Shown here one piece after another: positions 1 through 36,288 of a stretch of DNA of 36,288 bases. The DNA lies in the IMG/VR virus record IMGVR_UViG_3300007960_000071, positions 1-36,288 of that record; one strand, given 5' to 3'. The position numbers and the translations under genes are program-made. Position 1 is the first letter of the stretch. Each line of letters starts with the position of its first letter. Source of the stretch: a virus. The notes beneath the pieces were generated by a model. The model saw only the letters and a list, made by a program, of their open reading frames with translations. It did no database searches and had not been told where the DNA came from.

Positions 1-648
1 GCGATTGAGGGTCCCATTGTCCGGCACCCTGATCAAGGTGACGTAGGCGTCGCTGTCCGCGTTCGCATCGAAGTGCTCCGTCTTGAGTACCCCGAGGTCC
101 CTGTTCGGGAGGCCCATCCCGCCGACGACCAGATCGCCCACTCTCGGGGCCCTCCAGCTCCACGGCAGGATCATCGGACGGACCCCCGACGCGAAGAACC
201 TGATGACGTCGGCAAGCGAGTCCAGGCGGCCACGTCGAGTCCAGAACAAGGCGGCGACCTTGATCAGGACCCGCTGCTGGTCTGTCGTGAGCTCGCCTGC
301 GACGGCCGACGCGACCCCCTGGCCCTCTCCGAACCCCACGTGGGTCAGGAGCGCCGCCACCAAGGCGTCCGGCGTCTTGTCGTAGTGGACCATCGACGGG
401 AGCTTCCATATCTTCTGGAAGACCTCGTTCATCAGCGCGCTCGCCTGCGAGAGCAGCCGCTGGTAGACCAAGCCGCCGTCCTGGTCCCACAGGCGGAGCC
501 CCTCGCTGAGCATCTCGTACAGGTCGAGGTCAGGGACGTCCGTCGAGTCCGCCACCCCACGGAACTGCTTGCTCGGCGCCGTGGCGTCCAGCGGCGACGA
601 CTCGAAGTCCTCGATCGCGTCGAGCGTTGCTTGGTAGACCGTCGCCAT
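1..648 (-). CDS. Phage tail protein, P2 gpI-like (baseplate periphery), 3' end cut by window
   Basis: Reading leftward from the ATG at 648, the frame stays open for 216 codons to the window edge, so the C-terminus is missing. The segment reading TRRGRLDSLADVIRFF (about residues 137-152) follows the pattern of gpI-type tail proteins, where an RGT-like turn precedes a helix at the end of the conserved domain. In P2-like phages gpI sits at the edge of the baseplate and connects to the tail fibres. The ATG overlaps the stop of the baseplate J-like gene (TGATG), the same J-then-I order as in P2. The gpI assignment rests on gene order plus a weak motif. A different tail-fibre connector is possible. 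Confidence 0.7.
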   Translation of the reverse strand, partial: MATVYQATLDAIEDFESSPLDATAPSKQFRGVADSTDVPDLDLYEMLSEGLRLWDQDGGLVYQRLLSQASALMNEVFQKIWKLPSMVHYDKTPDALVAALLTHVGFGEGQGVASAVAGELTTDQQRVLIKVAALFWTRRGRLDSLADVIRFFASGVRPMILPWSWRAPRVGDLVVGGMGLPNRDLGVLKTEHFDANADSDAYVTLIRVPDNGTLNR

Positions 649-2789
649 CAGATCACCGTCACCGTGATCGTCCCTGGCACCGGCAGCTCCGTCGCCGCGA
701 GCGCGACGTCGCTCCCTGGCCCAGTCGGGACGTTCGTGACGGCCGGGTCCGAGTTGAAGATTTCACTGATGATCCTGCTCGCGTACACCGACCCGCCGAA
801 GAGGTGCTCCCAGTTCCCGTTCGCCCTCTTCGCATCCGGGCTCAGGTAGGCCGTGATCGCCGTCACGATGTCTGCCTGCGTCCCGCCTGCCACCGTGACT
901 GTGACGTTGATGGCCTTCTGGGTGTAGTTGACCGCGGTGAGGGTCAGGCCGACCACCAGACGCCCCACGGCCCCGGTCACCAGATTCCCCGTGAAGAACT
1001 CGCTGATCTCGTCGAGCGTGGCCTGCGGCAAGGTGGACCCGCTCGGCCCCACGACGAGCAGCTTCACCGTCTTCTCGCCGAAGCCGTCCGCCACCGCCTT
1101 CGCGCGAATCACCGGGCTGGACCCGTCCGATGCCACGAACGCAAGAGCCAGGTCCTCTATGTCGTTCAAGGTCAGGGCGCGATCCCGCAGCCGTAGCGAC
1201 GCCGGGCCGGCGACCTTCAGTGCCGAGATGCTCTCGGTCGTCGAACCCTCTGGGGCCTTCCAGCCCGCTGCGGCTCGCGGGTTGTAGACCGTCGAGATGA
1301 AGCTCACAGAGCTCCTGTTGACGACGATCTCGTTGGCGCCCACGTTCCCGTCCTGCTCTGCCCCGTGACGGTACGTCAGCTTGAGGGAGGCGGAGATGCC
1401 CGGGAGCCGGCCACTCGTCCCGTCGCCGAAGGTCACGATCCCTCGCCCGTCCGCGTCGAACTCGAGGGTGAAGTCGAGGTCCGTGCTCGTAGACGAGAGG
1501 AAGTCCTGGACCTCCCCCGCCTCCGTGTACCCGCCACCCTCGTCCACGAAGGCTCGCAGCGTCCCCTCGATCAGGTCGTCGTTCGCCGTGATGAACGCCT
1601 GACTCGCAGACCCGTCGAAGGTCCCCGCCGGATCTTCCGTTGCGGACTCCCCCTGGGTCACGTCGAGGTGGAGGTACTGCTCCCCCGTCGCAATGTCTCC
1701 GCCCCCGTCCACGGTGGGCGCCGTCGAGGTCGCCTGCGTCATCCTGAGGCGCAGCCAGTACCTCTCCTTGCTGTTGACCGTGGTCTTCTTCCAGGTCCTG
1801 TTCGCCGTCTCCGGGATGGTGAAGGTGAGCGAGACGTCCGTCCCGTCCACGGTCTCGGTCAGGCCTGCGACCTCCTTCCAGGAGGTCCCGACGGAGTACG
1901 AGGCTGGGTCCGAGGACGGGGCCGCCTGCCCGAGCACCCCCGCCGTCACGATGCGATTCGCCCCACCCGAGTAGGTGCTGGCGACCGTCTCCGTTGCCCC
2001 CGTCGCCAGCAGCTTGATGACGACCTGGGTCCCGGACCTGTTGTTCGTGCCGAGGAGGCTTGTCAGGTCCACGTCCAGGGCCCCGCCCCCCGGGGTCACC
2101 GAAGTCGGGACCGTGTCCGACGTGCTCCCGTCGTAATACTCCCAGACGTGGTCGTCCGCCGCCCAGATGTCCCCGATGACCGAGGTCGCGAGGGTGAACC
2201 GCGTCCAGATCGCCGCCTCGTGCCCGACGTACAGCGCATCGTTCGCGGCTGGGACTCCGCCCCACGGGGTGAAGGTCCCAGTGCCGTTCATCTCTGCCGT
2301 GCGGTCGGTGAACACGCCTCCGTCGTCTTCATACGCCACCCCGATCTGGTCCGTCCGGGGCAGGGCGAGGGCGCTCACCAGCTCGAAGACGACTGGCGGC
2401 GTTCCCGAGCTCCCCTTCGTCGAGAACAGCGAGCCTGCCGGGACCGAAGCTGCCACCGTCACCGGCGCCCCGAGCCGGGCGATCAGGACCGCTGTCGCCG
2501 CAACTGCCTCCTTGAGCTCGTACCCGATCAGAAGTAGGTGGCCTCGTAGACTCTCGCGGAGCCTGGCCGACGGCATCAGGGTCTCGAGGGCGACGTGGTC
2601 GAGGAGGACGTTGCTGTAGTGGAACCCCGCCGCGAACGCGCTCAGGATCTGGATGGTGGGCTCGTTGTCGTCCTCGTCGGTCAGCTCGGGGACCTGCTGA
2701 CGGCGATAGGCGATGAGGGACTGGCGGATCTGAGGGTAGTACAGCCCAGAGAACTTGAAGTCGGGGATGCTAGTCGTGAAGACGGCCAC
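648..2789 (-). CDS. Baseplate J-like protein (gpJ/gp47 family)
   Basis: This 713-aa protein forms part of the contractile baseplate wedge. The diagnostic stretch is near residues 450-485: GIVTFGDGTSGRLPG, then a YRHGAEQDGNVGAN segment, the usual signature of baseplate J/gp47 proteins. It is longer than the roughly 300-aa P2 gpJ because of a beta-rich, Ser/Thr/Gly-rich section (about residues 150-430) before that signature, as in the longer gp47-like proteins. The start is a GTG immediately after the TAA of the upstream wedge gene, preceded by an AGGGGG ribosome site. It lies between the gp25-like and gpI-like genes, the standard baseplate order. Confidence 0.9.
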   Translation of the reverse strand: MAVFTTSIPDFKFSGLYYPQIRQSLIAYRRQQVPELTDEDDNEPTIQILSAFAAGFHYSNVLLDHVALETLMPSARLRESLRGHLLLIGYELKEAVAATAVLIARLGAPVTVAASVPAGSLFSTKGSSGTPPVVFELVSALALPRTDQIGVAYEDDGGVFTDRTAEMNGTGTFTPWGGVPAANDALYVGHEAAIWTRFTLATSVIGDIWAADDHVWEYYDGSTSDTVPTSVTPGGGALDVDLTSLLGTNNRSGTQVVIKLLATGATETVASTYSGGANRIVTAGVLGQAAPSSDPASYSVGTSWKEVAGLTETVDGTDVSLTFTIPETANRTWKKTTVNSKERYWLRLRMTQATSTAPTVDGGGDIATGEQYLHLDVTQGESATEDPAGTFDGSASQAFITANDDLIEGTLRAFVDEGGGYTEAGEVQDFLSSTSTDLDFTLEFDADGRGIVTFGDGTSGRLPGISASLKLTYRHGAEQDGNVGANEIVVNRSSVSFISTVYNPRAAAGWKAPEGSTTESISALKVAGPASLRLRDRALTLNDIEDLALAFVASDGSSPVIRAKAVADGFGEKTVKLLVVGPSGSTLPQATLDEISEFFTGNLVTGAVGRLVVGLTLTAVNYTQKAINVTVTVAGGTQADIVTAITAYLSPDAKRANGNWEHLFGGSVYASRIISEIFNSDPAVTNVPTGPGSDVALAATELPVPGTITVTVI

Positions 2790-3158
2790 TTAGCCCCCTG
2801 TGTTCGCGGTCTGGAGAGGGACGAGAGCGGATTCCTCCACCCCGTAGACGAGATCGCGATATCGGACCTCAACGTACAGGGTTCCCCCGTCTTGCTTGAA
2901 GGTCACCGTGCGTAGCTTCGCACGTCTCGCGCGCTCCCAGCGCCTGAAGTGGGCCTCGATCCCGCGCTTGAGGAGCGCCTGCGCTCGGCCGTCGTTGAGC
3001 GAGAAGACGGGATGGGCGATCCCGGCCGTGTTCCAGGGGTTCGCGCTCTCGCTCGAGCCGACGGCGACCATGATGAGCTTGCGCATCTGGCTCTCGCCGT
3101 CGTCGGTCCGGAGGCGCCCCCTGACGACCCTCGGCGGAAGTGATAGTCCTGTAGCCAT
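2790..3158 (-). CDS. Baseplate wedge protein, GPW/gp25-like
   Basis: This 122-aa protein matches the expected size and position of a T4 gp25/P2 gpW wedge component. The middle carries NPWNTAGIAHPVFSLNDG and a helix rich in Arg and Ala (about 63-80), then a strand reading LYVEVRYRDLVYG. The N-PW...G-I-xHP arrangement followed by a strand near the C-terminus fits the gp25-like fold. The family normally nucleates wedge assembly and contacts the sheath. The ATG has a GGAGG site 7 bases upstream on the minus strand. The gene sits directly before the baseplate J-like gene. Sequence similarity is moderate, so context carries much of the call. Confidence 0.65.
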   Translation of the reverse strand: MATGLSLPPRVVRGRLRTDDGESQMRKLIMVAVGSSESANPWNTAGIAHPVFSLNDGRAQALLKRGIEAHFRRWERARRAKLRTVTFKQDGGTLYVEVRYRDLVYGVEESALVPLQTANTGG

Positions 3159-3193
3159 CTCGGCCCTCCTCGCGCGCGAGCCTACCTCGGCGG

Positions 3194-4030
3194 CTAGCTC
3201 TTGGCGATCTTGACGACCGTCGAGAGGTGGTCGTCGATCACCGACTTCTGCGACGCAAGGTTGTTCTGGATCGACGTCAGCACGGTGTCAACGGTGGCCA
3301 GCGTCCCGAGTGCTCCGCTCATGTCGATGCCGAGGTTCACGGTCCCTGCCGTGGTCGCGACCGGTGCAGCCGCGATCAGGGGGTCGAGACCCGACGCCGC
3401 GAAGGCGACCCCGATCGCGTTCATGGCCGCCCCATTCGCGCTGAGCACGATCTCCCAGGCCTGGATGTGCAGCTCCGCGACGTCCCTGATGGCCTTCACC
3501 TGCGCACGGAGCGACTCGACCTCATCGATCGTCGACTCCATCCAGGTCTGGTAGGACTCGCCCACCACGGCCTTCTCCCCGGCGTCGATCGTCCCGAGCC
3601 GGACGAGCGTCGCGTCCAGCGCAACCTCGTTCTTGCTGATGTCGAACAGCAGGATCGCCCCACTCTTCATCTTGATGCCGTACCGCTTGCGGTAGTTCCC
3701 ATCCCTCATCTCGGACGGGAGATCGTTCCGATCCTTGTAGAAGGCCGAGCGGTACCGGAAGTTCGGGTTCGTCAGGAAGGTCTGCGCGTAGGACCGGTCG
3801 AGTGTCGACCCTGTCGTGTACTCGATCAGGACGGCGTCGCCGACCTCCGGGAGGATGAACCACCCGTGCCCCTCCCCAGCGAACGGGAACTCCGGCGCCA
3901 CCCAGACGGGGATCTCGATGTCGTTGCCCGTCACAGCCCCGCACCGGACCTTGATCCTCCCGAGCCGGTCTGGGTCGTTCGTGTTCGTGACGATCGCTTG
4001 CGCGGTCTCAGTGAAGATGTGCCCGCTCAC
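3194..4030 (-). CDS. Baseplate assembly protein gpV-like / gp5 OB-fold spike base
   Basis: The protein is 278 aa from a GTG at 4030 that overlaps the hub gene's stop (GTGA) and has GGAGGG 7 bases upstream. An ATG farther upstream at 4066 lies deeper in the hub gene and is less likely. Residues 10-80 look like the N-terminal OB fold of gpV/gp5 proteins: an IVTNTNDPDRLGRIKVR strand-turn-strand, then PVWVAPEFPFAGEGHGWFILPEVGDAVLIEY. These proteins join the hub to the membrane-piercing spike. The C-terminal half (from about residue 140) is helical and alanine-rich rather than a beta-helix, so the spike tip is probably a separate protein. Confidence 0.85.
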   Translation of the reverse strand: MSGHIFTETAQAIVTNTNDPDRLGRIKVRCGAVTGNDIEIPVWVAPEFPFAGEGHGWFILPEVGDAVLIEYTTGSTLDRSYAQTFLTNPNFRYRSAFYKDRNDLPSEMRDGNYRKRYGIKMKSGAILLFDISKNEVALDATLVRLGTIDAGEKAVVGESYQTWMESTIDEVESLRAQVKAIRDVAELHIQAWEIVLSANGAAMNAIGVAFAASGLDPLIAAAPVATTAGTVNLGIDMSGALGTLATVDTVLTSIQNNLASQKSVIDDHLSTVVKIAKS

Positions 4031-5253
4031 CGGATCGCCCTCCGCGCTGTGAAGGTGGTGGTCCACCCGTCCGACTTGTAGGTGTGCCCCACCGTGCTGA
4101 AGTAGTAGTCCCCCCGGTACCTCACCCCGAAGTAGTCGCTGTCCAGCTCGTGGACGTCCCCCGCGCGGATCAGGACGCCGGGAAGGGTGCCGTCGGCCGA
4201 GATGAACAGGTCCTTGTTCCTCTCGAACCAGGTCTTCACGAAGGTCCTGGCCTCTTCGATGTTCTTGAACGGCTTCGTGAGCACCTGGATGGAGTGTCCT
4301 GCCGCCGCGATCTTCACCTTTGTGGCCTCAGGCCCGGACGCGATCTTCGCGTTGAACCGTCTGCTCCGTCGGAAGAACGGGTCCTCCCCCTTCTCCGTGC
4401 TCTCCTCGCTGATGATCCGCCAGCCTCCCCTCCGGCCCTCTGGGCCCACCGCCTGTGGGTCCCACACGTAGGCTTGGATCTCAGACACCATGGTGTCGAT
4501 CTCGTACTTGAAGTTGATGTCGGTCAGATCCGCGACGAGGTCGTAGTACCGGAAGACGTGCTTCTTCTTCTGCCGCGACACGTTGAACACGCTCGTGAAG
4601 ACAGCGTACCACGCCCCCTCCGAAGACTTCCCCCGGACCCCGGGCGAGCTCCCTCGCAGTGCCGTCCCCGGGCGGTACTCGATCCAGAAGACCGCGTCGT
4701 AGAAGTTCGCCAGGGCCCGGACGATCTGCATGTCGGTCTGGCCCTTCTTCTGGATGAACGTGTCCTCGATGTCGGAGTAGGCAGGGTCGATGTCGAGGCG
4801 GATGCTGTACTTCGACAGGATCTTCTCGAGGAGCTGGGGGATCGGCCCCTCGCTCGTGTTGCTCGGCTCGTCGCCCCTCTTCTCAGGGGTCTTCCCGGAC
4901 TGCGTCAGGGCGAGCTGCTGCTTCATCATCCGCCAGCCGCGATCGCGTGCGGTGACCTTGATGGTCGGGACGTCACTGTTTCCGAAGTCGACCTCCTGCC
5001 GGATGATCTCCGCGCGGCCCAGGAAGTTGGTCTTGCCCCCGTACCCGATGTGGACTTCGACCTCGTTCCCGGGGTTGAAGATGACGTTGTCAGTGAACCT
5101 TCCTCGGTGGTTCGCGACTATCAGGGTGAGCTGCGTGGTGAGCTCGGTCCCTTCCTCCCACACGATGCTCTGGACCCAGTCGCCAAGGTCCTCGGTGACG
5201 TCCCGGTCCTCAACGTAGACCCGCGCGTGCGGGGCTGTCCTGTCGGCGGCCAC
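4027..5253 (-). CDS. Tail hub protein, late control gpD / gp27-like
   Basis: This 408-aa protein is placed as the central baseplate hub. The N-terminus shows paired beta elements typical of gpD/gp27 proteins: VYVEDRDVTEDLGDWVQSI, then LTLIVANHRGRFTD, VEVHIGYGGKTNFLGRAEII and TIKVTARDRG. A later segment (about residues 130-170), in which the protein asks for a small-domain insertion, reads LLEKILSKYSIRLDID. The start is a GTG with an AGGG site. The stop overlaps the gpV-like start by GTGA, which suggests coupled translation of hub and spike base. Order LysM protein, gpD, gpV, gp25, J, I is the common myovirus and PVC-type arrangement. Confidence 0.85.
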   Translation of the reverse strand: MAADRTAPHARVYVEDRDVTEDLGDWVQSIVWEEGTELTTQLTLIVANHRGRFTDNVIFNPGNEVEVHIGYGGKTNFLGRAEIIRQEVDFGNSDVPTIKVTARDRGWRMMKQQLALTQSGKTPEKRGDEPSNTSEGPIPQLLEKILSKYSIRLDIDPAYSDIEDTFIQKKGQTDMQIVRALANFYDAVFWIEYRPGTALRGSSPGVRGKSSEGAWYAVFTSVFNVSRQKKKHVFRYYDLVADLTDINFKYEIDTMVSEIQAYVWDPQAVGPEGRRGGWRIISEESTEKGEDPFFRRSRRFNAKIASGPEATKVKIAAAGHSIQVLTKPFKNIEEARTFVKTWFERNKDLFISADGTLPGVLIRAGDVHELDSDYFGVRYRGDYYFSTVGHTYKSDGWTTTFTARRAIR

Positions 5254-5263
5254 CTCGGCAGCC

Positions 5264-6082
5264 CTAGAGGGAGGACCCTGGCGAAGCCAGGTAGTCGGAG
5301 AGGTCTTCGATGCTCACAACGACCTCGGGGCGGGCAAGGTCCAGGACGACCGCCCCGTTCCCCGGATCTCGCCGGAGGATCGCCTCTTCGGGAACTTCCA
5401 CGAGGTCGCCTGCCTCCGGGAACGCCTTCTCCGAGTTCTGCCGGAGCTTGACCCCGAGATCGGGGTCGCCGTACTCCTCCGCAGCGATGGACTCGAACGT
5501 GTCTCCGTCCGCCACAGCGCGGAGCTCCGGCTCCTTGACGACGTCGTCGCCGCCCGTCGTCTCGTCCGCTTCCTCCGGCTCCACGATCTTCAGGGTGATC
5601 TCGAAGACCCCCGTGTGGAGCCTCCCGTCGTCGTCGGCCAGCCTGTCGTAGGTGATCGACCCGACCGACTCCACGAAGCACTCGAATCCGAGCTCGCCCC
5701 ACACGAACAGCCAACGCGGCGGGCGCTTGAGGGTGCGATCTGGCGCGACCGCGCTCTTCAAGGTGTCACGGAACTGGGACACGACCCCGGCTGCCTCAGG
5801 GGCCCCGGTGACCGACAGGAACCGGTTGTCCGGGTCCGGCAGGTCAGCCTTGACGGATGCGTCCTCGATGAAGGTCGCCTTGAACGACAACGACTGCGGC
5901 CCGCCGTAGACCCACTGCGTCCTCGGGTGTCTTCGCCCCGGGATGATGGCGTCGGCGTAGACGCCCACCTCCGCGATCTCGACCATGTCCTCCGGCGCCA
6001 ACTGGCCGACGATGGCTCGGCCGTCGTTGACCCCCGGGTCCAGCGGGTGCAGCGCCCAGCGCTCGTAGGGTCGCACCGGCAT
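5264..6082 (-). CDS. LysM-domain tail protein (hub/tube connector)
   Basis: The 272-aa product starts at the ATG at 6082, which overlaps the tape measure stop (TGATG) and has a GAGG site. A longer frame upstream would lie inside the tape measure gene. Residues 1-170 form a beta-rich tail-tube-like region (VYGGPQSLSFKATFIED, RWLFVWGELGFECFVESVG). A LysM module lies at about 187-232 (RAVADGDTFESIAAEEYGD ... GDLVEVP). In contractile systems such proteins sit between tape measure and hub genes and connect hub to tube (T4 gp53 or PBSX XkdP type). The LysM may touch peptidoglycan or simply serve a structural role. Confidence 0.85.
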   Translation of the reverse strand: MPVRPYERWALHPLDPGVNDGRAIVGQLAPEDMVEIAEVGVYADAIIPGRRHPRTQWVYGGPQSLSFKATFIEDASVKADLPDPDNRFLSVTGAPEAAGVVSQFRDTLKSAVAPDRTLKRPPRWLFVWGELGFECFVESVGSITYDRLADDDGRLHTGVFEITLKIVEPEEADETTGGDDVVKEPELRAVADGDTFESIAAEEYGDPDLGVKLRQNSEKAFPEAGDLVEVPEEAILRRDPGNGAVVLDLARPEVVVSIEDLSDYLASPGSSL

Positions 6083-8523
6083 CAGGACGACCTCGCCGAC
6101 AGTCCGTTGTCTTGCACCATCTGGCGACTCCACGGGGTCACGTCGGCCCCACCGCGTTCCTGGAGGTCGAGGTCGGCGCGGGCCACGGCCTTGCTGAGCT
6201 GCTTCCCGTCGAGCTGCACAGTCGTGCTCACGTTGACGCAGCCCCCGCCACGGCCTCCCCGACCTCGGCGCGTCCTCGACTCGGACTCGTCAAGGCGATC
6301 AAGGAGCGAGGGGTTGTTCAACTTGTTGCGGATCTCCGTCCGTTTCAGCGACTTCATCCCCATCTCGGGGTCCCCAAAGGTCATCACGTCGCCGCCCTGC
6401 GGAGCCACAAACGGCGACGACACGAACCCGTCGCTGCCCGCGACCTGGGCCTCGGCGTTCGCCACCCCAAAGATCGCATCCGCCAGGTTCAAGTGCCCGG
6501 CCGCCGCGTCGTTCGCCGCTACGCCAAGCTGCGACAGCATCTCCTGGAGCTTCCGGCCCTCGGCTGTCGCTGCCTCCGTTGCCGTCTTCTCCTTCCCCAT
6601 GCTCTTGAGGTACGCGTCTCGGGCCGCCTTCGTCTCAAGGAAGACCGTCTTCTGCTTCTTCAGCTCTCCGGAGGCGGTTCTGTAGTAGCTCTGGCTCGCG
6701 ATTGCCTGCTTGATCATCGCGCGGGTCCCGCGATCGATCATGTCCGCGAGGGCCTGCCCGGCGAAGTAGGCTGCCGTCATCGCCGCGACGAATAGGCCGA
6801 AGGGTCCCAGCGCAGCCGCCGTCGCAATCGCCGCAGCCCGCAACGCGCCGACCAGCCCGGTGATCCCGACGGTCAGCACGGCCTGCGCGAATCCGAGCGC
6901 CCCCATGGACCTGACGAACAGGAGCACCGAGCTCGCCAGCGCAGGGATCGCGCCGAGCAGGTATCCGATGGGCGCACGCATGAGCGCCATGCTCGTGACT
7001 GCCGTGACTGCTGAGTTCCCGACGGCAATGAAGCCCGGGACGACCACCCACAGAACCTGGCCCAGCCCATAGAGGAGCCGCACTACGCCCCCCGTCATCA
7101 GAAGCACGGAGCCCAGAGCCAGCCCGACCGCCCCGATGATGGGGGACAGGAGGGCGAAGGCGACCCCCCAGCCGACCACCTTCTGGTGGAACGGGTCGGC
7201 CGTTTCCAAGAAGTCCGCGACCTCTCCCTTGAACCAGTCGAAGGACTCAACGGCGCGCTCCACGCCTTTCCGCAGGGCCTCCGCCATCACGACGGCGTCC
7301 CGGCTGATCCCGATGTCCAGCACCGGCCCGCGTTCCCCGCCACTCCTCCGAAGTGCGATCAGCGCGGCCCCGATCTCGAGGACGAACGTTCGGAGCTTCA
7401 GGGCCTCGTCGCGGAGCTCGAACTTCTCGAACATCTCGATCCCGACAACGCCCATCCCGGCCTTGATGGAGTCGAACATCCCTCCAAGGCTCGTGGACGT
7501 GATCCTGGCCTTCTCCGCCAGGCTCCCAAGCCCATTCCGCGACACGTCGATGAGCTGCCGCAGGCGGTCACCGCCTGCCAGCATCAGGAACACCGCCGCA
7601 CGCGCGCCACGGACGTTGAAGATGTCGGTCAGGCGCCCGACCTTGTCAGGCGTCGTCATCCCCTCCATCGCGGCGTTCAGACGGTCGATGATGTCCGGCA
7701 GGGGGATCAGCCCCCCATGCAGCGCTGTGATCGACCCCGTGAACGCCTCGATCTGCTTGCGCTTCTTCGGCTTTGCGAGGGCCGTGAGCATCTGACCGAA
7801 CGAGGTGCCGATGATCGACGGGGGGACTTTGAAGTCGGCCATCGCCCCGATCGAGGCCGTGGTCTCATGCAGCCCCATGCCGAGGGCAGCCGCTGCCGGT
7901 CCGGCAAAACGCAGAGAGGTGCTGATCCCCTCGATGTTCGTCTGAACGCTGTCGGATACCCGCGAGAGGGAGTCGCCTGCCTTGCGGGCCTCCGAGCGTG
8001 CGATGCCGAACATCGACAGAGCGCCCAGGAGGATCTGGATGGCCTTCTCGCTCTTGATGGCCTCGACCCCGGCCAGCTCCAACGCCGGCACCAGAACCGA
8101 CTTCATCTCGTCGGCCGTGGAGACGCCGGCCCGCGCGAGCACCGTGATCGACTCGGCGATCTCGCGAGGCCTCTTCCCGATGCTCGGGTCGAGCGCAAGG
8201 GTCTCTGCCAGCTCGCGCAGCTCCTCCTTGCGCTCGGCGAACTTCGCCGTCCCGAGCACGGCGCCCGTCTTCGCAATTGCGCGATCGAAGGCGACGGCCT
8301 CCTTCGCCGCGAAGACCGCCCCAAGCCCTCCTGCCGCCGCCAGCGGGATGAGCCCGCGTCGAATCATGCCGAGACCCTCGGCGACGTTCTTCCCACCCCG
8401 CTTAACGGTCTTCAGACGGTCCCTGAAGGTCTGGAGCCCTCGACTCAGGCCGTCGATGCGGTCGAGCGCGTTGCCGGGCTCGAAGATGAAGTGCGCGGCG
8501 AGGCCAACGCGTTCGAGACTCAC
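6082..8523 (-). CDS. Tail tape measure protein
   Basis: At 813 aa this is the longest helical protein in the tail module and sits right after the chaperone pair, the classic position. Residues 60-300 resemble the TP901-type tape measure core (AAGGLGAVFAAKEAVAFDRA, IAESITVLARAGVSTADEM, AAALGMGLHETTASIGAMAD). Several hydrophobic, Gly/Ala-rich segments lie at about 445-620, the usual membrane-active part. The start is a GTG overlapping the chaperone stop (GTGA). By the rule of thumb of about 0.15 nm per residue, a tail near 120 nm would be expected. There is no visible lytic domain. Confidence 0.93.
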   Translation of the reverse strand: MSLERVGLAAHFIFEPGNALDRIDGLSRGLQTFRDRLKTVKRGGKNVAEGLGMIRRGLIPLAAAGGLGAVFAAKEAVAFDRAIAKTGAVLGTAKFAERKEELRELAETLALDPSIGKRPREIAESITVLARAGVSTADEMKSVLVPALELAGVEAIKSEKAIQILLGALSMFGIARSEARKAGDSLSRVSDSVQTNIEGISTSLRFAGPAAAALGMGLHETTASIGAMADFKVPPSIIGTSFGQMLTALAKPKKRKQIEAFTGSITALHGGLIPLPDIIDRLNAAMEGMTTPDKVGRLTDIFNVRGARAAVFLMLAGGDRLRQLIDVSRNGLGSLAEKARITSTSLGGMFDSIKAGMGVVGIEMFEKFELRDEALKLRTFVLEIGAALIALRRSGGERGPVLDIGISRDAVVMAEALRKGVERAVESFDWFKGEVADFLETADPFHQKVVGWGVAFALLSPIIGAVGLALGSVLLMTGGVVRLLYGLGQVLWVVVPGFIAVGNSAVTAVTSMALMRAPIGYLLGAIPALASSVLLFVRSMGALGFAQAVLTVGITGLVGALRAAAIATAAALGPFGLFVAAMTAAYFAGQALADMIDRGTRAMIKQAIASQSYYRTASGELKKQKTVFLETKAARDAYLKSMGKEKTATEAATAEGRKLQEMLSQLGVAANDAAAGHLNLADAIFGVANAEAQVAGSDGFVSSPFVAPQGGDVMTFGDPEMGMKSLKRTEIRNKLNNPSLLDRLDESESRTRRGRGGRGGGCVNVSTTVQLDGKQLSKAVARADLDLQERGGADVTPWSRQMVQDNGLSARSS

Positions 8524-8741
8524 TTGCGCCCCCGGCCCGCAAGCGCGCGGGTGATCGCTCGCTCATCGGCTTCCTCGCGGGCGAGCGCCTTGTGGAGCCT
8601 CTTCAGCATCTCGACCCTCATCGTGGGGCCCATGTCCTCGATCGGCCACGTGAATCCGGGGACAGAGTACGCCAACCGGAAGACCTGGTCATAGAAGTCA
8701 GCCAGGTCGACTAGGCGGAAATACTCGTCCCCGAGAAAAAA
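8520..8741 (-). CDS. -1 frame extension of the tail assembly chaperone (T-like part)
   Basis: After a -1 slip on T_TTT_TTC, translation would leave the 274-aa frame after its residue 267 and add 71 residues, giving a 338-aa fusion ending at 8520. The added part begins LGDEYFRLVDLADFYDQVF and is largely helical. As a stand-alone gene the frame would need a GTG at 8795 inside the upstream gene, with no recognisable ribosome site, so a fusion is the better reading. Its stop overlaps the tape measure start (GTGA). It parallels lambda gpGT: the long form recruits the tape measure while the short form coats it. Confidence 0.7.
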   Translation of the reverse strand, partial: FFLGDEYFRLVDLADFYDQVFRLAYSVPGFTWPIEDMGPTMRVEMLKRLHKALAREEADERAITRALAGRGRK

Positions 8742-9535
8742 ACCTCGTACGACCAGTCCACGCTCCTGCGGATCTCCTGGCCGCACGACTGGCACTTGGT
8801 CTCGATCGAGAGGTCAGGCCCGGGGTTCCCCGACGTGATGAACTCCGAAAGGCTCTCCATGTCGGCCTTCGACAGGGTGTCGACCGTGCCCTGCGGGATG
8901 ACCATCGCCGGGGCTCCTGGAGTGTACCCGATCACCGAGCCGCCGATGATCGCCAGCTTCATGTCGGAGATCGAGGCGGCGTTCTTCATCTCGCAGTAGG
9001 TGTTCCAGCGGGTCGGCGCGATCACCGCCGTGGTCTCCCTCTGTCCCTTGACCGTGAACCCCTTGCGCATCTCGAAGGTCCGGATGATGTCCTCCGGGAC
9101 CTCGACCTCGATGGCCTCCAGGTCGATGTCCATGCGGAACGTGTGGCCGCACTTTGCGCACTGGATCGACGCCGGATAGCTCTCGCCGAGGGTCTCGATC
9201 CGAAGCAGCGTCCACGCCTGGAACACGTCGCAGGCGTAGGACGACAGGACGATCGCCTCCCTGGCGTCCATCGCGAGGTCCGTGAAGTCGTGCGGACCCC
9301 ACCTCGTCACGAAGTACGCGAGCACCTTCGCCACGTACTCCGCAGGGCCTCCGTAGCGGTCCTTCTTGGCGAAGGACGCGATCTTCCGCTCGTCCTTGGC
9401 GGTCCACTCGTCCCTGAAGGCGAGGGTCGTGTCGAACCCCGCCCCCGTGGGGCACCCCACGACGAGCCGCAGGCCGAGTCCAGCCACGGTGAACTTCGAG
9501 GTGGCGTCGGCCACCCCGTTCTCTTCCTCGCTCAT
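8711..9535 (-). CDS. Tail assembly chaperone, short (0-frame) product with CxxC pairs
   Basis: This 274-aa protein is encoded between tail tube and tape measure, where tail assembly chaperones lie. Two CxxC pairs (C126-C129 in CAKCGHTF and C248-C251 in CQSCGQEI) suggest a zinc ribbon, as in T4-type hub-assembly proteins near this position. The ATG has GGAGGG 7 bases upstream. Seven codons before the stop, the frame runs over seven T residues (8742-8736). The next frame continues past the stop, so this is probably the G-like product of a G/GT frameshift pair. The exact family is not certain. The chaperone role is inferred from position and frameshift layout. Confidence 0.75.
   Translation of the reverse strand: MSEEENGVADATSKFTVAGLGLRLVVGCPTGAGFDTTLAFRDEWTAKDERKIASFAKKDRYGGPAEYVAKVLAYFVTRWGPHDFTDLAMDAREAIVLSSYACDVFQAWTLLRIETLGESYPASIQCAKCGHTFRMDIDLEAIEVEVPEDIIRTFEMRKGFTVKGQRETTAVIAPTRWNTYCEMKNAASISDMKLAIIGGSVIGYTPGAPAMVIPQGTVDTLSKADMESLSEFITSGNPGPDLSIETKCQSCGQEIRRSVDWSYEVFFSGTSISA
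8735..8741 (-). other. Probable -1 programmed frameshift slippery heptamer T_TTT_TTC
   Basis: On the minus strand codons GTT TTT TTC of the chaperone frame contain the heptamer T TTT TTC. Both tRNAs can re-pair after slipping back one base, giving TTT TTT then CTC in the extension frame. The run of seven T residues stands out in this GC-rich DNA. The 0-frame stop TAG lies at 8713-8711. An AGGAG lies about 21 bases upstream, farther than the stimulatory spacing known from dnaX. A small CTCG/CGAG hairpin begins directly at the site. No strong pseudoknot was found by eye. Confidence 0.65.
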
Positions 9536-9557
9536 CTTCCCTCCCTCGCCGGGCGGG

Positions 9558-10004
9558 CTATCCCGCAGGTGTCCAGTCGTCGATCGAGAGGGTCCACGTC
9601 ACCCTCGCGTCCTCGCCCTCGTTCTCCATGTCCAGGTCCGTCAGCTTCCGCTTGCGCGGGAAGACCCCCTCGAGGATCCAGGAGCTCAGCTTCTGACCGG
9701 TCGACGACACGAGGGTGAGCGTCGCCACCTTCTTGTAGCCGGGCGAGGCCGGGAACTGGCTCTGGAGGTACCAGGACTCCCACGTCGCCTGCTCGACGGT
9801 GTGGTGGGCCGGGGTCTCCACGTCGACTTCGATGGCCTTCGTGCTTCCGCCTGTCACCACCCGCCGATCGGAGAGAGTCGCGACCTCGAGCTCCTGCTCG
9901 AACTCGCCGATCTTCGTCATCGTGAGGCTCGGCAACCCGACCACCTGCATGATGTACTCGTTCCGTGGGAAGTGGTCAGCGTCGATCGATCCCTTGAGAG
10001 GCAT
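9558..10004 (-). CDS. Tail tube protein
   Basis: The 148-aa product follows the sheath gene and precedes the chaperone, the expected place for the inner tube of a contractile tail. Its size fits gp19/Hcp-like tube subunits. It contains a long beta-rich core (VATLSDRRVVTGGSTKAIEVDVETPAHH, GYKKVATLTLVSSTGQ) split by one helix (TVEQATWESWYLQSQ), consistent with the beta-barrel plus helix of tube monomers. The ATG has a GGAGG site 9 bases upstream. Tube hexamers stack inside the sheath with length set by the tape measure. Confidence 0.85.
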   Translation of the reverse strand: MPLKGSIDADHFPRNEYIMQVVGLPSLTMTKIGEFEQELEVATLSDRRVVTGGSTKAIEVDVETPAHHTVEQATWESWYLQSQFPASPGYKKVATLTLVSSTGQKLSSWILEGVFPRKRKLTDLDMENEGEDARVTWTLSIDDWTPAG

Positions 10005-10019
10005 GGGACTGCCCTCCTG

Positions 10020-12800
10020 TTAGGCCAGTGACTCGGTGATGCCGGAGGCACCGACGCTCACCTTGAGCTGCTCGATGACCTTGTTGAAGTTCAGCACGAT
10101 GTCGAGGTTCGCGATTCCGAGATCGATCTCGGACTGCGGGTTGTTGTCCTCGTCGATCTTCACCGAGAAGGCGTGCGAGCCTCCGGACGGGATCACGATG
10201 ACTCGCTTCGCCTCCTCCTTCTTCAGGTAGTCCGTGACGACCGCCCTGAGGAGACCCCAGGTGTACTTGTCGTTCAGCGCGAAGATCGCGAAGTCGAACT
10301 GATCGACGAAGACCCACACGTAGTGGCTCATCTGGAGTCGGTTGTTGAGCTGCCGCCAGACCGTGTTGTTGTAGAGGGTCCGCGTCCCCCAGGCCACGTA
10401 GGACCCGCCCCGCTTCTTGATGACGTTGATCCCCGCCGGGTAGAGGATCTCCTCGTTCATCGCCTCGTAGCCCGTAGGCAGGGACTTGACGCGGGGCATC
10501 CGAGACCCGTCACCCGCCGCTGGCACGTGGTAGCCGGCGTTCGCCACGGCGAGCCGGGCCCAGTTGCCGAGCTGCATCGCGGTCGTGCTGACCAGCTTCA
10601 GCGCCCCCGGACGGTCCGGGTCCGGAGCGTAGGCCAGGCTCGGGACGTAGCACGCCGCCATGTCGCTGCGCCCGACGGTCGTGTTGAGGTACGTCAGGAT
10701 GTCGGCCTCGTCGGTCTTCGACTTCGGCAGCTCAACGAAATACTGGTAGGGCTTCGTCTCGCAGTAGGTGATCGCCCGCTGGTGGACCGTCGCCGAGTCC
10801 CCCGCACTGAGGATCTCCGTGATGCCAGGGCACAGGATGGAGACCACCCCGTAGCCCTCCTCGGCGGCCGTGTTGAACGGGCTCGTCAGGGTGGCGAAGG
10901 CGTCGAGGAAGTCCTGGAGGTCGGGGACGTCGCCGTCGTAGCCGCCAGATGCCTGCTGGAGGTACTGGACCTCCACCTCGGTGCCCTCGGCCCCGTAGGT
11001 GACACCCACCGTCAGACCGAGAACCGTGTAGGCGTCCGCAGCGACCGTGACGATCTCGACGGACGAGCCCGGGCCGCCGCCGTCGAAGCCGCCGGGCGAG
11101 GTCAGCAGGACCTTCGTCCCGGAGACGCTTGCCGGGTTCAGGACGCCCGCGCCGAAGACGGCGTCGAAGGCTCCGTTGATGTCGGCGACGACGTCAGCCG
11201 CCGTCTGGGTCGCGCCGGCGGTCAGGGTCACGTCCACCTGATCCCGCCCGTCGATGATCAGGGAGACCGCATCGTCGACGCCGAGCGTGATGTTGAACGA
11301 CTCGTCTGCGGTTCCGGTCACCGAGGCGACCGTGGCGGCGGTCGCAGTCGCCGACGGGTCGCCCGACTCCACCGTGATCGAGTTGTACGCGACCGAGCCG
11401 ATCGCGAGCCCGGTGAACTGCGCCCCGGTCTTGTCGGGGTAGACGAGGCCTCCGACCATCCCCGCGTCAGGCGGGAAGACGTCGATCGCGAACTGGTCCC
11501 CGTCCGTCGGGTCCGCGTCGTGGTCCACCGTGACGATCGGGAGCCAGGGGTGCGAGGAGGTGTAGGTCTGGTTGTACTTCGGCGCAGCGGCGATGGCGAA
11601 GTTCGGGAGGTTGTAGACCTCCACGTCGTCCTGGCTGGTCGCAGAGACCGCGACGGTGTAGTAGTTGCTCGCGGCGACCCAGGTGAAGGTCAAGCGGAGC
11701 GGCACGAGCGCCACGGCACCCGAGATCGCGGCAGCGTGAGCCGTCGCGCTGGCGATCTTGATCTTCGTCGGTGCGTCGTTCTGCGCGATCTGGAACGGGT
11801 TCACCGTCAGCTTCGTGGCGGTGGCAGCCACCGTCATCCCGTAGTAGTTCGCAGGCCGCACGTCAGGCACGATGCTCGTGCCGTTCGGTAGGAGGTCCGT
11901 GGCGTCGAACTCGAGGTTCGAGTCGTCGTCGTTGATCACGTCGACAGCGTAGTTGCTCGCCGTCGGGTCCATCGAGAGGTCGGTCCACCCGTGGATCTTC
12001 TCTCCGTCGAGGTACACGTCGAGGCCGAACTCGTTCGCGGGGTCCTTCGACCCGTCAAGGACCCGCACCGAGAGGCCCTTCCGACGGCCGGACGCGAGGA
12101 CGTCGTTGTCGAGAATCACCTCGTAGTCCACCGTCGTCTGGACGCCTCCGGTCGTCGCGTCGGTGTTCATCGTCGAGTCCGACTTCACCGTCAGGACGCC
12201 AGCCACGTCGTTGGTGAGGACCGTGTACTCCTTCGCGGCGGAGGTCGTGTGATCTCCCCGCAGGAGGACCGTCGCGCCGGCCCACTCGTTCTTCGCCATG
12301 GCGACCCCCGTGGCGAGGGTCGTCTCCGTCAGGGCGCTCGAGATCGTGATGTCGCCCGAGATCCGGCGTCGCCGGCCTGCCCAGCGCCCACCATCCTTCG
12401 CCGTGAGCTGGAGCACGGGGATCCGGACCTGGCTCTGGTTGTCCTTCTCCGTCGTCGGGGCGATGAAGCCCGCGCCATAGCCGCGTCCGAACAGCTTCAG
12501 GCCGGCCGCTTCCTCGGCCCCGTCAGTGACCCGCACCGCGAGCCCGATCCCCGCGCCGGACGAGCGGTCCCAGAAGTCCTGCACCGCATCCGGCGCCATG
12601 GTCCCGGTCAGGCGCCCGCCCACCTTTCGCTTGACGGACTTGGGCCCAAGCATCTTGAGGAGGGACCCTGGGGCCCCGCGCTCGAAGACGCCGACGAAGC
12701 CCGCCGTGCCGAAGTTCCCGGGCTGGATCGGCCCCTGGGCGGCCTCCTCAGAGACGTTGACGCCGGCCGCGTTTGTGACGCCGTAGCTGCGCGTTACCAT
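10020..12800 (-). CDS. Tail sheath protein, large with central insertions
   Basis: The N-terminus (GVNVSEEAAQGPIQPGNFGTAGFVGVFERG) and the C-terminus (YVAWGTRTLYNN, VDQFDFAIFALNDKYTWGLLRAVVTDYLKKE, LDIVLNFNKVIEQLKVSVG) are those of contractile tail sheaths, the C-terminal part being the conserved inner domain. At 926 aa it is longer than most sheaths (about 400-700 aa). The extra mass is a beta-rich central section. One part, about residues 495-620, reads like flagellar hook-IN modules (TAADVVADINGAFDAVFG, then GTKVLLTSPGGFDGG). Insertions in sheaths are normally exposed on the outside. The ATG at 12800 has an AGGAG site. Confidence 0.92.
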   Translation of the reverse strand: MVTRSYGVTNAAGVNVSEEAAQGPIQPGNFGTAGFVGVFERGAPGSLLKMLGPKSVKRKVGGRLTGTMAPDAVQDFWDRSSGAGIGLAVRVTDGAEEAAGLKLFGRGYGAGFIAPTTEKDNQSQVRIPVLQLTAKDGGRWAGRRRRISGDITISSALTETTLATGVAMAKNEWAGATVLLRGDHTTSAAKEYTVLTNDVAGVLTVKSDSTMNTDATTGGVQTTVDYEVILDNDVLASGRRKGLSVRVLDGSKDPANEFGLDVYLDGEKIHGWTDLSMDPTASNYAVDVINDDDSNLEFDATDLLPNGTSIVPDVRPANYYGMTVAATATKLTVNPFQIAQNDAPTKIKIASATAHAAAISGAVALVPLRLTFTWVAASNYYTVAVSATSQDDVEVYNLPNFAIAAAPKYNQTYTSSHPWLPIVTVDHDADPTDGDQFAIDVFPPDAGMVGGLVYPDKTGAQFTGLAIGSVAYNSITVESGDPSATATAATVASVTGTADESFNITLGVDDAVSLIIDGRDQVDVTLTAGATQTAADVVADINGAFDAVFGAGVLNPASVSGTKVLLTSPGGFDGGGPGSSVEIVTVAADAYTVLGLTVGVTYGAEGTEVEVQYLQQASGGYDGDVPDLQDFLDAFATLTSPFNTAAEEGYGVVSILCPGITEILSAGDSATVHQRAITYCETKPYQYFVELPKSKTDEADILTYLNTTVGRSDMAACYVPSLAYAPDPDRPGALKLVSTTAMQLGNWARLAVANAGYHVPAAGDGSRMPRVKSLPTGYEAMNEEILYPAGINVIKKRGGSYVAWGTRTLYNNTVWRQLNNRLQMSHYVWVFVDQFDFAIFALNDKYTWGLLRAVVTDYLKKEEAKRVIVIPSGGSHAFSVKIDEDNNPQSEIDLGIANLDIVLNFNKVIEQLKVSVGASGITESLA

Positions 12801-12826
12801 GGGGAGCTCTCCTGACTTGATACTGT

Positions 12827-14068
12827 CTAGGCCGGGGCCGGATTCACGACCACCAGGCTTATACCACGCTCGTCAGTGGTGGCGAAGAACCACTTCTGGC
12901 ACGAGCACACCGCAAACCTCGTGACGCCGCGAAGCACGCCGTCCTCGTCTGGCCTCGCGTAGAGGCTCGCGCCTTCCAGCATGTCGATCCTGACCTTCGC
13001 TCCGATGCCGGGCGTCGTCAAGATCGGCGAGGTCACCGCGAACTCCTCCAGGGCCTCGGCGATCCGGGCGATCGGGACTGCTCGGTCTACGTAGATGTCG
13101 ACCGGCACCTCGTACCGCACTCGCCTCGGCGATCGGGTGCTCTTGCCGATGCCCGTCGCGTGGCTGATCAGCTTCTCCCTCGCCGGGCTCCCGCCCTCGA
13201 AGGTCTCCGTGTACGACCGCAGGACGAGCGCCGGGAGGTGGGCCAGCTCGTCGAAGTCCTGGTGGGTCGAGGCCGCCACGATGATCGTCGGGATGAAGCG
13301 GAACATCACCCTCGTCCCCGCGCTCACGGACCCGCTCAGGGTCAGCACCTTGGTCCCGGTGTCGTAGGCCGAGAAGAGGTCGGTCGTGTAGGTCGGATCA
13401 CCGTCGGCGTCGTAGGCTTCGATGATCTCGTCGATCGCCATCCCGTTGTCGAACTCGTAGGCGCTGAAGTCGTAGTCGGTCCCCGTCGTCGCCCAGAGCA
13501 CCGACCAGTCGGCTGCCGGCCTGATGTTCGCCTTCAAGGCGGCAACCAGGGCGTCGTACACGTACTCCTCGACGAACGAAGTCACGTTCGCCGTGAAGCC
13601 GACAGTGATCGTGTGGAGGGTCGGCGTGTACCTCTTGTCGGATGTCGCGAGGTTCACGATCAGGACCAGGGTCTTCGAGGCCACCGGGAACGTCGGGAAG
13701 TTCGCCTCGAGCTCGTCGAGGGTGTTCCAGTCCCCTGCCCCGGCCACCGCCCAGGCCCCGCCGTCCCAGTAGTAGTCGTCGGTCCCGTCGTTCGCCTTGT
13801 ACTGCGCAGTCGTGACCTGGACGTTGTCCACAGACACGTGGGTCACGATCGGCATGACGCCAGTCCACTGGCGAAGGGCCTGCGGGTTGAACGCCTCCGT
13901 CGCCACCGTGATCCCAGCCTCGACCGGGTAGTCGCCTGCGGAGTCCTTGCGCAGCGCGACCCCCCCACTCCGACTGGCGATGGTGATCTTCGTCGGGTCG
14001 GAGAAGGTCAGGACGCTCCTCTCCTCGGGAGGGAACTCGTACAGCCGGTGGATCGTGCGAAGTGGCAT
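12827..14068 (-). CDS. Virion structural protein between neck and sheath genes (tail terminator/completion candidate)
   Basis: This 413-aa protein has no motif I recognise with certainty. The N-terminal two-thirds is beta-rich and acidic. The last part contains a compact alpha/beta segment (RYEVPVDIYVDRAVPIARIAEALEEF) that resembles small tail-terminator domains, which are usually encoded here, just before the sheath. A C-S-C pair lies near the C-terminus. The ATG overlaps the stop of the upstream gene (TGATG). The tail-terminator idea comes from gene order (neck, then terminator, then sheath). Its large size would be unusual for a pure terminator, so a fused extra beta domain is likely. Confidence 0.6.
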   Translation of the reverse strand: MPLRTIHRLYEFPPEERSVLTFSDPTKITIASRSGGVALRKDSAGDYPVEAGITVATEAFNPQALRQWTGVMPIVTHVSVDNVQVTTAQYKANDGTDDYYWDGGAWAVAGAGDWNTLDELEANFPTFPVASKTLVLIVNLATSDKRYTPTLHTITVGFTANVTSFVEEYVYDALVAALKANIRPAADWSVLWATTGTDYDFSAYEFDNGMAIDEIIEAYDADGDPTYTTDLFSAYDTGTKVLTLSGSVSAGTRVMFRFIPTIIVAASTHQDFDELAHLPALVLRSYTETFEGGSPAREKLISHATGIGKSTRSPRRVRYEVPVDIYVDRAVPIARIAEALEEFAVTSPILTTPGIGAKVRIDMLEGASLYARPDEDGVLRGVTRFAVCSCQKWFFATTDERGISLVVVNPAPA

Positions 14069-14730
14069 CAGTACATGAACTTCCCGACCGTCCGCCCCTT
14101 CACCGTGAAGGTCCTCGCGATGGCGATCCTCCAGTTGTGCAGCGACTTCGCGTAGGTCTCGGGGTTCTCAGTGCCCCACTTCACAAAGGGTCGCGCCGGG
14201 AGCGTGATCCACGTCGTCGTCGCAGCGAGCGGGTAGAACTCCTTCGTAGCACTCTTCGCCCAGAGCTCCGCAGCCCTGCCCGTCAGCCGGCTTGGGTCCC
14301 TCGCCCCGATCGACACGAGATGGAGCGCGAAGAACATCCACCGCATCGCGGCCGTCACCTTGATGATGGTCGTGCTGTGCATGGCGTCCGCTCGACGGAC
14401 GTGCTCCTCGCTCGCATCCCCCCGCAGCACTCCGGCGATCCCGTGCCCCCACGACAACTGCCGGCTCGTGATGGAGTTGTGGAGGCCCCAGGACTCGATG
14501 AGCGGACGTCGGCTCCCCTTGATCGAGATGGTGAGGTCGGCCAGCGGCGCCGCCCCTTCAGCGGTGGCAGACCGCACCGCCTTGCGAATCGCACGCGCGG
14601 CGATCTCGCCGTTCCTCTTCGTGGCCCGCCCGACCTCTCTCCGGAGGCGCTTTGCGATGCGACCCGTGCCGAGGGTCTTCTCGAGCCCCGCCCACTGCCC
14701 GGTGAGCTTGATGTCGACGCGCGCGCCCAC
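14068..14730 (-). CDS. Neck/tail-completion protein, HK97 gp10 / Mu gpG-like
   Basis: The 220-aa product resembles HK97 gp10/virion morphogenesis proteins: a basic N-terminal helical stretch (GRIAKRLRREVGRATKRNGEIAARAIRKAVRS), a central LIESWGLHNSITSRQ segment, and a late ARPFVKWG motif, close to the R-P-F/L-G-x pattern common in this family. Such proteins complete the head-tail interface or seal the tail top. The start is a GTG at 14730 just after the stop of the upstream gene, preceded by AAGGGG. Overlap with the next gene by TGATG indicates co-translation. Confidence 0.65.
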   Translation of the reverse strand: MGARVDIKLTGQWAGLEKTLGTGRIAKRLRREVGRATKRNGEIAARAIRKAVRSATAEGAAPLADLTISIKGSRRPLIESWGLHNSITSRQLSWGHGIAGVLRGDASEEHVRRADAMHSTTIIKVTAAMRWMFFALHLVSIGARDPSRLTGRAAELWAKSATKEFYPLAATTTWITLPARPFVKWGTENPETYAKSLHNWRIAIARTFTVKGRTVGKFMY

Positions 14731-14732
14731 TG

Positions 14733-15155
14733 CTACCCCTTGTTCGGCCGGTTGGCTGCCGGCCGGCGGTCCGAAGCGTAGAGCCTCCAGGCGTTGTGCC
14801 CGCCCTCGTAGTGAGCGATCGGCTCTGTGTTCACGATGTAGAGCTCCGTCACCAGCGATCCGAACTTCACCACCCTGTCGCCACGGCGTGGGGTGTACCC
14901 GATCCGGTCTGCGTCCTCCTTCCTGATCGTGAACCAGGCCCGCACCTGCTCGTCCACTCCGTACTGGGTGAAGACCGGCACCTGCCTGTGGACGTTCGTC
15001 CTCTGTGCCTCGATCGTGAAGGTCGTCCGCACGACGTTTCCGACGGGCTCGCGTGACCGCGTGTCCTGGAGCGTAGCAGCGCGATCGATGGCCTCCACCG
15101 TCATCGTCGCCGGGCTCAACAGCCTGACCCTGTTCACGGTGGCCGGCAGTGGCAT
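14733..15155 (-). CDS. Head-tail joining/adaptor protein candidate
   Basis: This 140-aa, mostly beta protein (TMTVEAIDRAATLQDTRSRE, VVRTTFTIEAQRTNVHRQ, GDRVVKFGSLVTELYIVNTE) has the size and strand pattern of stopper/head-tail joining proteins, which are usually encoded between the gp6-like adaptor and the gp10-like protein. The GDRVVKFGSLVTELYIV stretch is like the stopper core in which a damage-free turn precedes two strands. The ATG overlaps the upstream stop (TGATG). Exact family membership is not proven by eye. The position is the main support. Confidence 0.6.
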   Translation of the reverse strand: MPLPATVNRVRLLSPATMTVEAIDRAATLQDTRSREPVGNVVRTTFTIEAQRTNVHRQVPVFTQYGVDEQVRAWFTIRKEDADRIGYTPRRGDRVVKFGSLVTELYIVNTEPIAHYEGGHNAWRLYASDRRPAANRPNKG

Positions 15156-16171
15156 CAGGTCGCGCCTGTCATCGCGATCCCAATGGGTGCGCGGTACATG
15201 TCCAACTGGTCGCGCAGCTCGATCGACTTCAGGAGCGCGAGGAGTCCGGACCTGACTTCGGTGCTCACGACGGCGTACTCGATCTCGTGCCCGTCGGTCT
15301 CCTCGCGCTTGATGATGCCGACGGGGTCCACCAAGGTTCCCGTCGACGACGCATAGACCCGCGCGACCGTCGTGACGGCCGTATCCTGTAGGCTATAGGG
15401 CGGTCCCAGCGTTTCCGGGTCCACGTAGCCCCACACCCCATCAACCCGGGCGACCCCCATCCTAATGGGGCCGAAACCCGGTGTCTCTGAGGTCCGCATC
15501 TCGATCTTCGTGTTGCCCGGGTCGTCGCTGACCGTCCACACGACGAGGTCGTCGTTGTCGATCGCCGTCACCGACTCGTCTTCCGTCATCGACTTCATCG
15601 CAAACAGCGGGACGTCGAAGAGAAGGCTCGTCGACGGGCGCCAGCGGAACCGCTTGACGGCCTTCCGCAGGAAGAAGTCGGTGCGGCAGTACCGCTGGAT
15701 CCGCTCTGTCCAGAACTTGATGAGCTGGAAGGTGTCCCGGTCGTTCGCCGGAGGCGTGATCGCCCCCAAAGCGTCCTTGAAGTCCTGGATCAGGAACAGA
15801 TTGTCAGCGGGGACCTGCGTCACGGAGGCCTCCACGACCTCGAACGCCCGCTCCACGGTGAACAGCTCGCCCCCGGCTGCCCAGCGGTACGACCAGACCA
15901 CCCGTCCCCGGGTCATGGCGGCCAGTGGGACCCACGGGAGGCCCGTGAGCGGGTCGTAGACCCCGTAGCACCCCGTGTCGAAGTTCCCAGCGCCTGTCGT
16001 GACGGTCGTGCTCCCAGACGTCGGGAGCAGAAGCGTCCCCGGGTAGCCTGCGCTGTCGTCGTACACCTGGTACCTGACCACGTAGGCGTTCGTCAGCTTC
16101 CCCTCGAGGTGGGTGTAGAGGGCGAGCTCGGGGTACTTGTGCTGGCGGTTGATCGGGAGCGTGGTCGGCAT
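15155..16171 (-). CDS. Head-tail connector (gp6-like) with N-terminal beta domain
   Basis: The 338-aa protein seems to have two parts. Residues 1-110 form a beta-sandwich-like section (LALYTHLEGKLTNAYVVRYQVYD, RGRVVWSYRWAAGGELFTVERAFEVVE). Residues 120-200 contain a helical DFKDALG ... IKFWTERIQRYCRTDFFLRK stretch, the pattern seen in phage gp6-like connector proteins where a helix ending in Y/C-x-R/G-R-x-F leads into a beta segment. Connectors bind beneath the portal. The ATG has AGGGGG upstream. The added N-terminal domain is unusual, since most gp6-like adaptors are about 100-200 aa. Confidence 0.6.
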   Translation of the reverse strand: MPTTLPINRQHKYPELALYTHLEGKLTNAYVVRYQVYDDSAGYPGTLLLPTSGSTTVTTGAGNFDTGCYGVYDPLTGLPWVPLAAMTRGRVVWSYRWAAGGELFTVERAFEVVEASVTQVPADNLFLIQDFKDALGAITPPANDRDTFQLIKFWTERIQRYCRTDFFLRKAVKRFRWRPSTSLLFDVPLFAMKSMTEDESVTAIDNDDLVVWTVSDDPGNTKIEMRTSETPGFGPIRMGVARVDGVWGYVDPETLGPPYSLQDTAVTTVARVYASSTGTLVDPVGIIKREETDGHEIEYAVVSTEVRSGLLALLKSIELRDQLDMYRAPIGIAMTGAT

Positions 16172-16178
16172 ACGCCCC

Positions 16179-16577
16179 CTACTGGGCGCCTGTCGTCTGG
16201 CGCCCGCCCGTGACCCGGATCTCGACCGAGGTCGGGCTCCCGGTCACGTCAGTGATCACGAACCCGACGAGCTGGCCGAAGACGTCGATCATCCCGGTCG
16301 ACTCGTTCGTCAAGAGCGAGGATGACTCCGCCGCCAGCCACACGTAGCTGCTCCCGTCCACCCCGACCGGCCTGATCTTGGCCGTCGGGGCAGTCCCGCC
16401 TGCGAGGACCACCGCCGCCTTGAGCGTGGCGTAGCCCATCGTGCTGACGAACCCACGGGCCGTCGCCAGGGCCGGGAAGGCAGCAGCGACGCTTGCGTCC
16501 GCCGCGACAGGTGCGCCGGTGACGAGGCGGTGCTGGGACCACAGTCCCGGGCTCAGTGTGTTGTCCGCCGCCGCCAT
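16179..16577 (-). CDS. Small head-region structural protein, unknown
   Basis: This 132-aa protein is rich in Ala, Thr, Val and Gly with no cysteine (AVVLAGGTAPTAKIRPVGVDGSSYVWLAA is typical of the composition). It looks like a beta-rich virion protein. It lies between the SAP-like protein gene and the connector gene, so a head decoration or neck role is plausible. The ATG at 16577 has GGGGG five bases upstream. I do not recognise a family. Confidence 0.6.
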   Translation of the reverse strand: MAAADNTLSPGLWSQHRLVTGAPVAADASVAAAFPALATARGFVSTMGYATLKAAVVLAGGTAPTAKIRPVGVDGSSYVWLAAESSSLLTNESTGMIDVFGQLVGFVITDVTGSPTSVEIRVTGGRQTTGAQ

Positions 16578-16589
16578 CCGCGCCCCCTG

Positions 16590-17009
16590 TTACCTGGCGT
16601 CGAGCGCTCGCTCGATGGCCTCGATCATCTCACTCTTCTTCGCCGCGTCGCCGAGGTCGATGCCGTGCTTCCCCGCGAAGTCGACCAGGGAAGCGTTCTT
16701 CGGCCCCGTCGCCGGGGCCGACACCGTGAGGTCCATCCACTCCTTGTGCGCCTCGAGGCCCTCCGCGTCGGCGGAGTCTGCCGGTGGAGCCGGCTTCGGG
16801 GCGGGAACGGGCTTCGGGGCGGGAACGGGCTTCGGGGAGGCCACCTCCTGGACCCCGAACAGGTCTGGCTGCGACCTCGCGTAGGCGACGACAGCGCGGT
16901 CCCCGGTCATCAGTACCCGGCCCTTCACGAAGGTCTGCCCGATCCTCGGAACCGTGACGGAAGCCGGGGTCCTGCTGTTGTTCTTGAGGGTCACTTTCCA
17001 GTACGCCAC
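16590..17009 (-). CDS. Head-region protein with Pro-Lys linker and C-terminal SAP/HeH-like module
   Basis: The start is a GTG at 17009 with GGAGG six bases upstream, which is better than a longer frame from 17066. The 139-aa product has a small beta N-terminal part (MAYWKVTLKNNSRTPASVTV, residues 1-55), a rigid linker PKPVPAPKPVPAPKPAPP at 59-76 encoded by an 18-bp tandem repeat, and a helical end (SLVDFAGKHGIDLGDAAKKSEMIEAIERAL, 107-136, shown split: SLVDFAGKHGI then KKSEMIEAIERAL). The end resembles SAP, HeH or Rho-N type nucleic-acid-binding folds. Similar proteins in other phages lie just downstream of the capsid gene. Function is not known. Confidence 0.7.
   Translation of the reverse strand: MAYWKVTLKNNSRTPASVTVPRIGQTFVKGRVLMTGDRAVVAYARSQPDLFGVQEVASPKPVPAPKPVPAPKPAPPADSADAEGLEAHKEWMDLTVSAPATGPKNASLVDFAGKHGIDLGDAAKKSEMIEAIERALDAR
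16792..16837 (-). repeat. 18-bp tandem repeat, about 2.5 copies, coding for a Pro/Lys/Val/Ala linker
   Basis: On the plus strand the unit GGCTTCGGGGCGGGAACG occurs at 16792-16809 and 16810-16827, and the first 10 bases repeat at 16828-16837. It encodes the PAPKPV-type linker of the minus-strand protein. A repeat of this sort can change copy number by slippage and so change linker length. Confidence 0.9.
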
Positions 17010-17090
17010 ATCGTCCTCCAGTTGTTCTCGGCCGGCGTGCCTCGCCAGAGTCGCCGCCGACCTCACACTAGCCCATGTCCGGACCTACTG

Positions 17091-17933
17091 CTACTCCCAG
17101 CAGGTGACGTACAGCACGTCGGTGTCCACGAGATCGGGGCCGCCGCCGTTCAGGGTGAACCCGATCGTGTTCGTGCCGAGGGTGAAGGAATCCCCCCCCA
17201 GCACTCTCGGGACCCCGGCCGAGTCGGTCGCCTCCACGGTGGCGCCGGTCGGCGTGAAGGCCAGCCCGACGTCGAAGCGGCCTGCCGTGATCATCGCCGT
17301 GGTCACGGTGGCCGTGAAGCGGGTGACCTTCTTCTTGCCCCTGGTCGTCCCCGCCCCCACGTTGAAGTTGGCGAGGGTCCAGGCCACCGCCGCCGTCAGG
17401 TTGTCGGACAACGCCAGGCTGGCGAGCGGGTCCGCCGGGAAGTACGTGTCTGGATCCGACGACGGGTTGACGCCCGCCGCCCCAGACGGGATGAGGGTGA
17501 GGAGCCCACCGCCGGGCGCAGAGGCGAAGACCGCCTCGGCCCCGATGTTCACCGCCGGAGTCACGGTGTCGGCCTTCGTGACCGTCGCGTGAGCACCGGC
17601 AGTCCCGTTGATCGCGGCGACCAGACTCGCCAGCGTGGTCGCGGCGTCACCCCCGATCTCGACAGCCACGTTGGTGTCGGAGGCGACCACCGTCCCCGTC
17701 CCGGTGTCGATGAACTCGTAGACGTCCCCCCCGATCGTCAGGTCGTCCTGGTGAGTCGGGTTCGTCCCGAGGTTGATGATGGCGACGGGGAGGGCCCCGG
17801 ACTCGTGGACCGCGAGCTCCTGGAGGTTCAGCTCGTCGATCACCTCGTCAACCTTGTCCGTGAAGGACTTGCTGTGAGGGTCTGCGAGATGAGTCCCGTA
17901 GAACTCGGTCCTGGCAAGTTTTGCGACTGTCAT
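17091..17933 (-). CDS. Head structural protein downstream of major capsid, hook-IN-like beta modules
   Basis: The 280-aa protein starts at the ATG at 17933 (GGGAG about 10 bases upstream). A longer frame to 18071 would run into the capsid gene with an Arg/Ser-rich, non-protein-like sequence, so it is rejected. The N-terminal part (residues 1-50) is helical. Residues 60-160 read as two beta elements flanking a helix (TLASLVAAINGTAGAHATVTK), similar to the flagellar hook-IN-like module in the tail sheath here. Such proteins often decorate capsids or cap the head. The name is not known, and the call rests on position just after the capsid gene. Confidence 0.65.
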   Translation of the reverse strand: MTVAKLARTEFYGTHLADPHSKSFTDKVDEVIDELNLQELAVHESGALPVAIINLGTNPTHQDDLTIGGDVYEFIDTGTGTVVASDTNVAVEIGGDAATTLASLVAAINGTAGAHATVTKADTVTPAVNIGAEAVFASAPGGGLLTLIPSGAAGVNPSSDPDTYFPADPLASLALSDNLTAAVAWTLANFNVGAGTTRGKKKVTRFTATVTTAMITAGRFDVGLAFTPTGATVEATDSAGVPRVLGGDSFTLGTNTIGFTLNGGGPDLVDTDVLYVTCWE

Positions 17934-17976
17934 CTGCTTGTTCTCCCACGAGCCGGGGTCACCCCCGCCAGGGCGA

Positions 17977-19182
17977 TTAGACGCCCGTGCCGACGTTCTT
18001 GATCTTGACCACCGAGTTGACGTCCTCGAGCGCGATCCCGACCTTCGTCGAGATGACGTACTCGCTGACACGCCGGTGGATGTTCCGGTCGCGCTCGATC
18101 CGGATGTCGCGAGACACCGCGAGGATGATGTTGCTCTTGTGGGTCACGATGATCTGCGGGTTCGACTCGTAGGTCACCTTGACGGTGTCGCCGTCGCCGA
18201 TGGTCGAGCCGCCGGTCCGCGCCAGGGTCCCGAGCGTCGCGTCCAGCACGTAGTCGGTGCTGGAGCTGTACTCGGCCGTCGGGGTCCCCGCGAGGGTCGA
18301 CGGGGTCACGACGGCGTTCTGCAGCGGGGCGTAGCGCAGCGAGGTCGCGGTCGTCGAGTTCAGGACGACGTGCTCGACGACGCGGGGCCGGAAGGGCAGC
18401 AGGGCGAGGTCGACCCCCTCCAGCCCGAACGGCTTCGGCACGGACCCGCCACCCATCGCCAGGTCACCGGCAGCAGTGCCACGGCTGGCCACGCGCTCCC
18501 GCCAGAGCTCGAAGATGTCGCTCGGGGCCATGAACCGGAGGTCGCGCCGGTTGCGGCGGTACTTCGTCGGGAGAGCGGTGATGGCCTGCCGCATGAGCGA
18601 GACGCCCATGTTCGCGCCCTGCGCGTCGACCACCTGGCCCGAGTCCGCGAGACGCAGGAGGCCGTCGAAGAGGCCGATGTAGCCGTCAGCGACGTAGTTG
18701 ACCGCGTCGCCTCCCGGGAACAGGTCGTCCTGGATCCGCGCGGGGCCCAGGAGGTCGCCGTTGACCCAGAGCTCCTCGAGGTCGTTCGACAGGGAGGTCG
18801 CCATCAGCCGCACGACGTGGTCGCGGGCCGAGGTCTGCTCCACGTTCCGCTCGACGAAGCCGTCGCCGATGTCGAACGGGAGCATCACCTCCGCCGTCTG
18901 GAGGTCGACCGCCGAGGTCGTCACGCCGCGACGCACCCCGGGATCCTGGCCGGCCACGGCGGGGACAGCGTTGCGCGCGCCGACGCCGATCTTGTTGACC
19001 CGCCACTTGTCGCCCTTGGCGATCTTGACGATGCGCGCGTTGCCCTTGAGCGCGGTCTCGTCGATCACGTAGTCGAGGAACTTGTTGGCCTCCTGAACGG
19101 GGATCTCGCCGGCCGACGCCAGGGCGTCCGCCTCGATGACCGCCTTCTCCAGGAGCTCCTCGTTGGTCATGGTCTTCTTCAT
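17977..19182 (-). CDS. Major capsid protein (HK97-like fold)
   Basis: The 401-aa protein follows the protease and scaffold genes, the standard capsid position, and has a typical size. Features fitting HK97-like capsids include an N-terminal helical arm, a beta-rich E-loop-like section (KWRVNKIGVGARNAVPAV), a long spine-helix region (SARDHVVRLMATSLSNDLEELWVNGDLL), the LRFMAPSDIFELWRERVASR segment, and a C-terminal IILAVSRDIRIERDRNIHRRVSEYVISTKVGIAL ending. The ATG has a GGAAGGT site. The protease upstream probably trims the arm. No cross-link residues can be assigned by eye. Confidence 0.9.
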   Translation of the reverse strand: MKKTMTNEELLEKAVIEADALASAGEIPVQEANKFLDYVIDETALKGNARIVKIAKGDKWRVNKIGVGARNAVPAVAGQDPGVRRGVTTSAVDLQTAEVMLPFDIGDGFVERNVEQTSARDHVVRLMATSLSNDLEELWVNGDLLGPARIQDDLFPGGDAVNYVADGYIGLFDGLLRLADSGQVVDAQGANMGVSLMRQAITALPTKYRRNRRDLRFMAPSDIFELWRERVASRGTAAGDLAMGGGSVPKPFGLEGVDLALLPFRPRVVEHVVLNSTTATSLRYAPLQNAVVTPSTLAGTPTAEYSSSTDYVLDATLGTLARTGGSTIGDGDTVKVTYESNPQIIVTHKSNIILAVSRDIRIERDRNIHRRVSEYVISTKVGIALEDVNSVVKIKNVGTGV

Positions 19183-19250
19183 GTCCGCTTACCTTCCAAT
19201 TGGTCTTGGCGGACAGGCCGCCTCATTGTTTCTGCCGAACCCAGCAACGA

Positions 19251-20162
19251 CTAGCTGCTGAAGTCCCCCTCGAGGAAGGACCACGAGGCAGGCTCGACCT
19301 TCTTGCTCAGGGGGGTCTCCCCGTGAAGGGCCTTGGAGCTCCCCGCCTGCTCGAGGATCTCGACCTTCTTCTGGAGCTCGATGTACCGGGGGTCCGCAGT
19401 GACCGCGTCCGGCGCCGACTTGGTGACCGTGAGGTCGGCCTTCACGACCGCCATGGCCTCGTCGATGAGCGCGACGGCCTTTGCGATGTCCTCCGGTCCC
19501 TTCGCGGACTTGAGGACGTCGTCCGCACGCTTCGTGAGCAGCGCGATCTGGGCGGTGTCGTGGACGCTCCAGATGACGTCGGACATCGCGTAGAGCTTCT
19601 TCTTGAGGCTCTCGAGGTCCATGCCGTCGACGTCGTCGCCGAGCTCCTTCGCCACGGCGGCGATCGTCGACAGCTTCTCCCGGAGAAGCTCCTTGTGCAG
19701 GTTCCCGGCGCCGGCAGCGGCGGGGGCGTCCGGGGCTGGGGGGTCGACCACGCCGTCGGTCTCCTTCGTGGTCGCAACGGGGACCGCCGGGGCAGCGGCG
19801 GGAGCGGGGGCAGCGGCGGGCTGAACCCCGAGCGCCGACTTGTCGATGTCCAGGGCCGCCGCCAGCTTCTCCATCATGTCCTCGGCGAGCTCGTCCGCAG
19901 CTCCTGCCTCGAGGGACTCGATGAAGGCCACGTCCGCCCCGACGAGCTCGGCGAGCTCGGCAACGCTCAGCCCCTTCTCCTCGCGAGCCTTCTTGATCAA
20001 GTCGCCCATAGTGATTTCCGCTCCGTGGTCGGTCGAGCTGCCGTCGGCGCTCTTGACGATCACGAACTTCTCCGCGATCGCCGGGTTGTCAACGATGCTG
20101 AGCTCCTTGACCGAGATGTCCAGGAGTCGACGCTTGGCTGCAGGCTCTGTGCTCTTTGCCAT
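19251..20162 (-). CDS. Scaffold-position capsid assembly protein with XRE-type HTH domain
   Basis: The ATG at 20162 gives 303 aa. A longer frame would overlap the protease C-terminus. Residues 1-40 carry RRLLDISVKELSIVDNPAI, a motif seen at the start of many capsid-maturation proteins next to XkdF-type proteases. Residues 51-110 form a clear XRE/HTH_3 pattern (MGDLIKKAREEKGLSVAELA, VGADVAFIESLEAG, LAAALDID). An Ala/Pro-rich linker (113-152) then leads to a helical, coiled-coil-like C-terminal half (154-285). Position between protease and capsid and the helical tail suggest a scaffold or protease-associated protein. The HTH may bind DNA or be a structural module. Confidence 0.75.
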   Translation of the reverse strand: MAKSTEPAAKRRLLDISVKELSIVDNPAIAEKFVIVKSADGSSTDHGAEITMGDLIKKAREEKGLSVAELAELVGADVAFIESLEAGAADELAEDMMEKLAAALDIDKSALGVQPAAAPAPAAAPAVPVATTKETDGVVDPPAPDAPAAAGAGNLHKELLREKLSTIAAVAKELGDDVDGMDLESLKKKLYAMSDVIWSVHDTAQIALLTKRADDVLKSAKGPEDIAKAVALIDEAMAVVKADLTVTKSAPDAVTADPRYIELQKKVEILEQAGSSKALHGETPLSKKVEPASWSFLEGDFSS

Positions 20163-20167
20163 GTAGG

Positions 20168-22897
20168 TCACCCGTCCAGCTTCTCGGTCTCCGACGCCGT
20201 CCCGCCGATCGAGAAGCCGCGAAGCTCGCCTTTCTTTACGCTTTCCCAAGTCTCATCGTCAAGGATCTTGAAGGCAGCCATCCAGGTCCCCTTCAGGATC
20301 TTCCGTCCCTCCACCGTGAAGTCGACCGGGGCGACGTAGCTCTCGACCACCAGGAACGCCCGGTCGAAGTCCTTGTGCATCAACCCGGTCTTGCTGGTGA
20401 CGTTGATCCCCGCAAGCCAGTCGTGGGCCGCCTTCTCGATGGCCTCACTGCTGATGATGTCTCCCTGCAGGTCAACCGTCTCGGGGATCAGGACAGGACC
20501 GAGGACGATGCGCTGCTCCTCGAGCGCCTTGACGACCTCGAAGGACGGACCGCCCGTCGTCGCCCGCTTGGCCAGAGGGTTCGGCGTCACGAAGTGGGGC
20601 TCGTGCTCCGCGAACTTCGCGACCACCCAGGTGTCGGCTCCCTTGGCGGTCACCGCAGCCAGGTACTTCTCGGCCTTGGCGGTGAGCTCCTTCACCTTCG
20701 CCGCCGTCAGCAGCTCGTGCTTGGCCTGCGGGATCCGGGCCAGGGCGTTCCGGAGATGCGGGACGTCGACCTCGCCCTCGTCGTCCCTGAACGGGAAGTA
20801 GCGAAGGTCGCGCGGCGTGGTCTTGCCTCCGGACTTCTTGCCTCCGGGGGCGACCCACAGGAAGGCGCTGTCAGGGAGGTCATCGACGTAGCTCCTCGAC
20901 CACACCGCCTTCACGACTTCGAGGTCGGACGGGACCCGCATGAAGACGTAGCGGCCCGACATCTTGTCACCGTCGAAGAAGAACTCCTTGAACCCCTCCT
21001 CCTGCTCACCCGCCACCCACTTCACGACGTCGAGCTGGCTCACCACCTTCCCGTCGGTGGACTTCATCACCACGGACGGGTCGGCCGCGAACGGCTCGAG
21101 GACCTTGAGGCTCCCCCGGTGGACCTTGTCGTCCGACCCCGGTGCCCCGAGAGCCTTCGTGACCTCGCTCACCATCGTCACGATCCCAGACCCGTCCGCC
21201 ATCATCTGATCGAGGCGGTCCGCTCCGTCCTTCGCGAGCGGGCTCAGCAGCGTCCCGCCCTGCCAGTGGTCGTCGGGCCTCTTGCCCATCTTGCGCATCA
21301 TCACCTTCGTGACGACCACCTCCCCCTGCTCCCAGAGCTGGATGGAGGCGGTGCCGGAGTCCCCGACTCGGTAGTCGAAGTCTCCGATCATCTTCTCCAG
21401 GCGACGGACGACGCCGAAGTCCCCGCTCGGGACCAGGACGAGGTCGTAGAGCGGGATGTGCTCGTAGGCGTGGTGCCCCACCGCCGTCTTGTTCACGACC
21501 GCCTCCGTCGGGACCGGCAGGCACCTCGACACGGCGTCCTCGACCATGTCGTCCGCGAACCTCAGCACGAGCTCCCCGCCAGGGCCCATCACGACTGCGT
21601 CCTCGGCCACCATCAGGGGGCCGTTGAGGAAGGACGCGCCACCCACCTCGACCAGGTTCGACCCGACGCTCCCCTCCACCTCGACCATCTTCTGGACCCG
21701 CTCGCCTGCCCAGGTCTTGCCGGCGCCGCCACCGAGGAGCATCGGGCCGATCCCAGACGGGGTCATCTCCGGCGCACCCGACGAGGCGAAGTAGTTCGCC
21801 AGCTTGAGGATGTCCCAGTGCTCGAGCGGCTCCCGCTCGGCGATCCGCTTCGCGAGGCTCAGCACGGGGCCGTCACCGTGCAGCCTCCCGATGTCGCTCG
21901 CGATGGCGAGCTTCGCGATCATGGCCATGTCCGCTGGCGGCCGGCAGTCGACGTTCCTGTAGGTCTCGCTGTCGTTCACCATCTCGCAGATCGCGTCGTC
22001 ATCGCTCGTCCAGTCGCAGACCACGACGTCGGCGTAGTCCTCGAGAAGCCCCATCGACTTCGTCGTCTGCTCGTAGTTCGTGACGATGAGGGTCCCGAGC
22101 TTGGCCCCGGCGCCCATGTTCCCCGTCTGCCCGAACGACCGCCTCGGGCAGATCCGCTTCCGGTGGAACGCGGTGTCCTTGACCATCACCGGGAACCTGC
22201 CTCGGATCCCGTAGGTGATCAGGAAGTGCCCCTTGAGCCCCTTGATGGTCTCCAGGAAGCCGTCCTCGTCGAAGTCCTTCTCGCGAAGCCTGGCGTTGTA
22301 GCCGGGGTACGGCGGGTCCAGGAAGTGGAGGGAGTCGGCCCCATCGTGCTTCATCAGCGGGCCGACGTAGTCCCCCGTGTAGACGCTGACGCCGGCGAGC
22401 CGGTCGCGGTACTTCCTGACCTTCGCGGTCCTCTGGGTCTGCATCCCCTGGCTCGACGGGTTGAAGCCCGCCTGCGGCATGATCCCGAAGGAGAACCGGG
22501 TGATGTACAGCCACCTGTGGAGGCGACCGACCTTGCCCAGCGACTTCGGGTCTGCGGCGTACAGGGTGTTGAACGTCTTCCGGTCGCCGGTCCAGGGCAT
22601 CTTCTCGAGGACGTCGAGGTCGGCGTCGGAGAGGGTCTGAATCGCCGAGTAGGCGGCAGCGATCTCCTCGTTGAAGTCGTTCAGGACCTCGGTCGCGACC
22701 TTCTCCTTGCGGAAGAAGACGGCCGCGCTCCCGGCGAACACCTCCGTGTAGGCGCTGTGTGCCGGGGTCAGCAGCTTCAGGATCACCTTCGCGAGGCGCA
22801 TCTTCCCGCCGGGTGATCCCCAGATGTTCTTCCGCACGAAGTGAGCCGACCCCATGTACGAGTCGATCCCGCCGTCGTCCACCCTGCTCCTGCCCAT
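20168..22897 (-). CDS. D12-class DNA adenine methyltransferase fused to XkdF-like prohead serine protease
   Basis: The uninterrupted 909-aa frame starts at an ATG with GAGGT seven bases upstream. Residues 20-300 look like a D12 (Dam-like) N6-adenine methyltransferase: SPGGKMRLA at 28-36, the SAM-binding YTEVFAGSAAVFF at 50-62, and LDPPYPGY at 193-200. Residues 430-680 are an alpha/beta region I cannot name. Residues 673-745 (LPDSAFLWVAPGGKKSGGKT, TPRDLRYFPFRDD, HLRNALARIPQA) match a small domain often beside prohead proteases. Residues 788-905 resemble XkdF (QRIVLGPVLIPETVDLQGD, TGLMHKDF with H841, ELRGFSIGG with S896). It lies between portal and capsid, as a maturation protease should. Whether the methyltransferase is active is unknown. 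Confidence 0.85.
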   Translation of the reverse strand: MGRSRVDDGGIDSYMGSAHFVRKNIWGSPGGKMRLAKVILKLLTPAHSAYTEVFAGSAAVFFRKEKVATEVLNDFNEEIAAAYSAIQTLSDADLDVLEKMPWTGDRKTFNTLYAADPKSLGKVGRLHRWLYITRFSFGIMPQAGFNPSSQGMQTQRTAKVRKYRDRLAGVSVYTGDYVGPLMKHDGADSLHFLDPPYPGYNARLREKDFDEDGFLETIKGLKGHFLITYGIRGRFPVMVKDTAFHRKRICPRRSFGQTGNMGAGAKLGTLIVTNYEQTTKSMGLLEDYADVVVCDWTSDDDAICEMVNDSETYRNVDCRPPADMAMIAKLAIASDIGRLHGDGPVLSLAKRIAEREPLEHWDILKLANYFASSGAPEMTPSGIGPMLLGGGAGKTWAGERVQKMVEVEGSVGSNLVEVGGASFLNGPLMVAEDAVVMGPGGELVLRFADDMVEDAVSRCLPVPTEAVVNKTAVGHHAYEHIPLYDLVLVPSGDFGVVRRLEKMIGDFDYRVGDSGTASIQLWEQGEVVVTKVMMRKMGKRPDDHWQGGTLLSPLAKDGADRLDQMMADGSGIVTMVSEVTKALGAPGSDDKVHRGSLKVLEPFAADPSVVMKSTDGKVVSQLDVVKWVAGEQEEGFKEFFFDGDKMSGRYVFMRVPSDLEVVKAVWSRSYVDDLPDSAFLWVAPGGKKSGGKTTPRDLRYFPFRDDEGEVDVPHLRNALARIPQAKHELLTAAKVKELTAKAEKYLAAVTAKGADTWVVAKFAEHEPHFVTPNPLAKRATTGGPSFEVVKALEEQRIVLGPVLIPETVDLQGDIISSEAIEKAAHDWLAGINVTSKTGLMHKDFDRAFLVVESYVAPVDFTVEGRKILKGTWMAAFKILDDETWESVKKGELRGFSIGGTASETEKLDG

Positions 22898-22955
22898 CAC
22901 ACACCTCGCCTTCGACGTACCACCGCTCAATACCACGCCGGAGGCCGGCGTGCCT

Positions 22956-24707
22956 CTACTCGACCCGGGCCTCGAGATCCTCGATGGCCTCCGCCAGCTT
23001 CACGAGCTCCTGCTCGATCTGCTCCACCTTCATCTCTGGGACCCCAAGCGTCGGGTTGGCCGGTGGCATCACCGGGGCGACCTGCTGGTTGATCTCGCCA
23101 CCGAGCGCTTGGTTCTTGATCCGCTCTGCGACCTGGATCGAGTACGGGACGTCGGGGTCGATGCCTCCCTCGGTGGGCGGCTTGAAGGTCCTGACGTCTT
23201 CGCCGAGCTTCGGGAACACCTCTTCGACGATCGTCCTCGAGATCCTCGGGGTCACCCCGCCGGTCCTCTCCGCCGCCGTCAGCATCAGGATCAGGTCCTT
23301 GTTGTCGGTGACGTTCGGAGTGTTCGTCACGAACATCCAGTGCTCGACGCCCCACTCCGCGAACAAGACGTTGTTGAAGAACCAGTCCTCCTCGTCACGC
23401 TCCGGCGCGAAGACCTGCTCGTCGGCGAGACGTCGCGAGAGCTCGGCCGTCGACTTGTTGTAGCCGCCGGCGAGGCCGAGGTAGATCGGCGGGAGCCGAA
23501 AGGACTGGAGCACCCTCTCCTCGTTCGACTTGATGTAGTCCCCGAAGAGCATGTCCCGGATCTGGCTCCCTTCGAGCGGGTGGACGTCGATCTTGACCTG
23601 GTTGCTCTCGTCGCCCTCGTACTCGCTCTCGCCCTCGACCAGGAGGACGGTGGAGAAGTTCGCGTTCCCCTTGACGTGGTTGTCGACGTAGTCGGTGATC
23701 CGCTTGATGGTCCCGGCTGTGAGCCTGCCGTTGCTCACGGTCATCATCAGCGACGGGATCCCGTTGTTCTGGATCGTGTGGATGTTGGTCGTGTCTCCCG
23801 ACCTCGTCCCGATCACGCTCATAATCGCGCTCACCCAGCGAGGGATCCCGTAGACCGAGCGATCCGATGTACCGAAATGGTACACCTCCGACGCCTTCCG
23901 GTACTCCGGCATCGGTTCCTCGGTGTCCTCGAACGACGCGGCCTGTTCCTCGGTGACCACCCGTCCGGTCAGGTTGTCGATGATCCTCGGGTCGCCGTAC
24001 TCCTTGAAGTACCGGACCCGGTTGTCGGCCTTCGCGCTGTCCAGCGTGGACGACTGCACTGCCTGGACGTAGCGGCGGAACCTGCTGGACGCCGGGAGCT
24101 TCATGTACCCGGCAGTCCCGTCTTCGTTGATCTGCGGGACCGAGATGATGTGGTCGGTGTAGTCCGGATCCTGCTTCGTGATCCGCATCTGCTGCGACTT
24201 GAGCCACTTGCAGGCGACCACCACGTTGGTCGACGGATTGCGGATGAACTCCAGGTAAGCGTTCCCCGTCTTCTCCTCGTCGCGGCGCCTCATGCGCCTG
24301 AGCTTCGTGAAGCTCATCTCTCGACTGAAGGCCCGGAGTCGGTTCTCGATCGCCCGACGCTCGTGCGTCGCCGCCTGCTTGAGCTCCTCCGAGGCGTTCG
24401 CCGGGAGCCTGGACACGAGGCGGTGGCCGAAGCCCGGGATGTTCGCCTCCATCGTCTCGATCGCCCCGGCGAGCGTGATCGAAATCTCGCTCAGCTTCAC
24501 GAGGGTGTTCGGGTCGTATGGCGGCTCAACGAGGTCTGACGAAACGCTCTCGAACGGGTCATCAGACATAGCGCGAGTCACCGCGATGCCAGGCCCCGGC
24601 CTGCTGATCTCCTCTTCGCCGGCCGCCTTGAACACCACGGCACGGACCTGCCTCGCGGTGTGCCGCTCGAGCTTCTCAATCGACTTGCGGACGATCTCCT
24701 CGGACAT
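22956..24707 (-). CDS. Portal protein (PBSX/SPP1-like family)
   Basis: At 583 aa and directly after the large terminase, this is the portal ring subunit at the packaging vertex. The tract YLEFIRNPSTNVVVACKWL, then KASEVYHFGTSDRSVYGIPRW, then LTAGTIKRITDYVDNHVKGNAN and RVLQSFRLPPIYLGLAGGYN followed by a helix starting KSTAELSRRLADEQVF, are characteristic of PBSX-type portals. The C-terminus is a helical crown (MKVEQIEQELVKLAEAIEDLEAR). A GTG at 24710 precedes the ATG at 24707 and is equally possible. The portal forms the DNA channel and the docking site for terminase and connector. Confidence 0.92.
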   Translation of the reverse strand: MSEEIVRKSIEKLERHTARQVRAVVFKAAGEEEISRPGPGIAVTRAMSDDPFESVSSDLVEPPYDPNTLVKLSEISITLAGAIETMEANIPGFGHRLVSRLPANASEELKQAATHERRAIENRLRAFSREMSFTKLRRMRRRDEEKTGNAYLEFIRNPSTNVVVACKWLKSQQMRITKQDPDYTDHIISVPQINEDGTAGYMKLPASSRFRRYVQAVQSSTLDSAKADNRVRYFKEYGDPRIIDNLTGRVVTEEQAASFEDTEEPMPEYRKASEVYHFGTSDRSVYGIPRWVSAIMSVIGTRSGDTTNIHTIQNNGIPSLMMTVSNGRLTAGTIKRITDYVDNHVKGNANFSTVLLVEGESEYEGDESNQVKIDVHPLEGSQIRDMLFGDYIKSNEERVLQSFRLPPIYLGLAGGYNKSTAELSRRLADEQVFAPERDEEDWFFNNVLFAEWGVEHWMFVTNTPNVTDNKDLILMLTAAERTGGVTPRISRTIVEEVFPKLGEDVRTFKPPTEGGIDPDVPYSIQVAERIKNQALGGEINQQVAPVMPPANPTLGVPEMKVEQIEQELVKLAEAIEDLEARVE

Positions 24708-24725
24708 CACTCACCCCGTCTGCGC

Positions 24726-26195
24726 CTAGAACAACCCCGGCTCGGGCCGTGGCTTCTTCTTCTTCGTCTGAATCGCGCGAACCATCAAGTCCCACGCGTC
24801 GACCGCATCGTCCTTGCGGCCCTTGTCCCCGGTGAAGGCCACAAGCTGGTCGATCAGCGCGTCCATCCCGTTCACGACGAAGACCTGTCCGTTCTCGAAG
24901 AGGGGGGTGCGCCTCTGGAGGCGGGTGAACTTGTCGACGGTGGGCGCATACGGGACGATCGGCACCAGCGCGTCCTTCGCCTTCACGTGATCGATGAGGG
25001 CGCTCTGGTAGCCCACCGCTTCGACCACTCCACGGACAATGTCGTGGCGATCGCACAGCTCGAGGATGATCTCGCGCTGTCGGCTGAAGCTGAAGCGCCC
25101 ACTCACCTTGTCGATCGCGTAGATGTTCCCCGTCGCCTTGTCGTAGGCGCCGACGATCGCCCAGAACTCGTCGTGCTGCTTCTTCTGCCCGATCGCCAGG
25201 TCGACGCCAAGGTACTTCGGAAGCCCCTCTGGGACCTCGTGGAGCGAGATCCTGTTGATCTCGTCGTACTTGATGAGCCCACCCCCCGCCATCGGGCGGA
25301 CGTTCTGCTGGTACTGCGACTCGAACGAGATCCGTGAGCCCGACCTCAGCTTCCTGAGGTACCCGAGCGAGAACTTGTCCGGCCAGGAGGAACGCTCCTC
25401 GCCGTCCTCGTCGAGGTAGATCGCCGGGATGATCAGGGTGGCCGACCCGTTGAGGGGGCCCTCCTTCGCCTCCCTCTCGGACCCCAGCGCCGGCGGGGCT
25501 CCAAGCGCCCAGCCGAGATCGTTCGGGTGGTACCTCGTGTTCGTGAGCCACACGTTGTGGTCGTCCGGCTCAAGAACAGGGATGCACGTCTTCCAGAAGA
25601 ACTTCTCCAGCTTGTCCCGCTGGAGCGCCGTCCTCGACGTCTCCTCGTCCCAGAGGTCGTCCGCGAAGAGGTCGTTCGCGTGCCGCGACGCGACGGCCGT
25701 GTCTGGTGAGATCACCGAGATCGTGGCCTCGCGGTGGATGCTCCGCCGCCCCTTCACGGTGATCTCGTCCAGGTTCCAGTTGTCGCCGACGAAGTCGCCG
25801 AAGATGGCCCTGAACTTCTCGTTCCGCTCGAGGTGCTGCTTCACAGCCGCAAGGGAGTCGCGAGCGTTCTTCGCCGACCGACTCCCGAAGATGATCCGGC
25901 GGTTCGGGTCCAGGACGATCTGGTGGATCGCCTTCACGACCGTGCGCATCAGCGTCTTGCCGGATCCACGCCACGCGAGGGCGAGCCCCCAACTGTGCTC
26001 GAACTGGTGCTGAAGCATCAGGAGGTGATGCCAGTTCAAGGTGTAGCCGAGGACGTCCCTCGCGAGGACGTCTACGCGGCGCTGGTCCACGATGAGCTCG
26101 CGAATCGTGGCCTCGTAGAGGGCCTCGATGTCATCGAGCTGTTCGTGGAGCCTGCGCCGGCTGACGATCGTGACGCTCGGGCTACCCGAGGGCAA
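24726..26195 (-). CDS. Terminase large subunit
   Basis: The 489-aa protein has the ATPase and nuclease halves of a large terminase. Walker A-like ALAWRGSGKT is at about 72-81, the acidic Walker B-like NDLFADDLWDE at 174-184, and a coupling motif TNTRYH at 218-223. The nuclease half shows GVDLAI (D332), VEAVGYQSAL (E392) and a C-terminal GRKDDAVDAWDLMVRA, the RNase-H-like acidic set. A TTG at 26195, overlapping the previous gene by 14 bases, gives this length; no ATG or GTG occurs before about residue 40, so the start is uncertain. It packages genomic DNA into the prohead through the portal. Confidence 0.92.
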   Translation of the reverse strand: MPSGSPSVTIVSRRRLHEQLDDIEALYEATIRELIVDQRRVDVLARDVLGYTLNWHHLLMLQHQFEHSWGLALAWRGSGKTLMRTVVKAIHQIVLDPNRRIIFGSRSAKNARDSLAAVKQHLERNEKFRAIFGDFVGDNWNLDEITVKGRRSIHREATISVISPDTAVASRHANDLFADDLWDEETSRTALQRDKLEKFFWKTCIPVLEPDDHNVWLTNTRYHPNDLGWALGAPPALGSEREAKEGPLNGSATLIIPAIYLDEDGEERSSWPDKFSLGYLRKLRSGSRISFESQYQQNVRPMAGGGLIKYDEINRISLHEVPEGLPKYLGVDLAIGQKKQHDEFWAIVGAYDKATGNIYAIDKVSGRFSFSRQREIILELCDRHDIVRGVVEAVGYQSALIDHVKAKDALVPIVPYAPTVDKFTRLQRRTPLFENGQVFVVNGMDALIDQLVAFTGDKGRKDDAVDAWDLMVRAIQTKKKKPRPEPGLF

Positions 26196-26481
26196 CGAAG
26201 TGGAGCGTCTCGCCGGCGGCGTTGACGTCCGAGTCCGCTCCGAGGATGAAGCCGGTCGCCGTGGGCGTGATCCCGTTCGTGGTGGCGAAGGTCCGGGTGC
26301 CGGCCGCCACGGTCTTCAGGGCGCTGGCATCGGCCATCGTGTCGGTCCACTCGAAGCCGTCGCGGCTCGTGGTGTTGATCACGGTGACCTGAGTCGGGCG
26401 AAAGCCCACGGCGTCGTTGTCGATCGTCATCGCCGAGCCAGTGGCGAGGATCGAGCCGGTGCGGCGAAGCATGCTGGCCAT
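26182..26481 (-). CDS. Small phage structural-type protein between terminase genes
   Basis: This 99-aa protein starts at an ATG with GGAGA eight bases upstream. Its sequence (DNDAVGFRPTQVTVINTTSR, FEWTDTMADASALKTVAAGT, then NGITPTATGFILGADSDVN) belongs to a kind of small beta protein found in many phage structural modules, though I cannot give a family name. It may be a head decoration or fibre protein. Its location between the small and large terminase genes is unusual for a virion protein. The 3' end overlaps the TTG of the terminase large subunit gene. Confidence 0.7.
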   Translation of the reverse strand: MASMLRRTGSILATGSAMTIDNDAVGFRPTQVTVINTTSRDGFEWTDTMADASALKTVAAGTRTFATTNGITPTATGFILGADSDVNAAGETLHFVALG

Positions 26482-26551
26482 CTTGCGTTCTCCGGAGTTG
26501 GTTGGCGGGCCGTTCGGCGTCCCCGCCGACTAGGCCGTATCTGTACCCCAA

Positions 26552-27178
26552 CTACTCCGAAGTCCGCAAGGATGACGACGCAGCCTTGCGCTTGATCTCC
26601 ACTCGTGCTGCCGCAACTTCCGCCGCGTGTCCAGTCGCAGGCGAGCCCTCGCCCGCCGGTCGGCGAGGAGCTCCTCGTTGCTCCGTGTACGCGATCGGGG
26701 CCTTCGACGTCACCTCCAGGAGGTCCTTCCCTGTCTCCTCGACGAGGAAGGATCGCACCTCGCTGAGCCGACGCTCGACGATCGCCGCGATCTCCACGTT
26801 CCCCATCCCGACGAGCTCGGCGCGCTCCTTCGTGCGGCGCACGATGACCCCGAGCTCCTCCCCACGGTTCACGATCCGGTCGTACAGGTCCGCCTGCGCC
26901 TTGATCGCCCCGACTCGCGCGTTGCCCTGTCGGCTCTCGGTGAGCTCGGCGGAGAGCTCCTGGAGCTCGCGGATCCGCTCTGACATGAAGACGGAGTACC
27001 GGCCGAAGTTCTCCTCCGGCGACCCGTTGAAGCGGTCGACCTCGAGCTGGAGGATCCTGACAGAGGCCTCGGTGACCTTGTCGCGGGTGACCTTCAGCTC
27101 CTCGGCGATGGCATCCGGCTCGTAGCCAGCGGCCAGCCGCGCCCTGATCTTGACCAGGAGCTCCGTGTCGGATCGCAT
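26552..27178 (-). CDS. Probable terminase small subunit
   Basis: The 208-aa protein has an N-terminal helix-turn-helix-like part (IRARLAAGYEPDAIAEELKV, then TRDKVTEASVRILQLE; residues 10-46), a long helical/coiled-coil middle (FMSERIRELQELSAELTESR, AIKAQADLYDRIVNRGEELG) and a basic, Ala-rich tail. This DNA-binding plus oligomerising arrangement is normal for small terminases, which choose the packaging site. Only the small gene at 26182 separates it from the large terminase. The ATG overlaps the upstream stop (TGATG). It is inferred from architecture and position and not from a named motif. Confidence 0.7.
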   Translation of the reverse strand: MRSDTELLVKIRARLAAGYEPDAIAEELKVTRDKVTEASVRILQLEVDRFNGSPEENFGRYSVFMSERIRELQELSAELTESRQGNARVGAIKAQADLYDRIVNRGEELGVIVRRTKERAELVGMGNVEIAAIVERRLSEVRSFLVEETGKDLLEVTSKAPIAYTEQRGAPRRPAGEGSPATGHAAEVAAARVEIKRKAASSSLRTSE

Positions 27179-27606
27179 CAGCCGCCACTCTCGCTGAGGG
27201 TCTCCATGATGGCCGCGGCAGCCGCCGGGTAGTCCCCGGCCCCGATCGCTTCGAGAACCGCATCCGGGATCGCGCCAGGGCCTCGAACCAGGTCGACCAG
27301 CCCCGACAGGATGAACTCGCGGGCAGCGATCTCCCGCGTCGCCGACATGTGAAGCCGACCGACCTCGAGCTGGATCAGCGGGGCGAACGTGCTCGCTGGG
27401 TCCTCCCCGTCGCGGCGCGGGGTGATCAGCATCGCGCGGCTCGTGTCGCCACGCTCCAGGATCACAAGCATCGCCGCGTCCACGTTCAGCTCATCGGCAA
27501 GCCGCTCCAGGATGTCCTCCAGGCTCTCCACCTGGAGCCGCAGCTTCGCGACCTCCTCGCGAAGCGCCTCATCAACCTTCACTTCGACCGTCCCCGCCTT
27601 CGCCAT
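27178..27606 (-). CDS. Small coiled-coil phage protein, unknown
   Basis: The ATG at 27606 with a GAGGT site gives 142 aa. A slightly longer frame is possible but has a worse start. Residues 8-40 form a heptad-like helix (VDEALREEVAKLRLQVESLE, DILERLADELNVDAA), and the rest alternates hydrophobic strands and short helices (LIQLEVGRLHMS, REFILSGLVDLVRG). It overlaps the lysozyme-like gene by 35 bases at its 5' end and the small terminase start at its 3' end. The position suggests a packaging or regulatory accessory. I do not recognise a family. Confidence 0.65.
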   Translation of the reverse strand: MAKAGTVEVKVDEALREEVAKLRLQVESLEDILERLADELNVDAAMLVILERGDTSRAMLITPRRDGEDPASTFAPLIQLEVGRLHMSATREIAAREFILSGLVDLVRGPGAIPDAVLEAIGAGDYPAAAAAIMETLSESGG

Positions 27607-28486
27607 CGTCCACCTCGCCCCGAAGCCCAAAGACGTGGACCGCTCTGACGATCGCCCGTCGCCACTCGGCCCTCACGTCCACCGTCCCCATGCAGGACGG
27701 ACACGAATCGTACCAGCTTTTCGCCCATCGGGCATACCGGCTCCCCGCCCGGCATCCTGCCTCGCTAGGACCCCGCCCTAGACGGTACAGGGCGACGTTC
27801 CACGGGTCGGACACCCGTCCGCATGCCCGGGCCACGTACCCCCCGGGAAGGGCGCCTAGCGCCGTGCGCTTCAAGTAGAACTCCCCGGCTTCGACGTGGT
27901 CATGGTAGTCCAGCTCCCGCCCCGTGTCTCGGCGGAACGCCTTCGCCAGGTTCCCGTCGACCTTGAACTGGAACATCCCCGCCGACGAGCCGTGGTCGTT
28001 GCAGCGGTACACCCTCGCCACCCGTCCAGGCGGGATCGGGCGAGCGCACTCCGTCAGGCATCCCAGGTCATCCGGCCCGCACCTGTCCACGCAGGTGTCG
28101 CCGACCGCACACCGGAGAAGGCACTCTGCGCCCCACCCACAGGACCTGGCACAGTCGCGGTCAGCCCCGCACGTCGCATGGTCGCGGTATCCGCCCTCGT
28201 TGCAGGCGACCACCGCGAGCACCATCCGGTACTCGTCTGGAAGGGCCGGGTCACGCTCGCCGAGGTAGGCCAAGTCGGACACGATCGGGAGGAGTCGCGC
28301 CTCATGCCTCGATCGACACTCGTCGTTGGCCCCTCTGCTCCGGTCACGTGGATCCGGCCGGCAGACGCTGCACTCCAGAGCCCTCGTGAGGAGCTCTGGC
28401 GTTGCGACCCGGTACCAGGGTCGAGGGTTGTCGCTGGTGGCGACCGAGAAGAGGAGGACGGTGAGAGCGAGAACGATGCTTGACAT
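27572..28486 (-). CDS. Exported cysteine-rich lytic transglycosylase/lysozyme-like protein
   Basis: The 304-aa product begins with a signal-peptide-like hydrophobic stretch (SSIVLALTVLLFSVATS). A lysozyme-superfamily layout follows: a helix ending VVACNEGGY with candidate catalytic Glu97, and HGSSAGMFQFKVDG at 165-178, like the S-x-G-L-x-Q-F/I motif of transglycosylases. Between them, residues 106-147 hold nine cysteines; the protein has 18 in total, suggesting many disulfides and activity outside the cytoplasm. It is the first gene of the late operon (ATG with GGAG). Its job may be lysis or entry-linked wall degradation. No holin is seen beside it. Confidence 0.75.
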   Translation of the reverse strand: MSSIVLALTVLLFSVATSDNPRPWYRVATPELLTRALECSVCRPDPRDRSRGANDECRSRHEARLLPIVSDLAYLGERDPALPDEYRMVLAVVACNEGGYRDHATCGADRDCARSCGWGAECLLRCAVGDTCVDRCGPDDLGCLTECARPIPPGRVARVYRCNDHGSSAGMFQFKVDGNLAKAFRRDTGRELDYHDHVEAGEFYLKRTALGALPGGYVARACGRVSDPWNVALYRLGRGPSEAGCRAGSRYARWAKSWYDSCPSCMGTVDVRAEWRRAIVRAVHVFGLRGEVDDGEGGDGRSEG

Positions 28487-28556
28487 GGTGACTCCGGGTC
28501 GGTGCCGTGGCGGGTCCTGCCCCGCCCGGTCCCGACTTGCACGGGGGTCGGCGTAA

Positions 28557-28572
28557 CCTACTACGTAGTAGG
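28557..28572. promoter_or_regulatory. Perfect 16-bp palindrome (operator-like)
   Basis: CCTACTACGTAGTAGG is its own reverse complement across all 16 bases. It lies 71 bases upstream of the lysozyme-like start, next to the repeat cluster. Symmetry of this length suggests a homodimer-binding operator close to the late transcription start. The binding protein is not identified. Confidence 0.65.
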
Positions 28573-28633
28573 ACTATTGAGAACGGCGCATGCAAGTCCC
28601 GGACCCGTGGAATCATTGACGAAATGACCACGT

Positions 28634-28667
28634 GACTTGCACGGTTCGCAAAAAACGCGTGCAAGTC
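28634..28667. repeat. Perfect 10-bp inverted repeat with 14-bp A-rich spacer
   Basis: GACTTGCACG at 28634-28643 and CGTGCAAGTC at 28658-28667 are exact reverse complements separated by 14 bases that contain a run of six A residues. The same 10-mer recurs outside, so this is part of a motif cluster and not only a hairpin. It could form a stem-loop, but no U-tract follows on either strand. Confidence 0.8.
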
Positions 28668-28743
28668 CCGCCGAAATTCCTCAATGATTTCAACAAACGC
28701 CCCGGACGTGCAAGTCCCGTCGAAATTCCTCAATGATATCAAC
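28658..28743. repeat. 37-bp direct repeat, two copies 49 bp apart
   Basis: Copies at 28658-28694 and 28707-28743 differ at only two of 37 positions. Each begins CGTGCAAGTCCCG and ends CAATGATNTCAAC, with GAAATTCCT in the middle. A partial copy of the first half lies at 28589-28602. Spacing of 49 bases is close to whole DNA turns, as expected for sites filled side by side by a protein. Confidence 0.92.
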
Positions 28744-28759
28744 GATAACCCTCTAAGAA

Positions 28760-28776
28760 ACGCTCCGTTCGGGCGT
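28760..28776 (-). terminator. Weak terminator-like hairpin after the comM-like gene
   Basis: On the minus strand ACGCCCGAACGGAGCGT can form a short stem (ACGC with GCGT plus two further G-C pairs around one bulged A) directly followed by TTTCTTAG. It begins two bases after the comM-like stop. The stem is short, so partial termination or chance is possible. If real, it separates the regulatory operon from the late operon. Confidence 0.35.
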
Positions 28777-28777
28777 C

Positions 28778-30190
28778 CTATCGGTGGGGGCCGTTGAGGA
28801 TGGAAATGGCCTCTGCGTGATGACGCTCCGTGACCGTCGCCGACCCCTCAAGATCCGCGATCGTCCTCGCGATGCGATGTGCCCGCTCGTCACCAACCCA
28901 GTCCGGATCGGCCGTCGAGACGTACCACCCGTCGCTGCCGATCCGCTCCGCTCGGATCGCTCGAGCACTGGCCACACGATCTCTGCCGGCGGAGATGCTG
29001 TACTCCGTGTTGGAGTGCGTGCTCGCCCGGACGTGCGCCGTGATCGGGAGGAACTCGCGAAGCCGATCGATGCGCGCCTGATGCCGGGCGATGGAGTCGC
29101 GGCTGCACATGCACGTCTTGCCCAGGTCGACCGAGCCGAGCCGCCCGCACGGGCACGCAGTCGCAGTGGCGACGAGCTGAGCGGAGGACGGGAAGACCAC
29201 GCGACGGTCATGCCGGGAGTGGACCACCTCGCCGTCAGCGAGGGCAGCCGCGACGGCTTCCAAGGAGGCGGACGTGAACTCCGTCACCTCATCGAGGAGC
29301 AGGACGCCGTTGTGGGCGAGAGTCACCTCCCCGGGCCGAAGAGGCGTCCCGCCGCCCACAAGCGCGGCCGTGGAGCAGGTGTGGTGCGGAGCCCTGAATG
29401 GGCGGTGGGCGACGAGCCCCGGTCTGTCGAGGAGTAGGCCGCATGCGCTGTGGATCATCGTGATCTCGAGGGCCTCGTCGGGAAAGGGGGGCGGCAGGAG
29501 GTCGCGAAGGATTCGACCGAGAACCGTCTTTCCGACTCCGTGGGGCCCGATGAGCAGAATCCCGTGTCCGCCAACTGCCGCCACCTCCACAGCGCGGAGA
29601 GCAACGGGGTCCCCCAGGAAGGACGGAGCGAACGCCGGGACGGTCGGGGACTCTGCGGGATGCGCCAGGACGGTCGGTGCCCCGTTGATCGCCTCGAGGA
29701 GGTCCCCGAAGCTGCTCACGGGGATCACGGTGAGACGTGACTCAAGGGCCGCCTCAACACCGACGCCGGCAACACCAGCAGCGACGCCGGTGGCAACGTA
29801 CAGGCGCTCGCACCCCGCGTCGGCCACGGCGACCGCCATGCTCAAGGTGCCGGGCGTCGGGAGGATCTTGCCGTCCATGGACAGCTCCCCGACGAACGCC
29901 GTCCTGCGGATGTCGCCGAGGACCAGACCACGACAGGACGCTGCCGCCACGGCGATCGCGAGGTCGAGGGAACTGCCCCACGCATGGACCTGCGTGTCCG
30001 GCTCGAGCTTGACGTGCGGGGCCACTGCCCCGACCGATCGGAGGGCGCGGTTGACCCGGACCCGAGCCGCTCGCCCCCACGCTTCGGGCCCACCCACCTC
30101 GAACTCCTGGCCCCCCTTGATCACCCGGATCGGCGTCACGTGGCCGCAGATGCCCTCCAGGACTGCCCCCAGCACTTCGGCACTGCTCAT
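28778..30190 (-). CDS. comM: ComM/YifB-like Mg-chelatase-type AAA+ ATPase
   Basis: The 470-aa protein has the ComM domain order: an N-terminal Lon-S16-like domain (HAWGSSLDLAIAVAA, FVGELSMDGKILPTPGTL; residues 1-165), then AAA+ with Walker A LLIGPHGVGKT (212-222), the family motif RPFRAPHHTCSTAALVGGG (263-281), PGEVTLAHNGVLLLDEV with Walker B (286-302) and a C-P-C-G/C-M-C-S cysteine set (346-362). The usual C-terminal SGPLLDRID block is replaced by RIDRLREFLPITAHV. In bacteria ComM is a branch-migration helicase used in natural transformation. The ATG has GGAGGA and overlaps the upstream stop by ATGA. A phage role in recombination is inference. Confidence 0.9.
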   Translation of the reverse strand: MSSAEVLGAVLEGICGHVTPIRVIKGGQEFEVGGPEAWGRAARVRVNRALRSVGAVAPHVKLEPDTQVHAWGSSLDLAIAVAAASCRGLVLGDIRRTAFVGELSMDGKILPTPGTLSMAVAVADAGCERLYVATGVAAGVAGVGVEAALESRLTVIPVSSFGDLLEAINGAPTVLAHPAESPTVPAFAPSFLGDPVALRAVEVAAVGGHGILLIGPHGVGKTVLGRILRDLLPPPFPDEALEITMIHSACGLLLDRPGLVAHRPFRAPHHTCSTAALVGGGTPLRPGEVTLAHNGVLLLDEVTEFTSASLEAVAAALADGEVVHSRHDRRVVFPSSAQLVATATACPCGRLGSVDLGKTCMCSRDSIARHQARIDRLREFLPITAHVRASTHSNTEYSISAGRDRVASARAIRAERIGSDGWYVSTADPDWVGDERAHRIARTIADLEGSATVTERHHAEAISILNGPHR

Positions 30191-30390
30191 GTGTTCTCCT
30201 CCATGGTCGCCACGAGGTTCTCCAGGGCTTCGGATCGGGTCAACGGCCCCCACCCCTCCGCCTCAAGATCCTCATCGCTGTAGCAGCCGTTCCGGTCATT
30301 CCGGATCAGCCAGTCGATGATGGTCTCACGCGGTGCGTCATGGGCCAGCCCGGCCCAGTCGAGCGCCGCACGCTCTGTCGTATTCGGCAT
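30187..30390 (-). CDS. Small acidic protein, unknown
   Basis: This 67-aa frame has a strong site (GGAGGAGGAG) just before its ATG and a stop overlapping the comM-like start (ATGA), so it is very likely translated. It contains ETIIDWLIRNDRNGCYSDED and SEALENLVATMEEN, both helical and acidic. No family is recognised. Coupling to the comM-like gene suggests a related role. Confidence 0.6.
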   Translation of the reverse strand: MPNTTERAALDWAGLAHDAPRETIIDWLIRNDRNGCYSDEDLEAEGWGPLTRSEALENLVATMEENT

Positions 30391-30418
30391 GGTCTCCTCC
30401 TCCCCTGATGGGGGCTGG

Positions 30419-30808
30419 TCAGTTGACGTCCTCGTTGGATGCGATGTTGGACCTCAGCATCCTGTCCAGCATCCTGTCGATCGCGTCTTGCGTCTCCGCG
30501 TCGAACCTCTCGCGTGTGGGGTCGACAGGGCGCGTGCCCGTCCTCGGCGGGCGAGCGGGCGGCTCGGGTGCGGCCGTCGTCGTGCCTCCGAGCATGGCCG
30601 TGACGGTCTCCGCGCTCTCGGCCACCGCGACCGCGACTCCATCGACCATCACCAGCGCACGAGGCGGCGACTCGGACTGCTGGATCACGGCGGCTACGCT
30701 GCGGGTGCGGATCTGGATCTTCCGGTTGTCGCCGACGGAGTGGAGGACGAGCCATGTCGCCTCCTGGACCCGCGTCGCTCGCCACGCCTTCACGAGTCGC
30801 CCGATCAC
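30419..30808 (-). CDS. Small protein with beta core and helical tail, unknown
   Basis: The 129-aa product starts at a GTG that overlaps the stop of the regulator gene (GTGA). Residues 1-60 look beta-rich (TWLVLHSVGDNRKIQIRTRS, RALVMVDGVAVAVA), residues 75-95 are a Pro/Thr linker, and the end is a helix (FDAETQDAIDRMLDRMLRSN). No domain is recognised. It is part of the leftward regulatory operon. Confidence 0.6.
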   Translation of the reverse strand: MIGRLVKAWRATRVQEATWLVLHSVGDNRKIQIRTRSVAAVIQQSESPPRALVMVDGVAVAVAESAETVTAMLGGTTTAAPEPPARPPRTGTRPVDPTRERFDAETQDAIDRMLDRMLRSNIASNEDVN

Positions 30809-31431
30809 GGTGTCGCGACCAGTGCCAGAAGGTGCGAGGGTTCAACCTTGAGGTACCTCGCGATGAGCCGCAGTGCGCGCGGCGACGGCAGCGTCCGGCC
30901 AGACAGGGTCAACGCGTACTCAGCCTTGGGCATCACGCCGGAGAGAAGGCCCTCGTAGACCACCTCCGTGGCGTCCTCGCGGATCTCCATCGCAGTCACG
31001 AGAAGGCTCCCGAGGGCGGCGACGGAGGCAGTGCACAGCTCGGCATACGCCACGAGGGTCGGCCCCTGGCGGTAGATCCCACGGTGTCTGGCCCTCATGA
31101 GCCAGCCCTCCTTGACGAGCACCCGCAAGCTGTTGCGGACGACCCTGACGACATCGGTCGGGCCACCGGCCTCCTCGACGACGGGTGCGAGCCGCTCGGC
31201 GAGGTCGCGGACCGACCAGAGCCGTCCTCGACCTCCGCCGTGAACGTCGTCCAGGATGACGGCCTCCCAGGGGTTGAGATCCCAGCCCCGTCGGATGATC
31301 CGGCCCTTCGGGCGCCGTGCCTTCACGCCCGAAGGGCCATCGGTGGGCTCGGGCTTGGGCTTGTGGGCCGGCCTGGGCTCGGCTCGGCGCTTTGTGTCGC
31401 CGAACTTGCGGAGTGCAGTTGGGATGCTCAT
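30805..31431 (-). CDS. Transcription regulator candidate: winged helix plus XRE-like C-terminus
   Basis: The 208-aa protein has a basic, disordered N-terminus (residues 1-50), a winged-helix-like section at about 72-125 (LWSVRDLAERLAPVVEEAGG, DVVRVVRNSLRVLVKEGWLM, then a short wing RHRGIYRQG), a helical linker, and a C-terminal part (SGVMPKAEYALTLSGRTLPS, RALRLIARYLKVEPSHLLAL; 165-205) patterned like the second half of an XRE repressor. Two DNA-binding-like parts suggest a regulator of phage genes. The ATG has GAGG and overlaps the upstream stop (ATGA). The nearby repeat region at 28.5-28.7 kb is a candidate target. Confidence 0.65.
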   Translation of the reverse strand: MSIPTALRKFGDTKRRAEPRPAHKPKPEPTDGPSGVKARRPKGRIIRRGWDLNPWEAVILDDVHGGGRGRLWSVRDLAERLAPVVEEAGGPTDVVRVVRNSLRVLVKEGWLMRARHRGIYRQGPTLVAYAELCTASVAALGSLLVTAMEIREDATEVVYEGLLSGVMPKAEYALTLSGRTLPSPRALRLIARYLKVEPSHLLALVATP

Positions 31432-31799
31432 GGTACCTCGCTGGGTTCGTAGCCGTAGTGGCCCGAGAGAAGAAGTGCCCGCGTCAGGCGGGCGACGGTG
31501 TTGGGGTCGTTGCAGTTCTGCAGCTCCCCCCGGACGGCCGCGCTCAGGATCGCGGCCGTGAGGGCGCTGCTTCTGAGCTCGTAGGTGGCGAGCCGTGACG
31601 TCGTGCTGTCCATGACGAAGAACAGGACGTCAAGGCCCCCCGGCGCGGTCTGCTGTCGGAGATGCTCATCGACCACTTCCGACAGCGCAGCAGCCGCCTC
31701 CTCGGTCACGGGGCCCTCCTGGTAGTAGACAAGGATCTCCCCGGGCTTCGGCGAGAGCCGCTCAAGTGCGAACACGAGATCGCCATGGTCGTCAGACAT
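31428..31799 (-). CDS. Small acidic protein, unknown
   Basis: The ATG at 31799 with GGGAG gives 123 aa and overlaps the sigma-like gene by eight bases. A longer frame to 32012 would lie wholly inside that gene and is Arg/Ser-rich, so it is rejected. The protein is acidic and mixed alpha/beta (GDLVFALERLSPKPGEILVY, GLDVLFFVMDSTTSRLATYE, AILSAAVRGELQNC). No family is recognised. The EILVYYQEG start of the core recalls small phage proteins that act with regulators. Confidence 0.65.
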   Translation of the reverse strand: MSDDHGDLVFALERLSPKPGEILVYYQEGPVTEEAAAALSEVVDEHLRQQTAPGGLDVLFFVMDSTTSRLATYELRSSALTAAILSAAVRGELQNCNDPNTVARLTRALLLSGHYGYEPSEVP

Positions 31800-32271
31800 C
31801 CGCGTCTCCCATGGCGTCGAGGAACTCGCGGCCCGCCTTGGTGCTCCGAACCTTCTGGAGGGCGGACTCCTCGATCTGTCGGACTCGCTCACGCGTGAGC
31901 AGAAGGGCGGCGCCGACTTCCTCGAGTGTCGCCCCGTCCGGGTGATCTTCGACGAAGTCCAACGCGCAGTTGTCCATGACGAGGAAGAACCCGACGGCCA
32001 CCCTGACCGCAAACGAGTTCCCGATCACGCCTGCGTCCACGCCGTAGTGGTGCCGGCAGGAGACGTGCGGGCAAGGTCTGAACTCGGGGCAGTCTCCCCT
32101 CGTCGCTGGGAGCGCCGATGACGCTGTCGAGGCGGGGGGCGGGCCGGGTCCGAGGATCTGGGCAGTGCGTCTCCGTTCCTCGCGGGACCCAAGGTTGATG
32201 TGCCGGAAGGCCTCGCGGTCGAAGTCGATCGCCACCACTACCCCCACGAGATCGTTGCTGCTTGGCCGCAT
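31792..32271 (-). CDS. Sigma-region-4-like DNA-binding protein with C-P-x-V-S-C motif
   Basis: The 159-aa product (from an ATG at 32271 without a clear ribosome site; alternatives are an ATG at 32379 and a GTG at 32235 behind GGGGGT) has CPEFRPCPHVSCRHH at 61-75 and then NCALDFVEDHPDGATLEEVG and LTRERVRQIEESALQKVR (about 102-142). The latter is a clear sigma-70 region 4.2 helix-turn-helix. The same C-P-x-V-S-C plus region-4 pairing occurs, as I recall, in a family from Myxococcota and relatives. It may redirect RNA polymerase or act as a one-domain regulator. No region 2 is present, so it is not a full sigma factor. Confidence 0.75.
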   Translation of the reverse strand: MRPSSNDLVGVVVAIDFDREAFRHINLGSREERRRTAQILGPGPPPASTASSALPATRGDCPEFRPCPHVSCRHHYGVDAGVIGNSFAVRVAVGFFLVMDNCALDFVEDHPDGATLEEVGAALLLTRERVRQIEESALQKVRSTKAGREFLDAMGDADV

Positions 32272-32573
32272 GATACGCGGCGCGATCCCAGAATTGCGAC
32301 CCGGAGTCCGGGCGCTGGGTCTTGAACCCGGTCCAGCCTCTTCCGGCGGGAGCGTCGATCGTGGTGGCGAGTTGGACATGCCCAACGATGTACGTCAGAC
32401 GATCGTCAGTGTGCCCCGATCCCCCCGAGAGCGACGCTCCGAGTGAGCATCTGCGCCTTGCCGTCCGCCGTGACGCTCCGGTTCCGCCTCTCCCGCAACC
32501 CGCCCGATCCGTCACGTATAGGGGGCGACCGTGGCGAATCCGCGCCACGTTGGAGCGCCCGCGAGAGGTCGCG
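32272..32573. promoter_or_regulatory. Divergent intergenic region between leftward regulators and rightward genes
   Basis: About 300 bases with no convincing gene, so it must hold promoters for both directions. GACGCTCCG occurs twice, at 32433-32441 and 32472-32480 (39 bases apart). A GTGGCG-six-base-CGCCAC inverted repeat lies at 32531-32548, and a TATAGG box at 32517-32522 could be a -10, but no matching -35 is visible. Frames extending into this area on either strand are low-complexity and are not supported. Confidence 0.5.
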
Positions 32574-33068
32574 ATGACAGACAACGAAACCCTCCCCGAG
32601 GTCGCCCCGCCCTGGGGGCAGCCGACATTGCCCCTCGCCATCGAGCTCGTCCCGTCGAGCTCCTGGGGGAACAACCTGCGGCTCCTGCTCCCGCCGCCCG
32701 TGTGGCGCCGTCTCGCCGCAGCGCAGGCCCGGGCGGCCGGTTGGGTCTGCGAGGTCTGTGGTGGACGGGGCCCGGCCCACCCGGTCGAGTGCCACGAGGT
32801 CTGGGAGTACGACGACGCTGCCGGCGTGCAGCGGCTCGCTGGCCTGGTCTCGCTGTGCCCGCCCTGTCACCGGGTCAAGCACATCGGTCTCGAGCTGACG
32901 CGAGGGCAGAAGGCGTTCCATCGCGCCTTCGCCCACTTCGTGACGGTCAACCGGATCGACCTGGATACCGCCGAGCGCGCCGTCGAGTCGGCGTTTGCTC
33001 TGCACGCACGAAGGTCCACAATGGAGTGGACCCTCGACCTCGACTGGCTGAGGGGAGGTCTCGCATGA
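32574..33068 (+). CDS. HNH-like zinc protein
   Basis: The ATG at 32574 (GAGAGGT five bases upstream) gives 164 aa. A longer frame to 32322 is not supported by a ribosome site. Residues 59-103 carry CEVCGG, ECHEVWEYDD, then LCPPCHRVKHIG, the two CxxC knuckles and the H-E-x-W/C-H-x-x-K-H layout of an HNH-type endonuclease fold. Such proteins nick or cut DNA and are common in phages, but the second metal-site histidine is not certain, so catalytic activity is not assured. It is the first rightward gene and overlaps the next by ATGA. Confidence 0.7.
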   Translation: MTDNETLPEVAPPWGQPTLPLAIELVPSSSWGNNLRLLLPPPVWRRLAAAQARAAGWVCEVCGGRGPAHPVECHEVWEYDDAAGVQRLAGLVSLCPPCHRVKHIGLELTRGQKAFHRAFAHFVTVNRIDLDTAERAVESAFALHARRSTMEWTLDLDWLRGGLA

Positions 33069-33508
33069 CGCTCAAGACCCTGTGGCGCCGCTGGCGCGGA
33101 CACCGGCCGGAGGATCGGCTGGACGCGTGCGATTGGATCCACGACAAGCCGCCGGCCAGCACGTGCGTGAAGATCACGGTCCACCACGACTACGGCTCCA
33201 GGCCGAGCGCCGTCCAAGCGGTGAAGCTGCTGCGGGGAGCCGTACCCCATGCTCTCCACCGGATCAGAGCGGAGCCTCACGAGGTCGTGATCGTGCAGGG
33301 CGACCTCGAGGAGCTCCCTGGCGAGGAGTCCGCCATGACACGCTTCGACTTCATCGACGTGGAAGACCAGACCCGCTTGGCGATCTTGACGGTGGACCAC
33401 GCGCCACGCCTCCTCGACGCCGAGGGGCAGGTGGTCGCGATGAACGGCCACGACTACGTCCGCCTGACGGTCCTGGCAGTGATGACGAGGGAGGGCGACA
33501 ATGAGTAG
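33065..33508 (+). CDS. Small phage protein, unknown
   Basis: This 147-aa frame starts at an ATG overlapping the previous stop (ATGA). It has a basic N-terminus (TLKTLWRRWRGHRPEDRLDA), a middle with HRIRAEPHEVVIVQGDLEEL, and a beta-rich C-terminal half (FDFIDVEDQTRLAILTVDH, DYVRLTVLAVMTREG). No family is recognised. The coupling implies cotranslation with the HNH-like gene. Confidence 0.6.
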   Translation: MTLKTLWRRWRGHRPEDRLDACDWIHDKPPASTCVKITVHHDYGSRPSAVQAVKLLRGAVPHALHRIRAEPHEVVIVQGDLEELPGEESAMTRFDFIDVEDQTRLAILTVDHAPRLLDAEGQVVAMNGHDYVRLTVLAVMTREGDNE

Positions 33509-33983
33509 AGCCTGCATGGTGACGCAGGCCGAGATCCTTGGCTTTCCGCGAGCTCCGGTCGACCTGTCGAGGTCGTTCGATGCAAAGTCAGGCCGCATCG
33601 AGGTCAGTTGGTCCTGCCGGTTGCCCTGTCTCAACGACCAGGTCACTGCGACTGTTGCCGTAGTGCCAGTGGACCGCACGAACTGCATGACTGGGCTCCC
33701 GTGGGGCGCGACTCTGACGGTCACGGCGCCCGACGGAGGCTCTTGCAGTAGGCGGATGGTCCTCTGGGCAGGTCTTTCCGAGCTCGAGGATCGGATCAGG
33801 GCCCTCCTGCCGGCAGCTCTCGAGGAGGTGTGTCCCCGAACCGCGACCCGGCCCATGAGGCACCTCGCCGTCCGGACCACCGTCCAGGGGTTCCTGACGC
33901 ATGCGCAGCCGTCAATCACTCGCCTTTTGGCGAGGGGCCCTCTCGAAGGGTCATCGGCACCTCTCGTGCCGTCTGACGTATGA
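33501..33983 (+). CDS. Small phage protein, unknown
   Basis: The 160-aa frame begins at an ATG overlapping the previous gene by eight bases. It contains SGRIEVSWSCRLPCLNDQVT and ATVAVVPVDRTNCMTGLPWG in the first half and a helical LSELEDRIRALLPAALEEVC later. Four cysteines are spread through it. A CTCGCC-TTTT-GGCGAG hairpin (33919-33934) lies inside the 3' end, so the true stop or expression level could be affected. No family is recognised. Confidence 0.5.
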   Translation: MSRACMVTQAEILGFPRAPVDLSRSFDAKSGRIEVSWSCRLPCLNDQVTATVAVVPVDRTNCMTGLPWGATLTVTAPDGGSCSRRMVLWAGLSELEDRIRALLPAALEEVCPRTATRPMRHLAVRTTVQGFLTHAQPSITRLLARGPLEGSSAPLVPSDV

Positions 33984-34025
33984 ACGGTGCGACCTATCAC
34001 TCACGACGGACCGGAGAGCGCGCGG

Positions 34026-34394
34026 ATGAGGACTCCCGCCGAGACCAAGCTGCTGGCATGGACTTCTCACTCATGGAGGCACCTCCTCCATGACCCGGCG
34101 ATCGTGAGGCGATGCCACGCCGTTCTCGGCGAGGCGCCGTCCGGCACGACGCTGCGTCAGCACGTGCTGTCCGTCCTTGGGCGTCAGGACTACGTGGTCC
34201 GGAACCCCTCCCGATGGATCTGGGAGGGGGCCGCCACCGCGAGCGACGGGCAACGCCGCTGGAGGCTCCTGGCAGGAGCCGGGTTCCTGGAGCTCGAGCT
34301 CGAGTCCATCCTGCCGGGCCACGGCCCGTCTGCCGCCGTCACGGCGGTGAACTTCCTGAACCGCTGGTCTGCCGGCGCGGGAGGGCGTAAGTGA
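34026..34394 (+). CDS. Small phage protein, unknown
   Basis: The ATG at 34026 (GGAGAG six bases upstream) gives 122 aa. A GTG at 33987 lacks a ribosome site and is rejected. The sequence has helical parts (TKLLAWTSHSWRHLLHDPAI, TLRQHVLSVLGRQDYVV) and then WRLLAGAGFLELELESILPG. The 3' end overlaps the next gene by GTGA. No family is recognised. Confidence 0.55.
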   Translation: MRTPAETKLLAWTSHSWRHLLHDPAIVRRCHAVLGEAPSGTTLRQHVLSVLGRQDYVVRNPSRWIWEGAATASDGQRRWRLLAGAGFLELELESILPGHGPSAAVTAVNFLNRWSAGAGGRK

Positions 34395-34840
34395 GCGACG
34401 TCTCAGCGGCAGACGCGACGATCGAGGTGGTCGTGGGCCCCTACACCATCTCCATGACGATCGGCGCTGCGCGCGATCTGGTCGGCCTGCTGGAGGACCG
34501 CATCGCCGATGTCGAGCACGACATCCGGCTCAGCGCGGTCTTCTCCGAGCTGGAGTGGAAGGACCACGAACACGGGTCCCACCTGTGCTGGGAGGGCCGG
34601 ACGTTTGGCGATGTACGCCCTGATGCCTTGCTGGGCAGGAAGCGGTGGCGCTGGAGCGTGCTCGAGCCCGCCGAGTCCGAGGGGGAGAACGGCAGTGGCT
34701 GCCCGGATCGGGACTCGGCCAAGGCGGAGTGCCACGCCGCCGTGCGGCGGATGTTCATCGACCACGGCCTGGAGATGGGAGGCGACGTGTCCTGCTCGAG
34801 TTCGTCAAGACGTAGTGGGAGGGCGGACAGTGATCGTTGA
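34391..34840 (+). CDS. Small phage protein, unknown
   Basis: The 149-aa frame starts at a GTG overlapping the previous stop (GTGA). An acidic first half (ATIEVVVGPYTISMTIGAAR, DLVGLLEDRIADVEHDIRLS) is followed by a tryptophan-rich middle and a Ser-rich end. The 3' end overlaps the HTH gene by 11 bases. No domain is recognised. Confidence 0.55.
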   Translation: MSDVSAADATIEVVVGPYTISMTIGAARDLVGLLEDRIADVEHDIRLSAVFSELEWKDHEHGSHLCWEGRTFGDVRPDALLGRKRWRWSVLEPAESEGENGSGCPDRDSAKAECHAAVRRMFIDHGLEMGGDVSCSSSSRRSGRADSDR

Positions 34841-35231
34841 TCGAGACATCCTGACGGGCTACGTGACTGCTTCCGACGCTGCGAGTCGGCTTGGCAAGAG
34901 CCGGCCCACGATCTACCGGTGGCTGAACACCGGGAAGCTCTCCGGGCTCCGCATCGGGGGCACTCGCTTCGTCGAGCTCGCGTCGCTCGGCCGGGTGGTC
35001 GAAGGCCCGGAGGCGGCCCATGGGGCCCCCTCACGTGACGGGGCTCAGGGGGGCTCCGGCGAGTCGGACGACGCAGTTGCGAGGGCGGTGTTCGCGGCGT
35101 ACTTCGCACTGCAGGTGCGCGATCATCAACGTGCGGGGCGCGCGCCCTCCGAGGAGGACTTCGACCGTATGGCGGAAGAAGCCCTCGCTGTGGGCCAGGA
35201 AGCCGTGGAGTCCCTTCGAAGGGCGAGGTGA
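34830..35231 (+). CDS. MerR/excisionase-type HTH DNA-binding protein
   Basis: The GTG at 34830, with GGAGGG seven bases upstream, gives 133 aa. A frame from 34509 would run through the neighbouring gene. Residues 11-52 read GYVTASDAASRLGKSRPTIY, RWLNTGKLSGLRIGGTRFV, the standard HTH_17/excisionase pattern with a wing. The rest is helical and acidic (FDRMAEEALAVGQEAVESLR). Such proteins act as excisionases, DNA-bending factors or regulators. With no integrase in view, a regulator role is as likely. Confidence 0.8.
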   Translation: MIVDRDILTGYVTASDAASRLGKSRPTIYRWLNTGKLSGLRIGGTRFVELASLGRVVEGPEAAHGAPSRDGAQGGSGESDDAVARAVFAAYFALQVRDHQRAGRAPSEEDFDRMAEEALAVGQEAVESLRRAR

Positions 35232-35238
35232 GCTTCAG

Positions 35239-35673
35239 ATGGGGACCAACTACTACGCCGAGCTCGGCCCACGGTGCCCGCACTGTGGGCGCGGGCCGGA
35301 GGACCGCTACCACATCGGCAAGTCGTCGGCCGGCTGGGTGTTCGCCCTCCACGAGGTGGCGGGCCACGACTGGCCGCCGGAGCACAACGACTACGCAGGG
35401 CTGGGGCGCCCGGTGGACTGGCCGACGTGGCAGGCCCTGCTTTCGGCCCCAGGGGTTACGATCCGCGACGAGTACGGCGACGAGATCAGCCTCGACGACA
35501 TGATCAAGCTGGTCACCGGCCGCGCCAGGAGAGACGGCGGCAGCACGAGCGACATGGGCTCTGACTCCCGGTGGGACCCTGCCGTCGGGCTTTGGAGGGC
35601 GGGTCGCGACAGCCGGAGGGAACGGGCTGTGGCGGGCCAGACCTACGACATCGTGAAAGGGGAGTTCTCGTGA
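35239..35673 (+). CDS. Small phage protein beginning MGTNYY with CxxC
   Basis: The ATG at 35239 with GAGGTGA seven bases upstream gives 144 aa. The start MGTNYYAELGPRCPHCGRG, then HIGKSSAGWVFALHEV, is that of a widespread small phage protein family of unknown function. The two cysteines (13 and 16) may bind zinc. The middle (DWPTWQALLSAPGVTIRDEY) is mixed alpha/beta. The ending GGSTSDMGSDSRWD is low in structure and may be flexible. Confidence 0.75.
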   Translation: MGTNYYAELGPRCPHCGRGPEDRYHIGKSSAGWVFALHEVAGHDWPPEHNDYAGLGRPVDWPTWQALLSAPGVTIRDEYGDEISLDDMIKLVTGRARRDGGSTSDMGSDSRWDPAVGLWRAGRDSRRERAVAGQTYDIVKGEFS

Positions 35674-35718
35674 TCGCGGCGCCCCTGCCCAAGTAGACCA
35701 CAAGACCGGAGAGCCATC

Positions 35719-35967
35719 ATGGCCAAGCACGTAGTCAACGCTTTCACCGTCCTGGTGCTCGCCTTCGTCACCTACATGGCAGCCGACATGGGCTCCACCG
35801 TGCAGCGGGTGGCCCAGACCTCCTTCCACGAGATTTACGCCGCGGTCTGGTTCCTGATCGCGACCGTCGCGTTCGCTGGCGCCGCCGTCGTCGTCGCGCT
35901 CGACCGCAACACCAGCGCCGTCGAGGCTCGCACGCAGACGAAGGCGGCGGAGGTGTCCAATGACTGA
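35719..35967 (+). CDS. Small membrane protein with two helices
   Basis: This 82-aa product has two hydrophobic segments, about residues 5-25 (VVNAFTVLVLAFVTYMAAD) and 40-62 (AVWFLIATVAFAGAAVVVAL), and a charged C-terminus. The ATG has a GGAGAG site. Two-helix small proteins include class II holins, but no lysis gene is next to it, so a membrane accessory or host-interaction role is equally possible. It overlaps the next gene by eight bases. Confidence 0.65.
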   Translation: MAKHVVNAFTVLVLAFVTYMAADMGSTVQRVAQTSFHEIYAAVWFLIATVAFAGAAVVVALDRNTSAVEARTQTKAAEVSND

Positions 35968-36288
35968 CAAGAAGATCGGCGTCTACCGCCCCGAGGGTTC
36001 CCCGAACCCGTGGGAGCAGGACGGCCCCCCGTGGCTGGACGGCTGGGACACCGTAGGGCCGGTGACGCCGCCGCCCGCGCAGCGGCTCCCGATGTGGACG
36101 GAGCGCGACCTTGGCATCGGCCGGCCGCGCCCTGGCTACTACCAGACCGTCGCCGACGGCCTCGGCGCGCTGTTGCGCGAATGCGGCAGGATGCATCGGG
36201 AGGCCCGCCAAGCGCACACCGGCAAGGTGCTGGACTACGCTCCAGCCCCGTCTGGCGGGAGGCGCGTCTATCTGACCGAGTGCGACGA
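35960..36288 (+). CDS. Unknown phage protein, truncated at window edge
   Basis: From an ATG at 35960 (GGAGGT six bases upstream) the frame is open for 109 codons to the edge. It begins MTDKKIGVYRPEGSPNPWEQ and continues through Pro/Gly-rich then more helical sequence (TVADGLGALLRECGRMHREA). No family is recognised. It follows the two-helix membrane protein with an eight-base overlap. Confidence 0.6.
   Translation, partial: MTDKKIGVYRPEGSPNPWEQDGPPWLDGWDTVGPVTPPPAQRLPMWTERDLGIGRPRPGYYQTVADGLGALLRECGRMHREARQAHTGKVLDYAPAPSGGRRVYLTECD

Follow-up and report, generated by a model that had tools for sequence, protein, structure and literature searches.

A Dam-like adenine methyltransferase fused to an XkdF-like head maturation protease, a candidate polyvalent protein of tailed phages

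We identified a phage gene that joins, in one open frame, a D12 class N6-adenine methyltransferase domain and an XkdF-like head maturation protease domain. The gene lies in a 36,288-base virus record, the whole of which is called the window below. The fusion recurs, with its position among the head genes and its catalytic residues conserved and its methyltransferase domain under purifying selection, and the cargo carried by related proteases is swapped. From these comparisons we consider it on balance probable that the head maturation protease acts as a polyvalent protein, in which XkdF would bring the D12 domain into the prohead as anti-restriction cargo, probably for delivery with the DNA.

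Architecture of the fusion gene

On the minus strand the gene runs as an open frame of 909 codons from an ATG at 22897 to 20168. The start codon is preceded by a GAGGTG resembling a ribosome binding site with a 4-nt spacer, and the stop codon falls within a few nucleotides of the start of the next gene. Pfam places MethyltransfD12 at residues 29–201 (48.1 bits against a cut-off of 22) and Peptidase_S78_2/XkdF at residues 787–905 (103.6 bits against a cut-off of 24), with no Pfam domain between them. Both domains had been called in one 909-aa frame at 20168–22897 by a preliminary description of this DNA; the two calls and the open frame stand, the strand having been left unstated, while the region between the domains, put there at about 250 residues, is closer to 500 (about 287 to 786). 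The features of the gene, all on the minus strand, are as follows.

20168..22897, minus strand: whole fusion gene, 909 aa, D12–middle region–XkdF; open frame with ribosome binding site; 49% identical full-length homologue in locus L011
22037..22834, minus strand: predicted D12 class N6-adenine methyltransferase domain, residues 22–287; PF02086 over cut-off; model pLDDT mostly 75–95; PDB matches E. coli Dam, DpnM and T4Dam
22802..22816, minus strand: motif SPGGK, residues 28–32; GGK or AGK in nearly all first-copy fused D12 domains
22721..22744, minus strand: motif EVFAGSAA, residues 52–59, SAM-binding motif I; conserved in fused homologues covering it
22307..22318, minus strand: motif DPPY, residues 194–197, catalytic motif IV; DPPY in all fused first copies, DPPF in L090
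21668..21958, minus strand: helical module, residues 314–410; helical in two AlphaFold2 models
20918..21637, minus strand: middle alpha/beta region, residues 421–660; tentatively a decayed nucleotidyltransferase/LigD-phosphoesterase-like region
20663..20917, minus strand: LPDSAF...HLRNALARIPQ module, residues 661–745; 55% identical to L011
20183..20539, minus strand: XkdF-like head maturation protease domain, Peptidase_S78_2 (PF14550), residues 787–905; H841, E852 and S896 invariant

The three methyltransferase motifs thus occur in the order SPGGK, EVFAGSAA, DPPY. At the other end of the protein the XkdF domain stops 4 residues short of the C-terminus, and the genes for the terminase large subunit (TerL) and the portal protein are adjacent. 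H841, E852 and S896 are invariant in 46 XkdF proteins and are candidates for catalysis in what is presumably an active protease. We take XkdF to be a member of the assemblin superfamily. In one account it is called unrelated to the main prohead peptidase (PMC7824862).

Genomic position

The gene order is TerL, portal, fusion, a gene with XRE-type and scaffold-like parts, and capsid protein. Sheath, tape measure and baseplate genes follow these head genes, and the window phage is therefore a myovirus. The neighbouring genes are listed here.

24726..26195, minus strand: terminase large subunit gene; phrog_38, E 1.8e-65
22956..24710, minus strand: portal protein gene, upstream of the fusion; phrog_12, E 2e-20
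19251..20162, minus strand: downstream gene, XRE-type HTH and scaffold-like; Pfam HTH_3; 29% identical homologue directly downstream of the L011 fusion
17977..19182, minus strand: major capsid protein candidate; phrog_1623 virion structural protein, E 3.6e-59; L057 gene 43% identical

The fusion gene lies between the portal and major capsid protein genes, as is characteristic of the XkdF protease class and exactly where the preliminary description had expected the protease. Nearly all homologous loci with enough flanking sequence likewise have the portal gene upstream and the capsid protein gene downstream, and the other window proteins that were scanned contain no head-protease match.

Two neighbouring genes are unusual. 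The gene at 19251–20162 (minus strand) has a VDNPA-type head-protein N-terminus, together with an XRE helix-turn-helix and a tail that is scaffold-like. It is odd for a head gene to contain a DNA-binding regulator domain; L011 keeps the same order (29% identity). The tail sheath gene at 10020–12800 (minus strand) encodes 926 aa and is seemingly long, the PHROG sheath match covering residues 416–914 only.

Recurrence of the fusion

Known from a single metagenomic record, such a fusion might be two genes merged through a frameshift in sequencing or through chimeric assembly, an explanation whose probability we now consider negligible. A search with the protease domain identified a separate 5.7-kb viral contig (L011) on which the 900-aa protein is encoded in full, with an identity of 49% (58% in D12, 67% in the protease and 38% in the middle, with a poorly conserved stretch of 35% just before XkdF). 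In L011 the scaffold-like downstream gene is conserved and a portal fragment is 59% identical to that of the window. This full-length homologue on an unrelated contig, together with even GC across the fusion gene, rules out both forms of artefact, and dozens of further fusions were found, some of which, such as those behind L139, L150 and L154, come from IMG isolate-type records. Among them is a compact 507-aa D12–XkdF protein without the long middle (L031/L057, 80-kb contig); the portal and capsid genes on either side of its gene are relatives of the window's.

The relatives were found by the protease-domain scan; scans of viral contigs with the whole protein and with D12 alone returned no close relatives, and two scans of genome contigs returned no fused protein. 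A plasmid search with the compact fusion found no record covering 80% of it, the best matches being free D12 genes. For a wider scan we used a five-sequence XkdF alignment as query and kept the best 80 of 440 relatives. D12 is present in frame in 15 of 53 protease clusters (70% identity) of this sample, which favours relatives of the window's protease, so that the resulting 28% is not a general rate. Across all loci, 32 XkdF frames, some of them near-duplicates, contain at least one D12 domain, several contain two, and one (L104) contains three; this count relies on a custom D12 HMM, while Pfam independently confirms D12 in 18 of 46 proteins. The fusion therefore recurs, both at full length and across protease clusters, and the earlier view that it is meaningful stands.

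The methyltransferase domain

With respect to whether the domain is alive (METHYLTRANSFERASE), motif I and DPPY are retained in every first-copy fused D12 that covers them (the latter as DPPF in L090), and GGK or AGK in nearly all first copies. Loss of GGK/DPPY in homologues, named in the preliminary description as the mark of an inert domain, is not what we observed. Second copies often have GGS for GGK, and that of L147 reads IYPPY; some second copies may be altered or inert.

The fused D12 domain is under purifying selection. In pairs of related fusions, dN/dS is 0.09–0.31 for D12 and 0.09–0.16 for XkdF; between the window and L011, where dS is near saturation, the values are 0.35 and 0.16. 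An AlphaFold2 model from a 15-sequence alignment has pLDDT mostly 75–95 in the D12 part, and its best PDB matches are E. coli Dam, DpnM and T4Dam (4rtj, E 8e-11; 2dpm, E 3e-10). Structure prediction, which the preliminary description had proposed as a check, was thus informative for D12, which is modelled well with a Dam-like fold, but not for the middle region, for which pLDDT is about 37 when modelled alone. Profile, motifs and fold all assign the window domain to the D12 class, and an active N6-adenine methyltransferase is the predicted function.

In a tree with a limited sample of 26 free-standing D12 proteins from phages, plasmids and genomes, all 22 fused D12 domains form one clade (support 100/98.6), which marks them as a subfamily that is old and has been maintained. 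Over the protease tree there are 12 changes of the D12 label, of which at least four are forced by supported branches. D12 has therefore been gained or lost repeatedly on the XkdF protease, as is expected of exchangeable cargo.

The middle region

The middle region has no Pfam match and no PDB sequence match. In a one-sequence search, residues 473–654 align weakly (E 1e-4) to residues 999–1186 of the L058 protein, which lie upstream of its DNA ligase domain. As a candidate LigD-like phosphoesterase/nucleotidyltransferase, the region thus combines the lack of a Pfam match and the unreliable model with this weak alignment, because of which we tentatively suggest that the window's middle may descend from a ligase-type module. 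To the eye, the helical module at residues 314–410 is like a module N-terminal to XkdF in L013, L018 and L025. The module at residues 661–745 is also 49% identical to a head-module protein of Thermoanaerobacterium phage THSA-485A, matches a head gene in L015 and is present in L130.

Cargo range of XkdF proteases

XkdF proteases carry several enzymes besides D12. In the 46 XkdF proteins Pfam detects, in addition to the 18 with D12, ATP-dependent DNA ligase in nine, InPase and Methyltransf_11 in three each, uracil-DNA glycosylase (UDG) and 2H phosphoesterase in two each, and the Thoeris inhibitor Tad3 in one. The largest assortment is in L162 (1814–7351, 1846 aa), where D12, Methyltransf_11, ATP-dependent DNA ligase, UDG and XkdF share one frame; L165 has the same frame. 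A 1972-aa frame in L058 (7263–13178) reads D12–D12–(nucleotidyltransferase/phosphoesterase-like; LigD-like)–ligase–XkdF, and its central part resembles an 'ATP-dependent DNA ligase' protein of ANMV-1 virus. The 1491-aa protein of L104 (1153–5625) contains three D12 domains by the custom HMM (four Pfam stretches), Tad3 and a C-terminal XkdF, which puts an immunity inhibitor within a putative head protein. An XkdF protease in L013 (4555–5700) has a UDG-like N-terminal part, with Pfam UDG below its cut-off.

Pseudomonas phage proteins labelled 'DNA methyltransferase' might have been further fusions. Those inspected are XkdF proteases only, of 138–156 aa, and were not counted. Labels of this kind, (DNA) methyltransferase on an XkdF protease alone, are found in L003 (3920–4390), L004 (2920–3390), L005 (3977–4393) and L009 (3370–3822), and the label of phrog_1530 probably leaked from a fused family.

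Relation to known systems

Proteins of this general kind are known. The wider class of polyvalent proteins was described by Iyer et al. 2017 (PMC5512222); these carry several unrelated enzymes per polypeptide, occur in a portal–terminase context and have an assemblin-like peptidase, invariably at the C-terminus, whose probable task is the processing of virion proteins. The window protein likewise has two unrelated enzymatic domains in its polypeptide (up to five in L162), a peptidase at its C-terminus and a portal–terminase setting, and InPase and 2H domains are common to their set and the XkdF set. However, most of their methyltransferases belong to the EcoKI/TaqI-like gamma class and are joined to SF2 helicases (the DarB type), a dyad lacking in the window protein, which has D12 and XkdF only; the term D12 was not found in that paper.

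The virion of phage P1 contains the anti-restriction protein DarB, which is believed to enter the cell, and the P1 prohead protease Pro cleaves DarA (PMC9024508, PMC12810830). P1 thus has anti-restriction proteins in the virion and a prohead protease that processes a Dar protein, a likeness to what is proposed for the window fusion, and its DarB, portal and Pro genes are neighbouring ORFs. In P1, however, DarB, DarA and Pro are encoded by separate genes and the methyltransferase is of another class, whereas the window has one polypeptide. XkdF/Peptidase_S78_2 proteases of PBSX, Enterococcus phage EG-TP1 and Pseudomonas phage K8 have the same domain at the same locus, but those inspected are 138–350 aa and are without enzymatic cargo. 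Dam, DpnM and T4Dam share the fold and motifs of the window D12 but are free-standing, the fused domains forming a separate clade.

The closest annotated family is phrog_13242 (PHROGs v4, 'unknown function', 450 positions), which likewise has D12 and XkdF in one protein. It matches L150, L154 and L139 at more than 1000 bits as well as both domains of L031, and the window protein at 350 bits. It represents a compact 460-aa form that lacks the window's 500-residue middle, and no function is assigned to it. The preliminary description knew of no standard annotation for the fusion; this is correct as to function, although PHROGs v4 already holds the fusion and the polyvalent class has been described (PMC5512222). 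In the open literature searched, we found no description of the D12–XkdF architecture or its cargo breadth, or of ligase, UDG or Tad3 being carried on XkdF proteases. The kind is known, and the D12–XkdF architecture sits unannotated in PHROGs.

Proposed mechanism and alternatives

In the reading that we favour, the C-terminal XkdF domain would take the polypeptide into the assembling prohead and would perform or trigger maturation cleavage there, with the N-terminal D12 domain carried as cargo in the form of a working methyltransferase. Enclosed with the genome, D12 may methylate it during packaging, be ejected with it, or both. The most likely use would be anti-restriction, with incoming DNA protected ahead of early-gene expression. 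We infer presence in the virion and injection on three grounds: the prohead interior is where the protease has to work; the cargo (methyltransferase, ligase, glycosylase, cyclic-nucleotide or immunity-related enzymes) suits DNA entry over head building; and P1 offers a precedent in DarB and DarA (PMC9024508, PMC12810830). Methyltransferase, ligase, UDG, 2H phosphoesterase and Tad3 could all be needed at once by incoming phage DNA. Packaging and delivery explain the occurrence of the last four on the same protease better than the single expression switch proposed in the preliminary description, which is the less persuasive mechanism, since adjacent late genes share their expression in any case.

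Several considerations count against this reading. Known head proteases of other families can digest themselves and exit the mature head, and the cargo could therefore be destroyed. Equally, the methyltransferase might do its work in the producing cell only, in which case the fusion would fix late timing and dose, newly replicated phage DNA would be methylated ahead of packaging or during it, progeny would leave protected and nothing would be injected. D12 proteins are ordinary phage enzymes, free D12 genes are common in phages, and a late operon position would be enough for such a role. However, this leaves ligase, UDG, 2H phosphoesterase and Tad3 on the same chassis unexplained, with no obvious late use to the head, and does not say why a separate neighbouring gene would be insufficient; we judge it unlikely, though a serious possibility.

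XkdF might cut itself free of a polyprotein, after which the methyltransferase in the cytoplasm and the protease would act separately; the preliminary description had also raised release of the methyltransferase by cleavage, and head proteases are known to act on themselves as well as on other proteins. The poorly conserved stretch before XkdF would be compatible with a cleavable linker. Against this, no conserved internal start for a separate protease product is shared ahead of XkdF, and the long conserved middle would be needless for a simple polyprotein, which makes this reading improbable. More doubtful still is that D12 is a relic with a non-catalytic DNA-binding or scaffolding role in the prohead core. 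The altered motifs of second copies would fit such a role, but the retention of first-copy catalytic motifs across very divergent fusions, the purifying selection and the predicted Dam/DpnM fold make it very unlikely.

If the delivery reading is correct, the protection of DNA at the moment of entry has been solved by joining a defence enzyme to an obligate capsid-interior protein, and D12 peptides are predicted in virions, as is methylation without phage gene expression. It would give a function to phrog_13242, account for the misleading label on Pseudomonas phage proteases, and make XkdF both a natural capsid-loading tag and, by 'guilt by fusion', a marker domain for new anti-defence cargo. 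A broader proposal, which we hold to be possible but somewhat short of probable, is that in a large group of tailed phages the head maturation proteases form a general exchangeable delivery chassis. The protease domain would load DNA methyltransferases, DNA ligases, uracil-DNA glycosylases and immunity inhibitors such as Tad3 into every capsid as one giant polypeptide, and its ejection would serve to modify, repair and shield the genome as infection begins.

Restriction site content

The window shows no depletion of GATC (observed/expected 1.0), which therefore points to neither a target site nor restriction pressure and counts against the favoured reading. In L031 (17.2 kb), which carries the compact fusion, neither CCGG nor GGCC occurs, where about 18 and 15 would be expected; this points strongly to restriction avoidance. 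L139 (14.3 kb) has three GATC sites against 21 expected, despite the Dam-like domain aboard.
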